Shown: positions 1 to 64,000 of the stretch, piece after piece
Layout of the letters: every line of letters starts with the position of its first letter
Numbering within the stretch: position 1 is the stretch's first letter
DNA from: Planomonospora sp. ID82291
GTDB taxonomy: Bacteria > Actinomycetota > Actinomycetes > Streptosporangiales > Streptosporangiaceae
NCBI RefSeq assembly: GCF_015711645.1
Contig: NZ_JABTEX010000001.1
Coordinates: 930,001 to 994,000 of the forward strand
Length of the DNA: 64,000 nucleotides
Reading direction: 5' to 3'
Made by a program: the position numbers and the translations under genes
The notes under the pieces: generated by a model
The model's input: the letters and a program-made list of their open reading frames with translations, nothing else
Databases searched by the model: none
Told to the model about the DNA's origin: nothing

Positions 1-273
1 TACGCCTATCTCCTGCACGGCGTCGTGGTGCTCGTCGCCAAGGACCAGGGCTGGCTGGACGTCCCCTGGCTGCACGGCCCGCTGGGCGTGCTGGCCATCA
101 TGTCGAGCTCCGTGGCCCTGGCCATCGTCCTGTGCCTGCCGGAGACCCGTACGGCCTTCAAGTGGCTGCTGGAGCCGCGCCTGGTCTGGCTCTACCGGCG
201 GCCCGCGGAGTCCCGGAGCACCGCCGGGGAGCCTCCCGCCCCCGGGGAGAGTTCAGCCCCGGTTCCCCGGTAG
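1..273 (+). CDS. C-terminal end of a membrane acyltransferase (acyltransferase-3 / OafA-like), truncated by window edge
   Basis: The first base is already inside the gene; frame 1 is open to the stop at 271-273, giving the last 90 residues. A YLLHG motif opens the fragment, followed by a hydrophobic segment and then PETRTAFKWLLEP, a pattern seen at the last membrane helix of acyltransferase-3 proteins that O-acylate cell-surface glycans. The final 30 residues are Pro/Ala/Ser rich and look like a cytosolic tail. The catalytic N-terminal part is outside the window, so substrate and membrane topology cannot be judged. The glycosyltransferase that follows 50 bp downstream on the same strand fits an envelope glycan role. 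Confidence 0.6.
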   Translation, partial: YAYLLHGVVVLVAKDQGWLDVPWLHGPLGVLAIMSSSVALAIVLCLPETRTAFKWLLEPRLVWLYRRPAESRSTAGEPPAPGESSAPVPR

Positions 274-322
274 TTCACGCAACCCACCCGGTGACGACGG
301 AACCACCGCTCAGCATCGGGAT

Positions 323-1465
323 ATGCGGGTATGTTTCGGGACGGTCGTCCATCACCCCGAAGACGCCCGGATCATGCATCGGCAGATCCGGGCGCTCCTC
401 GACGCCGGGCACGAGATCACCTACGTCGCCCCCTTCACCGACTGCAACGTCACCCCCGACCCCCGGATCCGGGCGATCGACGTGCCCCGTGCGGCCGGAC
501 GCCGCCGCCGGCGCGCGCTCAGCGCCGCCCGCGCGGCGCTGAAGCGCGGGGTCGAGGGCGCCGACCTGCTGGTCGTGCACGACGTCGAGCTGCTGCTCCG
601 GCTGCCCCGGCGCCGCCCCGCCACCGTCTGGGACGTGCGCGAGCACCCCGAGGACCTCGCCGCCGACCTGGCCGCCGACACCCGCCTCCCGGCGGGCCTG
701 TTCCGGTCCCTGCCCGCCCTGGTGCGCCGGATCGAGTCCCGCGCCGAGCGCCGCCTCCACCTCGTCCTGGCCGAGGAGTCCCACCGGGAGCGCTTCACCG
801 GCTCCCACCCGGTCGTCCCCGACACCGCCCGCGTGCCCCGGCGCCCCCCGCTGCCGCCCGGGCACCAGAGCCGGGTGGTCCACCTCGGGCGGATCTCGTA
901 CTCCCGGGGCGCGGCGGAACTCGTCGAGCTCGCCCGCCGCCTCGTCCCGCACGGCATCAGGCTGGACCTGATCGGCCCCGCCGACGGCGGGACCCGGCCG
1001 CTGCTGCGCGACGCCCAGCGCGAGGGCCTGCTCGACTGGTACGGCCACGTCCCCGACCGGCACGCCCTGCGGATGGCCGAGGGCGCGATCGCCGGGCTCT
1101 CCCTCCGGCACGACTCCCCCGGCCGGGAGCGCCCGGCGCCCACCAAGATCATCGAATACATGGCCCGGGGGATCCCGGTGGTCACCACCCCGGTCCCGGC
1201 CGCGGCCTCGATGGTCGACCGGGTCCGCTGCGGCGCGGTCGTGCCCTTCGGGGACGTCGGTGCCGCGGTCCGGGCCGTGCTGGCGCTGCGGGACGACCCC
1301 TCCGGCGCGGCGGCCATGGGCGCCCGCGGGCGCACCGAGGCGGCGCTGCACCACGACTGGTCCGGCCACGCGGGCGCCTTCGTCAACCTGCTGGAGGAAT
1401 GGGCCGGGGAACCGGTGACGGCGGGCCGGGAGCTTGGTTCACTGGAACCATGGCACGCCATCTGA
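323..1465 (+). CDS. GT4-type glycosyltransferase
   Basis: A 380-residue GT-B fold glycosyltransferase. The N-terminal half carries an acceptor-domain-like start and a VWDVREHPEDLAADL stretch; the C-terminal half begins near residue 190 with VVHLGRISYSRG, and near residues 272-286 has the donor-binding PTKIIEYMARGIPVV segment typical of GT4 retaining enzymes. It probably transfers a sugar from a nucleotide donor to an envelope acceptor on the cytosolic face; neither sugar can be read from the sequence. The start is ATG with only a weak upstream GGGA, so initiation may be inefficient or leaderless. Its last 16 bases overlap the next gene. Confidence 0.8.
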   Translation: MRVCFGTVVHHPEDARIMHRQIRALLDAGHEITYVAPFTDCNVTPDPRIRAIDVPRAAGRRRRRALSAARAALKRGVEGADLLVVHDVELLLRLPRRRPATVWDVREHPEDLAADLAADTRLPAGLFRSLPALVRRIESRAERRLHLVLAEESHRERFTGSHPVVPDTARVPRRPPLPPGHQSRVVHLGRISYSRGAAELVELARRLVPHGIRLDLIGPADGGTRPLLRDAQREGLLDWYGHVPDRHALRMAEGAIAGLSLRHDSPGRERPAPTKIIEYMARGIPVVTTPVPAAASMVDRVRCGAVVPFGDVGAAVRAVLALRDDPSGAAAMGARGRTEAALHHDWSGHAGAFVNLLEEWAGEPVTAGRELGSLEPWHAI

Positions 1466-2187
1466 TCCAGGGACGCGACGTGAGCATGCCGGTGCGCGTC
1501 CGGGACGCCGCGGTCTGCAGTGCCTCCTACCTGGTGCGGGCCGACGCGGCCCGGGCGGTGCTCGCCTACTCCGGGCTGGACGCCGCCGAGGTCCTGCCCG
1601 GCAGGGCCCTGTGCACGCTGGCGTTCGTCGACTACGCCGACGGCGACCTGGACGCCTACCACGAGTTCGGCGTCGCCTTCATGATCCGGCCGCCCGAGGC
1701 GGGCCCGCCGCCGCGCCGGGGGCTGCGCGCGAACCTGGCGGAGCTGCGCCGGTCCGGGGCCGGGTTCTTCGTCCACTGGCTCCCGGTGGACCAGGGCTTC
1801 ACCCTGGAGGCGGGCCGGACGATCTGGGGGTTCCCCAAGGAGCCGGCGGACATCGACCTGCGGCTGGCCTCGCCGTACAAGCGGTGCGTCGTCCGCAAGG
1901 ACGGCCGCCTGGTGGTCGACCTGCTGGTCAGACCCGGGTTCCGGGTGCCCGTCCCGGCGAGCGCGACGCCCTTCGACGCCTACAGCCACCTGGACGGCGT
2001 GACCCGGCGCATCCCCTGGTCGGTCTCCCCGAGTGGGGTGCGGACGCGCCCCGGCGGCGCGCTGATCCGGCTGGGCAACCACCCCGTCGCCAGGGAGCTG
2101 AGCGAGCTCGGACTGCCCAAGCGGGCCCTGATGACCCTCACCGTCGACCACACGGCCATGGCCTTCGGCGAGGCCAAGGCGCTCTGA
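1450..2187 (+). CDS. Acetoacetate decarboxylase family protein
   Basis: 245 residues with the acetoacetate-decarboxylase-like beta fold. The signature WGFPKEPADI places the Schiff-base lysine at residue 130, the residue that forms the imine with the beta-keto acid in true ADC. Many actinobacterial members of this family have unknown substrates, and some act as aldolase-dehydratases rather than decarboxylases, so the reaction is left open. ATG at 1450 is chosen because the ADC-like homology starts close after it and it overlaps the glycosyltransferase stop by 16 bp, implying co-transcription. The same frame is open further upstream, but that part is only the shadow of the glycosyltransferase. 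Confidence 0.75.
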   Translation: MARHLIQGRDVSMPVRVRDAAVCSASYLVRADAARAVLAYSGLDAAEVLPGRALCTLAFVDYADGDLDAYHEFGVAFMIRPPEAGPPPRRGLRANLAELRRSGAGFFVHWLPVDQGFTLEAGRTIWGFPKEPADIDLRLASPYKRCVVRKDGRLVVDLLVRPGFRVPVPASATPFDAYSHLDGVTRRIPWSVSPSGVRTRPGGALIRLGNHPVARELSELGLPKRALMTLTVDHTAMAFGEAKAL

Positions 2188-2223
2188 AGACGCCCTGGAG
2201 ACGCTCTGAGGCGCGCGGACGGA

Positions 2224-2250
2224 CGGTCCGGGGCCCCAGGGCCCGGACCG
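2224..2250. terminator. Bidirectional hairpin terminator between convergent genes
   Basis: Arms CGGTCCGGG and CCCGGACCG pair perfectly (9 bp) around a short GC-rich loop that can extend the stem. It lies in the 64-bp gap between the convergent ADC-like gene and the GT2 gene. There is no T-run, as is common for high-GC actinobacteria. Confidence 0.6.
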
Positions 2251-2251
2251 G

Positions 2252-3163
2252 TCAGACGATCGGCGGGCGGCCCAGGCGGAGCATGCGCCAGGCGGTCTTC
2301 CAGCCCATGGGGCGGCGCTCGCCGGCGGGCTCCCGCAGGCCCTCGCGGAACCCCTGGAACCAGGCCTTCAGCGCCGGGCGGGACCGCTCGCGGACCAGCG
2401 TGAGGACGAGCCAGTTGAGCAGGTAGAAGAACGCCAGGGGCCAGGGGAGGTTGCGGCGGGCCAGCCAGACGCGGTTGCGCGCGTTGAGCCGGTAGAAGTC
2501 CGCGTGGCGGGTCGGCGGGACCTGCGGGTGGTACATGACGGTCTGCGCGTCGTACTCGATGCGGTAGCCCTCGCCGAGCAGCCGCCAGGCCAGGTCGGTC
2601 TCCTCGTGGGCGTAGAAGAACCGCTCCGGCAGGCCGCCGACCTGGAGGAACGCCGAGCGGCGGATCGCGCAGGCGCCCCCCAGGAAGGTGGTGACCGGCG
2701 AGGAGCGCTCGGGGTCGCCCGCCCGCAGGCGGGGGACGTGGCGGCGCTGCCCGGCGCCGCCGTCGGGGTCCATCACCCGGAAGGAGACGACCGCGAGGTC
2801 GTGTTCGGCGGAGAAGCGCTCCCGCAGGTGGGAGACGAGGGTCCGCTCGCCGTACCAGCCGTCGTCGTCGAGGAAGAGCACGACGTCGCCGGAGCACTCC
2901 TCCACGCCGCGGTTGCGTCCCGCCGGGATGCCCGCGTTGTGCGAGAGCCGGACCGTCTTGATCGACGCCGACGAGCCGGGGGGCACGCCGACCGAGAGCT
3001 CCGGGACGTCCGCGCCGTTGCCGACGATGACCACCTCGACGTCGCCGTCGTCCTGGTTCAGCGCGGACTCGACCGCCCGGCCCAGCTCGGGGATCCGGTT
3101 GCCCATGGTGAGGATGACGCACGAGATCTTCAACGGGTCATCGCCTTGACGCGTCGAGAGCAC
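2252..3163 (-). CDS. GT2-family glycosyltransferase with C-terminal membrane segment
   Basis: About 303 residues. ISCVILTMGNR near residue 13 begins the GT-A domain, LFLDDDGW (Asp 99-101) is the metal/nucleotide-binding DxD region, and EETDLAWRLL near residue 190 corresponds to the acceptor/base region of rhamnosyl- and galactofuranosyl-type GT2 enzymes. A hydrophobic stretch (PLAFFYLLNWLVLTLV) near residue 255 suggests membrane association. The start is ambiguous: GTG at 3163 has no clear ribosome site, and TTG at 3133 gives a tidier N-terminus (LKISCVIL). The gene lies 170 bp beyond the CDP-alcohol transferase on the same strand and probably belongs to that envelope locus. Confidence 0.78.
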   Translation of the reverse strand: MLSTRQGDDPLKISCVILTMGNRIPELGRAVESALNQDDGDVEVVIVGNGADVPELSVGVPPGSSASIKTVRLSHNAGIPAGRNRGVEECSGDVVLFLDDDGWYGERTLVSHLRERFSAEHDLAVVSFRVMDPDGGAGQRRHVPRLRAGDPERSSPVTTFLGGACAIRRSAFLQVGGLPERFFYAHEETDLAWRLLGEGYRIEYDAQTVMYHPQVPPTRHADFYRLNARNRVWLARRNLPWPLAFFYLLNWLVLTLVRERSRPALKAWFQGFREGLREPAGERRPMGWKTAWRMLRLGRPPIV

Positions 3164-3329
3164 GTGCGGGACATACTTTCATGATCACCGAGTCTGCTGG
3201 GGCGGGTAATTCCGGCGGGGGTGCGGTCTGTCGATTCACCAGGGGACAAGCGTATCGGAAGCGTCGGCGAACACCCACCGAACGGCAAGGTGCCCGCATC
3301 TCCGACGCACCGGGCCGCCGTCCGGTTCC

Positions 3330-4097
3330 TCATGACAGCCGCCGGGACGCCAGGATGCTGACCAGGTGCAGGACCATCTGCAGGACGGCGACCGCCACGC
3401 AGGCCACCGCGAGCACCCGCGTCGCGGCCAGGCCGCCGCTCACCAGGTCCCAGACGGCGGCCACCACGACCAGCAGCGAGAGCTCGACCGCCTGGACGAT
3501 GCGGTGGAACCTCAGCGCCGCCGCCGCCCTGCGGGCCAGGCCCAGGCCGCGCGACCGGAACTGCTCGGCCGAGGACTCCGTCGCCGCCACCAGACCCGAG
3601 CGGGCCCGCGCCACGTCGACCAGGTCGGTCTCCGCCTTGATCAGGATCGCGCCGAGCGCCGCGCCGAAGCCCGCCACGGTGTACCAGTCGGGGAGGGTCT
3701 CCGAGGCCCGGAAGCCCAGCCCGATCAGCAGGGCCGCCTCGGCGAAGTAGTGGCCGACCCGGTCGAGGTAGACCCCGGTGATGGAGGTCCGCCGCGTCCA
3801 GCGGGCCAGTTCGCCGTCGGAGCAGTCGAGCAGCAGGTAGACCTGGACCAGCAGGGCCGCGCCCACGGCCGCGCCGAGGCCGGGCAGCGCCAGGACGGCC
3901 CCCGCCGCCAGACCGCACAGGATCATCAGCCAGGTGGTCTGGTTGGGCGTGATCGGCGTCTTGGCCAGCACCCAGGTGACGTAGATCGACAGTTTGCGCA
4001 TGTAGAGCACGCCGGCCCAGTGCTCGCCGCTGTTGCGCTCCATGGTCGAGTGCGGCTGGGCCACCGCGCGGAGCTCAGCGACCGACGGCCCGGACAT
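3330..4097 (-). CDS. CDP-alcohol phosphotransferase, variant active site (Asp to His)
   Basis: 255 residues, integral membrane protein. These enzymes move a phospho-substituent from a CDP-linked donor to an alcohol acceptor, as in phosphatidyl-inositol or -glycerol synthesis. The signature runs D91-x2-D94-G-x2-A-R-x8-G-x3-D112-x3-H116. In the canonical motif the last position is the fourth aspartate, proposed to be the catalytic base; here the codon at 3750-3752 encodes His. Five or six hydrophobic segments follow. GGAGG lies 3 nt before ATG 4097, and the start overlaps the upstream dehydrogenase stop by 23 bp, so the two genes are translationally linked. The acceptor and donor are unknown. 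Confidence 0.8.
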   Translation of the reverse strand: MSGPSVAELRAVAQPHSTMERNSGEHWAGVLYMRKLSIYVTWVLAKTPITPNQTTWLMILCGLAAGAVLALPGLGAAVGAALLVQVYLLLDCSDGELARWTRRTSITGVYLDRVGHYFAEAALLIGLGFRASETLPDWYTVAGFGAALGAILIKAETDLVDVARARSGLVAATESSAEQFRSRGLGLARRAAAALRFHRIVQAVELSLLVVVAAVWDLVSGGLAATRVLAVACVAVAVLQMVLHLVSILASRRLS

Positions 4098-5133
4098 AGT
4101 CCTCCACCCGATCCCTGATCTCCGACTCCGACAGGCGCAGGTGCTCCAGGATCGTGTAGCGCCCGGGGCGGGTCGCGGGCGCCAGCGCGACCGCCGCCGT
4201 GAACTGCTCGGCGCTCAGCCCCACGTCGCCGGGGGTGATCGGTAGGTCGTGCCCGCGCAGGCAGTCGACGACCTGGGTCAGCCGCGCGGGGTCCTCGCGC
4301 AGGAAGAAGCAGAAGGCCGCTCCGATCCCGGCGAGTTCGCCGTGATTGGAGGTGCCGGGATAGAGCTGGTCCACGGCATGAAGGATCTCATGGTCTCCGC
4401 CGCTCGAAGGACGGGACGACCCCGCGACGACCATCGACATCCCGGACAGGATGAGCGACTCGGCCAGCACGGTCAGGAACGCGTCCGACTCGATCGAGTC
4501 GCGGCGGCCGATGACGGCCTCCGCCGCGGTGCGGGCCATCGAGCAGGCCAGGCCGTCGATCGGCTCGCCCCGCTCGGCGCTGCCGAGCTGCCAGTCCTCG
4601 ATCGCCGAGAGGTTGCTCACCACGTCGCCGACCCCGGAGCGGACCAGCGCCGGGGGCGCGTCGTGCACGAAGTCGAGGTCCACCATGATGGCCAGCGGCA
4701 TGGGCACGCCGAAGGAGCCCTTGCCGCTGTCGTGGGTGAGCGAGGCCACCGGCGAGCAGATCCCGTCGTGCGACAGGTTGGTGGCCACCGCCACCATCGG
4801 GATGCCGGCGAGCGAGGCGGCGTACTTCGTCGCGTCGATCGTCTTGCCGCCGCCGATGCCGACGACCGCCTCGTAGGCGCCCTTGCGCAGGTCCGCGCCG
4901 AGCGTCACGGCGGCGTCGACCGAGCCGTCGGGCACCCGGAAGACCTGGGCCCGGCCCAGGGAGGGCGCGATCACCGAGGCGATCCGGTCCCCCTGGCCGG
5001 CGCCCACCGCCACCGCCACCCGCCCGGAGGTCGCCACCCGGCTGTCGGCCAGCAGCGAGCCGAGCTCCGCGATGGCGCCCCGCCGCACCTCCATGGTCAG
5101 CGGGGCGGGGAGCATCCTGGCTAGTATCGGCAC
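4075..5133 (-). CDS. sn-Glycerol-1-phosphate dehydrogenase-like protein (AraM/EgsA type, iron-containing ADH superfamily)
   Basis: 352 residues. GGGKTIDATKYAA near residue 100 is the NAD(P)-binding glycine motif, ATNLSHDGICSPVAS follows as in archaeal EgsA and Bacillus AraM, and metal ligands are expected at the Asp of GVGDVVSN and the His residues of SSGGDHEILH and TSNHGELAG. The family reduces dihydroxyacetone phosphate to glycerol-1-phosphate, but related dehydroquinate-synthase-like enzymes act on other phosphosugars. GTG at 5133 has GGGAG five bases upstream and overlaps the nucleotidyltransferase stop by 13 bp; ATG 5115 is the alternative. Its position between a nucleotidyltransferase and a CDP-alcohol phosphotransferase suggests it supplies the polyol phosphate that is then activated. 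Confidence 0.78.
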   Translation of the reverse strand: MPILARMLPAPLTMEVRRGAIAELGSLLADSRVATSGRVAVAVGAGQGDRIASVIAPSLGRAQVFRVPDGSVDAAVTLGADLRKGAYEAVVGIGGGKTIDATKYAASLAGIPMVAVATNLSHDGICSPVASLTHDSGKGSFGVPMPLAIMVDLDFVHDAPPALVRSGVGDVVSNLSAIEDWQLGSAERGEPIDGLACSMARTAAEAVIGRRDSIESDAFLTVLAESLILSGMSMVVAGSSRPSSGGDHEILHAVDQLYPGTSNHGELAGIGAAFCFFLREDPARLTQVVDCLRGHDLPITPGDVGLSAEQFTAAVALAPATRPGRYTILEHLRLSESEIRDRVEDYVRAVGR

Positions 5134-5855
5134 GCGATCTCCCGCGCCTTCGCCAGGTCGTCGTGGTTGTCGACCTCGACCCACGGGACGTCGCCGATGG
5201 GGGCGACCGCGATCTTCTCGCCGCGGGCGACCAGCTCCTGGTAGCCGTCCTCGTAGTACAGCTGCGGGTCGCGCTCGAAGGTGGCCTGGAGCGCGTCGGC
5301 CAGGCGCGCGCCGGCGCCCGGGCGGATCAGGGTCGCGCCGATGTACTCGCCCGCGGCGGAGGCGGGGTCCATCAGCTTGGTGATCCGCCGCAGGTGGCCG
5401 GCGTCGTCGAGGACGACCTTCATCTCCTCGTCGGCCAGCTTCTTGACGTCGTCCACCGCGAGCAGGATGTCGCTCGTGGCCGGGGCCGACAGCAGCGTGT
5501 GCTCGACCGAGACCGGGTGCACGGTGTCGCCGTTGACCAGCAGCACGCCCTGGTCGAAGTGGTCGCGCGCGCACCACAGGGAGTAGGCGTTGTTCCACTC
5601 CTCGGCCTTGTCGTTGTGCACGAGGGTGAGCTTCACGCCGTGCCGCCGCTCCAGCTCGGCCTTGCGCTCGTGTACGGCCTGCGCCTGGTAGCCGACGATG
5701 ACCACGACGTCACGGAGGTCGGCGGCCGCGAGGTTCCGCAGCGAGATGTCCATGATCGTGGTGTCACCGTCGACCGGCACGAGCGCCTTGGGCAGCGTGT
5801 CGGTGTACGGCCGCAGGCGTCGTCCGGCCCCGGCGGCCAGCACCATTCCCAGCAA
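5121..5855 (-). CDS. Sugar/polyol-phosphate nucleotidyltransferase (IPCT/LicC-like)
   Basis: 244 residues from the TTG at 5855. GMVLAAGAGRRLRPYTDTLPKAL at the N-terminus is the nucleotide-binding G-x-G-x-R-x-x-P-x-T-x-x-x-PK loop, NNAYSLW near residue 87 resembles LicC and inositol-1-phosphate cytidylyltransferases, VNGDTV is the metal-binding DxD region, and WVEVDNHDDL is the C-terminal metal site. The enzyme would make a CDP- (or other NDP-) polyol for the neighbouring CDP-alcohol phosphotransferases. TTG is chosen because GAGGAG sits six bases upstream; ATG 5846 and TTG 5873 are other possibilities. It overlaps the dehydrogenase that follows. Confidence 0.78.
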   Translation of the reverse strand: MLGMVLAAGAGRRLRPYTDTLPKALVPVDGDTTIMDISLRNLAAADLRDVVVIVGYQAQAVHERKAELERRHGVKLTLVHNDKAEEWNNAYSLWCARDHFDQGVLLVNGDTVHPVSVEHTLLSAPATSDILLAVDDVKKLADEEMKVVLDDAGHLRRITKLMDPASAAGEYIGATLIRPGAGARLADALQATFERDPQLYYEDGYQELVARGEKIAVAPIGDVPWVEVDNHDDLAKAREIACRY

Positions 5856-5970
5856 CGTGCACTCCTCATCCAAGTGAGACCCTCGGCGGGCTCTCCTGGC
5901 CCCAAAGGTTAGTTCCCTTTGACCCCTGATCGTGTAATCCGGGGTTCACCAGGCATTCTCCCGCCGGCGT

Positions 5971-6609
5971 TCAGCGCCCTGCGGCGCCCCCTCCGGGACG
6001 CGGGACGGCCGCCCAGTAGGTGAGGCTCTCCCAGCAGAACAGCCCCCACAGGAAGAGCGTGAGGAGCACCAGGAACGGCGTCGCCTGGCCGATGAGCCCG
6101 CCCAGGGCGACCAGCAGCATCCGCCCGTCCCAGCCGAGGCCCGCCGCGGCCAGCCAGGGCGGCGGCGGGGCGTTCTGGCGCATCCGGTTGACGACGTCGT
6201 AGTGGTGGAAGGCCACCGCGCCGAGCAGGGCGAAGACCAGCCACGGCGGGACGTCGTGGGCGAACCCCACCGCGGCGGTGAAGCCGTACTCGGTCAGGCG
6301 CAGGATCGGCGGGACCAGCCAGTCGAACCGCCCGTCGTGCCGGTGGGAGCTGCCCGGCCCGGTCAGCAGCAGCACCACGACGGGGGCGAACACCGACAGG
6401 TCGTCGCTCCCGGCCACGCCGATGCTCAGCAGCACGCCGGTCACGAACATCCCGACGAGCGCGGGCGGCAGCGGCGGGATCTGCCCGGACACCAGGGCAC
6501 CCATCGCCCGGGACGGCACGCCGTCGTCGCGGTGGACCGCCACGGTGCCGCGCGGCGGGGCCGTGGGCGGGAGCGGTCCCGGAGGGGGCCCCGCGGAGGG
6601 AACGCTCAT
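5971..6609 (-). CDS. DUF5941-like polytopic membrane protein
   Basis: 212 residues. After a Pro-rich cytosolic N-terminus of about 45 residues there are five or so hydrophobic segments, with a conserved-looking FHHYDVVNRMRQ loop near residue 140. In many actinomycetes I recall this region as the C-terminal part of a CDP-alcohol phosphotransferase polypeptide (DUF5941), whereas here it is a separate gene whose ATG shares one base with the stop of that enzyme (TGATG at 6607-6611). It most likely forms a complex with the protein encoded upstream. No catalytic residues are evident, so its role in the pathway is unknown. Confidence 0.6.
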   Translation of the reverse strand: MSVPSAGPPPGPLPPTAPPRGTVAVHRDDGVPSRAMGALVSGQIPPLPPALVGMFVTGVLLSIGVAGSDDLSVFAPVVVLLLTGPGSSHRHDGRFDWLVPPILRLTEYGFTAAVGFAHDVPPWLVFALLGAVAFHHYDVVNRMRQNAPPPPWLAAAGLGWDGRMLLVALGGLIGQATPFLVLLTLFLWGLFCWESLTYWAAVPRPGGGAAGR

Positions 6610-8366
6610 CACGCCATCGACCTGCCCATCCTGCCTCCGAGCATGTAGAGGGTGGCCGGGCCGCCCCAGGCGAGCAGGGCCAGGAAGGTCACCCGGGCGT
6701 CGAACACCGCCGCGGTCACCGCGATCAGCGCCATGCGCTCCCCGATCGGCAGGACGATCATCCTCTTCAGCCGGCGGGTGAAGGCGCCCCGCTCCAGGCG
6801 GCGCGAGAGCCCGGCGACGCCGCCCGCGGCCCGCCCGGCGTCCGGTCCCCCGCCCCGTCCCGCGCCCGTCTCCCCGTCCGCTCCCCCGTCCGTGCCTCCG
6901 CCCGTGTTCCCGCCCGCCTCGCCGGACGGGTCCGTCGGCGGGGCCTGCGCCGGGACCAGCGGCCGGTCCGCTCCCATGCGGGCCCCCCACCCGGTACGGC
7001 CGGCGGCCGCGCGGGCCGCCGCGTCGGCGCGGGCCCCGGAGTAGGCGGAGTCGGCCATGTGGCGCAGCACCTGCAGGATCAGCGCGGCCACGGCCAGCGC
7101 CCAGATCTCGCGCCCCGCGGCGGCCCGCGCGGCCTCGCCCGCGGCACCCCCCGCCGCGCTCCCCAGCACATCCCCCGGCGCGCCCCCCACCGCGCCCCCC
7201 AGCGCGCCCGCGGCGTACCCGGCGGCGAGTCCCGCGTAGACGGCGTACTCCTTGACCCGGTCGAAGGTGGCGTCCAGCCACGAACCGAGCGGGGAGAACG
7301 CGCGGGTGTAGCGGGCCAGCTGGCCGTCCACGCAGTCGAGCACGAACGACAGGTAGAGCAGGACCGCACCGGCGATCCGCGCCTCGCGCGTCCCCGCCGA
7401 GAACCAGACGGCCGCGAGCGCGGCCAGGCCGACGGAGAACCCGGTGACCGCGTTCGGTGTCAGCCGCAGTCCGGCGGCCAGCCGGACGAGGTGCGGCGAC
7501 CAGGAGCTCACGGCGTAGGTGGTGAAGAAGCCGTCGTCGGACTTGACCGCCGCCTCCAGGCGGGCGCGGTCCTCGTCCACCTCGGTCAGGCGCCGCACGG
7601 CCGCCTCGGCGGCGATCCTCCCGGCCACCCGGTCGCAGTGCAGCCGCCCCGGCCCGGCCGCGCGCACGGCGGCGCCCGCGTGGACCAGACCGGCCAGGAG
7701 CAGCTCACCCGCCTCCGCGCCGGCGCCGGATCCGCCGGGCCCGCCGGCCCCTTCGCCCGCGGCCCGCGCCGCCAGCTCCTCCGCGACCTCGGCGAGGATC
7801 GCCAGGTCGCCGCCGCCGATCTGGAGCACGCCCCGGAAGGTGGCGTTGGCCCCGGCGACGCGCCGCCCGGCGACACCCACGGCGACCACCCGGCCGCCCT
7901 CGACCCGGACCGGCGGGTGCAGCGGGCCGGGCCCGTCGCCGTCCGCCTCCGCCGCCACCACCACCGCCCCGGTGTCGCGCGCGGGATGGTCCAGCAGGAC
8001 GGCCAGCGCCTCCGTGTGGGCCACCACGTCCCCCGCCAGCACCGCCACGGGCCCCGCGGCCTCGCGCGCCACCCGGGCGATGCGGCGCAGGTCGTCGGCG
8101 GGCCCCGCGGAGCCGTGCGTCCCGATCAGGTGGGTGCCGTCGGCGGCGCGGACGACCGCGCCGGACCGGCCCACCACGTGCACCTCCCGGACCGGGAGCA
8201 TGCCGAGCTGGGCGGTCAGCCGGTCGGCCAGGGTGTCGTCGTCCGGCCCGCCGCCGCAGCGCAGCGACGCCGCCGCGGTGGTGGCCAGGACGACGGCGGT
8301 CGTCGGAGAGGTGCCGGAGGGCGGGGGCGGGGACGGAGACGGGGGGACAGGGGTGGAGTCGCGCAA
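6609..8366 (-). CDS. Two-domain protein: degenerate nucleotidyltransferase plus CDP-alcohol phosphotransferase
   Basis: 585 residues from TTG 8366, preceded by GGAG at suitable spacing; GTG starts further up are possible. Residues 15-240 look like a nucleotidyltransferase fold (VLAGDVVAHTEAL, ANATFRGVLQI) but lack the usual glycine-rich loop and PK motif. The C-terminal half is a membrane CDP-alcohol phosphotransferase with an intact D-x2-D-G-x2-A-R-x8-G-x3-D-x3-D signature (LDCVDGQLARYTRAFSPLGS onward). A Gly/Ala-rich stretch and a long low-complexity linker interrupt the membrane domain. The layout recalls archaeal bifunctional inositol-phosphate cytidylyltransferase/di-inositol-phosphate synthase. 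It heads the minus-strand operon 8366-3330. Confidence 0.72.
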   Translation of the reverse strand: MRDSTPVPPSPSPPPPSGTSPTTAVVLATTAAASLRCGGGPDDDTLADRLTAQLGMLPVREVHVVGRSGAVVRAADGTHLIGTHGSAGPADDLRRIARVAREAAGPVAVLAGDVVAHTEALAVLLDHPARDTGAVVVAAEADGDGPGPLHPPVRVEGGRVVAVGVAGRRVAGANATFRGVLQIGGGDLAILAEVAEELAARAAGEGAGGPGGSGAGAEAGELLLAGLVHAGAAVRAAGPGRLHCDRVAGRIAAEAAVRRLTEVDEDRARLEAAVKSDDGFFTTYAVSSWSPHLVRLAAGLRLTPNAVTGFSVGLAALAAVWFSAGTREARIAGAVLLYLSFVLDCVDGQLARYTRAFSPLGSWLDATFDRVKEYAVYAGLAAGYAAGALGGAVGGAPGDVLGSAAGGAAGEAARAAAGREIWALAVAALILQVLRHMADSAYSGARADAAARAAAGRTGWGARMGADRPLVPAQAPPTDPSGEAGGNTGGGTDGGADGETGAGRGGGPDAGRAAGGVAGLSRRLERGAFTRRLKRMIVLPIGERMALIAVTAAVFDARVTFLALLAWGGPATLYMLGGRMGRSMA

Positions 8367-8516
8367 GCCGGGCTCCTTCGCATCCGACGGGATCACCGTG
8401 CGAATCGGGGAGAGCGCACCCAGCGTAGCGAGATCCTGACGGGATATCACGGGAGCGCGACCGGCGCGTCCAACCGCTAACCTCGCCCTACGCGCACCGT
8501 CCGGAGGATTTCCGCC

Positions 8517-9266
8517 TTGACCCTTCCCCAGCCACGCCGTCCCGCCGTCGGAGTCGTCCTCGCGGGCGGGGTCGGCCAGCGGGTCGGCCGGGACACCCCC
8601 AAGCAGCTCATCGAGATCGCCGGCAAGACGATCATCGAGCACACGATCGCCGTGTTCGACGCCGCTCCGGAGATCGACGAGGTCCTCGTGCTGATGACCC
8701 CCGGCTTCACCGGGGAGGTGGAGCGGCTCGTCGCCCGCAACGGCTTCGGGAAGGTCGGCCGGGTGCTGGAGGGCGGCGCGAGCCGTACCGAGACCACCTG
8801 GCGGGCGCTGGAGGCGCTGCGCGGCCGGGAGTGCGACGTGTTCCTGCACGACGCCGCGCGCCCGCTGCTGGAGCCGCGCATCATCACCGCGTGCGCGCAG
8901 GCCCTGAAGGTCCATCCGGCCGTGGAGGTGGCCGTCCCGAGCTCCGACACGATCGTGGTGACCGCGCCCGGGCCGCACGGCGCGGTCGTCGGCGACGTCC
9001 CCGACCGGTCGCGGCTGTGGCGGGCCCAGACCCCGCAGTGCTTCCGGCTGCCGGTGATCCGCGAGGCCTACGAGCGGGCGCTCGCCGACCCCGGCTTCGC
9101 GGACCGGCCGGCCACCGACGACTGCGGCGTGCTGCTGCGCTACCTGCCGGACGTGCCGATCCACATCGTGCCGGGCAGCGAGCTCAACATGAAGGTCACC
9201 CACCCGGTGGACGTGCTCGTCGCCGAGACGCTCCTGCGGTTCGCCGCGGAGACCCCGGACGGCTGA
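8517..9266 (+). CDS. IspD/TarI-family cytidylyltransferase
   Basis: 249 residues with the family pattern: GVVLAGGVGQRVGRDTPKQL at the N-terminus (CTP loop), HDAARPL near residue 118 and MKVTHPVDV near residue 225. The family transfers CMP from CTP to methylerythritol-4-phosphate (IspD) or to D-ribitol-5-phosphate (TarI). No IspF or CarD gene is adjacent, and the neighbours are CDP-alcohol transferases, GT2 and LCP genes, so a polyol-phosphate (TarI-like) substrate is favoured by context only. The start is TTG at 8517 with a strong GGAGGA eight bases upstream. It is transcribed divergently from the NTase/CDP-alcohol transferase gene. Confidence 0.8.
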   Translation: MTLPQPRRPAVGVVLAGGVGQRVGRDTPKQLIEIAGKTIIEHTIAVFDAAPEIDEVLVLMTPGFTGEVERLVARNGFGKVGRVLEGGASRTETTWRALEALRGRECDVFLHDAARPLLEPRIITACAQALKVHPAVEVAVPSSDTIVVTAPGPHGAVVGDVPDRSRLWRAQTPQCFRLPVIREAYERALADPGFADRPATDDCGVLLRYLPDVPIHIVPGSELNMKVTHPVDVLVAETLLRFAAETPDG

Positions 9267-9277
9267 GGTCCGGGGTC
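9251..9277. terminator. Hairpin terminator overlapping the IspD-like stop codon
   Basis: Perfect 10-bp arms GACCCCGGAC and GTCCGGGGTC enclose a 7-nt loop that contains the TGA stop. The genes on both sides converge here, so it can serve both. Confidence 0.65.
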
Positions 9278-9288
9278 CGGTCCGCGGA

Positions 9289-10323
9289 TCAGCGCTCCGG
9301 CCTGGCCAGGCTCGCCGGACTGGTCAGGAAGCCCCAGCCCCATGAGAGGTGCATGGTGGCGTAGACGAGCGGGAGCCGCAGCAGCGCACCCGTCGGCAGG
9401 CCGCTGCCGGTCACCGCCGAGCCGGCCACGATCGCCGCGACGTAGCCGCCGGGGATCAGCAGGCCCGGCCAGAAGAACGGCGCGACCAGCAGACCGGCCA
9501 GCATGGCCAGCACCGCCGTCGGGGGCGCCAGGTAACGCAGGTTGATCGTGCCCTCGTGGGTGCGGGCGACCACCCGCCGCCAGCGGCCGTAGTGGAAGTA
9601 CTGCCGGGCGAGGGCCTTGGTGTTCGGCCGCGGCCGGTAGGAGACGCGCATCCGGGGCTGGAACCAGACCAGGCCGCCGGTGGAGCGGATGCGGTGGTTC
9701 ATCTCCCAGTCCTGGGCGCGCTGGAAGTGCTCGTCGTAGCCGCCGACCCGGTCCAGCGCCTCGCGCCGGAACACGCCGAGGTAGACCGTGTCGGCCGGGC
9801 CCGCGGTGCCGCCCGTGTGGAACCGGGCGCCGCCCACGCCGATCTTGGAGGTCATGGCCCGGGCCACGGCCTGCTCGAAGAGGGTGATCCCCTCGGCGGC
9901 CATCACCCCGCCCACGTTGTCGGCGCCGGTCTCCTCCAGCGTCTCCACCGCGACCTGGAGGTAGTCCTCCGGGAGCATGGCGTGGCCGTCCACCCGGGCG
10001 ATGATCCCATTGCGGGACGCGGCGATGGCGGCGTTGAGCGCGTTGGGGGTGCGACCGGTCGGGTTGGGGACCACGGTCACCCGGGGGTCCTCGGCCGCGA
10101 TCGCGTCGGCGACCTCCTGGGTGCGGTCCTGGGAGGGGCCGATCGCGAGGACGACCTCGATGGGTCCTCCGTACTTCTGCGAGAGGACCTGGTTCACCGC
10201 CTCCCGTAAGTGGCGCTCCTCGTTGAGCACCGGGATGACGACGGAGACGGGGGGCCAGACACGTGTCTCGGGAGACGACGCCGGCGCGGGCGAGTCGGGG
10301 AACTGCTTCATGGCGTCGCTCAC
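9289..10323 (-). CDS. GT2-family glycosyltransferase with C-terminal membrane helices
   Basis: 344 residues. VSVVIPVLNEERHL opens the GT-A domain near residue 26, IARVDGHAMLPEDY is the DxD-like metal site, and QRAQDWEMNHRIR near residue 205 is the acceptor-side ED/QxxRW-like region. Three hydrophobic segments occupy the last 80 residues, so it is a membrane-bound processive or lipid-acceptor type enzyme. GTG 10323 and ATG 10311 are both possible and neither has a strong ribosome site. It is divergent from the LCP gene with a 52-bp gap, which suggests a shared promoter region for a glycosyltransferase and the ligase that attaches its product. Confidence 0.8.
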   Translation of the reverse strand: MSDAMKQFPDSPAPASSPETRVWPPVSVVIPVLNEERHLREAVNQVLSQKYGGPIEVVLAIGPSQDRTQEVADAIAAEDPRVTVVPNPTGRTPNALNAAIAASRNGIIARVDGHAMLPEDYLQVAVETLEETGADNVGGVMAAEGITLFEQAVARAMTSKIGVGGARFHTGGTAGPADTVYLGVFRREALDRVGGYDEHFQRAQDWEMNHRIRSTGGLVWFQPRMRVSYRPRPNTKALARQYFHYGRWRRVVARTHEGTINLRYLAPPTAVLAMLAGLLVAPFFWPGLLIPGGYVAAIVAGSAVTGSGLPTGALLRLPLVYATMHLSWGWGFLTSPASLARPER

Positions 10324-10375
10324 GCTACTGTACGGACGGGCACCTCATCGACCCAGTCAGAGCTTAGGGGGGCTG

Positions 10376-11902
10376 ATGCGCGACCCGGAGGACGAGGACT
10401 CGGGTGTGCACGTGGGCGGGGACGCCTACGGAGGCGTCCGGGTGGCTCCGAGGCGCGACCGCAGGTCCGCCCGGGGCGCTCGCTCCCGGCGGCGCAACCT
10501 GCTCGCGGCCGGCGCGCTCTCGGTCGTGGTCCTCGCCGGCTCCGGCGCCGCGTGGGCGCTGACGGACTTCACCACGAGGAAGATCGTCCCCGTCGACGCG
10601 GGCGTCCCGGGGGCGCGCTCCACCGGTGCGATGAACATCCTGCTCGTCGGCGTGGACCGGCGCGACGACCTCACCCGCAAGCAGCAGAACCAGCTCAAGC
10701 TGGGCCGCGAGTCCGGGCAGCGGACCGACACCATGATGGTGATCCACCTGTCGGAGGACCACCGCAGGGCCACCGTGGTCAGCCTCCCCCGCGACACCTG
10801 GACGACGGTCCCCGGCAAGGGCGAGCACAAGATCAACGCGGCCTACCAGCTCGGCGGCCCCAAGCTCACCGTGCGCACGGTGCAGAACGCCACCGGCCTG
10901 ACGATCCACCACTACGTCGAGGTCAACGTGCTCGGCTTCGTCAACGTCGTCGACGCGCTCGGCGGCGTCTCGGTCTGCACCCCGGTCGCGATCAACGACC
11001 CGAAGACCGCCCTGGCGCTCCAGCCGGGCACCTACGAGCTCGACGGGGTCAAGGCCCTGGCCTACGCCCGCACCCGGGCCACCGCCCGCTCCGACCTCGA
11101 CCGCATCGACCGCCAGCAGCAGGTCGTCTCCGCCCTGCTGAGCCAGGCGCTGAGCAGCGACACGCTGACCGACCCCGGCAGGCTCGCCGGCTTCCTGGAC
11201 ACCGTGCTCTCCACGATCCGCGTCGACGACGCCCTCCGCCAGGACCTGCTCGGTCTCGCCGAGCAGCTCAAGGACGTCTCCACCGACGACGTCGTCTTCG
11301 CCAAGGTCCCGATCGCCGACGCCGACCACACGACCCCGACCGGCGAGTCCGCCGTGCTCTGGGACGCCGCCGCCGCCCGCGCGCTCTTCCGCCGGATCGC
11401 CGCCGACGAGCCGCTCACCGAGCCGTCCAAGCCCGCCGCGCGCGCCACGGCGGCGACGCCGGAGCCCACCCCGGCCGCCACCCCCTCGGCCGGCGCGCTG
11501 ACGGTGCCCCCCTCGCGGATCTCCCTCAAGGTGCTCAACGGCACGATGATCGACGGCCTGGGCTCGCGGGCCAGGGACGCCCTCCTCAAGGCCGGTTTCC
11601 TGGTCCCCCAGGCCGCCGGGAACACCCGGCGCAGGGACTACGACGCCCCGGTCGTCCGGTACGGCCCCGGCCGCGAGGACTCGGCCCGGACCGTGGCCGC
11701 CGCCCTCCCCGGCGCGGAGTCGCGTCTCGTCGAGGAGCTCGGCGACGGGATCGAGGTCATCCTCGGGCGGAAGTACTCGGGCGTCCAGGAGGTCACCGTC
11801 GCGGCCACCCCGTCCACCGCCGCTCCCACCACCGCTTCCACCGCGTCGCCCACCGCCTCCCCCACCGCCAGGACCGCCACGCAGAACATCTGCAAAAAGT
11901 GA
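10376..11902 (+). CDS. LytR-CpsA-Psr (LCP) family cell-wall glycopolymer ligase with LytR_C domain
   Basis: 508 residues. A basic N-terminus precedes one membrane helix (about residues 41-60), then the extracellular LCP domain: RTDTMMVIHL, SLPRDTWTTVPGKGEHKINAAY and LAYARTR carry the conserved Arg/Asp residues that bind the polyprenyl pyrophosphate. A second domain near residues 380-465 (LKVLNGTMIDGLGSRARDAL) is a LytR C-terminal domain, and the last 40 residues are a Thr/Ala/Pro tail ending in a lone Cys. LCP enzymes transfer lipid-linked glycopolymers to peptidoglycan. ATG 10376 has a G-rich ribosome site immediately upstream. The position at the end of the CDP-polyol locus suggests it attaches that product. 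Confidence 0.9.
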   Translation: MRDPEDEDSGVHVGGDAYGGVRVAPRRDRRSARGARSRRRNLLAAGALSVVVLAGSGAAWALTDFTTRKIVPVDAGVPGARSTGAMNILLVGVDRRDDLTRKQQNQLKLGRESGQRTDTMMVIHLSEDHRRATVVSLPRDTWTTVPGKGEHKINAAYQLGGPKLTVRTVQNATGLTIHHYVEVNVLGFVNVVDALGGVSVCTPVAINDPKTALALQPGTYELDGVKALAYARTRATARSDLDRIDRQQQVVSALLSQALSSDTLTDPGRLAGFLDTVLSTIRVDDALRQDLLGLAEQLKDVSTDDVVFAKVPIADADHTTPTGESAVLWDAAAARALFRRIAADEPLTEPSKPAARATAATPEPTPAATPSAGALTVPPSRISLKVLNGTMIDGLGSRARDALLKAGFLVPQAAGNTRRRDYDAPVVRYGPGREDSARTVAAALPGAESRLVEELGDGIEVILGRKYSGVQEVTVAATPSTAAPTTASTASPTASPTARTATQNICKK

Positions 11903-11960
11903 CATACGACGCATAGCGCCTCCGATCCCGGGCAGTGGGAATCCGGCGGAGGTGATGATC

Positions 11961-12320
11961 GTGATTCCTGCATTCGGCGTCCGGACCTGGCGCGACGGCC
12001 CCTGCACGGTGATCAAGGCGGAGGGTGAGCTCGACATGGCGTCCGCTCCCCGGTTCCGGGCCGCGATCGACGAGGTGTTCGACCACCCGGGCAGCCCCTG
12101 CCTGGTGATGGACCTGACCGGGGTGCCCTTCTGCGACTCGGTGGGGCTCGGCGTCCTGGTGGGCGCGTTCACCCGGGTCCGGGACTCACGGGGCCGCCTC
12201 GTCCTCGTCCTGGCCCCCGGGATGATCACCCACCTGCTGACGATCACCAATCTCGACCGCCACTTCGAAACGCGCGGCAGCCTGCACGAGGCCTTCGCGG
12301 CCTTCGACGCCGCGGCCTGA
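11961..12320 (+). CDS. STAS-domain anti-anti-sigma factor
   Basis: 119 residues, a single STAS domain as in SpoIIAA/RsbV. LTGVPFCDSVGLG contains the serine (Ser 60) that partner kinases phosphorylate in this family; dephosphorylated protein binds the anti-sigma kinase and frees a sigma factor. GTG 11961 is chosen because GGAGG lies eight bases upstream; GTG 11952 and ATG 11955 lie within or next to that site. No anti-sigma or sigma gene is adjacent. The big sensor kinase that follows about 100 bp downstream is a histidine kinase, so a direct partnership is not implied by the sequence. Confidence 0.82.
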   Translation: MIPAFGVRTWRDGPCTVIKAEGELDMASAPRFRAAIDEVFDHPGSPCLVMDLTGVPFCDSVGLGVLVGAFTRVRDSRGRLVLVLAPGMITHLLTITNLDRHFETRGSLHEAFAAFDAAA

Positions 12321-12421
12321 GCCCGTACGGTCCGCGTCCCCGCCGTCACCCGAGGCCGGCGCCATTTTGGTGGGAGTCGTAGCGGGGATAGAGGGGGCGA
12401 GGACTCGGGGAGGTGAACCGC

Positions 12422-15133
12422 GTGCAATCGGCTCAGGACCACGGCGACGACGGTGCGGTGCACCGCCGGGACACCGCGGGCCCCCGCGGCGCGCCGGGCG
12501 GCTGCGAGCGGGGCCGCCCCGGTGGTCCGGTCGAACGGCTGATCGCCCTGGCGCGCGCGGCCCTCGTCGCCCACCAGGAGGCGCTGCACGCGCGGGCGGT
12601 CGTGGAGGGGGCGCATGACGCGTTCGTCTCGCTGGACACGGCGGGCGTGGTGACGACCTGGAACGCCGCGGCCGAGCGCCTGTTCGGCTGGTCCGCCGCC
12701 GAGGCCGTGGGACGGCCGCTCACCGAGCTGATCATCCCTTCCCGGTTCCGGCGGGCGCACCGGGAGGGACTGGCCCGGGCGGGGGACCGCCGCACCCCGA
12801 GCGCGCGCCGGCTGGAGGTGAGCGCCGTCCACCGCGACGGGCGGGAGTTCCCGGTCGACCTGGCGATACAGACCACCATCGAGTACGGCGCCCCGGCCTT
12901 CCACGCCTTCCTGCACGACATCACCGACCGGTACGCGGACCGGAGCCGGCTGGAGCAGGAGCAGACGTTCCTGCGGACGCTGCTGGACAGCCTGGGCGTC
13001 GGCGTGCTGGCCTGCGACGCCGACGGCCGGGTGGCGGTGTTCAACCAGGCGCTGCGCCACAGCCGCCCGCACGTCCCGGACCTGCACGTACGCGATCTCG
13101 CCGCCGTCTACCGCCTGCACACCGCCGACGGGCGCACCCCGCTGGCGGCCGACCGGCTGCCGCTGGCGCGGGCCCTGGCCGGCGAGCACGTCGACGGCGA
13201 ACACGTGGTGGCGCACATGCCCGGCCGGCTCCCGCGCCGGTTCTCCGTCACCGCCCGGCCGATCGACACCGCCGACGGACGCCGCCTGGGCGCGGTGGCG
13301 GTCCTGGACGACATCACCGACCGGCACAAGGCCGAGGTGCTGCGCACCGTCCAGCACGCCGTGTCCGAGATCCTGGCCCAGGCGTCCTCGGTCGAGGAGG
13401 CGGCCTCCGACGTGGTCGCCGCGATCGCCGAGGGCCTGGACTGGTGCGGCGGAGAGTACTGGCAGGTCACCTCCGACCGGAGCGCCATCGTCCGGGCGGG
13501 CCTGTGGACGGTGCCCGGCCGCGACCTGACCGCCTTCCTGCAGGGCCGACCGACGAGGCTCCTGCCCGGGCAGGGTTTCTGCGGGATGGTCTGGGCCGGC
13601 GGCGACACGATGTGGATCACCGATCTGGCCGGCGACCCGCGCGACTTCTCCCGCAAGGAGCAGGCGCTGCAGGCCGGGCTGCGCGCCGGCGTCGGCCTGC
13701 CGGTGCGCAGCGGCCGGCACATCCTGGGCGTCCTGCTGCTCGTCACCGACACCGTCCAGCAGCCCGACCGCGACCTGATCGCACTGCTGGACGGCGTCTG
13801 CGCGCACATCAGCCGGTGCACCGAACGCCAGCGGGCCGAGGAGCTCAGCGCGGCCCTGACCGTCAGCCGCCGTCAGTTCGAGCAGGTCGTCGCACACATC
13901 AACGACAACGTCTGGACCGCCGAGATCACCCCTGAGGGGGAGACCCGGTCGGTGTACCAGAGCCAGAACGCCACCGCGCTGTTCGGCCGCGCGATCTCCG
14001 ACGACATCGACCTCGCCGACCTGATCGCCCGGCATGTGCATCCCGACGACCGCACCGCCTACGACGCCTTCGTCGCCCGGCTGCGGGCGGCGCAGCCCGC
14101 GGAGATCGAATGCCGCGTCGTCGGCGTGGACGACCGCACCCGGTGGATCTGGATCCGGGCCCTGCCGCGCCGCGAAGGCCGGCGGCTGTTCATCGACGGC
14201 ATCTCCAGCGACGTGACCGAGCGCCGCCGCCTCGCCACCGAACGCGAACGCCTGCTGCTCCAGGAGCAGCGGCAGGTCAAGCGGTTGCGGCAGCTGGACG
14301 CGATGAAGGACGAGCTGATGGCCGTGGTCACCCACGAGCTGCGCAACCCCATCGGCGCCATCCGCGGCTACGCCGAACTGCTCGCCGACGACCCGGACCT
14401 GACCGACGCCCAGCGCACGTTCACCGACGTCATCGACCGCAAGAGCGCCCACCTGCAGTCCCTGGTCGACGACCTGCTCGACCTGGCCCGGCTCGACGCC
14501 GGACACGTGACCGTCGAACGCAGGCCGATCGACCTGGACCAGGTGGTGCGCCAGGCCGTCGACGAGCACCGCCCCGCGGCCGACGCCAAGCGCCTCGCCC
14601 TCGTCGCCGACCTGCCCGTCCGGTTGCCGATGCACGCCGACGCGCTGCGGATGCGCCAGGTTCTGGACAACCTGCTGTCGAACGCGCTCAAGTACACCCC
14701 CGACGGCGGCACCGTCACCGTCGCCGCCCGGCGTGACAGCGGGGACCGTCCCGCCGCCGCGCACCCTGCCGACCCCACGGCCGACCCCACGGCCGAGCAC
14801 GGGGCTGCGCACCCTGCCGAGCACGGGGCCGACCACGGGACCGACCACGGGGCCGAGCACGGGGCCGTCGTCACCGTCGCCGACACCGGGATCGGCATCC
14901 CCGCCGAGGAGTACGGCCAGCTGTTCTCCCGGTTCTTCCGCGCCTCCACCGCCCAGGACGCCGGGATCAAGGGCACCGGGCTGGGGCTGGCCATCGCCCG
15001 CGCGATCGTCGAGGCGCACGACGGCACCCTCACCGCCGCGGCCCGAGCGGGCGGCGGCACCGTCTTCACCGTGCGCCTGCCCGCCGGTCCGCCCCCGCTC
15101 CGGGACGGAGGTCGCGGCGGTAGGGGACTTTAG
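12422..15133 (+). CDS. Cytosolic multi-PAS/GAF sensor histidine kinase with His-rich insertion
   Basis: 903 residues, no membrane segment. Order: PAS (about 65-175), PAS (about 185-300), GAF (about 305-460), PAS (about 480-600), HisKA with phospho-acceptor His 638 (VTHELRNP), and HATPase_c with N box LDNLLSNALKYTP, G1 VADTGIGIP and G2 GTGLGLAIARAI. Residues 780-816, between the N and G1 boxes, are a repetitive AEHG/ADHG/DPTA insertion absent from ordinary kinases. GTG 12422 is used because GGGAGG lies eight bases upstream. No response regulator is adjacent, so it is an orphan kinase; soluble PAS/GAF input suggests redox, gas or light sensing. Confidence 0.85.
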   Translation: MQSAQDHGDDGAVHRRDTAGPRGAPGGCERGRPGGPVERLIALARAALVAHQEALHARAVVEGAHDAFVSLDTAGVVTTWNAAAERLFGWSAAEAVGRPLTELIIPSRFRRAHREGLARAGDRRTPSARRLEVSAVHRDGREFPVDLAIQTTIEYGAPAFHAFLHDITDRYADRSRLEQEQTFLRTLLDSLGVGVLACDADGRVAVFNQALRHSRPHVPDLHVRDLAAVYRLHTADGRTPLAADRLPLARALAGEHVDGEHVVAHMPGRLPRRFSVTARPIDTADGRRLGAVAVLDDITDRHKAEVLRTVQHAVSEILAQASSVEEAASDVVAAIAEGLDWCGGEYWQVTSDRSAIVRAGLWTVPGRDLTAFLQGRPTRLLPGQGFCGMVWAGGDTMWITDLAGDPRDFSRKEQALQAGLRAGVGLPVRSGRHILGVLLLVTDTVQQPDRDLIALLDGVCAHISRCTERQRAEELSAALTVSRRQFEQVVAHINDNVWTAEITPEGETRSVYQSQNATALFGRAISDDIDLADLIARHVHPDDRTAYDAFVARLRAAQPAEIECRVVGVDDRTRWIWIRALPRREGRRLFIDGISSDVTERRRLATERERLLLQEQRQVKRLRQLDAMKDELMAVVTHELRNPIGAIRGYAELLADDPDLTDAQRTFTDVIDRKSAHLQSLVDDLLDLARLDAGHVTVERRPIDLDQVVRQAVDEHRPAADAKRLALVADLPVRLPMHADALRMRQVLDNLLSNALKYTPDGGTVTVAARRDSGDRPAAAHPADPTADPTAEHGAAHPAEHGADHGTDHGAEHGAVVTVADTGIGIPAEEYGQLFSRFFRASTAQDAGIKGTGLGLAIARAIVEAHDGTLTAAARAGGGTVFTVRLPAGPPPLRDGGRGGRGL
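14761..14868 (+). repeat. 12-bp-type tandem repeat encoding the His-rich kinase insertion
   Basis: Degenerate 12-bp units of the GACCCCACGGCC / GAGCACGGGGCC type follow one another in frame, encoding DPTA then xxHG tetrapeptides. The multiple-of-three unit means copy number can change without frameshift. Confidence 0.7.
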
Positions 15134-15288
15134 CCTCCGGTCCGAGCGGAGCGGCACACCCCAGACTGGATGACAGCACCACCATCGAGCGCGGACAGGG
15201 CCATGCCCGAGTGCCGAGCGGGGAGGCGGACGATGCCGCGGCCATGGTGCTCGACCTTTCACCGACGGGGAGCACGGGAGACGAGACC

Positions 15289-16074
15289 ATGAGTACGCAG
15301 GCACGGACCAGGACCCGCGAGCTACGCAACGCCAGGGCCGCCGCCGAGGAGCGCAGGAAGAAGCGGAACCGCCTGATCACCGCCGGCGGCGGAATGGTGA
15401 TCGTGCTCCTCCTGGCCGCCATCGTGATCAGTCTCGTCAACGCCGCCGGGAACGCGGAGCCCCAGAACGACGCGGCCGCGCGGGGCGGAACGGCCGCGCA
15501 GGGCGCGGCCGCCGCTCCGGCGAACGCCACCGCCGGCGGGGCCCTGTCCGTCGGCAACGCCGCCGCGCCGGTGAAGCTGGAGGTCTACCTCGACTACATG
15601 TGCCCGTTCTGCGGGCGCTTCGAGCAGGCCAACAGCGCCGAGCTGGAGCGGCTGGTCGCCGACGGCACGGTACGCCTGGAGCTGTACCCGCTGTCGTTCC
15701 TGGACCGGATGTCCAGCGGTACGGAGTACTCGACGCGAGCCGCCAACGCGGTCGCCACGGTGGCCGACCAGGCACCCGGCAAGCTCCTGGCCTTCAACGC
15801 GGCGCTGTTCGCCGATCAGCCCGCCGAGGGCGGTCAGGGCCTGTCCGACGACGAGATCGCCGGCCTGGCCCGCGAGGCCGGGGTGCCGCAGGAGGTCGTC
15901 GACACCTTCACCCGCCGGACCTTCGAGTCGTGGGTCGCCTCCTCCACCACCGCGGTGTTCGCGACGGGGATCTCCGGCACGCCCACAGTGAAGATCAACG
16001 GTGTGACGTTCGAGGGCGACCTGTACACCGCCGGACCGCTGACGGCCGCCGTCACCGCGGTCAAGGGGTCGTGA
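15289..16074 (+). CDS. DsbA-like membrane-anchored thiol oxidoreductase
   Basis: 261 residues. A basic cytosolic N-terminus (about 30 residues) is followed by one membrane helix (about residues 31-53) and an Ala-rich linker. The extracytosolic thioredoxin fold carries the CPFC active site at Cys105/Cys108 and the cis-proline loop ISGTPTVKIN near residue 230. It should introduce disulfides into secreted proteins. GGGAG lies nine bases before ATG 15289. The stop overlaps the VKOR-like start as GTGA, so oxidase and re-oxidant are co-translated. Confidence 0.87.
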   Translation: MSTQARTRTRELRNARAAAEERRKKRNRLITAGGGMVIVLLLAAIVISLVNAAGNAEPQNDAAARGGTAAQGAAAAPANATAGGALSVGNAAAPVKLEVYLDYMCPFCGRFEQANSAELERLVADGTVRLELYPLSFLDRMSSGTEYSTRAANAVATVADQAPGKLLAFNAALFADQPAEGGQGLSDDEIAGLAREAGVPQEVVDTFTRRTFESWVASSTTAVFATGISGTPTVKINGVTFEGDLYTAGPLTAAVTAVKGS

Positions 16075-16778
16075 CGGCCGTCATGACGAGCACCGGGACG
16101 AGCGACGCGACGACCGCTGAGACGACCACCGTGACGACCACTGAGACGACCGGTGCGGCGAGCACCGTACTGGCCCGCCTGCACCGCCTCCGGCACAGCA
16201 ACGCCTGGATCTTCGGAACCATGCTGCTGTCGGCCTGCGTGAGCCTGGCCGCGTCCTTCGTGCTCTCCATCGACGCGCTGCTGCTGGCGGCCGACCCCGG
16301 CGTGAACCTGTCGTGCAACATCAACGCCGTCATCAGCTGCGGCACCGTCGCCGAATCCTGGCAGGCGCAGCTGTTCGGCTTCCCCAACGCCTTCCTGGGG
16401 CTGGTGGCCGAACCGGTCGTGATCACCATCGCGGTGGCGAGCCTGGGCGGCACGCGCTTCCCCCGCTGGTTCATGTTCGCCGCCCAGATCGTCTACGCCC
16501 TCGGCGTCGTCTTCGCGTACTGGCTGTTCTACCAGTCGATGTTCGTGATCGGCGCGCTGTGCCCGTGGTGCCTGCTGGTGACCGTCTCCACGACGCTGGT
16601 GTTCGGCACGCTGACCCATGTCAACATCCGCGACGGCAACCTGCCGCTGCCGTCCCGCGCGCAGGCGGCGGCGCGCAGGTTCATCGACGCCGACTTCGAC
16701 GCCATCGCCGCCGCCATCGTGATCCTGGTCCTGATCCTGGCGGTCGTCCTCAAGTACGGCTCCGCGCTGCTGGCGTGA
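16071..16778 (+). CDS. Vitamin K epoxide reductase (VKOR) family quinone reductase
   Basis: 235 residues. After a Thr-rich N-terminal tail of about 40 residues there are four or five membrane helices. The loop cysteines Cys82 and Cys90 (SCNINAVISCG) and the active-site CPWC pair Cys164/Cys167 match bacterial VKOR, which passes electrons from DsbA to menaquinone. GTG 16071 overlaps the dsbA-like stop by four bases with AGGGG just upstream; ATG 16083 is an alternative start. The pair forms a complete disulfide-bond pathway, as in mycobacteria. Confidence 0.88.
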   Translation: MTAVMTSTGTSDATTAETTTVTTTETTGAASTVLARLHRLRHSNAWIFGTMLLSACVSLAASFVLSIDALLLAADPGVNLSCNINAVISCGTVAESWQAQLFGFPNAFLGLVAEPVVITIAVASLGGTRFPRWFMFAAQIVYALGVVFAYWLFYQSMFVIGALCPWCLLVTVSTTLVFGTLTHVNIRDGNLPLPSRAQAAARRFIDADFDAIAAAIVILVLILAVVLKYGSALLA

Positions 16779-16812
16779 CGCCGGCCCCCGCGGACCCCGG
16801 ACCTCCCCCGGC

Positions 16813-16847
16813 CCGCCCCCGCTCCGCGTCCCGCGGAGCGGGGGCGG
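16813..16847. terminator. Strong hairpin terminator after the DsbA-VKOR pair
   Basis: A perfect 16-bp stem, CCGCCCCCGCTCCGCG against CGCGGAGCGGGGGCGG, closes on a 3-nt TCC loop, 35 bp after the VKOR stop. Confidence 0.75.
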
Positions 16848-16991
16848 AACGACGTTCCCGCGCAGGCCGCCCTGGGGCGTGGAGCCACGAGGGGTTCCCG
16901 GCCGCCTGCCCGCAGTGCGAGGCCACCGTCCCGTCCGGCACGTCTCCGACACCGCGCAGAACCGTCCTTCCCCGCGGTTCGGCGGCCACCG

Positions 16992-17933
16992 CTAGGCTCC
17001 GTCGAGGACATCGCCCCCTCGCGGCTCGTTGAGATCGTCGAAGACGGCGGCTTCTCTCGGCCTCGTGCCTACCGCAGACGCGAACTTGAGGCCCTGAACA
17101 GCCCCCTCCGCCTTCGTGACCGCCCTGAAGAAGTCCATGGAACCGGTTCTCCCGGCTCGCTTGTACTCGATGGCCAGCGCACGCGCCGCCTTGACGAGCT
17201 GAAGACCGTGCAGTCGAAGCTCTGCGGCTTGAGCGACCTTGCCCATCGCTCTCGCCCTCCAGTAGGCCGCCGCATCGCCACAGCGTTTGGCCTCCTCCGA
17301 GTCGCTCTCGCCCATGCCGGCAGCCTCGCACGCCAGCAGCACGGCCAGTTCGTAGGCGGCCCAGGGGTCGCCCTCCTGAGCCCGCTCGAGCCTTCGCCCA
17401 CCCAGACGTCCCCGGCTTTCCGGCAGGAGGGGCACCGGCGGTGCGGTCCTCTGCACGGGCCTCTGCGCGGGGGCCTCCCCGGCGAGCGGAGCCAGGAGGT
17501 CGCCGGCGATCCCGTCGGCGGCGGCGTGGTCATCGGCGTCCAGGGGCGGCTCCACCGGGGAGTGGACCACCGGTACCGGGATGCCCTCGTTCTCCTTCGC
17601 GGCCCGCCACAGCTGGTTGAACTCCCTGAAGAGATCATCCAGCGGAGCTATCCCGAGATCGGACTTAACGGCAATACGGTGACACACGATCACAAGAGTC
17701 CGGACAAGCCACCAGTCAGGAACTTTTTTCCACTTTCCACTCAAAAGATCGTGAGCAGTGGTGCGCGGAAGAGGCTTCAGCCACTCACGCTCGGCGCCGG
17801 CCTCGGCGATGACACCCTCCGCCACCCGCGCGAGCAGCGGATAGGCCGGCTGGCCGGCTTCGACGGAGTACAGCTTCCACATCCGCGCGACAAGCGACGC
17901 AAGGGGGTCGCCACTTGGACCGACTTCACTCAT
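16992..17933 (-). CDS. Unrecognised protein with HTH-like N-terminus and Sel1/TPR-like helical C-terminus
   Basis: 313 residues. I do not recognise the family. The first 100 residues contain RTTAHDLLSGKWKKVPDWWLVRTLV, resembling the helix-turn-helix-like segment of actinobacterial regulators that precede TPR or NACHT modules. A Pro-rich linker (about 120-175) leads to an Ala-rich helical stretch (ERAQEGDPWAAYELAVLLA, KRCGDAAAYWRARAM) resembling Sel1/TPR repeats. ATG 17933 with AGG seven bases upstream is preferred over TTG 17957. The gene stands alone, and the upstream region is noticeably less GC-rich than the flanks, so it may be a recent arrival. Confidence 0.55.
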   Translation of the reverse strand: MSEVGPSGDPLASLVARMWKLYSVEAGQPAYPLLARVAEGVIAEAGAEREWLKPLPRTTAHDLLSGKWKKVPDWWLVRTLVIVCHRIAVKSDLGIAPLDDLFREFNQLWRAAKENEGIPVPVVHSPVEPPLDADDHAAADGIAGDLLAPLAGEAPAQRPVQRTAPPVPLLPESRGRLGGRRLERAQEGDPWAAYELAVLLACEAAGMGESDSEEAKRCGDAAAYWRARAMGKVAQAAELRLHGLQLVKAARALAIEYKRAGRTGSMDFFRAVTKAEGAVQGLKFASAVGTRPREAAVFDDLNEPRGGDVLDGA

Positions 17934-18286
17934 GATCCAACCTGCCTGGGATCGCAAATGCCCTAAAAAAGGAAAAAGAGGACACGACTAGGCAGGAAAA
18001 GAATCCGTCCTGCCACTTGGCCCTCGGAAGTACCCATGGTCCCACAGGTCAGGCTCACGACGGTTCATTGCACCGAACACGACTTGTCGTACTTGAGGTC
18101 CTTGCCCAAATGCTTCCGGCTGCATCCGGATACGTCCGAAAGCGTCCGGAGAAGCGACCGTCTCATCCGAGGCCGGTCAACGGACGATTTCGGAGGTTTA
18201 CTCCCTGCTACTCCTAGTGTCATGAACCTTCGTCCGACATCCGGATGGACCAGGCGAGCGCTCCCCCAGGAAGGCGAGACCGGCCC
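17934..18286. other. Lower-GC intergenic region with an inverted repeat
   Basis: About 350 bp without a convincing gene, between the divergent HTH-like and small membrane protein genes. It contains an A-rich tract near 17963-17980 and an inverted repeat GGCAGGA / TCCTGCC at 17991-18014 (10-nt loop), about 60 bp upstream of the HTH-like start, which could be an operator for that gene. Repeated CATCCGGA and GTCCGA words near 18120-18250 have no clear meaning. Confidence 0.4.
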
Positions 18287-18511
18287 GTGAGCAAGACGAA
18301 CCTCATTTGGTGGGCCATCGCCGGAGTCCTCCTCTCGCTTCTGGTCGGCGTCACAGGCGCCCTCCTCGCCCTTGGAGACGGCAGCTCGGTCGCCGGATCG
18401 GTCATGATCGGCGCCGGAGCCGCGGGGGGAGCGGCAGGGTTGTGGATCGCCGGCACGGCGGCGGTGCACTCGGCGCTCAAGCGAGACCGTGGCGGCAGAC
18501 CAGAAGCATGA
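18287..18511 (+). CDS. Small two-helix membrane protein of unknown function
   Basis: 74 residues from GTG 18287: a short basic N-terminus (SKTNLIWW), a first hydrophobic helix of about 22 residues, a short polar turn (GDGSS), a Gly/Ala-rich second helix and a basic C-terminal tail. GGAAGGCGAG upstream is a usable ribosome site. ATG 18245 in the same frame would add 14 residues but has no ribosome site. I do not recognise the family. The strong hairpin that follows at 18630-18673 supports a transcribed gene here. Confidence 0.5.
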   Translation: MSKTNLIWWAIAGVLLSLLVGVTGALLALGDGSSVAGSVMIGAGAAGGAAGLWIAGTAAVHSALKRDRGGRPEA

Positions 18512-18629
18512 CCCCGCCTCCGGCACGGCGGTGTCACCACCGGGGGCCCGACGCCCTCACCCGGGCCCCCCGGGGTCCTCGCCGACGGCGCCCCTCCGCG
18601 GCCGGCCCGCCGAGACGATGAACACGAGC

Positions 18630-18673
18630 CCGCTCCGTCCCTGCACCGTGCCCACGGGACAGGGACGGAGCGG
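18630..18673. terminator. Long hairpin terminator between convergent genes
   Basis: Perfect 14-bp arms CCGCTCCGTCCCTG and CAGGGACGGAGCGG; the 16-nt loop itself contains CCGTG-CC-CACGG, so almost the whole 44 bp can fold. It separates the small membrane protein gene from the convergent acyl-CoA dehydrogenase. Confidence 0.7.
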
Positions 18674-18753
18674 CACCGTCCGGCGGTCATCCGGAAGTCG
18701 CGAAGACCGGCGGACGATTCCGGCGAGGACGGCGCCTCCCCCTGCCCGTCGGC

Positions 18754-19917
18754 CTACTTGAGGAGCTGCCGCGCCATGACCATGCGCTGGACCTGGTTGG
18801 TGCCCTCGTAGATCTGAGTGATCTTGGCGTCGCGCATCATCCGCTCGACCGGGAACTCCCGGGTGTAGCCGTACCCGCCGAGGAGCTGGACCGCGTCGGT
18901 GGTGATCTCCATGGCGGCGTCGGAGGCCGCGCACTTGGCCGCGCTGGAGAAGAAGGTGAGGTCGGCCTGGGGCTCGCCGTGCATGGCCAGCTCGGACTTG
19001 GCGGCGGCGGCGTAGGTGAGCTGGCGGGCGGCCTCCAGCTTCATCGCCATGTCGGCGAGCATGAACTGCACGCCCTGGAACTCCGCGACGGCCTTGCCGA
19101 ACTGCTTGCGCTCCTTGACATAGCCCACCGCGTAGTCGAGCGCGCCCTGGGCGATGCCGAGCGCCTGGGCGGCGATCGTGATGCGGGTGTGGTCCAGGGT
19201 GGCCAGCGCGGTCTTGAACCCGGTGCCGGGGGCGCCGATCATGCGGGACGCCGGGATGCGGACGTCCTCCAGGATGACCTGGCGGGTCGGGGAGCCCTTG
19301 ATGCCGAGCTTCTTCTCCTTCGGGCCGAAGCCGACGCCCTCGTCGGCCTTCTCCACGACGAACGCGGAGATGCCGCGCGCACCGGCGCCGGGCTCGGTCA
19401 CGGCCATGACCGTGTAGTACTCCGACACCCCGGCGTTGGTGATCCACATCTTGGCGCCGTTGAGCACGTAGTGGTCGCCGTCGGCCACCGCGCGGGTCTT
19501 CATCGCGGCGGCGTCGCTGCCCGCCTCGGCCTCGGACAGGGCGTAGGAGAACATCGCCTCGCCCCGCGCGACCGGCGCGAGGTAGCGCTGCTTGAGCTCC
19601 TCGGAGGCCGACAGCAGCAGCGGCACGGTGCCGAGCTTGTTGACGGCGGGGATCAGCGAGGACGACGCGCAGGCGCGCGCCACCTCCTCGATGACGATCA
19701 CGGTGGCGAGCGCGTCGGCGCCGGCGCCGCCGTACTCCTCGGGCACGTGCACGGCGTGCAGGTCGGCGGCGGTGAGCGCCTTGTAGGAGTCCCAGGGGAA
19801 CTCGCCCGTCTCGTCGGCCTCTGCGGCCCGAGGGGCGATCTTCTCGTCGGCGAGGGCACGGACGGTCTCCCGGAGCATCTGGTGCTCCTCGGGCAGCGCG
19901 TAGAGAGGGAAGCTCAT
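18754..19917 (-). CDS. Acyl-CoA dehydrogenase
   Basis: 387 residues, full length for the family. FSYALSEAEAGSDAAAMKTRA and KMWITNAG bind FAD and substrate, and the C-terminal TQIYEGTNQVQRMVMARQLL contains the catalytic base Glu371. It oxidises an acyl-CoA to the trans-2-enoyl-CoA, passing electrons to electron-transfer flavoprotein; the placing of Glu371 resembles short- and branched-chain enzymes, but chain length cannot be fixed. It is monocistronic. No ribosome site precedes ATG 19917; instead TAGTAT sits six bases before it, suggesting a leaderless transcript. Confidence 0.9.
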   Translation of the reverse strand: MSFPLYALPEEHQMLRETVRALADEKIAPRAAEADETGEFPWDSYKALTAADLHAVHVPEEYGGAGADALATVIVIEEVARACASSSLIPAVNKLGTVPLLLSASEELKQRYLAPVARGEAMFSYALSEAEAGSDAAAMKTRAVADGDHYVLNGAKMWITNAGVSEYYTVMAVTEPGAGARGISAFVVEKADEGVGFGPKEKKLGIKGSPTRQVILEDVRIPASRMIGAPGTGFKTALATLDHTRITIAAQALGIAQGALDYAVGYVKERKQFGKAVAEFQGVQFMLADMAMKLEAARQLTYAAAAKSELAMHGEPQADLTFFSSAAKCAASDAAMEITTDAVQLLGGYGYTREFPVERMMRDAKITQIYEGTNQVQRMVMARQLLK

Positions 19918-19923
19918 GGGAAA

Positions 19924-19929
19924 ATACTA
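19924..19929 (-). promoter_or_regulatory. Candidate -10 box for a leaderless acyl-CoA dehydrogenase mRNA
   Basis: TAGTAT on the minus strand ends six bases before the ATG at 19917, so transcription would begin at or next to the A of the start codon. The -35 region is weak. The lack of any Shine-Dalgarno sequence agrees with leaderless initiation. Confidence 0.5.
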
Positions 19930-20066
19930 GGACGTCCAACAAAGTACGCACCGGTCGGCCGACTGTGATGTGCGCCGCTCCGTTCCGCAGGTCGGGCGGC
20001 AAAATTCCGGTCAAGGATGCCGATACCCTGTCGAGGTCGGATTGGGCAGAACCGAAAGGATCCACC

Positions 20067-21386
20067 GTGGCCTATCGCCTGACCGTGCTGGGGACCGGGT
20101 ACCTGGGCGCCACGCACGCGGCGTGCATGGCCGAGCTCGGTTTCGAGGTGCTCGGCCTGGACGTCGACGCCGCCAAGGTCGCCAGCCTTCAGGCGGGGGA
20201 GCTGCCCATCCACGAACCCGGCCTGGAGGTCATCCTCCGCCGCAACCTGGCCAACGGCCGGCTCCGCTTCACCTCCTCCTACGCCGAGGCCGCCGACTTC
20301 GGCGACGTGCACTTCGTCTGCGTCGGCACCCCGCAGAAGAAGGGCGAGTACGCCGCCGACGTCTCCTACCTCGACGCCGTCATCGAGTCGCTCGCCCCGC
20401 ACCTGCGGCGCGAGTGCCTGGTCGTGGGCAAGTCCACCGTGCCGGTCGGCACCGCCCAGCGCCTGGCGGACAAGCTGGCGCGGCTCGCCCCCGCGGGCGA
20501 GGCCGCCGAGCTGGCCTGGAACCCCGAGTTCCTGCGTGAGGGCTTCGCGGTGAAGGACACCCTGCACCCGGACCGGATCGTGCTCGGAGTGCGCTCGGAG
20601 AAGCCCGAGAAGATCATGCGCGAGGTGTACGCCTCCATGCTGGAGCACGGGACCCCGCTGGTGATCACCGACTATCCGACCGCGGAGCTGGTCAAGGTCG
20701 CCGCCAACGCCTTCCTGGCCACCAAGATCTCCTTCATCAACGCCATGGCCGAGGTGTGCGAGGCCGCGCACGCCGACGTCAAGCAGCTGTCGCTGGCGCT
20801 CTCCTACGACGAGCGCATCGGCGGCCGGTTCCTCAACCCGGGCCTGGGCTTCGGCGGCGGCTGCCTGCCCAAGGACATCCGCGCCTTCATGGCCCGCGCC
20901 GGAGAGCTGGGCGCCGACCAGGCGCTGACCTTCCTGCGCGAGGTGGACGCGATCAACATGCGCCGCCGGGCCCGCATGGTCGACCTGGCCCGCGAGCTGG
21001 CCGGAGGGTCCTTCCACGGCTGCACGATGACCGTGCTGGGCGCCGCGTTCAAACCCAACTCCGACGACATCCGGGACTCGCCCGCCCTCGACGTCGCGGT
21101 CAAGATCGCCCAGCAGGGCGGCCGGGTCACCGTCTACGACCCCGTCGCGCAGGACAACGCCCGCCGCGCCCACCCCCAGCTCTCCTACGGCGCCTCCGCC
21201 CTGGAGGCCGCGCGCGACGCCCACGTCGTGCTGCTGCTGACCGAGTGGCAGGAGTTCGTCGACCTCGACCCCGAGGAACTGGGCGCCGTCGTCGCCTCCC
21301 GGAAGATCGTGGACGGCCGCAACGCCCTGGACGCCGAGACCTGGCGCGCCGCCGGCTGGCACTACCGCGCCCTCGGCCGCCCCTGA
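20067..21386 (+). CDS. UDP-glucose/GDP-mannose dehydrogenase family, probable UDP-glucose 6-dehydrogenase
   Basis: 439 residues. LTVLGTGYLGATHA is the NAD-binding Rossmann motif, AWNPEFLREGFAV is the family signature, and GFGGGCLPKD contains the catalytic thiol Cys266. The enzyme oxidises the C6 hydroxyl of a nucleotide sugar in two steps, probably UDP-glucose to UDP-glucuronate, an envelope-polysaccharide precursor. GTG 20067 follows GAAAGG at good spacing. It is divergent from the acyl-CoA dehydrogenase and stands 49 bp before a YciI-like gene. Confidence 0.88.
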   Translation: MAYRLTVLGTGYLGATHAACMAELGFEVLGLDVDAAKVASLQAGELPIHEPGLEVILRRNLANGRLRFTSSYAEAADFGDVHFVCVGTPQKKGEYAADVSYLDAVIESLAPHLRRECLVVGKSTVPVGTAQRLADKLARLAPAGEAAELAWNPEFLREGFAVKDTLHPDRIVLGVRSEKPEKIMREVYASMLEHGTPLVITDYPTAELVKVAANAFLATKISFINAMAEVCEAAHADVKQLSLALSYDERIGGRFLNPGLGFGGGCLPKDIRAFMARAGELGADQALTFLREVDAINMRRRARMVDLARELAGGSFHGCTMTVLGAAFKPNSDDIRDSPALDVAVKIAQQGGRVTVYDPVAQDNARRAHPQLSYGASALEAARDAHVVLLLTEWQEFVDLDPEELGAVVASRKIVDGRNALDAETWRAAGWHYRALGRP

Positions 21387-21435
21387 CGCGCCCTCCCCCT
21401 CCCCGCCTCTCACCCCCACGAGGGAGGATCCCCGC

Positions 21436-21732
21436 GTGTTCGTCCTGGAACTGACCTACCTCGTCCCCGCCGCGCAGGCCGACGCCCTGCTCGAGGCGCA
21501 CGTCGCCTGGCTGGACCGGCAGTACGCGGCCGGGTTCTTCCTGGCCTCGGGCCGCAAGGTGCCGCGGGACGGCGGGATCATCCTCGCCACGGGCCTCGAC
21601 CGGGACGGCGCGGAGGCGCTGGTCGCGTCGGACCCGTTCGTCGCGGCCCGGATCTGCGCCTACCGCGTCACCGAGTTCACCGCCTCCCGGACCGCCCCGG
21701 CCCTGGAGCCGTACCGGTTCCCGCCCGCCTGA
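21436..21732 (+). CDS. YciI-family protein
   Basis: 98 residues, one ferredoxin-like alpha-beta domain. FVLELTYLVPAAQADALLEAHVAWLDRQYAAGFFLASG contains the family HxxWL-like region and the GxxxxxG segment; DPFVAARICAYRVTEF ends the fold. YciI proteins are small dimers, some with chlorohydrolase- or isomerase-like activity, but most have no assigned role. GTG 21436 is preceded by AGGGAGG. It probably shares the ugd-like transcript. Confidence 0.8.
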   Translation: MFVLELTYLVPAAQADALLEAHVAWLDRQYAAGFFLASGRKVPRDGGIILATGLDRDGAEALVASDPFVAARICAYRVTEFTASRTAPALEPYRFPPA

Positions 21733-21751
21733 CGGCGACCGGACCGCGGCC

Positions 21752-21767
21752 CGTCCCGGTGGACACC
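21752..21767. terminator. Short hairpin between YciI and VapC genes
   Basis: CCCGGTG and CACCGGG pair perfectly around a 2-nt GA loop in the gap between the convergent YciI-like and vapC-like genes. Confidence 0.45.
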
Positions 21768-21800
21768 GGGCACGATCCCGGCGAGGAGACAGGTGCCGTC

Positions 21801-22223
21801 CTATTTTCCCGTCCCGGGCCCGTACCACTGGAGCGCCTGGCCGGTGACCGCCGCGATGCAGTCGAAGTCGTGATCACGGTGCAGCAGGGTGAGCCCGCGC
21901 AGCTCGGCCGTCGCCGCCACCACCAGATCCACCGGTCCGGCACTGCGGTGTCGTCCCTGCGCCGTGAGCATGCCCTGGACCTGCCACGCACGGTCGTAGG
22001 CACGATCATCGACGGGCACCCATCCGAACGACTGCCGCATGTCCTCGATCCCGCGCTCGCGGTCCGTCTGCGATCGTGCGCTGTAGAAGAACTCGAGCTC
22101 CGTGATCGGGCACACGGCGACCAGCCCCGCCGCGACGGCCTGGTCCCAGCCGTAGGTCTCGGCGTCCTTCCGCATGAGCCCGGCCAGAGCGCTGGTGTCG
22201 ATGAGGAACTGCTCGGGGCTCAC
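21801..22223 (-). CDS. vapC: PIN-domain ribonuclease toxin (VapC-like)
   Basis: 140 residues, typical VapC length. The acidic PIN centre is present: Asp9 (LIDTSAL), Glu42 (ITELEF), Asp99 (VDLVVAATAE) and Asp117/Asp119 (HRDHDFDCI). VapC toxins cleave specific RNAs such as tRNA or rRNA loops. The ATG overlaps the stop of the upstream antitoxin gene by four bases (ATGA), the usual coupling for this pair. Confidence 0.88.
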   Translation of the reverse strand: MSPEQFLIDTSALAGLMRKDAETYGWDQAVAAGLVAVCPITELEFFYSARSQTDRERGIEDMRQSFGWVPVDDRAYDRAWQVQGMLTAQGRHRSAGPVDLVVAATAELRGLTLLHRDHDFDCIAAVTGQALQWYGPGTGK

Positions 22224-22435
22224 CGCCGGTAGTTCCCCTTCTCCTCGAAGAGCTCCAGGTCGAAGCCGCCCTCGGCCGCGGCGCCGCGCAGCCGCGCCAG
22301 CGCCAGCGCGCGCCGCCGGTTCTCCAGCACCTCGCGCAGAGCGCTGTTGACCGTCTCCTTCTTCGTGCTGGTCCCCAGAGCCTTCGCCACCTCGGCCACC
22401 AGGTCATCATCAAGATCGATCATCGTCCGGCTCAT
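22220..22435 (-). CDS. vapB: Ribbon-helix-helix antitoxin (VapB-like)
   Basis: 71 residues. RTMIDLDDDLVAEVAKALGTSTKKETVNSALREVLENRRR is an Arc/MetJ-type ribbon-helix-helix DNA-binding domain; the C-terminal acidic tail (GFDLELFEEKGNYRR) should wrap and block the PIN toxin. ATG 22435 is preceded by GAGGGG. The same frame is open a further 36 codons upstream, but those residues are not RHH-like. A palindrome at 22453-22469 is a likely autoregulatory operator. Confidence 0.86.
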   Translation of the reverse strand: MSRTMIDLDDDLVAEVAKALGTSTKKETVNSALREVLENRRRALALARLRGAAAEGGFDLELFEEKGNYRR

Positions 22436-22452
22436 GACACCCCTCAAGGCAT

Positions 22453-22469
22453 ATTGGAGTGTGTCCAAT
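22453..22469. promoter_or_regulatory. Palindrome upstream of vapBC, candidate VapB operator
   Basis: ATTGGA-GTGTG-TCCAAT: perfect 6-bp arms with a 5-bp spacer, 18 bp before the vapB start, in an AT-rich patch. RHH antitoxins bind such inverted repeats to autorepress. Confidence 0.6.
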
Positions 22470-22579
22470 GTACATCGATATATGCCTGAGTGGCGCGGCC
22501 TTCCCCGAATCCCCGGTGTCCCGGCACGCAGGGTCCCTCGCATGCGACCCGTCCCGGCCGCAGAGGGGCTGTTCCGGGG

Positions 22580-23110
22580 TCAGCCGCCGAGCCGGGCGGC
22601 CTCCTCGCGGAGCCGGGCGCCCTTGGCGTGGGCCTGGTCCCGCAGGTCCGCCTGGAAGCGCTCCATCTTCGCCCGCAGCCCCGCGTCCGCCGCGGCGAGG
22701 ATCCGTACGGCCAGCAGCCCCGCGTTGCGCGCGCCGCCGACGGCGACGGTGGCGACCGGGACGCCCGCGGGCATCTGGACGATCGAGAGCAGGGAGTCCA
22801 TGCCGTCGAGGTACTTCAGCGGGACGGGGACGCCGATCACCGGGAGCGGCGTCACCGAGGCGAGCATGCCGGGCAGGTGGGCGGCCCCCCCGGCCCCGGC
22901 GATGATCACCTTCAGGCCGCGCTCCGCCGCCCGGGCGCCGTAGGCGATCATCTCGTCGGGCATGCGGTGCGCGGAGACCACGTCGGCCTCGAACGCCACC
23001 CCGAACTCGGCGAGCGCCTCGGCCGCGAGCCGCATCACCGGCCAGTCGGAGTCGCTGCCCATCACGACGCCGACGGCCGGAACGGCCGCGCCGTCCTGTG
23101 CGGTGCTCAC
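22580..23110 (-). CDS. purE: N5-carboxyaminoimidazole ribonucleotide mutase (PurE)
   Basis: 176 residues, class I Pur[15 protein letters not shown] is the phosphate-binding motif, [13 protein letters not shown] holds the catalytic His, and [16 protein letters not shown] and LPVIGVPV complete the active site. It rearranges N5-CAIR to CAIR in purine synthesis. GTG 23110 overlaps the purK stop by four bases (GTGA), so product channelling between the two enzymes is matched by coupled translation. A short helical C-terminal extension ([20 protein letters not shown]) is usual in actinobacteria. Confidence 0.95.
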
Positions 23111-24264
23111 GTGTAGGTCCCTTCGCAGAGGTGGACGGCGGCGTGCCGGGCGCGGGCGCGGACCTCGTCGAGGTCGGTGCCCAGGGCGGTGACGTGCCCG
23201 ATCTTGCGGCCGGGCCGTACCTCCTTGCCGTAGAAGTGGACCTTGATCCCGGGGTCGTGGGCCATGACGTGCTCGTAGCGGGAGAAGACGTCCGGGTCCT
23301 GGCCGCCCAACAGGTTGGCCATCACCACGACCGGCGCGGTCGGCGCGGGCGAGCCGAGCGGGAGGTCGAGCACGGCGCGCAGGTGCTGCTCGAACTGGGA
23401 GGTGCGGGCCCCCTCGATGGTCCAGTGGCCGCTGTTGTGCGGGCGCATGGCCAGCTCGTTGACCACGAGCCCCGAGGCGGTGGCGAACATCTCCACGGCC
23501 AGCAGCCCGGTGACGCCGAGGTCCTTGGCGATCTCCAGGGCGATCCGCTGGGCCGCCGCGGCCGTCTCCGGGTCCAGGCCGGGCGCGGGCGCGAGCACCT
23601 CCACGCAGATGCCGTCGCGCTGCACGGTCTCCACCACCGGATAGCTGACCCCCTGCCCGTGCGGGGAGCGCGCGACCAGCACGGCCAGCTCCCGCTCGAA
23701 CGGCACGAACGCCTCGGCCAGCAGCGCCACCCCGCTCGCCAGGGCCTCCGCGGCGTCGGCGGCCGACCGGCAGATCCAGACGCCGCGGCCGTCGTACCCT
23801 CCGCGCACCGCCTTGAGCACGACGGGCCAGCCGTGCTCCGCGGCGAACCCCTCCACCTCGGCGGCGGTGGCGACGCGCCGCCAGGCCGGGCACGGGGCGC
23901 CGATCGCGGTCAGCCGCTCGCGCATGACGGCCTTGTCCTGGGCGTGCACGAGCGCCTCCGCCCCGGGGCGCACGGCGAAGCCGTCCGCCACCAGCGCGCC
24001 GATGTGCTCGGTGGGCACGTGCTCGTGGTCGAAGGTGAGCGCGTCGCACCCCTTGGCGAAGTCACGCAGGTCGGACAGGTCGCGGTGGTCGCCGAGGCGC
24101 ACGTCGGCGACCACCCGGGCCGCGCTCTCGTCCCGGGATCCGGCCAGCACCCGGAGCTCCACGCCCAGCGCGATGGCCGCCTGCTGGGTCATCCGGGCCA
24201 GCTGGCCCGCTCCGATCATGCCGACGACGGGCCCGTGGGGACCGGTCAGGGAAGGGCTGCTCAC
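23107..24264 (-). CDS. purK: 5-(Carboxyamino)imidazole ribonucleotide synthase (PurK)
   Basis: 385 residues, ATP-grasp fold. [21 protein letters not shown] is the N-terminal AIR-binding domain, [15 protein letters not shown] the ATP-grasp lysine/glycine loop, and [23 protein letters not shown] the metal-binding Glu/Asn region. It carboxylates AIR with bicarbonate and ATP. The start is GTG 24264. It precedes purE in a two-gene operon and is divergent from the GtrA-like gene. Confidence 0.95.
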
Positions 24265-24425
24265 GTCCGCCGAGCTTACCGGCCCCCGGTACGGCGGCGG
24301 GCACGGGCCGCCCGCCGGGACCGGCCGGACGGGCGGAGCAAGGCCGGACGGGCGAGGGCGGGACGGCGGCCGGACGGGTCAGGGCGGCGGACGGGACCCC
24401 TGCGGTTCCCGGTAGCCTGAGGGGC

Positions 24426-24995
24426 GTGCCCGAGGTCTCGCCGTACGGCGGAGCCGCAGCCGACCCGAGAAAGGATCGTGCAGGAGACGTGCGGTTTCTT
24501 CGACAGGCCTACGAACGGTTCGCCGATCTGTTGCACGAGCTCGCGAAGTTCGGGACCGTGGGCGCCTTCGCCTTCGTCATCGACGTCGGCGGTTTCAACC
24601 TGCTCCAGTACGGCCTGCAGTGGGGCACCCTGACCTCCAAGGTCGTCGCCACCGCGGTCGCCACCACCTTCGCCTACGTCGGCAACCGCTTCTGGACCTA
24701 CCGGCACCGGGAGCAGAGCGGGCTGACCCGCGAGTACTTCCTGTTCTTCCTGCTCAACGGCGTCGCCCTGCTGATCGGTCTGCTCGTCGTCGGCTTCACC
24801 CGCTACACCCTCGGGCTGACCGACCCGGTGAGCATCAACGTCGCCAACCTCTTCGGCATCGGCCTGGGCACGCTGTTCCGCTTCTTCTCCTACAAGAAGT
24901 GGGTCTTCCTGGCCGCCACCGAGGACCTCGACGTCCCGCGCGAGCTGCCCAAGACCGAGAACACCCGGCCCCGCCGGGTCACGCGGGGCCGCTGA
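24426..24995 (+). CDS. GtrA-family membrane protein
   Basis: 189 residues. A cytosolic N-terminus (about 35 residues) precedes four membrane helices in the GtrA pattern: FGTVGAFAFVIDVGGFNLL, VVATAVATTFAYVGNRFWTYR, a third near residue 110, and NVANLFGIGLGTLFRFFSYKKWVF. GtrA proteins are thought to help move lipid-linked sugars across the membrane. GTG 24426 is the start. Its 3' end overlaps the convergent kinase gene by 17 bp, so the two messages can pair. Confidence 0.85.
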   Translation: MPEVSPYGGAAADPRKDRAGDVRFLRQAYERFADLLHELAKFGTVGAFAFVIDVGGFNLLQYGLQWGTLTSKVVATAVATTFAYVGNRFWTYRHREQSGLTREYFLFFLLNGVALLIGLLVVGFTRYTLGLTDPVSINVANLFGIGLGTLFRFFSYKKWVFLAATEDLDVPRELPKTENTRPRRVTRGR

Positions 24996-26256
24996 CCACC
25001 CGTTTCCTGCCGGGGTCGCCGACCGGGCGCAGGAAGATCGCGAAAGCCGCCGGGCGGGGCCGTACCAGCTCCAGGCGTCCGCCGTCGGCGGCGGCCAGCG
25101 CCCGGGCCAGGGTCAGTCCCAGACCGGTGCCCCCGGCCCCGCTCATGTTCCGCTCGAAGACGCGGGGCGCGAGGTCGTCGGTGATGCCGGGGCCCTCGTC
25201 CGCGACCTCGACCACGATGGACTTCCCGGTGTTGCTGGTGGTCACCGTCACCGGGCCGCCGCCGTGCCGCAGGGAGTTCTCCAGCAGCGTGGAGACCACC
25301 TGGCTGATGCCGCCGCCGGTGCCCAGGGCCCGCAGGCCGCGGGTGCCGGACAGCACCAGCCGGCGCCCGTCCCGGCGGAAGGCCGGACCCCACTCGATGA
25401 ACTGCTGGTCCAGCAGGGCGTCGAGGTCGACCACCGCGGTCTGGGCGTGGCGCTGCCGCCGGGCGGCGGCGAGCAGCTCGTCGATGACCGCGGTGAGCCG
25501 CTCGGCCTGCACGATCGCCGCCTCGCCCTCCTCCTTGACCACGCTGGGGTCGTCCGCTGCCGCCACGATCTCCTCCAGCCGCATCGTCAGGCCGGTGAGC
25601 GGCGTCCGGAGCTGGTGGGAGGCGTCGGTCGCGAACTCCCGCTCCCGGGCCAGCAGGTCGGCGATGCGGGTCGCGCTGCGGTCCAGCACCTCGGCCACCC
25701 GGTCGAGCTCGCCGATGCCGTAGCGGTGCTTGCTCGGCCGGGCCTCGCCGGAGCCGAGCCGCTCGGCGATCATGGCCAGGTCGCGGAGCGGGAGCGTCAT
25801 GCGGCGCGACTGCACCACCGCCAGTCCCACCGCCACCGCCATGGCCGCCGCCGCGAGCGCCAGGATGAGCAGGAGCCAGGCCCGGACCTGCTGCTCGACC
25901 TGGGTCTTGTCCCGGCTGACCGAGACGTAGACCCCGCTCTCCGACTGGGCGTCCGCGCTCATCTTGCGCTCCTCGGGAGGCTCCTCGCCCACCGTGGTCA
26001 CCTGGGGAGGAGTCCCCCGGGCGTAGATCTGGACGTAGCGTTCGGGATACTTCCTCCCCAGCTGCTCGCGGGTGATGGGCTGCTCCTGGATCCGGGCGTA
26101 CTCCACCTCGTTGAGCAGGCTCTTCGCCTCCCCCGACAGCTCCTGGATGGCCTCCTCCTGGATCAGGCGGTTGACCGCCACCCCCAGGGGGATCCCGAGC
26201 AGGAGCACCGCGATGACCGCGACGAGCAGGGTCGAGGAGAGCAGGCGGCGGCGCAT
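24979..26256 (-). CDS. Membrane sensor histidine kinase (OmpR-system partner)
   Basis: 425 residues. Membrane helix 1 (about 6-28), a 95-residue extracytosolic sensor region, helix 2 (about 126-148), HAMP, HisKA with His214 (TDASHQLRTPLTGL), then HATPase_c with N box LLENSLRHG, G1 VADEGPGI and G2 GTGLGLTLARAL. It lies three bases after the response-regulator gene on the same transcript. The sensor region has no domain that I recognise. This regulator/kinase pair beside gtrA and purK looks like a conserved actinobacterial arrangement, though I cannot name its orthologue. Confidence 0.88.
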   Translation of the reverse strand: MRRRLLSSTLLVAVIAVLLLGIPLGVAVNRLIQEEAIQELSGEAKSLLNEVEYARIQEQPITREQLGRKYPERYVQIYARGTPPQVTTVGEEPPEERKMSADAQSESGVYVSVSRDKTQVEQQVRAWLLLILALAAAAMAVAVGLAVVQSRRMTLPLRDLAMIAERLGSGEARPSKHRYGIGELDRVAEVLDRSATRIADLLAREREFATDASHQLRTPLTGLTMRLEEIVAAADDPSVVKEEGEAAIVQAERLTAVIDELLAAARRQRHAQTAVVDLDALLDQQFIEWGPAFRRDGRRLVLSGTRGLRALGTGGGISQVVSTLLENSLRHGGGPVTVTTSNTGKSIVVEVADEGPGITDDLAPRVFERNMSGAGGTGLGLTLARALAAADGGRLELVRPRPAAFAIFLRPVGDPGRKRVVSGPA

Positions 26257-26259
26257 TCC

Positions 26260-26928
26260 CTACTCGCGCTCGAACCGGAAGCCGACCCCTCGAACCGTCG
26301 TGATGTAGCGCGGCTTGGCGGCGTCGTCGCCGAGCTTGCGGCGCAGCCAGGAGATGTGCATGTCCAGGGTCTTGGTGGAGCCCCACCAGTTGGTGTCCCA
26401 CACCTCGCGCATGATCTGCTCGCGGGTGACCACCTTGCCGGCGTCGCGGACCAGCACCCGCAGGAGGTCGAACTCCTTGGTCGTCAGGTGCAGCTCCTTG
26501 TCGCCCATCCACGCGCGGCGGGAGTCGGCGTCGATCCGCACGCCCTGGACCACGGGCGTCTCGGAGGTGCCGCGCCGCAGCAGGGCGCGGACCCTGGCCA
26601 GCAGTTCGGCGAGGCGGAACGGCTTGGTGACGTAGTCGTCGGCCCCGGCATCGAGGCCCACCACCGTGTCCACCTCGTCCACGCGGGCGGTGAGGATGAG
26701 CACGGGCGTGCCGTGCCCTTCGGCGCGGATGCGCCGGGCCACTTCGAGGCCGTCCATCTCGGGCAGGCCGAGGTCAAGAACGATCAGGTCGATGCCACCC
26801 GATAGAGCTCGCTCCAGGGCCTGCGGGCCGTCGGGGCTCACCTCCACCTGATAGCCCTCGCGGCGCAGCGCACGCGCCAGTGGCTCGGAGATCGAGGTGT
26901 CATCCTCGGCGAGAAGTACGCAGGTCAT
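26260..26928 (-). CDS. OmpR/PhoB-family response regulator
   Basis: 222 residues. Receiver domain with acidic pocket LAEDD, phospho-acceptor Asp52 (LIVLDLGLP), Thr/Ser switch (LTARV) and Lys in YVTKPF; then a winged-helix DNA-binding domain ending KPRYITTVRGVGFRFERE. It sits directly upstream of its kinase. Three TTGACY direct repeats at 11-12-bp steps (26980-27008), about 50-80 bp upstream of its start, look like an OmpR-type binding array and suggest autoregulation. Confidence 0.92.
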   Translation of the reverse strand: MTCVLLAEDDTSISEPLARALRREGYQVEVSPDGPQALERALSGGIDLIVLDLGLPEMDGLEVARRIRAEGHGTPVLILTARVDEVDTVVGLDAGADDYVTKPFRLAELLARVRALLRRGTSETPVVQGVRIDADSRRAWMGDKELHLTTKEFDLLRVLVRDAGKVVTREQIMREVWDTNWWGSTKTLDMHISWLRRKLGDDAAKPRYITTVRGVGFRFERE

Positions 26929-26979
26929 GTTGAGGATCGTAGGACCTTAGGCGATCGTTTCCCGGGCATAGCGCGCGGT

Positions 26980-27008
26980 TTGACTCGCCGTTGACCTATC
27001 TATTGACC
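26980..27008. promoter_or_regulatory. Triple direct repeat upstream of the OmpR-type regulator
   Basis: TTGACT at 26980, TTGACC at 26991 and TTGACC at 27003 lie on the plus strand at steps of 11 and 12 bp, one helical turn each. OmpR-family dimers bind such head-to-tail hexamer repeats (compare the PHO box of 11-bp units). The region is AT-richer than its surroundings. Confidence 0.5.
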
Positions 27009-27138
27009 TGGGCAAACACTGATAAATCCCGGACAGACGCCTGGCGGTACGGTGAAGCAGGGGGGTACGGCGCCGCCCGGGAGGCCCCCGGACCGGGACA
27101 CGTCCCGGGGACGGCGCGCGAACCGGGGGGCGAAAGCG

Positions 27139-27174
27139 AACACGCCCGGCTTGAGTGACCTTGACGGGCGTGTT
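27139..27174. terminator. Hairpin terminator after the bacterioferritin gene
   Basis: AACACGCCCG and CGGGCGTGTT form a perfect 10-bp stem with a 16-nt loop, just past the bfr stop on the minus strand. Confidence 0.6.
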
Positions 27175-27187
27175 CCGGCGATTCGCC

Positions 27188-27670
27188 TCAGGACGCCGAC
27201 GGCGGCTCCGCGTAGCGGGCCAGGTAGAGCTGCTCGCCGAGGCTGTCGATCAGCGACAGCTCGGTCTCCAGGTAGTCGATGTGGTGCTCCTCGTCCTGGA
27301 GGATCTCCTCGAAGAGCCGCGCGGAGGTGATGTCGCCCTTCTCCCGCATCAGGGCGATGCCCGGCTTGAGCCGCTGGACGACCGAGAGCTCGACGTCGAG
27401 GTCCGCGCGGAGCTGCTCGGCGACGGTCTGGCCGATGTGCAGGGTGCCCAGCCGCTGGTAGTTGGGCAGGCCTTCGAGGAAGAGGATCCGGTCGGTCAGC
27501 CTCTCCGCGTGGCGCATCTCGTCGATGGACTCTTCGCGGGTGTACTTCGCCAGCTTGGTGTAGCCCCAGTTCTCCTGCATCTTGGCGTGCAGGAAGTACT
27601 GGTTGATGGCGGTGAGCTCGGCCGTGAGCTGCTCGTTGAGAAGTTCGATTATCTGCTTGTCGCCCTGCAT
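27188..27670 (-). CDS. bfr: Bacterioferritin
   Basis: 160 residues, four-helix bundle. The di-iron ferroxidase ligands are present: Glu18 (TAELTAINQYF), Glu51 and His54 (DEMRHAE), Glu94, Glu127 and His130 (DEEHHIDYLE). Met52 is the haem-binding Met, so this is a haem bacterioferritin rather than a plain ferritin. The 24-mer stores iron as a ferric mineral. The bfd-like gene upstream encodes the ferredoxin that reduces the core for release; both are read from the iron-box promoter at 27899-27946. Confidence 0.94.
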   Translation of the reverse strand: MQGDKQIIELLNEQLTAELTAINQYFLHAKMQENWGYTKLAKYTREESIDEMRHAERLTDRILFLEGLPNYQRLGTLHIGQTVAEQLRADLDVELSVVQRLKPGIALMREKGDITSARLFEEILQDEEHHIDYLETELSLIDSLGEQLYLARYAEPPSAS

Positions 27671-27685
27671 GGCGGGCTCCTCGTG

Positions 27686-27865
27686 CTATGCGGTCGGCAT
27701 CAGGTCTTCAGACCGCTTCAGGATCGCACAGATCCTCCGGACGCAAGAAGCACAGTCCCCACCGGCCCCGGTGGTGTCGCGGATCTGCCTCGCGCTCTTC
27801 GCGCCGGCGGCGATGCAGTCGTGCACCTCGTTCTCCGTGACCGCGCGGCAGACGCATACGTACAT
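27686..27865 (-). CDS. bfd: Bacterioferritin-associated ferredoxin (BFD-like [2Fe-2S] protein)
   Basis: 59 residues from ATG 27865 (a GTG at 27886 would add seven). Cys4 and Cys6 (VCVC) with Cys38 and Cys41 (GGDCASC) give the BFD CxC-x31-CxxC cluster ligands. BFD binds bacterioferritin and passes electrons to the haem so that stored iron is released. It is the first gene of a two-gene minus-strand operon with bfr, 15 bp apart, and lies about 34 bp downstream of the nearer iron box. Confidence 0.85.
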   Translation of the reverse strand: MYVCVCRAVTENEVHDCIAAGAKSARQIRDTTGAGGDCASCVRRICAILKRSEDLMPTA

Positions 27866-27898
27866 GGCGGGCGAGGCACCTTTCACGAAGACGAGCGC

Positions 27899-27917
27899 AT
27901 AGGTAAGGCATACCTAA
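27899..27917. promoter_or_regulatory. Iron box 1 (IdeR/DmdR-type)
   Basis: ATAGGTAAGGCATACCTAA matches the 19-bp IdeR/DmdR consensus TTAGGTTAGGCTAACCTAA at 15 positions and is palindromic. It lies just upstream of the bfd-like start, so Fe-loaded IdeR/DmdR would sit on the promoter. Confidence 0.78.
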
Positions 27918-27927
27918 GGTAGCTCAC

Positions 27928-27946
27928 TTTGGTTAGGCTTGCCTAC
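27928..27946. promoter_or_regulatory. Iron box 2 (IdeR/DmdR-type)
   Basis: TTTGGTTAGGCTTGCCTAC also matches the consensus at 15 of 19 positions. Its start is 29 bp from that of box 1, nearly three helical turns, as expected for paired regulator dimers on one face of the DNA. Confidence 0.72.
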
Positions 27947-27984
27947 ATAGCAGGAGACATATTTTCCTCCCTCTTCGTGCCAGA

Positions 27985-28012
27985 AGGGCGTGGATCATCC
28001 GATCCACGCCCT
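27985..28012. terminator. Hairpin terminator downstream of the MBL-fold gene
   Basis: AGGGCGTGGATC and GATCCACGCCCT pair perfectly (12 bp) around an ATCC loop. It isolates the iron-regulated bfd-bfr promoter from transcription coming through the metallo-beta-lactamase-fold gene. Confidence 0.72.
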
Positions 28013-28064
28013 CCTGGGGCATGCCGTCCCTTTTTCGCGAGGGCCGGACGGCCCGCCGCCGCTC

Positions 28065-28676
28065 TCAGCGCCTGAGCCACTCCTCCAGGTGCGGGGCCTC
28101 CGCACCGATAGTCGTGGAGTCGCCGTGCCCGGTGTGGACCACGGTCGCGGCGGGCAGCGTCAGCAACCGGTCGCGGATCGAGTCGATGATCGTCTCGAAC
28201 GAGGAGAAGGACCGCCCGGTCGCCCCGGGACCGCCCTGGAACAAGGTGTCCCCGGTGAAGACCGCGCCCGTGTCCGGCGCGTGCAGGCAGACCGCGCCCG
28301 GCGCGTGGCCCGGCGTGTGCAGCACGGTCAGCTCCACCCCGCCCGCCGTCAGCACCTGGCCGTCACGCAGCGGCGTGTACGGCGTGCCGGGATGGACCAT
28401 CTCCCACAGGACCTGGTCGGCCGGGTGCAGCAGGATCGGCGCGTCCACCCGGGCGGCGAGCTCGACGGCGGCGTTGACGTGGTCGTTGTGCGCGTGGGTG
28501 CACACGATCGCCGCCACCGACCGGCCGCCGATCCGCTCGGCGATCGCGCCGGCGTCGTGGGCGGCGTCGATGACGACGACCTCCTCTGCGGAGCCGACCA
28601 GCCAGACGTTGTTGTCGACGTCCCAGGTGCCGCCGTCGAGGGTGAAGGTGCCGGAGGTGACGACCCTGTCGATCAC
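28065..28676 (-). CDS. Metallo-beta-lactamase-fold hydrolase paired with mycothiol-dependent dehydrogenase
   Basis: 203 residues. Metal site THAHNDH (His61, His63, Asp65, His66), [20 protein letters not shown] and [11 protein letters not shown] match glyoxalase-II-like hydrolases. Together with the upstream gene it reproduces the mycobacterial Rv2259-Rv2260 order, so it probably hydrolyses the S-formylmycothiol formed by that dehydrogenase; this is inference from the gene pair. GTG 28676 overlaps the dehydrogenase stop by four bases (GTGA). Confidence 0.82.
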
Positions 28677-29758
28677 AGGACCACCACCGAGCGCAGCACC
28701 TCGCCGCGGTGCATCTTGGCGAACGCGGCCTCCACGTCGCCCAGTCCGATCGTCTCGGTGACGAACCCGTCCAGGTTCAGCCGCCCCTGCAGGTACAGGT
28801 CGATCAGCATCGGGAAGTCGCGGCCGGGCAGGCAGTCGCCGTACCAGGAGGACTTCAGCGCGCCGCCGCGGCCGAACACGTCCAGCAGCGGCAGCTCCAG
28901 CGTCATCTCCGGCGTCGGCACCCCCACCAGGACCACCGTCCCGGCCAGGTCGCGGGCGTAGAACGCCTGCTTGTAGGTCTCCGGGCGGCCGACCGCCTCG
29001 ATCACCACGTCCGCGCCGAACCCGCCGGTCAGCTCCCGGATCGCCTCCACCGCGTCGCTCTCGCGGGAGTTCACCGTGTGGGTGGCGCCGAAGCCCTTGG
29101 CCCACTCCAGCTTGCGGTCGTCGACGTCCACCGCGATGATCCTCGCCGCGCCGGCCAGGGACGCGCCCAGCACGGCCGCGCTCCCCACGCCGCCGCAGCC
29201 GATCACGGCCACGCTGTCGCCCCGGGTCACGCCGCCGGTGTTGATCGCCGCGCCGAGGCCGGCCATCACGCCGCAGCCGAGCAGGCCCGCCACCGCCGGG
29301 GCCGCCGCCGGGTCGACCTTGGTGCACTGCCCGGCCGCCACCAGCGTCTTCTCCGCGAACGCGCCGATGCCCAGGGCCGGGCTCAGCGCGGTGCCGTCGG
29401 CCAGCGTCATCTTCCGCGTCGCGTTGTGGGTGGCGAAGCAGTACCACGGCCGGCCGCGCAGACAGGCCCGGCACTGGCCGCAGACCGCCCGCCAGTTGAG
29501 GATCACGTAGTCGCCGGGCTCCAGGCCGGTCACCCCCGCGCCGACCGCCTCGACCACGCCCGCGGCCTCGTGCCCGAGCAGGAACGGGAACTCGTCGTTG
29601 ATCCCGCCCTCCCGGTAGTGCAGGTCGGTGTGGCAGACCCCGCAGGCCTGCACGTTCACCACCGCCTCACCGGGTCCGGGGTCGGGCACCGTGACCGCCT
29701 CCAGTGAGACGTCCTGCCCCTTGCCACGCGCGACCACGCCCTGCACGGTGTACGGCAT
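28673..29758 (-). CDS. mscR: S-(hydroxymethyl)mycothiol dehydrogenase / S-nitrosomycothiol reductase (MscR type)
   Basis: 361 residues, class III zinc alcohol dehydrogenase. Catalytic zinc ligands include Cys42 and His63; structural zinc is held by Cys93, Cys96, Cys99 and Cys107 ([15 protein letters not shown]). The NAD site is [15 protein letters not shown]. Overall sequence style and the linked MBL gene fit the mycothiol-dependent formaldehyde dehydrogenase, which oxidises the formaldehyde-mycothiol adduct and reduces S-nitrosomycothiol. ATG 29758 with AAGG five bases upstream is preferred over GTG 29764. Confidence 0.88.
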
Positions 29759-29871
29759 ACGCACCTTGCCCTTCGAGTCCGACTACCGGCGACCAGCCTT
29801 TTTCACGGCCCGCCCCCGCGTCAATCCCTATCAGATCCGGCCCTGCGGGCTCCGGCGCCGGGCGCCGCTCC

Positions 29872-30852
29872 TCAGGCGCGCCGCAGGACGTACGGCTGCA
29901 CCACGCCCAGCCCCCGGGCGGGCCTGCGCCGGATGCGGCGCACCTCGATCCCGTCGACCCCCTCGACCGCCCCGGCCAGGGCCTCGTCGACGACGACCGA
30001 GCCGGGGCGGGCGATGGCCGTCAGCCGGGCCGCCAGGTTGACCGTCGTCCCGAAGACGTCCCCCATCATGGGCAGCACCGGCCCGTAGGCCAGCCCCACC
30101 CGCAGGTCGGGCCCCTCCCGCCGGACCGCCTCGCCGAGCTCCAGCGCGATCGCGGCGGCCGTGGCCGGCTCCGCCGCGGTGAACAGCACCTCGTCCCCGA
30201 GGGTCTTGACCAGCCGCCCGCCGTGCGCGGCCACCACGTCGGCGGCCCGCGACTCGAACCCCTCGACCAGCTCGGCGAGGCCGTACTCGTCCAGGTCCCG
30301 GGAGACCCGGGTGAAGGAGACCAGGTCGGCGAAGCCCACCGCGAGCGTCAGCCGGGTCGGCGGGGCCGGTTCCTCGGCCAGGTCGGTGAGGGCGAGCAGC
30401 CGGGTGCCCGCGGCGGCCAGCTGGGCGCGCCAGACGTGGACCAGCACCCGCTCGAAGTCGGGCAGCAGCCGCCGGGCGAGCTCCATCACCGCCGCCAGGT
30501 CGTCGTCGCCGGGCGGCCGGTCGGAGTCGAGCATGGCGCCGATCACGATCTCGGCCTGCCACTGCGCGAGCCGGGCCGTGGTCTGGCCGAGCGCCCGGGT
30601 CATCCGGATGACCGTGGGCTCGTCCAGCAGGCCGCCCTCCATCATCGCCCGGACCCGCCTGAGGATCGCCACGTCGGCGTCGGTGAAGGCCACCGTGTCG
30701 TCGGAGAGCGTGGCGAACCCCAGCGCCCGCCAGATCCGCTCGGTGACCCGCTGGGGGACCCCGGAGATCTCGGCGACCTGGACCCGGGTGTAGCGGGGCG
30801 GCGGACCGACGAACAGCCGCTCGATCTGCTCGGCCGTCGGACGGTCCGTCAC
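29872..30852 (-). CDS. Class III adenylate cyclase with MerR-like N-terminal domain
   Basis: 326 residues. The C-terminal cyclase domain has metal-binding Asp176 (VGFADLVSF) and Asp220, adenine-selecting Lys216 (RLVKTLGDE), and transition-state Asn272 and Arg276 (GTTVNLAARL), so all residues needed for cAMP formation are there. The N-terminal 70 residues (YTRVQVAEISGVPQRVTERIWRALGF...) resemble a MerR winged helix, and a helical linker joins the two. Location beside PH-domain and BirA genes recalls the Streptomyces cya neighbourhood. GTG 30852 overlaps the upstream stop by four bases (GTGA). Confidence 0.85.
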   Translation of the reverse strand: MTDRPTAEQIERLFVGPPPRYTRVQVAEISGVPQRVTERIWRALGFATLSDDTVAFTDADVAILRRVRAMMEGGLLDEPTVIRMTRALGQTTARLAQWQAEIVIGAMLDSDRPPGDDDLAAVMELARRLLPDFERVLVHVWRAQLAAAGTRLLALTDLAEEPAPPTRLTLAVGFADLVSFTRVSRDLDEYGLAELVEGFESRAADVVAAHGGRLVKTLGDEVLFTAAEPATAAAIALELGEAVRREGPDLRVGLAYGPVLPMMGDVFGTTVNLAARLTAIARPGSVVVDEALAGAVEGVDGIEVRRIRRRPARGLGVVQPYVLRRA

Positions 30853-31397
30853 CTCCGCCGCACCTCCCCGCCCGGATCCGCCGGATCCGCCGGATCCACC
30901 GGATCGCCGTCGGCGGCGGCGTCCAGCGCCTGGAACAGCTCGGCCCGCACCTCCTGGATGCGCGGGATGTCGCGGAGCGTGACGCGGCCCTGCTCGCCCG
31001 CCGACTCGACGTAGAGGGTGCCGCAGCCGAAGAGCCGCTCCCAGAGGGTCTGGTCCGCGCTGACCGTGTTGACCTTGCTCATCGGGATGTCGTCGTGCGA
31101 CGTGTTCAGCACGCCCGTGCTGATCGTGAGCCGGTGCGAGGTCAGCACGTACGCGGTGTTGCGCCACTGCAGGTACGGCACGAACGTCCACACCGTGAGC
31201 AGCCCGACGGAGACGACGGCCACGGCCACCCGCGCGTAGCCCTCGTACGCGAAGGAGGGCATGAAGTACATCGCGGCGCCGGAGGCGGCGGCGATGAGGA
31301 GCAACGCCAGGAAGGGGACGGCCAGGCGCTTCCAGTGAGGGCGGAACGACCGGATGCGCCGCTCCCCCTCCGTCAGGTGGTGATCGGGGAGACCCAT
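30849..31397 (-). CDS. Bacterial PH-domain (bPH2) membrane protein
   Basis: 182 residues. Two membrane helices (about 25-46 and 55-75) are followed by a bacterial PH-like domain starting WRNTAYVLTSHRLTISTGVLNTSHDDIPMSKVNTV; the pattern (YxLTxxRL, I-P-ksKVntV) is standard for bPH2/YdbT proteins. The C-terminus is a DPADP-rich acidic tail. Function of the family is unknown; it may be a membrane-associated scaffold. The gene is translationally coupled to the cyclase and may regulate or localise it. Confidence 0.82.
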   Translation of the reverse strand: MGLPDHHLTEGERRIRSFRPHWKRLAVPFLALLLIAAASGAAMYFMPSFAYEGYARVAVAVVSVGLLTVWTFVPYLQWRNTAYVLTSHRLTISTGVLNTSHDDIPMSKVNTVSADQTLWERLFGCGTLYVESAGEQGRVTLRDIPRIQEVRAELFQALDAAADGDPVDPADPADPGGEVRRR

Positions 31398-31527
31398 GGG
31401 ACGAATCGTGGCACGACCTGAGGCTCCGCGTCATGGGACGGCGGACACGGACGCAGGCACGGGACACGGACGCGGACACGGACGCGGATCGCGTGCGGTG
31501 GACGCCGACGGTCCGGCGGGGGCCGGC

Positions 31528-32370
31528 TCAGGACTCCCGGGGGCGGACGTGCACCACGTCGCCCGCGCTGAGCGTGTGCTCCCGCCCGTCCGACTCCACG
31601 ATCAGGTGCCCGGCCCGGTCGACGCCGGTCGCCAGGCCGGCGAGCACCCGCTCGCCCGGCAGCTCCACCCTGACCTGCCTGCCCACCGTCGCGCCGGCGC
31701 CCAGGTAGGCGGCCCGCAGTCCGCACGCGTCGGCGTCGCCGTCCGCCTCGGACCACTCGCGGTAGTGCGTCTCGATCTCCCGCAGCACCGCCCGGACGAG
31801 CGGGTCGCGGTCGACGCAGGCGGCGTCCTCCAGCGCGAGCGAGGTGGCCGTCGGCACCGGGAGCTCGTCGGCGCGCAGGCTCACGTTGAGCCCGACGCCG
31901 ACGATCACCGCGTCACCGACCCGCTCGGCGAGCACGCCGGCGAGCTTGCGCTCCCCGACCAGCAGGTCGTTGGGCCACTTCAGGCGGACGTCGACCTCCG
32001 CCACCCGGCGCACCGCCGACGCCGCGGCCAGGCCGACGAGCAGCGGGAGCCAGCCCTGGCGGGCCGGGGGCGGGTCGGGCCGCAGGAGCACGGAGAACGT
32101 CAGGCCCGCGCGCGGCGGAGCCGACCAGGCCCGGCCGAGCCTGCCGCGCCCGGCCGCCTGCGACTCCGCGATGACCACGGTTCCCTGCCGGGCGCCGTCG
32201 CGCGCGGCCTGCGCCAGATCGGCGTTGGTCGAACCGGTCCTGTCGACGACGGAGACGTCCGACCAGAGCCCGCCGGGCCGCACCAGCGCGCGGGTGAGCG
32301 CCGCCTGCGACAGGGGCGGGCGGTCGAGGTCGGTGAAGGGGGACGACGGAGACGACGGGGGCGCTGTCAC
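31528..32370 (-). CDS. birA: Biotin-[acetyl-CoA-carboxylase] ligase
   Basis: 280 residues, no N-terminal HTH, so a mono-functional ligase. SQAAGRGRLGRAW is the biotinyl-AMP-binding GRGRxGR loop, VRLKWPNDLLVGERKLAGVL the KWPND motif, and a small C-terminal beta domain (LSAGDVVHVRP) ends the protein. It attaches biotin to the acyl-CoA carboxylase carrier protein, the pathway to which the pccB/accE pair at 43279-45074 belongs. The start is GTG 32370, 250 bp from the divergent molybdopterin gene. Confidence 0.93.
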   Translation of the reverse strand: MTAPPSSPSSPFTDLDRPPLSQAALTRALVRPGGLWSDVSVVDRTGSTNADLAQAARDGARQGTVVIAESQAAGRGRLGRAWSAPPRAGLTFSVLLRPDPPPARQGWLPLLVGLAAASAVRRVAEVDVRLKWPNDLLVGERKLAGVLAERVGDAVIVGVGLNVSLRADELPVPTATSLALEDAACVDRDPLVRAVLREIETHYREWSEADGDADACGLRAAYLGAGATVGRQVRVELPGERVLAGLATGVDRAGHLIVESDGREHTLSAGDVVHVRPRES

Positions 32371-32402
32371 CCTCCCATCTTCCCTCCCCGCGCGACCGCC
32401 CG

Positions 32403-32506
32403 GCGCCCTCCGGACCGTCCCCGGACCGTCCCCGGGTCATCGCCGAACCGTCCCCGGACCGTCCCCGGGGCGTCCCCGGGGCGTCCTTGGGGCGTCCTTG
32501 GGGGCG
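32403..32506. repeat. Degenerate short tandem repeat between birA and the molybdopterin oxidoreductase
   Basis: Successive ACCGTCCCCGG and GGCGTCCCCGG / GGCGTCCTTGG units of 10-12 bp fill the middle of the divergent spacer. This region should hold both promoters, so repeat number could alter their spacing. Confidence 0.6.
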
Positions 32507-32620
32507 GTGGCCGAGGGCGGCGGCCGGCGGACGCCGCAGACGTATATTGAGCCGGTGGACGGGCTCCGGCCGTCCACCGGCCGGAAGAGGGCGACGAATG
32601 GACGCATGGGGGACGTGCGC

Positions 32621-34843
32621 ATGAGCAGACGTCTCGACCCGCGCAACTGGGCGAGCTGGAAGCCCTTCGGGATCGGCGAGCGCAAGCCGAACAACTACCT
32701 GGAGCTGGTCAAGGCGTTCCGGTCGGTGAAGGGCAACCGCCGCTACGCCTGGCGGATCCTCACCCGCGGGACCTGCGACGGGTGCGCACTGGGGACCAAG
32801 GGCATGCGCGACTGGACCATGGACGAGGTCCACCTGTGCAACATCCGGCTCCGACTGCTCAAGCTGAACACCATGCCCGCGCTCGACGTCGCGCTGCTGG
32901 CCGACGTCTCCGGCCTGGAGCGGATGCGCGGCGCGGAGCTGCGCGACCTGGGGCGCCTGCCGTACCCGATGCTGCGGCGGGCGGGCGAGCCCGGCTTCAC
33001 CCGGATCGGCTGGGACGAGGCGCTGGACCTGGCCGCGCCGCACCTGCGCGACGGCTCCCGGCTGGGGGTCTACCTGACCAGCCGGGGCGTGCCGAACGAG
33101 AACTACTTCGCCGCGCAGAAGGCGGTGCGGGCGCTGGGCTCGAACTCGGTGGACAACGCCGCCCGGATCTGCCACTCCCCCTCGACCGTGGCGCTGAAGC
33201 AGGCGATCGGCGCGGCGGCCACCACCTGCTCCTACACCGACTGGATCGGCTCGGACCTGATCGTCTTCATCGGCTCCAACCCGTCGAACAACCAGCCGGT
33301 CGCGATGAAGTACCTCTACCACGCCAAGAAGGCCGGGACGAAGGTCGCGATGGTCAACGCCTACCGCGAGCCCGGCATGGACCGGTACTGGGTGCCGTCC
33401 AACGCCGAGTCCGCGCTGTTCGGCACGAAGATCACCGACCACTTCTTCGGAGTGAACGTCGGCGGCGACATCGGGTTCCTCAACGGCGTGCTCAAGCACC
33501 TGATCGAGCGCGGCCTGGTGGACGAGGCCTGGGTGGCGGAGCACACCACCGGCTTCGATGAGGTGAGGCGGGCCGTCGCCGGGCAGTCCTGGGAGGAGCT
33601 GGAGGCTCTGTCGGGGGCGAGCCGGGAGCAGATGGGCGAGCTGGCCGGGCTGCTGGGCGCGGCGAGGTCGGCGGTGCTGGTCTGGTCCATGGGCGTCACC
33701 CAGCACGCCTACGGCGAGGACAACGTCCGGGCGATCGTGAACCTGGCGCTGGCCCGGGGCTTCGTCGGCCGCGACCACTGCGGTCTGATGCCGATCCGCG
33801 GCCACAGCGGCGTGCAGGGCGGCGCCGAGATGGGCGCCTACGCCACCGGTCTGCCCGGCGGCCTGCCGATCACCGAGGAGAACGCCCGGCGCTTCACCGA
33901 CCTGTGGGGCTTCGAGGTGCCCGCCGCGCCCGGCCTGACCGCGACCGACATGATCGACGCGGCCCACGCCGGTGAGCTGGACGCCCTCGTCTCCAGCGGC
34001 GGCAACTTCCTGGAGGTGCTGCCCGACCCGGCCTACTGCCGCGAGGCCCTGTCGCGCCTGCGGCTGCGCGTGCACGTCGACATCGTGCTGTCGTCGCAGA
34101 TGCTCGTCCCCGCCGACGACGGCGACGTGCTGCTGCTGCCCGCCCAGACCCGCTACGAGATGGCCGGCGGCGTCACCGAGACCTCCACCGAGCGGCGGAT
34201 CATCTTCTCCCCCGAGGTCGCGGGCCCCCGGATCGGCGAGGCCCGGCCCGAGTGGCGGATCTTCACCGAGCTGGCCGCCCGCGCCCGGCCGGAGCTGGCC
34301 GACCGGCTCCGCTACTCCGGCACCGCGCAGATCCGCGCGGACATCGAGCGGGCCGTGCCGTTCTACGCGGGCATCGCCGGGCTGGCGGCGTTCGGGGACA
34401 GCGTCCAGTACGGCGGGCGGCACCTGTGCCCCGGCGGCCGGTTCCCCACCGCCGACGGCCGGGGGCGCTTCGCCCCCGTCGCCCTGCCCGCCCTGGAGCG
34501 CCCGGACGGGTCGTTCATGGTCGCCACCCGGCGCGGCAAGCAGTTCAACAGCATGGTCCACGAGCGGCGCGACGGCTTCAACGGCGCCACCCGCGAGGCC
34601 GTCCTGATCAGCGCCCACGACGCCGACCGGCTCGGCCTGGCCGACGGCGATCCGGTGGAGCTCCGCTCGGTCACCGGGGAGCGGGCGTTCCACGGCCGGG
34701 TGCTGCGGGCCCCGCTGATGCCCGGCAACCTGCAGATCCACTGGCCGGAGGGGAACGTCCTGCTGGACGCCTCCCACCGCTCCCCCGACGCCCGGATCCC
34801 CGACTACAACGCCCTGGCCACGATCACGAGGCTGCCCGCGTGA
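32621..34843 (+). CDS. FdhF/YdeP-type molybdopterin oxidoreductase
   Basis: 740 residues. The N-terminus has only a CDGC pair (Cys52, Cys55, GTCDGCALGTKG) where formate dehydrogenases carry four cluster cysteines; this is typical of the YdeP-type 'oxidoreductase alpha (molybdopterin) subunit' family. Molybdopterin-binding segments follow (GVYLTSRGVPNENYF, FIGSNPSNNQP, VWSMGVTQHAYGEDNVRAIVNLAL), then the C-terminal dinucleotide-binding domain (NSMVHERRDGFNGATREAV). ATG 32621 has GGGGG eight bases upstream. The stop overlaps the fdhD start as GTGA. The physiological substrate is unknown; YdeP in E. coli is linked to acid resistance. Confidence 0.87.
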   Translation: MSRRLDPRNWASWKPFGIGERKPNNYLELVKAFRSVKGNRRYAWRILTRGTCDGCALGTKGMRDWTMDEVHLCNIRLRLLKLNTMPALDVALLADVSGLERMRGAELRDLGRLPYPMLRRAGEPGFTRIGWDEALDLAAPHLRDGSRLGVYLTSRGVPNENYFAAQKAVRALGSNSVDNAARICHSPSTVALKQAIGAAATTCSYTDWIGSDLIVFIGSNPSNNQPVAMKYLYHAKKAGTKVAMVNAYREPGMDRYWVPSNAESALFGTKITDHFFGVNVGGDIGFLNGVLKHLIERGLVDEAWVAEHTTGFDEVRRAVAGQSWEELEALSGASREQMGELAGLLGAARSAVLVWSMGVTQHAYGEDNVRAIVNLALARGFVGRDHCGLMPIRGHSGVQGGAEMGAYATGLPGGLPITEENARRFTDLWGFEVPAAPGLTATDMIDAAHAGELDALVSSGGNFLEVLPDPAYCREALSRLRLRVHVDIVLSSQMLVPADDGDVLLLPAQTRYEMAGGVTETSTERRIIFSPEVAGPRIGEARPEWRIFTELAARARPELADRLRYSGTAQIRADIERAVPFYAGIAGLAAFGDSVQYGGRHLCPGGRFPTADGRGRFAPVALPALERPDGSFMVATRRGKQFNSMVHERRDGFNGATREAVLISAHDADRLGLADGDPVELRSVTGERAFHGRVLRAPLMPGNLQIHWPEGNVLLDASHRSPDARIPDYNALATITRLPA

Positions 34844-35736
34844 CCGCCGGCGACGAAGCCGGGCCGCCGGGGCCGACCACCCGGGTGCGGATCCGCGAGT
34901 TCTCCGGCGGGGCCGTGCGGGACCGGCGCGACGACCTCGCCACCGAGGAGCCGCTGGAGATCCGCCTGGCGGCGGGCGGCGAGCGCCGTACCGTCGCCGT
35001 CACCATGCGCACCCCCGGCCACGACTTCGAGCTGGCCGCCGGGTTCCTGCACGGCGAGGGCGTCGTCCCCGCGGGCGGATCCGCCGGGGCCGCCGGGGAG
35101 CCCGGCGGCATCGCGTCGATCTCCTACTGCACCGACGCGGACGTGGCGCCCGGGGCGCGCCGCAACACGGTCACCGTACGGCTGCGCGGCGCGCGCCTGC
35201 CCGAGCTGCCGGCGCTGGAGCGGCACTTCACCACCTCCAGCGCCTGCGGCGTCTGCGGCGCCGCCGGCCTCGACGCCCTGCACTCCCGGCGTCTGGCCCC
35301 GGTGACGGAGCCCGGCCCGCTGCTGACCCCGCGGACCCTGTACGGCCTGCCGGACGCCCTCCGGCGGGCCCAGGGGGTGTTCGGCAAGACCGGCGGCCTG
35401 CACGCGGCGGGGCTGTTCACCCCGGACGGCGCCCTGGTGACGCTCCGCGAGGACGTGGGGCGGCACAACGCGGTGGACAAGCTGGTCGGCCGGGCCCTGC
35501 TGGACGGCCGGCTGCCGCTGGCCGGGCACGTGCTGATGGTGAGCGGCCGGACCAGCTACGAGATCCTGCAGAAGGCCCTGGCCGCGGGCGTGCCGGTGGT
35601 CTGCGCGGTCTCCGCGCCGTCCTCGCTGGCGGTGGACCTGGCCCGCGAGTTCGGCATCACGCTGGTCGGCTTCCTGCGCGGCGAGCGCTTCAACGTCTAC
35701 TCCCGCCCGGACCGTCTAGGAGAAGTACGGTTCTGA
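34840..35736 (+). CDS. fdhD: FdhD sulfurtransferase for molybdoenzyme maturation
   Basis: 298 residues. TTSSACGVCGAAG contains the catalytic cysteine pair Cys136/Cys139; LREDVGRHNAVDKLVG and VSGRTSYEILQKALAAGVPVV are the family's conserved segments. FdhD carries sulfur from a cysteine desulfurase to the molybdenum cofactor of its partner enzyme, so the preceding oxidoreductase very likely needs a sulfurated cofactor. The GTG start overlaps that gene by four bases. Confidence 0.92.
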   Translation: MTAGDEAGPPGPTTRVRIREFSGGAVRDRRDDLATEEPLEIRLAAGGERRTVAVTMRTPGHDFELAAGFLHGEGVVPAGGSAGAAGEPGGIASISYCTDADVAPGARRNTVTVRLRGARLPELPALERHFTTSSACGVCGAAGLDALHSRRLAPVTEPGPLLTPRTLYGLPDALRRAQGVFGKTGGLHAAGLFTPDGALVTLREDVGRHNAVDKLVGRALLDGRLPLAGHVLMVSGRTSYEILQKALAAGVPVVCAVSAPSSLAVDLAREFGITLVGFLRGERFNVYSRPDRLGEVRF

Positions 35737-35922
35737 TAACTGCACTTCTCTCAGGATGGCCTCGGAAACCGCGACCAGGCATCGAGAGCCGGTGATCTCC
35801 GTTCACGCCGCTGAACCGGCCCTCGGGCGGCAGCTTCCGATCGGCTGCGAGGTCCTGCAGACGGCATGTCCAACCGGCGTCGTGCAAGCCGAAGACGCCA
35901 CCGCTCCATGACATGCATGCAA

Positions 35923-35979
35923 CTGTTCGGGAAACTCCCTTGTTCCGCTGTCAGCGGAGATAGGGTGTTTCCCGAACAG
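35923..35979. promoter_or_regulatory. 57-bp interrupted palindrome upstream of the AbiE-like operon
   Basis: Outer arms CTGTTCGGGAAAC (35923-35935) and GTTTCCCGAACAG (35967-35979) are perfect 13-bp inverted repeats; inside, CCCT pairs with AGGG and TCCGCTG with CAGCGGA around a central T at 35951. Only four mirrored positions on each side do not pair. It ends 17 bp before the antitoxin ATG and contains TAGGGT and TTGTTC words that could be promoter boxes. AbiEi antitoxins repress by binding inverted repeats in their own promoter, so this is the expected operator. Confidence 0.72.
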
Positions 35980-35996
35980 CAGGTGAGGAGGAAGGC

Positions 35997-37079
35997 ATGG
36001 AGGAACCGTCGGAACTCCCGAAGGAAACGGATGTCCTACGGGCCGGGATGATCGTCCTGCACGACCGACTTCCGACTGGATGGTCTGCACGGCCGACTCA
36101 AGCCGGAGCGATCCCTGATCGACATGCCGATGCGTTCCTGACGGTGACGGCACCGGACGGCGAATCGGCCATTTTGGCCCTGGAGATCAAACATGTGACG
36201 GCGGTCCGGGACGTCACCATAGTGCAGGAGCAGCTGACGCAGCTCACACGGAAGGTTCCGGGAAGTCATGGCGTCGTCGTCTCCAGATACTTGGCCGGCC
36301 CGGTGCGGAAACGTCTTACCGACGCGGGCCTGTCATATATCGACGCGACAGGGAACATGCTTCTGAACGTTTCACGTCCTGGGCTGTACATCTCGACCCA
36401 GGGTGCGGAACGCGATCCATGGCGCGGCCCCGGCAGACCACGAGGAACCCTGAAGGGCACTCCGGCGGCGAAAGTCGTACGCGCACTGCTGGACCACAGC
36501 AGGTCATGGAAGATCCGCGAACTGATCAGCGTCTCCGGCACCTCCACAGGAGCGACCTATCGAGTGGTCGACTTCCTCGAACGCGAAGAACTGGCGACAC
36601 GAGACAGTTCGGGCATGGTGACCGTAACCGACTGGGTCAAATTATTACGGCGCTGGAGCGGTGACTACGGATTCGTTCGAAACAACCGGATCACGAGATG
36701 GATAGCGCCGAGAGGCCTCCCGAACCTTGTAAAACGTATTGCCGACAGCTCCGCCCTGTACGCCATGACAGGAACCCTGGCCGCTGCCGAGTGGGCCGCC
36801 CACGCTCCGGCCCGCTCCGCGATGGTCTACACGGCAGATGCCGATCGAACCGCGCGCCTGTGGGACCTTCGCGCCGCCGATGCCGGGGCGAACGTGATGT
36901 TGGCCGAACCCGAAAGCGACCTCCCCTTCGCCCGGACCCTGACCAGCGCTTCCGGCCTGACGGTTGCAGCACCTGCACAGGTCGCCGTCGATCTGATGAC
37001 AGGGCCCGGGCGTAGTCCATCCGAAGCCGAAGAACTCATCGAATGGATGGTCCGAAATGAATCCGCTTGGCGTGGATAG
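35997..37079 (+). CDS. AbiEi-like type IV antitoxin / wHTH regulator with PD-(D/E)XK-like N-terminus
   Basis: 360 residues. The first 100 residues end strands with ILALEIKHV and GVVVSRYLAGPVRKRLTDAGLSYIDATGN, which looks like a nuclease-type (E-x-K) fold, possibly inactive. Residues 150-225 form a winged helix (AAKVVRALLDHSRSWKIRELISVSGTSTGATYRVVDFLEREE). The C-terminal half (YAMTGTLAAAEWA..., APAQVAVDLMTGPGRSPSEAEELIEWM) is the AbiEi-type domain that meets the nucleotidyltransferase partner. AGGAGGAAGG precedes ATG 35997. Base composition is visibly lower in GC than the flanking genes, suggesting acquisition. Confidence 0.72.
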   Translation: MEEPSELPKETDVLRAGMIVLHDRLPTGWSARPTQAGAIPDRHADAFLTVTAPDGESAILALEIKHVTAVRDVTIVQEQLTQLTRKVPGSHGVVVSRYLAGPVRKRLTDAGLSYIDATGNMLLNVSRPGLYISTQGAERDPWRGPGRPRGTLKGTPAAKVVRALLDHSRSWKIRELISVSGTSTGATYRVVDFLEREELATRDSSGMVTVTDWVKLLRRWSGDYGFVRNNRITRWIAPRGLPNLVKRIADSSALYAMTGTLAAAEWAAHAPARSAMVYTADADRTARLWDLRAADAGANVMLAEPESDLPFARTLTSASGLTVAAPAQVAVDLMTGPGRSPSEAEELIEWMVRNESAWRG

Positions 37080-37896
37080 CAGCGATCTCCTCGTCCGGTC
37101 TCGTGCTGCGCTTCTCGACGCCTTGGAGGCTTTGGACGCCCACCGGGACGCAGTGATCGTGATCGGTGCACAAGCCGTCTACCTGCGTACTACAGGAACC
37201 CCCGTCGCGCTCGCCGAGATGACCAAGGACAGTGATCTCGCACTCGACCCGAGAAAACTCGATGACGACCCGCTCGTGGAGGACGCCATGAGCCGTGCGG
37301 GTTTCTACCGCGACCCTGCCGACGGACAACCCGGCGCATGGCTGAATTCCCAGAGAATCCCCGTGGATCTGATGGTTCCAGAGGCCCTCGCGGGTCCTGG
37401 GACGAAGAACACTCGTGGCGCACGCATCCCACCGCACGACCGTCGGGTTGCTCGCCGCGCTCGAGGCCTTGAGGCCGCCCTCGTGGACAACGCCGCCATG
37501 GAGGTCACCGCTCTCGATCCGGCCGACCCGCGCATATACCAGGTCAAGGTCGCAGGATCCGCAGCATTGCTGGTCGCAAAACTTCACAAGATCGCTGAGC
37601 GTGTCACCGTTCCACACCGATTGAACGATAAGGACGCACACGACATCTATCGGATCCTCATCAACATCGACACCGCCGAACTGGCTTCCGCCTTCGAAAT
37701 GCTGCACCGTGATCCGATCAGCAGCGAGCCGACAGCACAATCCCTTGAGTACCTGGCCGATCTGTTCGCTTCCGGGCCGAACTCGCTTGGCGCGAGAATG
37801 GCTGGACGCGCCGAGGAAGGGCTCGGCGAACCCGAGACCGTTGCACTGTCGGCGTCCCTGCTGGCCGATGACCTCGTCCAAGCGCTAGGGATCTGA
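37057..37896 (+). CDS. Nucleotidyltransferase-fold toxin candidate (AbiEii-like)
   Basis: 279 residues. VIVIGAQAVYLRTTG stands where polymerase-beta-type nucleotidyltransferases have hG-[GS], MTKDSDLALD gives the DxD metal pair, and RIPVDLMVPE supplies the third Asp. A helical second half contains KLHKIAERVTVPHRLNDKDAHDIYRIL, the conserved K...KD-DIYRI pattern of AbiEii/MenT-like proteins, which modify tRNA or other targets with nucleotides. It overlaps the antitoxin-like gene by 23 bp. Gly-Ala in place of Gly-Ser in the first motif is a deviation that could affect activity. Confidence 0.7.
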   Translation: MNPLGVDSSDLLVRSRAALLDALEALDAHRDAVIVIGAQAVYLRTTGTPVALAEMTKDSDLALDPRKLDDDPLVEDAMSRAGFYRDPADGQPGAWLNSQRIPVDLMVPEALAGPGTKNTRGARIPPHDRRVARRARGLEAALVDNAAMEVTALDPADPRIYQVKVAGSAALLVAKLHKIAERVTVPHRLNDKDAHDIYRILINIDTAELASAFEMLHRDPISSEPTAQSLEYLADLFASGPNSLGARMAGRAEEGLGEPETVALSASLLADDLVQALGI

Positions 37897-37905
37897 TCGC
37901 CCGCA

Positions 37906-37934
37906 CCGTACGGCCCTGCGGCGGGGCCGTACGG
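37906..37934. terminator. Bidirectional hairpin between the toxin and ppc genes
   Basis: CCGTACGGCCC and GGGCCGTACGG form a perfect 11-bp stem with a 7-nt loop, 9 bp past the toxin stop and 11 bp before the ppc stop on the other strand. Confidence 0.7.
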
Positions 37935-37945
37935 CGCGGCGCGGG

Positions 37946-40582
<2,637 letters not shown>

Positions 40583-40632
40583 GCCTGCCAGGGTATCGAG
40601 TCCGTTTCCTCCTGTGGTCACCGGTCTCACCC

Positions 40633-40648
40633 ATTGGACTAGACCAAT
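40633..40648. promoter_or_regulatory. DasR dre-like palindrome upstream of ppc
   Basis: ATTGGTCTAGTCCAAT on the minus strand matches the DasR responsive-element pattern ASTGGTCTAGACCAST at 13 of 16 positions, with the central GGTCTAG core intact. It lies in the 75-bp gap between the ABC permease stop and the ppc start. Confidence 0.45.
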
Positions 40649-40657
40649 CGGTGTCAC

Positions 40658-42358
40658 TCAGGCGGGCTGCGAGATCGACGCCAGGAGCTCCGGATACCGG
40701 GCGAAGGCGAGGTTCCCGGCGATCCTGCGGCCGACCGCGGCGATCAGCACGCCGTACGGCAGGGCGAGCGCGCAGACCCAGGTGAGGCCGAGCAGCACGG
40801 GCAGCGCGACGGGCAGGGCGAGCACGGCGGTGCCGATCATCGTGCCGAACGACCCGGCGAAGGCGATGCCGCCCTGGCCCGGGGCCGCGCCGGTGAAGGC
40901 GTTGAGCCGCTCCGGCACGGTGTACGGCATCAGCACGCTGCTCAGCGCGCCCGCGCCCAGGCCCACCCCCAGCACGCCCCAGGCGGTGAGCGTCGCGGGC
41001 ACCGCCCAGACCGGGTTCCCGGCCAGGAAGGCGGCGACCACGGCCAGCACGGCGAGCGCGGGAGCCGCGATCACCGCCACGGCCAGGTGCCGCCCGGCCA
41101 GGTCGGTCCGCCAGTCGCGGGCCGTGCCGTACACCATGGAGTTCATCCACAGCGAGCGGCCGTCGATGCCGAAGGAGTTGCACGACTGCAGGCCGATCAT
41201 CAGCCCGCCCAGGCAGGCGGGGCCGATGGCGAGCACCGGGCCGGGGGTCCCGCCCTCGCCCCCGTTGAGGGAGAAGGCCATCACGCCGGTGATCGCCAGG
41301 GCGGCGAACCAGCCGACCCGGCCGCGGGGGTCGCGGCGGGCGTACCGGAGCTCCTTGGTGGCGACCGCGGCGAGCGGGCCGTCGGGCAGGAACCGGGCCA
41401 GCAGCCCGCGGGAGTTGCGCACGGAGGCCCCCTCGGTGGAGGCGTCCGCGGTGACCATGGCCCGGCGCAGGGCGGCGATCCACAGGAAGCCGAGTCCGGC
41501 GGCCAGGGCCGCCAGGAGGACCACCTCGGCCAGGGCCGCGAGCCCGCCGTCGGCGACGGCGTGCGCGGCCAGGCCCGGCGGGGTCCAGCGCAGCACCGCG
41601 GCGATCTCGCGCAGCATCGCCTGCGGATCGCCGGAGAAGCCGTGGTTGAGCAGGAGGTTGGGCAGCTGGGCGGCCAGGATGAAGAAGATCACCGAGACCG
41701 CGAGCACGTCCCTGCCGCGGCGGGTGCGCAGCACGCCGGAGAGCGAGGTGGTGACCAGCCGCGAGGTGACGATGCACAGGACGAACTGGAGCAGCACGGC
41801 CGCCGTGCCGAGCAGCACGCCGCCGGCGCCCGCCGCCAGGCCGGCGATCGCGCCGAACGTGACGAACAGCGTGGCGGCCGGCCAGACGCCGGTGACCGCG
41901 GCGGTGAACATGCCGGCCGCGAGCCGGCCCGTGCTCAGCGGGAACAGCGCGAGGCGGGACGGGTCGAGCGTGTCGTCCAGGCCGAAGGCGAGCAGCGGGA
42001 CGACCACCCAGCCGACCAGGATCGCGGTGAACAGCAGGGTCACCGCGTCGGCGGCGACCTGCGGGGGCGCCGAGCGGAGCATGGCCATGGCGGAGAAGCC
42101 CAGGCCCGCGACGACGAGCGCGGCCAGCAGGGTGAAGACGAAGCCGAGCATCCGGGTGGTGTCGCCGCGCAGGTTCCCGGCGATCAGCCGGAGCTTGAGC
42201 CGGGCGAACACCGCGGGCCCCACGGCGACGGCGCCCGTGCCGGGGTGCGTGCCCGCCGCGCCCCGGCCGGGACCCGCGCCCGCACCCCCCGGGTCCGCGC
42301 CGGGACCCGCGCCCGTTCCGGGGTCCGCGGCGGACCCGGGGAAACCGCCGCCGCTCAC
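40658..42358 (-). CDS. ABC transporter permease (exporter type)
   Basis: 566 residues. About 45 residues of Gly/Pro/Ala low complexity precede a large membrane domain with a dozen hydrophobic segments arranged in two halves (about 60-285 and 320-560), separated by a cytosolic stretch with [16 protein letters not shown]. This layout matches permeases of ABC-2-like exporters. GTG 42358 overlaps the ATPase stop by four bases. The substrate is unknown; such pairs in actinobacteria often export lipids or drugs. Confidence 0.8.
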
Positions 42359-43134
42359 GCCGAGGTCGCGCCCAGCCACGAGAGTCCCTCCCCTCCGCCC
42401 TCGTGCCCGGCGTGCGCGCCGACCAGGCCGAGGAACGCCTCGTTGAGGCTCCGCCCGCCGCGCACCTCGTCCAGCGGGCCCTGCGCGACGATCCGGCCGC
42501 GGCTCATCACCGAGACCCAGTCGCACAATCGCTCGACCAGCTCCATGACGTGGCTGGAGAAGACGACGGTGGAGCCGGAGGCGGTGTAGCGCCGGAGCAC
42601 CTCGACCAGCGTGTTGGCGCTGACCGGGTCGACGCCCTCGAACGGCTCGTCGAGGAAGAGCACCCGGGGGTTGTGCAGCAGCGCGGCGGCCAGGCCGATC
42701 TTCTTGCGCATGCCGGTGGAGTAGTCGACGACCAGCTTGTCGGCCGACTCCGTCAGGTCCATGACCCGCAGCAGCTCCTCGGCGCGCCGCTGCACCTCGT
42801 CCTTGGGGATGCCCCGGAGCTGGCCGTTGTAGGACAGCAGCTCGCGGCCCGACAGGCGCTCGAACAGGCGCAGCCCCTCGGGCAGGACGCCGATGCGGGC
42901 CTTGACCGCGACCGGGTCGCGCCAGACGTCGGCGCCGTCGATCCACACGCCGCCGCCGTCCGGGCGGAGCAGGCCCGTGACCATGCTCAGCGTGGTCGTC
43001 TTGCCGGCGCCGTTGGGACCGACCAGCCCGGCGAAGCTGCCGTGCGGCACCACGAGGTCGACACCGCCCACGGCCACCTGCTGCCCGAACCTCTTCAGCA
43101 GCCCCTGTGTCCGCACCGCATCCGCAACGTCCAT
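42355..43134 (-). CDS. ABC transporter ATP-binding protein
   Basis: 259 residues. Walker [13 protein letters not shown], a Q-loop-equivalent [13 protein letters not shown], signature [12 protein letters not shown] (variant of LSGGQ), Walker [15 protein letters not shown] and switch His [10 protein letters not shown] are all present. It powers the adjacent permease. ATG 43134 has GGGG upstream. It is divergent from pccB across a 144-bp region that includes an AT-rich patch near 43144-43165. Confidence 0.92.
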
Positions 43135-43278
43135 TACGGCCCCTATTTTGCCAAATTTACGGTTTGCCCAGCCTATCCCTACGCGGTGCGACGAACGCAC
43201 GCCCCTGGTGGTTCCGGCTGTCAGCGAACGGTTACCCTGCTGGGATGGACCTCCGGAGATGCGAGCAGGAGCCGCCGA

Positions 43279-44880
43279 ATGAGCGCTGAGCCGGTTTCCC
43301 CCGGGATCGACATCCACACCACGGCGGGCAAGATCGCCGACCTGGAGCGCCGACTGGACGAGGCCGCCCACGCCGGCTCCGCCCGCGCCGTGGAGAAGCA
43401 GCACGCCAAGGGCAAGATGACCGCCCGCGAGCGGGTCACCGCGCTGCTGGACCCGGGCAGCTTCGTGGAGTTCGACGAGCTGGCCCGGCACCGGTCCACG
43501 AGCTTCGGCCTGGAGCGCGAACGCCCCTACGGCGACGGGGTGGTGACCGGCCACGGCACGGTGGACGGCCGCCCGGTCGCGGTGTTCGCCCAGGACTTCA
43601 CGGTGTTCGGCGGGTCGCTGGGCGAGGTCTTCGGCGAGAAGATCGTCAAGGTCATGGACCACGCGCTCAAGACCGGCTGCCCGGTGATCGGCATCAACGA
43701 CTCCGGCGGGGCCCGCATCCAGGAGGGCGTCGTCTCCCTCGGCCTCTACGCCGAGATCTTCAAACGGAACGTGCACGCCTCCGGCGTGATCCCGCAGATC
43801 TCCCTGGTCATGGGCCCGTGCGCGGGCGGCGCGGTCTACTCGCCCGCCCTCACCGACTTCGTCCTGATGGTCGCGGAGAAGTCGCACATGTTCATCACCG
43901 GCCCGGACGTCATCAAGACGGTCACCGGCGAGGAGGTGACCTTCGAGGAGCTCGGCGGCGCGCACACGCACAACTCCCGCTCGGGCGTGGCGCACTACGA
44001 GGCCTCCGACGAGGCCGACTGCCTGGAGTTCGCCCGGGCGCTGCTGTCCTACCTGCCGTCCAACAACATGGACGAGGCCCCGGTGTTCGAGGCCGATCCG
44101 GCCATCGACGTCACCGAGGCCACCGAGGCCGACCGCGGGCTCGACACGCTGATCCCGGACTCCGCCAACCAGCCGTACGACATGCACACGGTGATCGAGT
44201 CCGTGCTGGACGACGGCGAGTTCCTGGAGCTGCACGCCCAGTTCGCGCCCAACATCCTGGTCGGCTTCGGCCGGGTCGAGGGGCGCTCGGTGGGCGTCGT
44301 CGCCAACCAGCCGATGAGCTTCGCCGGCACGCTCGACATCGCGGCCTCGGAGAAGGCCGCGCGGTTCGTGCGCACCTGCGACGCCTTCAACGTCCCCGTG
44401 CTGACGTTCGTCGACGTCCCCGGCTTCCTGCCCGGCACCGACCAGGAGTGGAACGGCATCATCCGCCGCGGCGCCAAGCTGCTGTACGCCTACGCCGAGG
44501 CGACCGTGCCGCTGGTCACGGTGATCACCCGCAAGGCGTACGGCGGCGCCTACGACGTCATGGGCTCCAAGCACCTGGGCGCCGACGTCAACCTGGCCTG
44601 GCCGACCGCGCAGATCGCGGTGATGGGGGCGCAGGGCGCGGTCAACATCCTCTACCGGCGCGAGCTCGCCTCCGCCGCCGATCCGGACGCCGAACGGGCC
44701 CGGCTCGTCACCGAATACGAGGACACCCTCGCCAACCCGTATCTCGCGGCCGAAAGAGGGTATGTGGACGCGGTGATCCGACCGTCCGACACCCGCGTCC
44801 AGATCGTCAGGGCGCTGCGCGCGCTGCGCAACAAGCGCGCGGTCCTGCCACCGAAGAAGCATGGGAACATCCCGCTATGA
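43279..44880 (+). CDS. pccB: Propionyl-CoA carboxylase beta subunit (carboxyltransferase)
   Basis: 533 residues. Two crotonase-like halves: acyl-CoA-binding [17 protein letters not shown] and [17 protein letters not shown] in the first, [32 protein letters not shown] and [16 protein letters not shown] in the second. Asp426 (GGAYDVM) corresponds to the Asp that makes S. coelicolor PccB prefer propionyl- over acetyl-CoA. It transfers the carboxyl group from carboxybiotin to make methylmalonyl-CoA. GGAG lies upstream of ATG 43279. Its stop overlaps the accE start (ATGA). Confidence 0.92.
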
Positions 44881-45074
44881 CCCATTTGAAGATCGTCCGG
44901 GGCGACGCGACCGCCGAAGAGGTCGCCGCCCTGATCCTCGCCCTGGCCGCACGGAGCACTTCGCCCGTAAAAGTCACACAAAAATCAGAAAACTGGCGTA
45001 ATCCAGCTCACCGAATGCGAAAGGCATTTCCTTTCGGACAAGGCGCGTGGAGATCGAGCGGGCTGCCAAGATAG
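44877..45074 (+). CDS. accE: Acyl-CoA carboxylase epsilon subunit
   Basis: 65 residues. [24 protein letters not shown] begins the helix that packs on the carboxyltransferase, and the end WRSSGLPR is the hallmark of actinobacterial epsilon subunits, which stabilise the biotin-carboxylase/carboxyltransferase complex. It overlaps pccB by four bases. The middle of the gene is less GC-rich than its neighbours ([14 protein letters not shown]) and includes a CGAAAGG/CCTTTCG inverted repeat at its 3' part. Confidence 0.88.
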
Positions 45075-45175
45075 ATCCCCGGAACAGGGTGTCAAGTCGC
45101 GCGAGAGTTGGGACCATCTAAGAAATGGGCGCATATAGTCAGCCGATCAGCTAGCCACGAGGCCTGGAGGACGAC

Positions 45176-46117
45176 ATGGCCATCCTTGACCTCACCGCTC
45201 ACCCCGTCGCCGCGAAGTACGCCGTGCTGGTCGACGTGGGCTACCTGTACGCCGCGGCGGGCGAGGTGCTGCTGGGCGCCAAGGAGCGCAAGGAGTACAA
45301 GGTCGCCGCGGACGAGCTGATCCAGTCGCTGCAGAAGCACGCCGAGGCGCGCATCCACGGCGAGCTGCTCCGCATCTACTGGTACGACGCCGCCCGCGAC
45401 CGCGTGCCCACCGTCGACCAGCGCGTCATCGCCCAGCTGCCCTGGGTCAAGGTCCGCCTGGGCAACCTCAACGCCCGCGGCCAGCAGAAGGGCGTCGACG
45501 CGCAGATCAGGAGCGACCTGGAGGCGCTGGCCCGCCACCACGCCGTCAGCGACACGATCCTGCTCGCCGGGGACGAGGACATGGTCCCCGCGGTCGAAGC
45601 CGCCCAGGCCTACGGCGTGCGCATCCACCTGTGGGGCGTCGAGCCGCCGTACGGCACCAACCAGGCCGAGCGGCTCGTCTGGGAGGCCGACACGGTCGAG
45701 ATCCTCAGCGCCGACTTCCTGCGCGACTTCTTCAGCCGCGCCCCCCAGCCCGTCCCGGTCCCGCCGGCCACGCCCTCGCCCGCGCAGGTCTTCGCCGCCC
45801 GCACCCCGGCCGCGATCAAGCCGAAGATCCCCGCCGGGCAGGTCACCAAGCTCGGCCCCAACCGCCCCCGGGTCGAGGAGGTCGGCGAGCACGTCGCCCA
45901 GAAGTGGATCCTCACCCGCGGCCGCGACAACATCCGCGACCTGCTCCCCGGCCCGCTCCTGCCCACGGTCATCGACACCGAGCTGCTGATCGAGGCGGAG
46001 AAGGAGCTCGGCCACTCCCTGCGGCCGTTCCCCGAGGCCCGCGTCTGGCTCCGCGACGGCTTCTGGGCGCGCGTCTACCGCGAGTTCGACCTGGGGGTCG
46101 GCATCTCCTCCAAGTGA
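45176..46117 (+). CDS. NYN-domain (PIN-like) putative ribonuclease
   Basis: 313 residues. The N-terminal 185 residues have the NYN pattern: YAVLVDVGYLYAAAG with the first Asp, KGVDAQIRSDL with the second, and ILLAGDEDMVPAVEAAQAYGVRIHL with the third, so the acidic nuclease centre appears complete. A Pro-rich linker (about 190-240) leads to a helical C-terminal domain (VEEVGEHVAQKWIL...) resembling an OST-HTH/LOTUS-type RNA-binding module. It is monocistronic; CTGGAGG lies just upstream of ATG 45176. TATAGT at 45134-45139 may be its -10 box. Confidence 0.78.
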   Translation: MAILDLTAHPVAAKYAVLVDVGYLYAAAGEVLLGAKERKEYKVAADELIQSLQKHAEARIHGELLRIYWYDAARDRVPTVDQRVIAQLPWVKVRLGNLNARGQQKGVDAQIRSDLEALARHHAVSDTILLAGDEDMVPAVEAAQAYGVRIHLWGVEPPYGTNQAERLVWEADTVEILSADFLRDFFSRAPQPVPVPPATPSPAQVFAARTPAAIKPKIPAGQVTKLGPNRPRVEEVGEHVAQKWILTRGRDNIRDLLPGPLLPTVIDTELLIEAEKELGHSLRPFPEARVWLRDGFWARVYREFDLGVGISSK

Positions 46118-46137
46118 CCGCGACAGGCGCCTCCGGT

Positions 46138-46186
46138 CCGGACGCTCCAGATCCGGACGCTCCAGATCCGGACGCTCCAGATCCGG
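46138..46186. repeat. 15-bp tandem repeat, three copies
   Basis: GACGCTCCAGATCCG occurs three times head to tail directly after the NYN gene stop. It runs into the 45-bp repeat array. Confidence 0.75.
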
Positions 46187-46320
46187 GCGGCTCCGGTCCA
46201 GGCCGGCGCGATCCGAGCGGCTCCGGTCCGGGCGGCTCCGGTCCAGGCCGGCGCGATCCGAGCGGCTCCGGTCCGGGCGGCTCCGGTCCGGGTCGGCGCG
46301 ATCCGAGCGGCTCCCTCCGG
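46187..46320. repeat. 45-bp tandem repeat, about three copies
   Basis: A 45-bp unit made of GGCGCGATCCGAGCGGCTCC plus a GGTCCGGGCGGCTCC-type half recurs with GGCGCG at 46205, 46250 and 46295, exactly 45 bp apart. Because 15 and 45 are multiples of three, several frames stay open across the array, but none has a convincing start or ribosome site. The 298-bp gap 46118-46415 contains little else besides the Ada-AlkA promoter. Confidence 0.75.
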
Positions 46321-46415
46321 CGGCGCGACCGCCCGGCGGGCGTTCCCCACGGCGGGCACGGTCATGTCCGATTCCCGCCGGTCGTACGGTCTGCGCTGCG
46401 GATAGCGTCGTAGAC

Positions 46416-48029
46416 GTGTCCGTGAGAGAACTCGACTTCGACTCCTGTTACCGTGCCGTCGCCGCGCGGGACGCCCGCTTCGACGGGCGGTTCTACACGG
46501 CGGTCACCTCGACCCGGATCTACTGCCGCCCGATCTGCCCGGCCCGCACGCCCGCCTCCCGCAACGTGCGCTTCTACCGGCACGCCGCCTCCGCCGAGGC
46601 GGCCGGGTTCCGGCCCTGCCGGCGGTGCCGCCCCGAGCTCAGCCCCGGCGACCCCGGCTGGGACCACCGGGGCGACCTGATCGGCCGGGCGCTCCGGCTG
46701 ATCGACGAGGGCGCGGCCGACGACGCCGGGGTGGCGGGACTGGCCGGACGGCTGCACGTCACCGAGCGGCACCTGCGCCGGCTGTTCGCCGCCGAGCTCG
46801 GCACCGGCCCGCTGGCCGTGGCCCGGACCAAGCGCCTGCTGCTGGCCAAGCAGCTGCTCACCGAGACCGGCCTGCCGATCACCGACGTGGCGTTCGCCTC
46901 GGGGTTCGGGAGCGTGCGGCAGTTCAACGCGACGATGAAGGAGACCTACGGCTTCACCCCCGGCGACCTGCGGGCCGCCGCGGGCCGGGGCTCCGCGGGC
47001 CGGGGCTCCGCAGGCCGGGGCTCCGCAGGCCGGGCGCCCGGAACGGGGAGCGGAGGCGAGGGCGGGGGCGGTGACGCTCTGACGCTCCGGCTGCACGTGC
47101 GGGAGCCGTACGACGCCGGGGCCCTGATGCGGTTCCTGGCCGGCCGGGCGGTCCCCGGGCTGGAACGGGTCCGCGGACCGGGCGGCGCGTACGGCGTCGA
47201 CGCCTCCGGCGCGCACGACGTCTTCGGCCGGGACGGTGACGCCGGGCCGGGCGGGACGGGCGGGACGGGCGGGACGGGCGGCTGGAGTTACAGCCGGGCC
47301 GTCCCCGGCGGGGTGATCACCCTGACCCCCCTGCCCGGTCACGTGCGCCTCGACGCGCGCCTCGGCGACACCCGTCATCTGGCCCGCGTCGTCGCCCGCT
47401 GCCGCCGCCTCCTCGATCTCGACGCCGACCCCGGGGCCATCGCCTCCGCCCTCGGCGAGACCGCGCTGGGCCCGCTCGTGCGGGCCCGTCCGGGCCTGCG
47501 GGTGCCCGGCGCGTGGGACGGGTTCGAGGTCGCCGTCCGCGCGGTGGTCGGCCAGCAGATCTCCGTCGCCGGGGCCCGCACCATCCTCGGCCGCATCACG
47601 GCCCGGGCCGGGCGGCCCGCCGTACCCGGGGCGGAGGCCGGGCTCTCCGGAGCGGACGCGCCGGAGACCGGCCGCCTGTTCCCCACCGCCGACGAGCTCC
47701 TGGAAGCCGACCTGGACGGGCTCGGGCTGACCGGGCGGCGGATCGCCACCCTGCGGGCGCTCGCGGAGCGCGTCGCGGGCGGCGCGATCGACCTGGACGG
47801 CGCGCAGGAGCCCGGCGAGGCCGTGTCCGAGCTCCTCCGCGTGCCCGGGATCGGGCCCTGGACGGCCGGATACGTCGCGCTGCGGGCGCTGCGCGACCCG
47901 GACGCCTGGCCCGAGGGCGACCTGGTGCTGCGGCGGGCCATGGCGTGCCTCGGCATCCCCGACGACCACATCGAACGGTGGCGCCCCTGGCGGGCGTACG
48001 CCGCCCTGCACCTCTGGAGCTCCGCATGA
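46416..48029 (+). CDS. Ada-AlkA fusion: methyl-phosphotriester-sensing regulator with 3-methyladenine DNA glycosylase II
   Basis: 537 residues. The Ada zinc domain has Cys37, Cys41, Cys68 and Cys71 (RIYCRPICPAR, PCRRC), Cys37 being the expected methyl acceptor. Two AraC-type helix-turn-helices follow (about 85-185). A repeated RGSAG linker separates these from AlkA-N and HhH-GPD domains with VVGQQISVAGAR, LLRVPGIGPWTAGYVAL and catalytic Asp502 (PEGDLVLRRAM). The protein should sense and repair alkylation and induce its own operon. Start GTG 46416 has no ribosome site but TAGCGT ends seven bases upstream, hinting at a leaderless mRNA. The ogt gene follows after 28 bp. Confidence 0.88.
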   Translation: MSVRELDFDSCYRAVAARDARFDGRFYTAVTSTRIYCRPICPARTPASRNVRFYRHAASAEAAGFRPCRRCRPELSPGDPGWDHRGDLIGRALRLIDEGAADDAGVAGLAGRLHVTERHLRRLFAAELGTGPLAVARTKRLLLAKQLLTETGLPITDVAFASGFGSVRQFNATMKETYGFTPGDLRAAAGRGSAGRGSAGRGSAGRAPGTGSGGEGGGGDALTLRLHVREPYDAGALMRFLAGRAVPGLERVRGPGGAYGVDASGAHDVFGRDGDAGPGGTGGTGGTGGWSYSRAVPGGVITLTPLPGHVRLDARLGDTRHLARVVARCRRLLDLDADPGAIASALGETALGPLVRARPGLRVPGAWDGFEVAVRAVVGQQISVAGARTILGRITARAGRPAVPGAEAGLSGADAPETGRLFPTADELLEADLDGLGLTGRRIATLRALAERVAGGAIDLDGAQEPGEAVSELLRVPGIGPWTAGYVALRALRDPDAWPEGDLVLRRAMACLGIPDDHIERWRPWRAYAALHLWSSA

Positions 48030-48057
48030 CCGCCTTCCCGACGACCGAGGAGTCACG

Positions 48058-48558
48058 ATGATCGAGGCGCAGATCCTGCCCACCCCGACCGGGCCGCTGT
48101 CGCTGCTCTCCCACGAGGGGGTGCTCGTCGCGGCGGGGTTCACCGCCGACCCCGACGAGATGCTCGCCCGGCTCTCCCCCGCGCTCCGGGCCCTGGGCAT
48201 GGCCCGGGTCGACGACCTCGGCCACGCGGCGCAGGCCGTACGCGACTATCTGGACGGCGACCTGAAGGCGCTCGACGGCGTGGCGGTGAGCCAGCCCGGC
48301 AGCGTCCGGCGGCAGCGGCTGCTCACGGCGCTGCGCGCGGTGCCGCCGGGCGCCACGGTCACCTACGCCGAGCTGGCCGAGCGCGCGGGCATGCCCCGCA
48401 CGGCCGCCCGGGCCGCGGGCGGGGCCTGCGCGCAGAACCTGATCGCCCCGTTCGTGCCCTGCCACCGCGTCCTGCCGTCCACCGGCGGCTACGGCGGCTA
48501 CTACTACGGCACGCCGGTCAAGCGGTGGCTGCTCGCCCACGAGGCCGGAACCCTCTGA
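48058..48558 (+). CDS. ogt: Methylated-DNA-[protein]-cysteine S-methyltransferase
   Basis: 166 residues. FVPCHRVLPSTGGYGGY contains the acceptor Cys135, and the helix-turn-helix segment VTYAELAERAGMPRTAARAAGGACAQN positions it on DNA. The protein removes O6-methylguanine stoichiometrically. GAGGAG precedes ATG 48058. It forms an alkylation-repair operon with the Ada-AlkA fusion; the residue after PCHRV pocket, GYYYG, has Tyr where many homologues have GFxxG, which should be tolerated. Confidence 0.93.
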   Translation: MIEAQILPTPTGPLSLLSHEGVLVAAGFTADPDEMLARLSPALRALGMARVDDLGHAAQAVRDYLDGDLKALDGVAVSQPGSVRRQRLLTALRAVPPGATVTYAELAERAGMPRTAARAAGGACAQNLIAPFVPCHRVLPSTGGYGGYYYGTPVKRWLLAHEAGTL

Positions 48559-48625
48559 CCGCCCGCCGGAGCCTTCACCCCCGCGCTCCACGCCCGCGTC
48601 CGCCCGACCGGCTCGCCGTGCGGCC

Positions 48626-49291
48626 TCACGGTTCGACCAGTCCGGCCCGGATCGCGTACCTGGTCAGTTCCAGCCGGTCGCGCATGCCGAGTTTCTGCAG
48701 GATGTTCGCGCGGTGCCGGTCGACCGTCTTGGCGCTGATGACCAGCGTCTCGGCGATCTCCTTGGAGGAGTTCCCCTCGGCGATCAGCTTGACGATCTCC
48801 TCCTCCCGGGGGGTCAGGATGCTCTCGGGCAGGCGCCCGCCCTGCCGGTCGCGCTGCAGGTACTCGCGGATGAGCGCGGTGACGGCGCCCGGGTAGAGGA
48901 AGGGCTCGCCGCGTACGGCCGCCCGGCAGGCCTCCAGCAGGTCCCGGTCGGCGACCGACTTGAGCACGTAGCCCGAGGCGCCGGCCTTGAGCGACTCGAA
49001 GAAGTACTGCTCGTTGTCGTACATGGACAGCATCAGGATGCGGATGCCCGGAGCCCGCCGGGAGATCTCCCTGGCGGCCTGGATCCCGGTCATCCGGGGC
49101 ATCGCGATGTCCAGGATCGCCAGGTCGACCTCCGCCTCCGAGGCGGCCTCGACCGCCTCGGCGCCGTCCGCGGCCTCCGCGACGACCGTCAGGTCCGGCT
49201 CTGCGTCGAGGATCAGCCGGAGCCCGCGCCGGACCAGGGCATGATCGTCCGCCAGCAGGATCCGCGTCGGGGAAGGGTTCACCGGGTTCAT
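48626..49291 (-). CDS. NarL/FixJ-family response regulator
   Basis: 221 residues. Receiver with LLADDHALVRRGL acidic pocket, phospho-acceptor Asp61 (LAILDIAMPRMTG), LSMYD switch and YVLKSV lysine; then a LuxR-type HTH (LTPREEEIVKLIAEGNSSKEIAETLVISAKTVDRHRANI). It pairs with the kinase gene upstream on the same strand. Its ATG lies inside the first copy of a 44-bp tandem repeat and overlaps by four bases the stop of a 15-residue mini-cistron that is itself part of a coupled chain reaching back to the kinase. Confidence 0.92.
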   Translation of the reverse strand: MNPVNPSPTRILLADDHALVRRGLRLILDAEPDLTVVAEAADGAEAVEAASEAEVDLAILDIAMPRMTGIQAAREISRRAPGIRILMLSMYDNEQYFFESLKAGASGYVLKSVADRDLLEACRAAVRGEPFLYPGAVTALIREYLQRDRQGGRLPESILTPREEEIVKLIAEGNSSKEIAETLVISAKTVDRHRANILQKLGMRDRLELTRYAIRAGLVEP

Positions 49292-49335
49292 CTCCGATCC
49301 GCCGTCGCAGGCACGAAAGGGTTCACCGGCTTCAT
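49288..49335 (-). CDS. Repeat-derived mini-cistron 3 (15 codons)
   Basis: ATG 49335 encodes MKPVNPFVPATADRR and its TGA overlaps the response regulator ATG at 49291 by four bases (ATGA). Peptide function is unlikely; its role would be to hand ribosomes on to the regulator. Confidence 0.5.
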   Translation of the reverse strand: MKPVNPFVPATADRR

Positions 49336-49379
49336 CTCCGATCCGCCGTCGCAGGCACGAAAGGGTTCACCGGGTTCAT
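49332..49379 (-). CDS. Repeat-derived mini-cistron 2 (15 codons)
   Basis: ATG 49379 encodes MNPVNPFVPATADRR; stop and next ATG (49335) overlap as ATGA. One AAC-to-AAG change distinguishes it from mini-cistron 3. Confidence 0.5.
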   Translation of the reverse strand: MNPVNPFVPATADRR

Positions 49380-49423
49380 CCCCGGTCCGCCGTCGCAGGC
49401 ATGAAAGGGTTCACCGGGTTCAT
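49376..49423 (-). CDS. Repeat-derived mini-cistron 1 (15 codons)
   Basis: ATG 49423 overlaps the kinase stop (TGA at 49422-49420) by four bases and encodes MNPVNPFMPATADRG, whose own stop overlaps ATG 49379. It preserves what must have been the original kinase/regulator coupling junction. Confidence 0.5.
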   Translation of the reverse strand: MNPVNPFMPATADRG

Positions 49424-50397
49424 CCCCGGTCCGCCGTCGCAGGCACGACCAGGCGCACCTCGGTGCCGCCGCCGGGGGCGGGGGCGAAGGTCAGGCGGGC
49501 GCCGATGAGGAGCGCGCGCTCCCGCATGCCGCGGATGCCCGCGCCCTCCCTGAGCTCCCCTCCCCGCCCGTCGTCCGTGATGCGCAGGACCACCGCGCCC
49601 TCCTCGGCGGTCAGCGAGAGCTCCGCCCGGGTGGCGCGGGCATGCCTGGCCACGTTCGTCAGACCCTCCTGCGCGATCCGGTAGAGGACGAGCTCCGCCG
49701 CGGGCCCCAGCCCGGGCAGGTCGGCGGCCAGCTTGCGGACCACCCGCACACCGCTGGTCTGGGAGAACTCCGCCGCCAGGCTGTTGAGCGCGCTGAGCAG
49801 CCCCAGGTCCTCCAGGACGCCGGGGCGGAGCCTGCGGGCGACCTGGCGCACCTCGTCCAGGCTGGCGCGGACCGTCTCCTGCACGGCGTGGAGCTCCTCC
49901 CGCAGGTCCTCCGGCGCGCGGTCCACCACCCGCTTCAGGCCGAGCAGCACCACGGTGAGGCTCTGGCCGATCTCGTCGTGCAGCTCCCGGGCGATGCGCT
50001 GCCGCTCGCCCTCCTGCGCGGCCAGCGCGTGCGCGCTGCTCGCGTTGCGCTCCGCCTCCAGCCGGTCGAGCATCGCGTTGAAGGCGTCGATCACGTACGT
50101 GAGGTCGCCGTTGCCGCTGTCGGTGAGCCGGTCGCTCGGCCTCAGCAGGTCCACCCGCTGCATGAGCGCGGTGAGCGCGCCGAGCGGGGCCAGGCTGGTG
50201 CGGAGCAGCAGCGCGTTGGCGGCGAGGATCAGCGCCAGCCCGACCGCCAGGACCGGCACCTCGGTGAGCAGGACCGGCGAGGAGACCGTGGCGGGCGAGA
50301 TCGCCAGGACGAGCGTGCCGACCGTGAAGACCAGGCCGTTGATCGCGAACAGCCTGCGGAACAGCGCCTGCGCCGGTGTCCTCTGGGAATCGCCCAT
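49420..50397 (-). CDS. NarL-system membrane sensor histidine kinase (HisKA_3 type)
   Basis: 325 residues. Two membrane helices (about 18-36 and 42-66) with almost no external loop, then a HAMP-like linker, a HisKA_3 dimerisation helix with His140 (RIARELHDEIGQSL) and an HATPase domain (YRIAQEGLTNVARHARAT, RITDDGRGG, GAGIRGMRERALLIGA). With so little exposed sensor it probably responds to membrane state or to a partner protein, in the manner of LiaS- or DesK-like kinases. The last residues VPATADRG are repeated in the 44-bp array downstream. Confidence 0.88.
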   Translation of the reverse strand: MGDSQRTPAQALFRRLFAINGLVFTVGTLVLAISPATVSSPVLLTEVPVLAVGLALILAANALLLRTSLAPLGALTALMQRVDLLRPSDRLTDSGNGDLTYVIDAFNAMLDRLEAERNASSAHALAAQEGERQRIARELHDEIGQSLTVVLLGLKRVVDRAPEDLREELHAVQETVRASLDEVRQVARRLRPGVLEDLGLLSALNSLAAEFSQTSGVRVVRKLAADLPGLGPAAELVLYRIAQEGLTNVARHARATRAELSLTAEEGAVVLRITDDGRGGELREGAGIRGMRERALLIGARLTFAPAPGGGTEVRLVVPATADRG

Positions 50398-50617
50398 GTC
50401 TCCACCCTCATCGCGACCGGGCCCGTCCGTCCATGCGGGGCGCCCCCCACCGGGCCGCGTCTCCTCCCCTTCCCCCCTGGTCCTTCTACATATCGTCCCC
50501 CACCGGAGATGGGTGTCGGCCCCGATGGTCCCGCGAGAGGGTCAGGCAGACAATTGAAACAGGGCGATTCGCGCAAAATGTCCAAAAACGGGGCAGTCAG
50601 CTCAGGAGGGGGACGTC

Positions 50618-51334
50618 ATGACCGTACTCGGGAACGATCCGCAGACGACACTCGCCGTCGAGGCACTGCCCGCCTGGATCGTCGCGGGCACCGTGGCGCT
50701 GGGCGCGCTCGCGGCCCTCGCCTCCTGCTCGGTCCGCCTCGTCCGCCCCGGCGAGCGCCTCGTCGTGTTCAGGCTCGGCCGTCCGGCCGGGGTGCGGGGT
50801 CCGGGGATCGTCCTCGTGCTGCCGCTCCTGGAGCGCGGCGTACGGGTCCCGCTCCATCCGGTCCGCATCGACCTGCTCTGGCTGGAGGCCACCACCCGCG
50901 ACGGCGTGGCCGTGACGGTCAACGGCGCCGTGTTCGCGGCGGTGCGCGACCCGGTCCGCCACTGCCTGGCCGGGGAGTCTCCGCTCTCCGCAGTGACCGC
51001 CGCGGCGGAGGACGGGGTCCGCCGCCACGTCGCCGGACGCGACCTGGCGGAGCTGTACGCACCGCCCGGCGGTGAACTGCGCGAGCCGGCCTCCCGGATC
51101 ACCGGCAGGACCCGGGAGCTGGGCGTCGAGGTCACCCGCGTCGAGCTCGGCCGCATCGAGGTCCCGCTCAGCACGGGTCTGATCCGCTGGGCGGAGGGCT
51201 TCAGCGCCCGCACCCGCCCGGCCGCCCGCAGCCGGCCGTCCCTCGCCCGCACCCGCCCGGCCGCCCGCAGCCGACCGGTCCGCACCCGGCAGGAGCGCTC
51301 CCGAGCGGACCGCGTCCTCCACCCGCGCCCCTGA
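50618..51334 (+). CDS. SPFH/Band 7-domain membrane protein (stomatin-like), short form
   Basis: 238 residues. One N-terminal membrane helix (about 18-38), then the Band 7 domain: [46 protein letters not shown] and the [17 protein letters not shown] strand are characteristic. The C-terminal coiled-coil of full stomatins is replaced by an Arg/Pro-rich tail built from a 39-bp in-frame duplication (51206-51283). SPFH proteins organise membrane microdomains. AGGAGG precedes ATG 50618. It starts a plus-strand group with regulators and a permease. Confidence 0.8.
51206..51283 (+). repeat. 39-bp in-frame duplication in the SPFH gene
   Basis: GCCCGCACCCGCCCGGCC and following bases recur at 51206 and 51245. 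The unit is 13 codons and encodes the [11 protein letters not shown] motif twice. Confidence 0.75.
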
Positions 51335-51375
51335 CCCGTCCTTCTCCACTCCGCCCACACGAACGGAGGAACAAC

Positions 51376-51648
51376 ATGGACATCACCCACACCACCGTCC
51401 CGGGCACCGGAACCGTGCACCACTTCGAGACCAGGGACGGACAGCGGTTCTGCGTGCTGGTGGACGAGAACGACCGCCTCTCCCTGATGATCTACGGCCC
51501 CGACGACCCCGACCTCGCGGTGGAGTGCGTCGTCATGGAGCGCGACGAGGCCGCTCAGGTCGCGGAGATCCTCCAGCCCCGGCCCATCGCCGACCGGATC
51601 GCCGACCTCGAACACCGGGTCGCCGCACTCACCGGAGGGCCGTCGTGA
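51376..51648 (+). CDS. KhtT N-terminal-domain-like regulatory protein
   Basis: 90 residues. [46 protein letters not shown] resembles the N-terminal domain of KhtT, the regulatory subunit of K+/H+ antiporters, but the RCK/TrkA-C nucleotide-binding half is missing; the end is a short predicted helix ([17 protein letters not shown]). It may have become a partner for the permease encoded at 52616 or for the CBS protein. GGAGG precedes ATG 51376. I could not place it more firmly. Confidence 0.6.
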
Positions 51649-51785
51649 CGAGAACGGGCAGGGAAGGCGTGCCTTTCCCGGGGATCCGGGAGAGGCACTT
51701 CCCGATCCCGGCGGCGCCCGCCCCCGACAGGAAACGCCACCGCCCGGAATCGGGCCGCACCCGGAGAGCCCGGAGGGACGGTGTC

Positions 51786-52244
51786 ATGCAGGCACGCGAT
51801 ATCGCCGTGAAACTGCCCACGGTGACGGTCCAGGACCCGGTCACCCGAGCGGTGCGGGTGATGACGCTGGCCCGCCTGCCGGGACTGATCGTCGTCGACG
51901 ACGACTCGCGACCCCGCATGGTGCTGCCCGGCACCCAGGTGCTGCGGATGACGGTCCCCGGCGCCTACCAGGAGGATCCGGCGCTCACCCGGACCGTCGA
52001 CGAGGCCCGTGCCGACCTGTTCTGGCAGGAGCAGGGCGATCTGACGGTGGGCGACTGCCTGCCGCGCCAGCCCGTCAAGCCCGCCACGGTGGCCCTCGAC
52101 GCGACGCTGCTGGAGGTGGCGGCCCTCATGGCACGGCTGCGCAGCCCGCTGGTGGCGGTGGTCGACCACACGGGGGTCCTGTTCGGCACGATCACCCTGG
52201 ACCGCCTGCTCACCAGCCTGGCCCTCGCCGGCCCGGACGACTGA
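51786..52244 (+). CDS. CBS-domain pair protein
   Basis: 152 residues. Two CBS repeats: [37 protein letters not shown] (about 2-60) and [55 protein letters not shown] (about 90-148). Such stand-alone pairs bind adenine nucleotides and gate transporters or enzymes. ATG 51786 has GGAGGG eight bases upstream, a better start than GTG 51645, which overlaps the KhtT-like stop. Context suggests it regulates the permease downstream. Confidence 0.82.
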
Positions 52245-52260
52245 CCCCGCCGGGGCGCTC

Positions 52261-52480
52261 CCGGACCGCTCCGCGCGGAGCGCCCCGGACGGTCTTCCAG
52301 GCCGGAGCCCCGCGGAGCGCCCCGGCCGGATCCTTCCCGCGCGCCGTACACCGCCCCGGTCCCGTTCCTCGCGCCGTACACCGCCCCGGTCCCTTCCCGC
52401 GCGCCCGGGATCCCGCACGTCGCGCGCGACCCCGCACGTCCCGCAGGACCCCGCACATCCCGCGCGACCCCGCACACGCA
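52261..52480. repeat. Mixed short direct repeats in the CBS-permease spacer
   Basis: CGCGGAGCGCCCCGG occurs twice, GCGCCGTACACCGCCCCGG twice (near 52342 and 52371), and GACCCCGCAC words recur about every 18 bp from 52428. No gene is evident in this part; the leader ORF at 52503 follows. Confidence 0.6.
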
Positions 52481-52502
52481 CACGCCGTTCGGAGGCTTTC
52501 CC

Positions 52503-52619
52503 ATGCACGACTTCCGGCGACGCCCTCTGGGCATGCCCCGGCTCTCGGCACCGTCCCGCCGGACCCGGCCCACCGCTCCGGCCGCGACCCGGACCGGACC
52601 GCCGGGGCGTGACCGATGA
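52503..52619 (+). CDS. Arg-rich 38-residue leader peptide coupled to the permease
   Basis: ATG 52503 is preceded by GGAGG at a 7-nt spacing. The 38-residue product holds ten Arg and many Pro residues (it begins MHDFRRRPLGMPRL) and has no membrane segment. Its TGA (52617-52619) overlaps the permease ATG at 52616 by four bases. A short, strongly signalled, stop-start-coupled ORF in this position looks like a regulatory leader whose translation controls the permease, rather than a structural protein. This is inference; no homologue is known to me. Confidence 0.5.
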   Translation: MHDFRRRPLGMPRLSAPSRRTRPTAPAATRTGPPGRDR

Positions 52620-53902
52620 GCGCCCTCGCCGCACTCGCCGTCTTCGTGGTGGCGTTCTTCTTCATCGCCACGGAGAAGGCGGACAAGGTCAAGGTGGTGC
52701 TCATCGCCGCCGGGGTCATGGCGGTGCTCGGGCTGATCCCCGGCTCGGAGGTGTTCTTCTCCGAGCACGAGGGCGTCGACTGGAACGTGATCTTCCTGCT
52801 GCTGGGCATGATGATCATCGTGGGGATCCTCAAGCAGACGGGGGTCTTCGACTACCTCGCCATCTGGGCCGCCAAGAGGTCCCAGGGCAGGCCGTACCGG
52901 CTGATGGTGATGCTGATGATCATCACCGCCGTCGCCTCCCCGTTCCTGGACAACGTCACCACGGTCATGCTCGTCGCCCCGGTCACCGTCGTCGTCTGCA
53001 ACCGGCTGGGCGTCCCCGCCCAGCCCTACCTCATCGCCGAGATCCTCGCCTCCAACATCGGCGGCGCCGCCACGCTCATCGGCGACCCGCCCAACATCAT
53101 CATCGGCAGCCGGGCCGGGCTGACGTTCAACGACTTCCTCGTCCACATGGCGCCGATCGTCGTGGTGACCTTCACGGGGTTCGTGCTGCTGACCCGCGTG
53201 CTGTTCAGGAAGTCGTTCCGCTACCACCCCGACCGCGTGGCCGCCGTCATGGCGCTCCAGGAACGGCGCGCCATCACCGACCCGCGCCTGCTCGTGCGCT
53301 GCCTGGTCGTGCTCGGTCTCGTCATCGCCGGCTTCGGGCTGCACTCCGTCCTGCACGTCGAACCGTCGATCGTCGCACTGGTCGGCGCGGGGGTGATGGT
53401 CCTGGTGTCGGGCGCCGACGTCCCGGAGACCCTCCGCGAGGTCGAGTGGCCGACCCTGGTGTTCTTCACCGGCCTGTTCGTCATGGTCGCCGGGCTGGTG
53501 CACACCGGTGTCATCTCCGCCGTGGGCGGCTGGGCGATCGGCGTGGTGGGCGACGACTTCTTCGGCGCGGCGACCGCGCTGCTGTTCGGTTCCGCCACGC
53601 TGGGCGCCTTCTTCGACAACATCCCCTACGTCGCCACCATGGCGCCCGTCGTCGAGGGGCTCGTGGCCCAGGCGCCCGACCCGGCCACCGGGCAGGCGCT
53701 GTGGTGGGCCTTCGCGCTGGGCGCCGACTTCGGCGGGAACGGCACCGCGGTGGCCGCCAGCGCCAACGTCGTCGTCATCGGCATCGCCGCCCGCTCCGGC
53801 CACCCCATCTCCTTCTGGCGGTTCACCAGATACGGCATCCTCGTCACGGCTCTCAGCTCGCTGGCGGCCTGGGTCTATGTCTGGCTCCGCTACTTCGCCT
53901 GA
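52616..53902 (+). CDS. ArsB/NhaD-superfamily ion permease
   Basis: 428 residues with about eleven hydrophobic segments in two repeats. VASPFLDNVTTVMLVAP and its counterpart LGAFFDNIPYVATMAP are the paired re-entrant motifs of the ion-transporter superfamily; NIGGAATLIGDPPNIIIGS and ALGADFGGNGTAVAASANVVVIG are the other two inverted elements. Relatives export arsenite or exchange Na+/H+. No arsenic regulator or arsenate reductase is adjacent, while KhtT- and CBS-like proteins are, so a cation role is slightly favoured. Confidence 0.87.
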   Translation: MSALAALAVFVVAFFFIATEKADKVKVVLIAAGVMAVLGLIPGSEVFFSEHEGVDWNVIFLLLGMMIIVGILKQTGVFDYLAIWAAKRSQGRPYRLMVMLMIITAVASPFLDNVTTVMLVAPVTVVVCNRLGVPAQPYLIAEILASNIGGAATLIGDPPNIIIGSRAGLTFNDFLVHMAPIVVVTFTGFVLLTRVLFRKSFRYHPDRVAAVMALQERRAITDPRLLVRCLVVLGLVIAGFGLHSVLHVEPSIVALVGAGVMVLVSGADVPETLREVEWPTLVFFTGLFVMVAGLVHTGVISAVGGWAIGVVGDDFFGAATALLFGSATLGAFFDNIPYVATMAPVVEGLVAQAPDPATGQALWWAFALGADFGGNGTAVAASANVVVIGIAARSGHPISFWRFTRYGILVTALSSLAAWVYVWLRYFA

Positions 53903-53947
53903 GCCGGCCGGGGCGCCGTGGGGGCGCCGTCAGGGCGCCGTCAGGGC

Positions 53948-54925
53948 TCAGCCGCCCCGGACGACGCTCTGCACCTCGCCCACCGGGACGTCGCGGGTGG
54001 CGCCCACCTGGACGGGGTCGTAGGGGTCGAACGCGAACGGCGCCACGCCGCCCTGGCCCTGCCCCTGGGCCGTCACCTCCCACACCGAGGTCACCGTCAG
54101 CTCGTAGACCCCGCGCGGCCGGTCGACCGAGGCCCGCAGGTAGCGGACGCCGCAGGTGAACTCCCGGCCCCTGGCGTACGGCCTGCCGCGCGCGCCGCAG
54201 TCCTTCTTCACCTCGGCCCGGTCGGCGGTCGTGCCGGGATCGATCTCGATGTCGTCGAGCGTGGCGGTCACGGTCGCGCTCATGACGCCCGGGAGCGTGG
54301 CCGTCACCGACCGCGTGGTCTCCCCCGTCCCGTCCAGCCAGACCCAGGTCGGCAGGTTGACGTAGCTCCTGACGTCCGGGTTCAGCCTGATCCTCGGCTC
54401 GGGCACGGTCAGCGCGGCGCGGGCGATGTCGGCGAGCTCGGCCAGGGTGATCCCGCCGGGCGGGGGCGGGGAGCCCTGCGGCACCCACACGTAGGAGTCG
54501 AGCCCCTGCGCGCACGCCAGCCCGGCGGGGTCGCCCTCGTTGTGGGCGGGCAGCCACCAGCGGCCCTTCTCGCCGACCTTGTCCTTGAACTGCTCGACGA
54601 ACTTCTGCTGCGCCTTCGCGTTCTCCCGGTCGCGCGACCACCACGCCTTGCCCCGCTGCTGCTGCGCCAGCATGCCGGAGCCGTCCAGGGACGGTTCGTA
54701 CCAGCACGGGCGTCTGAGGCGGTAGCCGTCGCCCTTCCCGGCCCCGGCGCCGTTCCCGCTGATCACGATCCGGGAGTTCTTCAGCCAGACACCGGCCCGC
54801 CTGCCGTCCTGGGTCACCCCGCCCGACGGCGGCTCGTCCGCCGCCGCGCCCTGGGCGGCGGACGACGTCCCCGCCGTCGCCAGGACCAGCGCCACGATCG
54901 CCCCGGCGGCTCCTCTCACGGTCAT
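53948..54925 (-). CDS. Secreted protein of the Tad operon, function unknown
   Basis: 325 residues. A Sec signal peptide (MTVRGAAGAIVALVLATAGTSSAAQGA) predicts export. The mature part has several Trp/Cys residues (RRPCWYEPSL, KGRWWLPAHNEGDPAGLACAQ) and a C-terminal beta-rich region (TRSVTATLPGVMSATVTATLDDIEID). The Cys pairs may form disulfides. No family is recognised. It is the last gene of the minus-strand pilus operon and overlaps the upstream lipoprotein stop (ATGA), so it is probably a surface-assembly or pilus-accessory factor. Confidence 0.65.
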   Translation of the reverse strand: MTVRGAAGAIVALVLATAGTSSAAQGAAADEPPSGGVTQDGRRAGVWLKNSRIVISGNGAGAGKGDGYRLRRPCWYEPSLDGSGMLAQQQRGKAWWSRDRENAKAQQKFVEQFKDKVGEKGRWWLPAHNEGDPAGLACAQGLDSYVWVPQGSPPPPGGITLAELADIARAALTVPEPRIRLNPDVRSYVNLPTWVWLDGTGETTRSVTATLPGVMSATVTATLDDIEIDPGTTADRAEVKKDCGARGRPYARGREFTCGVRYLRASVDRPRGVYELTVTSVWEVTAQGQGQGGVAPFAFDPYDPVQVGATRDVPVGEVQSVVRGG

Positions 54926-55839
54926 CGCAGACACCTCTTCGCATCCTCGCTGGGGTACAGGGCGTGGTTGAAGGACTGGATCCGCAGGACGCCGCCGTCC
55001 TCGCGCATGTCGGCGACGTGCAGGAAGGGCTCGGCCATCCACGCGTCCCGTTGCGCGGCCTCCCTGCCCGTGCGCGTGTCGACCGTCCGCGTCCCGGCCA
55101 TGTCCACGCACGCGCCGAGCCGTACGCCGCCCTGCGCGAGCGGCTCGGTCACGAACCCGTACAGCCGGACCGTCCCGTGCAGGGCGTGGTGGTCGCGCCA
55201 GTAGGAGGCCACCCAGTCGTAGTCCTGGCGCACCGCCTCCTCGCCGAGCAGGTCGAGGTAGGCGGTGTCGCTCGCGGCCGGATCCCGGTCGCCGAGGGAG
55301 ACGATCCGCAGGGACCCGGCGTAGTAGGCGCGGAAGGCCGCGACCGCCCCGGCGGTGACCGCGTCGACCGCGGCCGGCGGCTCGACCACCAGCCGCATGT
55401 CCGGCCCGGCCTGCACCGCCTCGGCCCGCGGGCTCCGCCCGGCCTCCGGCGTGCCGTCCGCTCCCGGCGGCGGGCCGGAGGGCCCCGGCGCCGCGGTCGC
55501 GCCCGCCGTCCCGTCCAGCGGGACGAACGGCGCGGCGTCCGACGGAGCGCACCCCGCGAGCACGAACGCGAGCGGCGCCAGCACGGCCGCCGCGGCCGGC
55601 AGCCCGCGCCGGACGGCCAGGACCCCGCGCATGACCGCCGGGAGCCCGCGCCGGACGGCCGGGAGCCCGCGCATGACCGCCGGGAGCCCGCGCCGAGTCG
55701 TCCCCGGTGTTCCCCGCCGGCCCTTCCGCAGCCCTCTCCGCCAGGTCCTCCGCGAGGTCCTCCGCGGGCTCTCCACCGGAGCGCCCGTCTCCGCTGGGGT
55801 GTCCATACCTGCCTCCGTCCCGGTCCGCGCGCCGTTCAT
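54922..55839 (-). CDS. Lipoprotein of the Tad operon with repeat-expanded N-terminus
   Basis: 305 residues if started at ATG 55839, which overlaps the upstream stop (ATGA). Residues 47-82 are heptad repeats of the RGLPAV(M/R)R type, leading into a hydrophobic stretch and the lipobox LAGC (Cys97). Met70 (ATG at 55632) would give a conventional 27-residue lipoprotein signal, so one of the Met codons within the repeat may be the true start. After a Pro/Gly-rich stretch the mature domain (DAVTAGAVAAFRAYYAGSLRI...) resembles other unassigned actinobacterial lipoproteins. It probably acts with the secreted protein downstream. Confidence 0.65.
   Translation of the reverse strand: MNGARTGTEAGMDTPAETGAPVESPRRTSRRTWRRGLRKGRRGTPGTTRRGLPAVMRGLPAVRRGLPAVMRGVLAVRRGLPAAAAVLAPLAFVLAGCAPSDAAPFVPLDGTAGATAAPGPSGPPPGADGTPEAGRSPRAEAVQAGPDMRLVVEPPAAVDAVTAGAVAAFRAYYAGSLRIVSLGDRDPAASDTAYLDLLGEEAVRQDYDWVASYWRDHHALHGTVRLYGFVTEPLAQGGVRLGACVDMAGTRTVDTRTGREAAQRDAWMAEPFLHVADMREDGGVLRIQSFNHALYPSEDAKRCLR
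55592..55699 (-). repeat. 21-bp heptapeptide-coding repeats at the lipoprotein N-terminus
   Basis: CGCGGGCTCCCGGC and variants recur every 21 bp about four to five times, encoding alternating GLPAVMR and GLPAVRR units. Every second unit supplies an in-frame ATG. Confidence 0.75.
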
Positions 55840-58673
55840 GCCGACGGCACTGAGCGCATCCGCCACGCGGGCAGCAGTTCGTCGATGAGGGCCTCGGTCT
55901 CCGGGGCCATCCCGCCCCCGTAGGGGTGGGACGCGGCCCGCCGGTGCAGGGCGTCGGCCACGGCCCGCAGCCGGGCGGGGTCGCCGGTCCGGTGGGTCGC
56001 CCGGAGCAGGTCCCGCCAGAGCCCCTCGTCGTCGGCGGCCAGCAGCAGCCCGGCCCGCACCGCGGCCACCGCCCGGCCGGGCTCGCCGGCGGCCAGCCAC
56101 ACCTCGCACGCCCGGTGCGCCGCGTCGGCGACGCCCGCCGCCACGTCGTACTCCAGGTCGTCGGCGGCCAGCCACGCGTAGCGGCCGCGCGGGCGGCCGT
56201 TCAGCAGCGGGCCGCGCACCAGGCCGAGCGCCTGCTCCAGCAGCACGGCACGGGCCGCGGCGTCGGCATGGGACCGGCGGACCAGGTCGCGGAAGAGCAT
56301 CCAGTCGGTCCGCACCTCGGGGCCCAGGCGCAGCCGCCCGGACTCGTCGGCGTACAGGTTGGGCCTGCCCTCGGAGTCGGCGCCCAGCCAGGCGACGACG
56401 CGGGCGATGGTGGCGTCCCGGACCACGGCCTGCACGCCGCGCGGCCACAGCACCCCGCCGAGGACGACCGGGTGCACCCCGCCCGGGTGGGTCGCCAGGT
56501 AGACGACCATCTCGACGGCGAGCCCGGCCCGGCCCTCCTCCATCGGCGGCGGGCCCGTGATCTCGATCGGGCCGAGGATCCGCACCTCCACCGACGGGTT
56601 CGGGGTGACGGGCCCGATCTCGTCGTCCACCGGCTCGCCCTCCAGCCGCCGGGCGGTCAGGAACAGCTCGACCAGGGCGCGGTACTGGCGGCGGGGCAGC
56701 AGCTGCGCGGCCACCTCGAAGCCGAGCGCGTCCACCCGGACCCGGCCGTCCCCGTCGATCTCCCAGTTCCACGTCGCGTGCGGGACCTCACCGGCGACGA
56801 CGTGACCGGTGGCCGTCCGGACGCCCGTACGGGCCAGCACCGCCAGTCTGTCGGCCTCCTCGGCGCTCGGCGGGATCGCCGAGAGCAGGTAGTGCGGCGA
56901 CCAGACGGGGTCGCCGGCGCGGCCGTGGATCCGCCCGGTGAGCACCTCGGCGCCGTGCCCCCGGTCGGCCGCCGCCCGGGCCTCGGCCTCCAGCTCCGGC
57001 AGGACCTCCGCCAGGCCGCTCACCCACCTGATCCGCTCGGGCGCGATCACGGTCAGCTCCTCGCCGAAGCCGACGAGCGTGACGCGCATCCGGTCCGACC
57101 AGCGGTTGGTGGCCAGCTCCACGGCGAGCGCGGCCAGGGCCGCGGTGGTCTGCTCCCCCCGGACGGCGATCAGGCCGTGGGCGGCCTCCAGGTCGACGAG
57201 CACCCGACCCTCGCCGTCCCCGCCCAGGGAGACCAGCCCCGGGTACGGCGCGGGCGCGCCCGCCAGCGCCGCCTCGTCGAGCATCCGGCCCTCGTGGGCG
57301 GGCAGCCGCCAGACCTGGCCCCCGTCGTGGGCGGCCCACGGCGCGGGGGCGTCCGCGTCCGGCGGGTGGATCCACAGGTCGAGGTGGCGCGGGGACAGGT
57401 GCGCGGCGTAGACCGTCGGGGGGACCCGCCCGGCCGCCGCCAGGGACCGGCCGAGCAGCCGCAGTCCGATGTCCAGCATCCGGCTCCCGGGGGCGTCCGC
57501 GCCGAGCCGCAGCGCGAGCTCCGCCTGGGCCGCGTCCTGCCGGGGGCGGACGATCCGGCGGCCGAACGCCCGGTGCCAGAGCTGCTCCCTGCGCCTGCGC
57601 CCGAGCGCCGCCAGCAGGCCGGCCGCGGCCAGCGAGGCCCCGGCCAGGTAGTCGAGCATGCCCGGGCCGGAGTCCTCCGCCTCCGGGGCGGCGGGGTCAC
57701 GGTCGGCCTCCGGGGCGGAGTCCCGCTCCGCCTGCGCGGGCTGCTCCCGGCCGGCCTGCGCGGGCGGATCGGCCCGCTCCGGGACCGGCTCGGGCCGTAC
57801 GGCCGGCCGCTCCCGCGACTCGGCGGGGGGCTCCGCGGGCAGGTCGGCCCCGTCCGGGACGACGTACCGGGTCCGGCCGTCGAGCTCGGCGGGCTTCCCC
57901 GGATGGTCGTCGAGGGTGGCGGGGCGGGGCTGGGCGGCGGGCACGACGTGCACGTTGCGCGCGTCGTCCGGCATGTCGAGCACCCAGCCCGGCCTGATCA
58001 GGTCGGCGATGCGCAGCCGGCTCCCGTCGGGCTGCTCCTTGTGCTGGTTGAGCCGGTAGATCTCCGGGTAGCGGCGCCCGTCCCCGAGGCACTTCTCGGC
58101 GATCTCCCACAGGCTCTCGTGGTGCCGCCCGTGCGGCGGCTGGACCACGTAGACCTTCTTGGCCTTCTCCACCGGGACCAGCGGCGCCCGCTCCGCGGTG
58201 GCCGGCGCGGTCGCCGGGGACGTCCCGGCGGCGGCGACGGCGGCCGGGCGGTCGGCGGGCGGACCGGCCGGCCGCAGCAGCGGGACCGCCACGGCCGAGA
58301 CCGTGAACAGCAGCAGGACCGCCGAGACCAGCCGGTTGGCCAGCGCCTGGGTGCCGCCGGCCAGCGGGACCCGGGCGGGCATGCCGACCCGGCGGATCCC
58401 GGCGTACAGCTCGACGAGCACGCACACGGCCAGCTGCAGCCAGGCGAGCCAGACCAGCAGCACCAGGATCGCCACGATCGTGCCGGTGCCCACCTGGCTG
58501 GTCAGCACGTCGAGGTCGAGCAGCTCCGGGGTGAGCGGCGGCCCGGCGAGCCGGAGCAGCGCGTACGGGACGCCGCCGAGCAGCGCGACCAGGACGGCCA
58601 GCGCGCCGAGCCCGGCGAGCAGGTCGCCGGTCGTGCGCCTCGGCCTGATCCGCATCGGCTGTCGCGTCGGCAT
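55836..58673 (-). CDS. Membrane LysM-BTAD protein of the Tad operon
   Basis: 945 residues. Three membrane helices (about 16-45, 60-90 and 108-130) are followed by a LysM-like module (YVVQPPHGRHHESLWEIAEKCLGDGRRYPEIYRLNQ, about 175-240), a Pro/Glu-rich linker, a further helix near 335, and a C-terminal SARP-type half: an OmpR-like winged helix (VEVRILGPIEITG...) plus a BTAD helical repeat domain (LEQALGLVRGPLL..., about 790-925). This joins a cell-wall-binding module to a transcription-factor-like module in one membrane protein. GGAGG precedes ATG 58673. Confidence 0.8.
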   Translation of the reverse strand: MPTRQPMRIRPRRTTGDLLAGLGALAVLVALLGGVPYALLRLAGPPLTPELLDLDVLTSQVGTGTIVAILVLLVWLAWLQLAVCVLVELYAGIRRVGMPARVPLAGGTQALANRLVSAVLLLFTVSAVAVPLLRPAGPPADRPAAVAAAGTSPATAPATAERAPLVPVEKAKKVYVVQPPHGRHHESLWEIAEKCLGDGRRYPEIYRLNQHKEQPDGSRLRIADLIRPGWVLDMPDDARNVHVVPAAQPRPATLDDHPGKPAELDGRTRYVVPDGADLPAEPPAESRERPAVRPEPVPERADPPAQAGREQPAQAERDSAPEADRDPAAPEAEDSGPGMLDYLAGASLAAAGLLAALGRRRREQLWHRAFGRRIVRPRQDAAQAELALRLGADAPGSRMLDIGLRLLGRSLAAAGRVPPTVYAAHLSPRHLDLWIHPPDADAPAPWAAHDGGQVWRLPAHEGRMLDEAALAGAPAPYPGLVSLGGDGEGRVLVDLEAAHGLIAVRGEQTTAALAALAVELATNRWSDRMRVTLVGFGEELTVIAPERIRWVSGLAEVLPELEAEARAAADRGHGAEVLTGRIHGRAGDPVWSPHYLLSAIPPSAEEADRLAVLARTGVRTATGHVVAGEVPHATWNWEIDGDGRVRVDALGFEVAAQLLPRRQYRALVELFLTARRLEGEPVDDEIGPVTPNPSVEVRILGPIEITGPPPMEEGRAGLAVEMVVYLATHPGGVHPVVLGGVLWPRGVQAVVRDATIARVVAWLGADSEGRPNLYADESGRLRLGPEVRTDWMLFRDLVRRSHADAAARAVLLEQALGLVRGPLLNGRPRGRYAWLAADDLEYDVAAGVADAAHRACEVWLAAGEPGRAVAAVRAGLLLAADDEGLWRDLLRATHRTGDPARLRAVADALHRRAASHPYGGGMAPETEALIDELLPAWRMRSVPSA

Positions 58674-58749
58674 GCGTCGTCCTCCGTGTTCCTCCGTGTT
58701 CAGATTCGTCGCCCTTCACCCGCCCGGCCAGTGGTTCGGCCCATTCGGT

Positions 58750-59190
58750 CTAGGTCTCGTCCCCGATGTCGGGGCCGGCGGTGACCGAGGCCTCCATCGC
58801 CGCGCCGGGGAAGCCGAGCGCGGCCAGGAAGAACGCCTCCCAGCGGACGGAGACGGTCACCTCCACCTGCTCGCCGCCGGGCTCGCACGCGACCAGCTCG
58901 ACGTCGCCGCCGCCGTGCGCGGAGACGATCTCCCGGGCCTCACCGCAGACGACGTCGCCCTCCAGCAGCCGCGTCCGGCCGGTCTCCCGCAGATGCTCGA
59001 CGTCGATCCGGTCGGCGGCGGCCCGGGCCGCCTGCTCGGCGACGTCGGCGGCCCGCAGCCGCGCGTTGATCGCGGCGCCGCCGTCCACCAGGAGTCCGGC
59101 CAGCAGGAGGACCGCGGCCGAGAAGAGCACCGTGAAGACCGCCATCGAGCCCCGGTCTCCGCGGTCCGGCCCTTCGGGAAGGCGGCTCAC
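58750..59190 (-). CDS. TadE/TadG-like pseudopilin (third)
   Basis: 146 residues. After a 12-residue N-terminus, MAVFTVLFSAAVLLLAGLLVDGGAAINARLRAADVAEQAARAAAD is the pilin-like helix seen in Rv3656-type TadE/TadG-like proteins; two cysteines in the beta-rich rest may pair. GTG 59190 overlaps the preceding stop (GTGA). It should sit in the membrane and help assemble or anchor the Flp fibre. Confidence 0.75.
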   Translation of the reverse strand: MSRLPEGPDRGDRGSMAVFTVLFSAAVLLLAGLLVDGGAAINARLRAADVAEQAARAAADRIDVEHLRETGRTRLLEGDVVCGEAREIVSAHGGGDVELVACEPGGEQVEVTVSVRWEAFFLAALGFPGAAMEASVTAGPDIGDET

Positions 59191-59624
59191 TCCTCGACCC
59201 TCCGGAAGCGCTCCAGCGGGACCACCGAGTCGCCCCGGATCTCCTTGGCCGCGCCGAAGCCGAGGAAGCCCAGGTCGAGGGAGCAGGTCACCTCGACCCG
59301 GACCTGACCGCCCTCCCTGTCGTCGTCCTCCCCCGCGGGCAGGGTCATGGTCGAGGTGACCTGCGGCTCGCACGCGCCCTCCAGCGAGGTCTCGGCGGCC
59401 TCGGCGGCGGCCGCCTCCGCCTCCGCGCCGGTCCGCTCGACCGACGCGGCGCGGGCGGCGTCCCTGGCCGCGCCGTTGACCTCGCCCTGGGCCTCCACGA
59501 GGCGTCCCGCGCCGACCAGGAAGAGCAGGAAGAGCAGGAAGACCGGGGCGAGCAGCACCGTCTCGGCCGAGAGCGACCCGCGCTCGCCCCCGTCCCGGCG
59601 GTGCACCGAGGCCCGGCGGCTCAC
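59187..59624 (-). CDS. TadE-like pseudopilin (second)
   Basis: 145 residues from GTG 59624, which overlaps the preceding stop (ATG 59630 is also possible). GERGSLSAETVLLAPVFLLFLLFLVGAGRLVEAQGEVNGAARDAARAAS has the prepilin-peptidase style G-S-L-S-A-E with Glu at +5 and the TadE helix. Two Cys residues flank the beta-rich C-terminal region. Confidence 0.8.
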   Translation of the reverse strand: MSRRASVHRRDGGERGSLSAETVLLAPVFLLFLLFLVGAGRLVEAQGEVNGAARDAARAASVERTGAEAEAAAAEAAETSLEGACEPQVTSTMTLPAGEDDDREGGQVRVEVTCSLDLGFLGFGAAKEIRGDSVVPLERFRRVEE

Positions 59625-60130
59625 TGGCATCCCGCACCGCCGTCGTCGGGGCGGAAGCACTCGACGGGGCCTCCGAAGCGCGCGGTGACGGTGAACGTGG
59701 TGGACGGCAGCAGCGGGACGACCTGGACGGCGGTGGCGGTGATCTCGACGCCGCGCCGGTCGCCCTCCTCCCACGCCGTGGCGGTGGCGCCGGAGAGCAG
59801 CTCCGGGCCGACCGCCCGGAGCACCTCCGCGGCCCGCGCCTCGGCGTCCTGCCGCCAGGAGTCGGTGTCCAGCCGGGCCAGCCGGGCCCCCTCCCGGGCG
59901 GCGGCGTCGGCCACCTGGCGCCCGTGGAACCAGAGGGCGAACTGCACCACGAGCAGGATGACGACCAGCACCACCGGCATGATCATCGCCAGCTCCACGG
60001 CGGTGGCGCCCCGTTCCGGGTCACGGCGTCCCCGGACGCCGTACGGCCGGACCCGGCGCGCGCGCAGGCCGTACGGCCGGACCTGGAGCGGGCGGGCGCC
60101 GTACGGCCGGTCACGGCTCGTCGTCGCCAC
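59621..60130 (-). CDS. TadE-like pseudopilin (first)
   Basis: 169 residues. An Arg-rich N-terminus with three RPYG repeats precedes ERGATAVELAMIMPVVLVVILLVVQFALWFHGRQVADAAAREGARLA, the classic TadE helix with G-A-T-A-V-E processing site. The start is taken as GTG 60130, with GGAGG eight bases upstream inside the pilin gene's glycine codons; other in-frame GTGs lie further up in the same tract. It overlaps the pilin gene by 20 bp. Confidence 0.78.
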   Translation of the reverse strand: MATTSRDRPYGARPLQVRPYGLRARRVRPYGVRGRRDPERGATAVELAMIMPVVLVVILLVVQFALWFHGRQVADAAAREGARLARLDTDSWRQDAEARAAEVLRAVGPELLSGATATAWEEGDRRGVEITATAVQVVPLLPSTTFTVTARFGGPVECFRPDDGGAGCQ

Positions 60131-60389
60131 CGCCGCCACCTCCGGTGTCAGCGCCACCGCCACCGCCACCGCCACCGCCGCCGAACTGGTCGGAGATCTC
60201 CGCCTGCTTGTCCTGGACCAGGGTCCTGATGAGCGTGGCGAGGCCGAGGGCGACCCCGGCGATGATGGCGGTGATGATGACCCACTCGACGGCCGAGGCG
60301 CCGCGGGTGGGGGCGTTGCGCGCCCGGTCGAGGCGCACGCTCAGCAGGGCGACCGTATAGACGATCCACGGATGGTTGATCATGGTCAT
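60111..60389 (-). CDS. Flp-type pilin with polyglycine tail
   Basis: 92 residues. TRGASAVEWVIITAIIAGVALGLATLIRTLV is the Flp/type IVb pilin core: cleavage expected after the Gly of RGASAVE, with Glu at +5. The mature protein is about 60 residues and ends in a run of glycines (two blocks of ten and six) and DDEP, encoded by a CCACCG microsatellite. ATG 60389 overlaps the tadC-like stop (ATGA). The leader is long (about 30 residues) compared with many Flp pilins. Confidence 0.82.
   Translation of the reverse strand: MTMINHPWIVYTVALLSVRLDRARNAPTRGASAVEWVIITAIIAGVALGLATLIRTLVQDKQAEISDQFGGGGGGGGGGADTGGGGGGDDEP
60127..60183 (-). repeat. CCACCG microsatellite in the pilin tail
   Basis: Repeats of CCACCG / CCGCCG encode the two glycine runs. 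The tract also contains the ribosome site and start codons of the next gene. Confidence 0.75.
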
Positions 60390-61372
60390 GACCCCAACAT
60401 CTTCATAGCGGCCGGGAAACTCAGGAAGATCACGAAGCCCGCGCAGAGCAGGAGCTGGGCGACGAGCATCGACTGGGACCGCTCCCCCGCCTGCCCCTCC
60501 ACCTCGGCCAGCTCGCGCCGGCGCAGGGTGGCCGCGCGGGCGGTCAGGGAGGCGCGGACCTTGGCGCCGTCGTCGGCGACCAGGCCGAGCGCGGCGGACA
60601 GGTCGCGCAGCTCGTCCACGTTGATCTCGTCGCCGAGCTGGCCGAGCGCCTGCCACGGGGTGATGCCGACGATCCTGGCGTTGCCGAGCGCCTCGCGGAT
60701 CCGGGCCATCGCCCAGTTCGCCCCCTCGCCGGAGTCCGCCGCGCCGCCCCCGCCTCCGGCGCCCCCGGCTCCGGGCGCGCCGGACGCCCCCGGCGTGCCG
60801 ACGGAGACCGCCATCATCAGCGCCTCGGGCACGCCGCGCCCGCCGGCCAGGTTCATCGCCACCAGATCGAGGAAGGCGCCGACCACGTGCCGGAAGTCGC
60901 GGCGCATCCGGGCGGCGTCCCGCCGGATCTGCAGGTCGGGCAGGAAGAAGAAGACCACGGCCGCCGCGAGCGCGGCCCACAGCGGCACGGTCGGCGAGAC
61001 GCCCCATCCCATCAGCGCCAGCCAGCCGGCCAGCAGCGGGAAGGCCAGCAGGCCGGAGGCGGCCAGCAGCGCCTTCGTCGCCAGGAACCCCTCGAAGGAC
61101 TTGCCGAGCAGCGCCAGGTCGGCCCTGGCGGAGCGGACCTCCCAGCCCCGGGCCGCGTAGAAGCGGGCCAGCCGCAGCCCCAGGCCGCGCCGGAAGGCGC
61201 TGACCTCCTCGTCGGGCAGGACGAGCCGCATCCGCGGGGCGTCGGTGCCCTCCCGGGCCGCGTCCAGCGCCAGCAGCCGCGTCACCAGCCCCGGCCGCGC
61301 CGGGAACAGCGCCCGGGCCAGCAGGAACACCCCGAGGCCGAGCACCCCTCCGGCGAGCAGCGCCTCAGTCAT
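60386..61372 (-). CDS. tadC: TadC-like type II secretion F-domain protein
   Basis: 328 residues. Membrane helices near 3-20, 105-125, 130-150 and at the C-terminus (about 300-322) flank a cytosolic T2SSF domain (RRDFRHVVGAFLDLVAMNLAGGRGVPEALMMAV..., VDELRDLSAALGLVADDGAKVRASL). A Gly/Ala-rich insertion of about 25 residues interrupts the domain near residue 200. The protein forms part of the inner-membrane platform on which the TadA ATPase acts. It overlaps tadB by eight bases. Confidence 0.87.
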   Translation of the reverse strand: MTEALLAGGVLGLGVFLLARALFPARPGLVTRLLALDAAREGTDAPRMRLVLPDEEVSAFRRGLGLRLARFYAARGWEVRSARADLALLGKSFEGFLATKALLAASGLLAFPLLAGWLALMGWGVSPTVPLWAALAAAVVFFFLPDLQIRRDAARMRRDFRHVVGAFLDLVAMNLAGGRGVPEALMMAVSVGTPGASGAPGAGGAGGGGGAADSGEGANWAMARIREALGNARIVGITPWQALGQLGDEINVDELRDLSAALGLVADDGAKVRASLTARAATLRRRELAEVEGQAGERSQSMLVAQLLLCAGFVIFLSFPAAMKMLGS

Positions 61373-62258
61373 CGCGGACCTCGCCTCCGGTGGACAGGCC
61401 CAGCAGGCGGGCGGGTTTGTCGAAGCGGGCCAGGCGGCGCATCCAGGCGAACCCGGCGCCGAAGAAGCCCGCGACCACGACCAGGACGGCCTGGCCGAGG
61501 GCGTCGTCGTACTCGGCGACGTAGTCGGGGTTGAACACCACCAGCATCGCCGCGAAGGCGACCGCCGTGCCGACCACGATCTGCACGCTGCGCCGGGTGG
61601 AGCGGCGCTCGGCCTCCACCCGGCGGCGCATGTCGAGCTCCTCGCGGGCCGAGACGGCGAGCGCGCCGAGCACGTCGCGCAGGCCGGGGCCGCGGAGCCG
61701 GGAGTTGAGGATCAGCGCGGCGATCACCAGGTCGGCGGAGGGGTCGTCCAGCTCGTCGGCGAACCGGCGGAGCGCGTCGGGCAGCGGCATCCGGGTGTGC
61801 AGGCGGTCCACCAGCCCGCGCAGGTGCGGGCGGAGCGTGGGGGACGCGGCCCGGATCGACGACGGGATCGCCTGCTCCAGTCCGGAGGCCCCGGCGATGG
61901 TGTCGCGCAGGGACTCGGTCCAGGCGGCCAGCCCCTCCAGCCGGTGCATCGCCGTGCGCTCCTCGGCCGCGCCGCCGGACAGGCCGCGCCAGCCCAGGGC
62001 GAGCAGGACGGCGCCGGCCGCCATCACCGGCCACCCGGTCACCAGGAGCACCGCCACTCCGGAGATCACCCCGGCCGCCGTCCGGGTGGACAGGGCCCGC
62101 AGGAACTCGCGCCGGGCGGCCTTCCTGCCGGGCGTGGCCGGCCGGGGGCGCACGCCGTACAGGGCGAGGCCGAGCAGGAACAGGCCGCCGCCGACCGCGG
62201 CCCCGGCCAGCAGCGCCAGCGGGTCGAACAGCCCCGGCGGGATCGGGATCACGCCCAC
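61365..62258 (-). CDS. tadB: TadB-like type II secretion F-domain protein
   Basis: 297 residues. Membrane segments near 12-35, 62-85, 225-245 and 250-270 surround a T2SSF domain (LAAWTESLRDTIAGASGLEQAIPSSIR..., DDPSADLVIAALILNSRLRGPGLRDVLGALA). It partners TadC in the platform. GTG 62258 has GGGGAG five bases upstream and overlaps the tadA 3' end by ten bases. Confidence 0.87.
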   Translation of the reverse strand: MGVIPIPPGLFDPLALLAGAAVGGGLFLLGLALYGVRPRPATPGRKAARREFLRALSTRTAAGVISGVAVLLVTGWPVMAAGAVLLALGWRGLSGGAAEERTAMHRLEGLAAWTESLRDTIAGASGLEQAIPSSIRAASPTLRPHLRGLVDRLHTRMPLPDALRRFADELDDPSADLVIAALILNSRLRGPGLRDVLGALAVSAREELDMRRRVEAERRSTRRSVQIVVGTAVAFAAMLVVFNPDYVAEYDDALGQAVLVVVAGFFGAGFAWMRRLARFDKPARLLGLSTGGEVRDD

Positions 62259-63550
62259 TCCCCGGGGTCGTAGCCGTGCCGGGCCAGCTCCTCCAGGCAG
62301 GACAGCGGCGCGTGCGGCAGGACGCGGCCGTCCGGGGCGGCGGCGAAGACCTCCGAGGAGAGCACCCGGCCGTCGACCCCGGCCACCTCGCGCACGCTCG
62401 ACACGAAGCGCCGCAGCGTCCCGCCCCTGGCGTACTCGTTGCGCTTCTCGATGAAGACCACGAAGTCGATCGCGCCCGCGATCAGCATGTGGGTCGCGTC
62501 GATCGGCAGGCGCTCGACGGCCTGGAGCGCGTAGGTCGCGATCCGGTTGAAGACCTCCATCGAGGAGTTGGCGTGGATGGTGGAGAGCGAGCCGTCGTTG
62601 CCCTGGGTCATCGCGTTGAGCATGGTGACGATCTCGTCTCCGAGGACCTCGCCGACGATCACCCGGGAGGGGTTCATCCGCAGGGAGCGGCGGACCAGCT
62701 CGGCCATGCTGATCTCGCCCTGGCCCTCGGAGTTGGGCAGCCTCTGCTCGAAGGCCACCACGTTGGGGTGGAGCTCGGGGAACTGGTCGAGGCCGAGCTC
62801 CAGCGCGCGCTCGACGGTGATCAGCCGCTCGTGCGGCGGGATCTCGTTGGCCAGCGCCCGCAGCAGGGTCGTCTTCCCGGCGTTCGTGGACCCGGCGATC
62901 ATGATGTTCTTCCTGGCCGCCACGGCGGCCGACAGGAAGCGGCCCAGCTTCGGGGTGAGCGTGCCGTTGCCCACCAGGTCGCTGAGGAAGACCTTGCCGA
63001 GCCGGGCGCGGCGGATGGAGATCGAGGGGCGGACCGTCACGTCCATGACCGCCGAGAGCCGGGAGCCGTCCGGCAGCCGCAGGTCCAGCTGGGGGTTGGC
63101 GGTGTCGAACGGCCTGCTGGACAGGCCGCTGTAGGCGGCGAGGATCTGGATCAGCTCGACCAGCTCGTCGTCGGACTCGGCGACCGGCTCGCCCATGAGC
63201 TCCTGGCCGTCGGCGTAGCCGATGAAGACCCGGTCGCAGCCGTTGATGTCGATGTTCTCGACCTCGGGGTCGTCGAGCAGCGGCTGGAGCCGGCCCACGC
63301 CGAAGAGCGCCGCGTGGATGCCGGAGGCGAGCGCCTCCTCCTCCTCGGCGGTGGGCGGGGTGCGGCCGACGCCGATCTCGCCGCGGGCGTACTCCTCCAG
63401 CACCTGAGCGATCAGCGCGCGGGCGAACTGGCGCTCGTCCTCGCCGGTCATCGGGGTCAGGCCGCTCGCCTGGTCCAGCCGCCGCTGGTGGGCCAGCCGG
63501 TCGCCGACCTCCTGCCGGAACCGCTTCACCAGGGTGTGGTCGATGCTCAT
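62249..63550 (-). CDS. tadA: TadA/CpaF-family secretion ATPase
   Basis: 433 residues. An N-terminal helical domain leads into the ATPase: Walker A IAGSTNAGKTTLL (220-230), Asp box and VERALELGL, Walker B-like RVIVGEVLGDEIV, and His box STIHANSS. It powers assembly of the Flp pilus. GGAGGAGG precedes ATG 63550. The gene follows the partial gene upstream after a 64-bp gap, the only sizeable gap in this half of the operon. Confidence 0.93.
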   Translation of the reverse strand: MSIDHTLVKRFRQEVGDRLAHQRRLDQASGLTPMTGEDERQFARALIAQVLEEYARGEIGVGRTPPTAEEEEALASGIHAALFGVGRLQPLLDDPEVENIDINGCDRVFIGYADGQELMGEPVAESDDELVELIQILAAYSGLSSRPFDTANPQLDLRLPDGSRLSAVMDVTVRPSISIRRARLGKVFLSDLVGNGTLTPKLGRFLSAAVAARKNIMIAGSTNAGKTTLLRALANEIPPHERLITVERALELGLDQFPELHPNVVAFEQRLPNSEGQGEISMAELVRRSLRMNPSRVIVGEVLGDEIVTMLNAMTQGNDGSLSTIHANSSMEVFNRIATYALQAVERLPIDATHMLIAGAIDFVVFIEKRNEYARGGTLRRFVSSVREVAGVDGRVLSSEVFAAAPDGRVLPHAPLSCLEELARHGYDPGEWA

Positions 63551-63614
63551 GCGTCCTCCTCCGCCGGCCGCACGGGCGATGCCGCTGCGCCCCTGGTTCG
63601 CCCGCTCCGCTCGC

Positions 63615-64000
63615 TCACGTGCCCTCCTCCCGCCATCCGGCCGGGGCCGGATACGGGGCCGGGGCGCCCTGCGGGGCGGGGGCCTCGCCGTACGGGCCGG
63701 GGGCGGTGCGGGACGTCCGGGCGCCCAGGCCGGTGCCCGGGAGGGCGCCCGGGACCGCGCCCCGGAGAGCGCCCGTACCGGGGTCCGCGCCGGGGGCGGT
63801 ACGCGGTGGCGCGCCCGGGACCGTGGCCGGGACCGTTCCCGGGACCGGGGCTGAGGTCCGTCCCGGGGGTGAGGCCGGCCCCCGGGGCGAGGAGGCCGGT
63901 CCCGGGGCGATGGCGTCCCGGGCCTCGCGCGGGACCGCCTCGGCGGCCAGGCGGCCGGCGAGCTCGCGGGCGGTGCGGATCAGCAGCGAGCGGTCCAGCC
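63615..64000 (-). CDS. C-terminal part of the gene upstream of tadA (possibly TadZ/CpaE-like), cut by window edge
   Basis: One minus-strand frame is open from the window end to TGA at 63615-63617, giving the last 127 residues. A helical stretch (LDRSLLIRTARELAGRLAAE) is followed by about 100 residues of Pro/Ala/Gly/Thr low complexity ending AGWREEGT. In Tad loci the gene before tadA is often a ParA-like TadZ/CpaE, and the helix could be its C-terminus, but nothing diagnostic is inside the window. Confidence 0.45.
   Translation of the reverse strand, partial: LDRSLLIRTARELAGRLAAEAVPREARDAIAPGPASSPRGPASPPGRTSAPVPGTVPATVPGAPPRTAPGADPGTGALRGAVPGALPGTGLGARTSRTAPGPYGEAPAPQGAPAPYPAPAGWREEGT

Follow-up and report, generated by a model that had tools for sequence, protein, structure and literature searches.

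The junction between a sensor histidine kinase gene and a response regulator gene in the soil actinomycete Planomonospora sp. ID82291 is present as four tandem copies of a 44-bp unit. Every unit contains the last codons of the kinase, a TGA stop, an overlapping ATG and the first codons of the regulator, and three mini-ORFs of 15 codons each, joined by ATGA, run from the kinase stop to the regulator, with a TGA/ATG overlap of 4 nt at all four steps. We lean, with modest confidence, towards an explanation in which duplications arising by slippage were tolerated because the chain of overlaps would preserve translational coupling between the two genes, any effect on regulator dosage being secondary.

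Structure of the kinase–regulator junction

The features of the junction are listed in Table 1; the window is the whole 64-kb stretch of DNA that was analysed.

Table 1. Features of the kinase–regulator junction and of two further junction arrays. Positions are those of the window, except where contig C7 of the same genome is named.
Feature	Position	Strand	Remarks
Sensor histidine kinase ORF	49420..50397	minus	Pfam HisKA_3, HATPase_c; HAMP under Pfam cut-off
Response regulator ORF from ATG 49291	48626..49291	minus	Pfam Response_reg (receiver), GerE (LuxR-type HTH)
Tandem array, 44 bp x 4.0, covering kinase stop and regulator start	49273..49448	minus	TRF score 310, 95% match
Mini-ORF 1, MNPVNPFMPATADRG	49376..49423	minus	ATG over kinase TGA; strand read directly
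Mini-ORF 2, MNPVNPFVPATADRR	49332..49379	minus	strand read directly
Mini-ORF 3, MKPVNPFVPATADRR	49288..49335	minus	TGA over regulator ATG; strand read directly
GTG, probable ancestral start of the regulator (MNPSPTRILLADDH...)	49280..49282	minus	GTG in 6/6 same-junction relatives
GGAG, SD-like	49292..49295	minus	9 nt before GTG 49282, abuts ATG 49291
GGAG upstream of ATG 49335 / GTG 49326	49336..49339	minus
GGGG upstream of ATG 49379 / GTG 49370	49380..49383	minus	weaker SD-like
GGGG upstream of ATG 49423 / GTG 49414	49424..49427	minus	weaker SD-like
35-bp x 3.3 array	C7:508242-508355 (L175, 8242-8355)	minus	100% identical; junction of ABC ATPase and probable permease
32-bp x 2.1 array, mini-ORF MTQVTTQTASG	C7:1843966-1844031 (L245, about 3966-4031)	plus	before MauE-family gene

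A sequence-only reading of this DNA had proposed that a 44-bp unit occurs four times at the junction, which is borne out by TRF (4.0 copies, reported as one single array of period 44 at 49273-49448) and by direct reading of the strand. The three ATGA-coupled mini-cistrons that it traced from the kinase stop to ATG 49291 are also present, with the overlaps intact at each step. It had assigned one peptide to all of them; the first mini-ORF does match the quoted sequence, but the other two deviate slightly, leaving small differences among MNPVNPFMPATADRG, MNPVNPFVPATADRR and MKPVNPFVPATADRR. The kinase ends in ...VVPATADRG, and its TGA overlaps the first of four ATG codons, one per unit, at 49423, 49379, 49335 and 49291 on the minus strand. 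A GTG follows in every unit as well, 9 nt past the ATG and in the same frame, at 49414, 49370, 49326 and 49282. A second array is located in the same window about 3 kb away, at 46174-46314 (45 bp x 3.1, 95% match).

The length of the unit accounts for the regularity of the chain. A tandemly copied segment that holds an ATGA regains the overlap, with the following TGA read in frame from the copied ATG, if and only if the segment is 2 mod 3 long and no other stop interrupts the frame; 44 being such a length, a TGA falls over the next ATG in each copy. That the frame shifts at each step yet the overlap is exactly restored had been pointed out before, and restored it is, but automatically, with no second coincidence involved. 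The resulting rule, that a duplicated overlap rebuilds itself only at lengths of 2 mod 3, is predictive and enables a genome-wide test of selection on coupling.

An assembly artefact is unlikely as the source of the array, because the copies can be told apart by substitutions, and P. parontospora, a relative whose genome was assembled separately, has a two-unit form. A 26-base probe from the unit, allowing up to 3 mismatches, gave 3 matches in the 7.58-Mb assembly, all of them inside the array, ruling out a dispersed element. Predicted RNA folding at the array was not above that of shuffled sequences (z 0.52), and a structured RNA element was rejected as a reading. Nor is a chain of short overlapping ORFs a rarity in itself. 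Among frames of at least 100 codons, antisense frames included, NTGA links number 16 within the 64 kb of the window, 168 across 1.2 Mb of its own contig and 121 across 0.63 Mb of the relatives' loci. Since such links are common without repeats in this GC-rich DNA, the signal is the repeat and not the chain.

The junction in related species

The closest named relative among the 80 loci compared is Planomonospora parontospora (L033), with a regulator 98% identical to that of the window; the two differ in 2.15% of bases in the kinase and 2.40% in the regulator. Copy number was compared between the two species: P. parontospora has 2 units and one mini-ORF, MSPVNPFVPVAADRR, against 4 units in Planomonospora sp. 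ID82291, and the overlap chain is open in every copy of both. Six further relatives, chosen by eye from Microtetraspora, Streptosporangium and another member of the family (L034-L038, L126), have the same junction as a single unit, with the kinase ending in ...CGGAG[T/C]TGA. The bases of the repeated unit closely resemble this unrepeated junction, being kinase tail followed by regulator head. From the kinase stop to a conserved Arg codon of the regulator there are 22 nt in two of the six and 23 nt in four, 67 nt in P. parontospora (23+44) and 155 nt in the window (23+3x44). The distances fit 23+44n, and therefore copy number has changed.

The distribution of two variants over units and species suggests that the two-unit state is the older and that expansion came later in the lineage of the window: GATCGGAG ends units 2 and 3 of the window as well as the single mini-ORF of P. 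parontospora, and GACCGGGG is found at the kinase end and in unit 1 of the window. A contraction in the P. parontospora lineage would also be possible. Any two units differ by 0-1 synonymous and 1-5 non-synonymous codon changes; between the two species the ratio of synonymous to non-synonymous changes is 15:5 for the kinase and 10:5 for the regulator. With codon changes that are mainly non-synonymous, a function for the peptides is disfavoured, and the mini-peptides themselves probably serve no purpose.

For a wider survey, 146 loci were scanned, of which 57 gave no kinase-regulator pair by motifs and 15 were duplicate sequences, leaving 74 distinct pairs. One (L074) was removed, its kinase frame extending past the regulator start, so that 73 pairs were usable, those of the window and P. 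parontospora included. In Nonomuraea cavernae (L066), the same gene pair has a 15-bp in-frame repeat (0 mod 3) of ATGAGCGTGGGC right after the kinase stop. Short repeats before the stop were seen at the kinase 3' ends of Microbispora hainanensis (L046, GGTTCA-like) and Streptomyces radiopugnans (L083, GGCGGCACGAACACGACC-like); the end of this kinase gene may be prone to repeats.

Candidate starts of the regulator

The older start of the regulator is probably GTG 49282, because a matching GTG, with GGAG 8-9 nt upstream, is kept in all six same-junction relatives while the codon at the ATG position varies (GTT in two, TTG in two and CTG in two). Two more distant loci (L052, L091) likewise have the GTG, and TTG at the ATG position. 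No single start position holds across the wider group: six codons ahead of the conserved Arg, 22 of the 73 pairs have GTG and 8 have ATG.

The GGAG or GGGG of each unit lies 9 nt from the GTG, yet immediately before the overlapping ATG. Beside ATG 49291, the GGAG is well spaced for GTG 49282 and too close for the ATG itself. Duplex energies computed with an anti-SD tail were -10.6 kcal/mol for the GTG and -7.3 kcal/mol for the ATG at 49326/49335 and 49282/49291, and -8.8 and -5.5 kcal/mol, respectively, at 49414/49423 and 49370/49379. Direct initiation beside the regulator is thus possible, judging by these motifs. The sequence-only reading had ribosomes reach the regulator only through four rounds of termination and re-initiation; every unit having a candidate entry site of its own, an SD-like GGAG or GGGG with a GTG, four obligatory re-initiations do not follow.

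Possible translational coupling across the array

In 42 of the 73 pairs, a candidate NTG start in phase with the regulator shares a 4-nt overlap with the kinase stop (ATGA in 10, GTGA in 28 and TTGA in 4), and the other 31 have no in-phase NTGA there. Among the six same-junction relatives, the start codon over the stop is in phase in two (TTG), out of phase in two, and the remaining two have CTG. Because just two of the six have an in-phase overlapping start, the ATGA overlap seems to be younger than the junction itself. Coupling in these relatives would go from the TGA to the GTG 4-5 nt downstream.

Reporter experiments in E. coli give a yardstick for distance. In three gene pairs with native 1-nt overlaps, a 2-nt gap is reported to lower reinitiation by 5, 20 and 70%, and a 38-nt gap to cut it by 80-90% in two pairs and abolish it in the third; where this was tried, in two pairs, reinitiation needed no more than the final 15 nt of the upstream gene (PMC10666635). 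An earlier study describes strict coupling in 13 of 14 pairs, and a contribution of the SD to coupling in E. coli that ranges from none to essential (PMC6728339). Judged against these figures, coupling would be lost over a 132-nt spacer, and overlapping 15-codon ORFs in a chain would be one way to preserve it.

The consequences of such a chain were explored with a flux model of our own, in which regulator flux equals K p^(n+1) + v(1-p^(n+1))/(1-p), where n is the number of mini-ORFs, p the reinitiation efficiency per step, K the kinase flux and v the direct entry per unit. In the model, extra units lower regulator flux when v/K < 1-p and raise it when v/K > 1-p; either way, they weaken the dependence of the regulator on the kinase. 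The sign being set by the rates p and v/K, the direction of any predicted tuning is not readable from the sequence.

Other junction arrays in the same genome

We scanned 2.4 Mb of the window's own contig C7, about a third of the genome, for clean arrays, defined by a period of 20-120, no fewer than 1.9 copies and a match of 90% or more. There are 231, 74 inside coding-like ORFs and 157 not inside ORFs, and three of the 231 bridge a stop and a start on the same strand: the 44-bp array and those of 35 and 32 bp (Table 1). The genome thus has at least one further clean junction array, the 35-bp one, in the 2.4 Mb scanned. At that locus an ABC ATPase gene (ending ..ELTATTDRSPA; Pfam ABC_tran) is followed by two ATGA-linked mini-ORFs of 12 codons, MTGTATTDRSPA, with GGAG 6 nt before the ATG in each unit. 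The downstream ORF, starting MTGTATPFRRLLAVEARK, probably encodes a permease; it gave no match in Pfam. In the four best orthologues of this junction from 40 genomes searched (L274-L277), all four have a single ATGA, and the repeat is absent from the stretch read. Confidence is lowest for the 32-bp case, in which translation could in truth begin at another ATG, deeper within the final copy.

The periods of all three clean junction arrays are 2 mod 3, as are those of 48 of the 157 arrays not inside ORFs (the three counted in); the chance of three out of three is about 0.03, and the bias, resting on 3 arrays, is suggestive only. A second method, which looked for tandem copies of stop neighbourhoods, found 83 coding-like ORF stops; at four of them, the final copied overlap contains the downstream start. 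The four comprise the three clean arrays and a less regular one with a spacing of 77 (2 mod 3), a GTGA overlap with a 26-codon mini-ORF after a DUF6286 gene (G000:C7:393888; L169, near 13888, minus strand). It was kept out of the count of three, not being among the clean TRF arrays that bridge a junction. Looser filters gave five arrays with a stop and a start, of which two (periods 54 and 48) are 0 mod 3 and do not have the start in the last copied overlap; by that looser definition three of five are 2 mod 3, and the rule is therefore weakened. A perfect intergenic array, 28 bp x 4.9, lies between same-strand genes at L209, 5795-5932, with no copied overlap. Repeat-like matches in L209, L188 and L193 were judged on reading to be intergenic or gene-end repeats.

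Origin and possible role of the array

In the explanation we favour, 44 bp made up of the kinase tail, the stop, the overlapping start and the first codons of the regulator would have been duplicated in tandem through slippage or unequal exchange, to yield the two units of P. parontospora and the four of Planomonospora sp. ID82291. The 132-nt insertion would be bridged by the three mini-ORFs, post-termination ribosomes moving on in 4-nt steps; without that bridge, the gap would be expected to break coupling. Each copy would also have duplicated the SD-like GGAG or GGGG and the GTG, allowing ribosomes to enter at any unit, including the last before the regulator. The duplication may have survived through the coupling it kept, with any change in regulator dosage secondary.

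If ribosomes initiated directly at the last unit, the chain would have no bearing on the regulator, and it is possible, although we consider it doubtful, that the array is a neutral repeat: the regulator would have its own independent start at the last GGAG-GTG, behind upstream copies that form an untranslated or lightly translated spacer. The GGAG 8-9 nt before the GTG is conserved in all six same-junction relatives and the overlapping ATG is not, the mini-peptides are not conserved, and small tandem arrays are frequent, with 231 clean ones in 2.4 Mb and 83 coding-like stops with a tandem copy nearby. It was the finding of an in-phase start over the kinase stop in just two of six relatives that shifted a little of our confidence from the coupling explanation to the neutral one. 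Against neutrality speak the overlap chain, which is open in all copies of both species, and, with little statistical weight, the 2 mod 3 periods of all three clean NTGA junction arrays. The sequence-only reading had suggested that repeat number could tune the kinase:regulator ratio; an attenuator or tuner of this sort, with the repeat number under selection, appears improbable. The difference in copy number between two species so similar in kinase and regulator (2.15% and 2.40% of bases) would suit it, and the flux model has a strong copy-number dependence when direct entry is low; by our own algebra, however, the sign flips once direct entry, taken relative to kinase flux, is greater than 1 minus the efficiency of reinitiation, and the peptide of the unit has no sign of selection. 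Programmed -1 frameshifting along the chain, producing a kinase-regulator fusion, is scarcely credible: each mini-ORF is indeed in the -1 frame relative to its predecessor, but no slippery heptamer was noticed by eye, the folding of the region does not exceed that of shuffles, and every unit closes the unshifted frame with a stop.

Returning to duplication with preserved coupling, a broader version may be put forward as a speculation, and one rather unlikely to hold as a whole. Slippage in GC-rich actinomycetes would amplify stop-start overlaps, with only units of 2 mod 3 surviving, by rebuilding the overlap. The product would be a copy-variable ribosome relay with one entry site per unit, gradually uncoupling the output of the second gene towards a set level; it would be a home-made counterpart of MIRUs (mycobacterial interspersed repetitive units) at partner genes such as kinase and regulator or ABC ATPase and permease.

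Comparison with known systems

In the literature searched, with most subscription journals outside its coverage, chained mini-cistrons derived from duplication of a gene's own junction were not described. The array shares with ATGA termination-reinitiation coupling the 4-nt overlap, the same orientation and the right phase; the usual coupling has one overlap between two genes, whereas here four overlaps are chained through three 15-codon ORFs. With 0, 1 and 3 inserted mini-cistrons at one junction type, the relatives, P. parontospora and the window form a natural dilution series for termination-reinitiation. Engineered bicistronic designs use one leader, whereas the 44-bp chain is natural, iterated and inside an operon; the likeness is that a short translated ORF would hand ribosomes to the next start. 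This short-leader-ORF principle has been described (PMC12548453), and a bicistronic design is reported for Corynebacterium (PMC10367133).

The closest known kind, likened by description, is the mycobacterial MIRU, in particular the senX3-regX3 case. MIRUs are described as cassettes that bear a short ORF and are coupled to a gene at -4 nt; they are apparently mobile, insert at start codons and are found in many mycobacteria (PMC12548453). Several are reported between the kinase gene senX3 and the regulator gene regX3 (PMC7884335), as 77-bp repeats numbering two or three depending on the BCG strain (PMC9392950). Like a MIRU, the 44-bp unit provides short ORFs that overlap their neighbours stop to start at -4 nt, ATGA at four steps; like those of senX3-regX3, it lies between kinase and regulator genes and varies in repeat number. 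Unlike MIRUs, it is not interspersed (3/3 probe matches inside its own array), and in place of an inserted cassette it is not foreign, having been copied from the local kinase tail and regulator head. The 44-bp unit may work like a MIRU, but is not a member, because it duplicates the local junction and its probe matches are found only in its own array; such local copying suggests how MIRU-like cassettes could arise in place.
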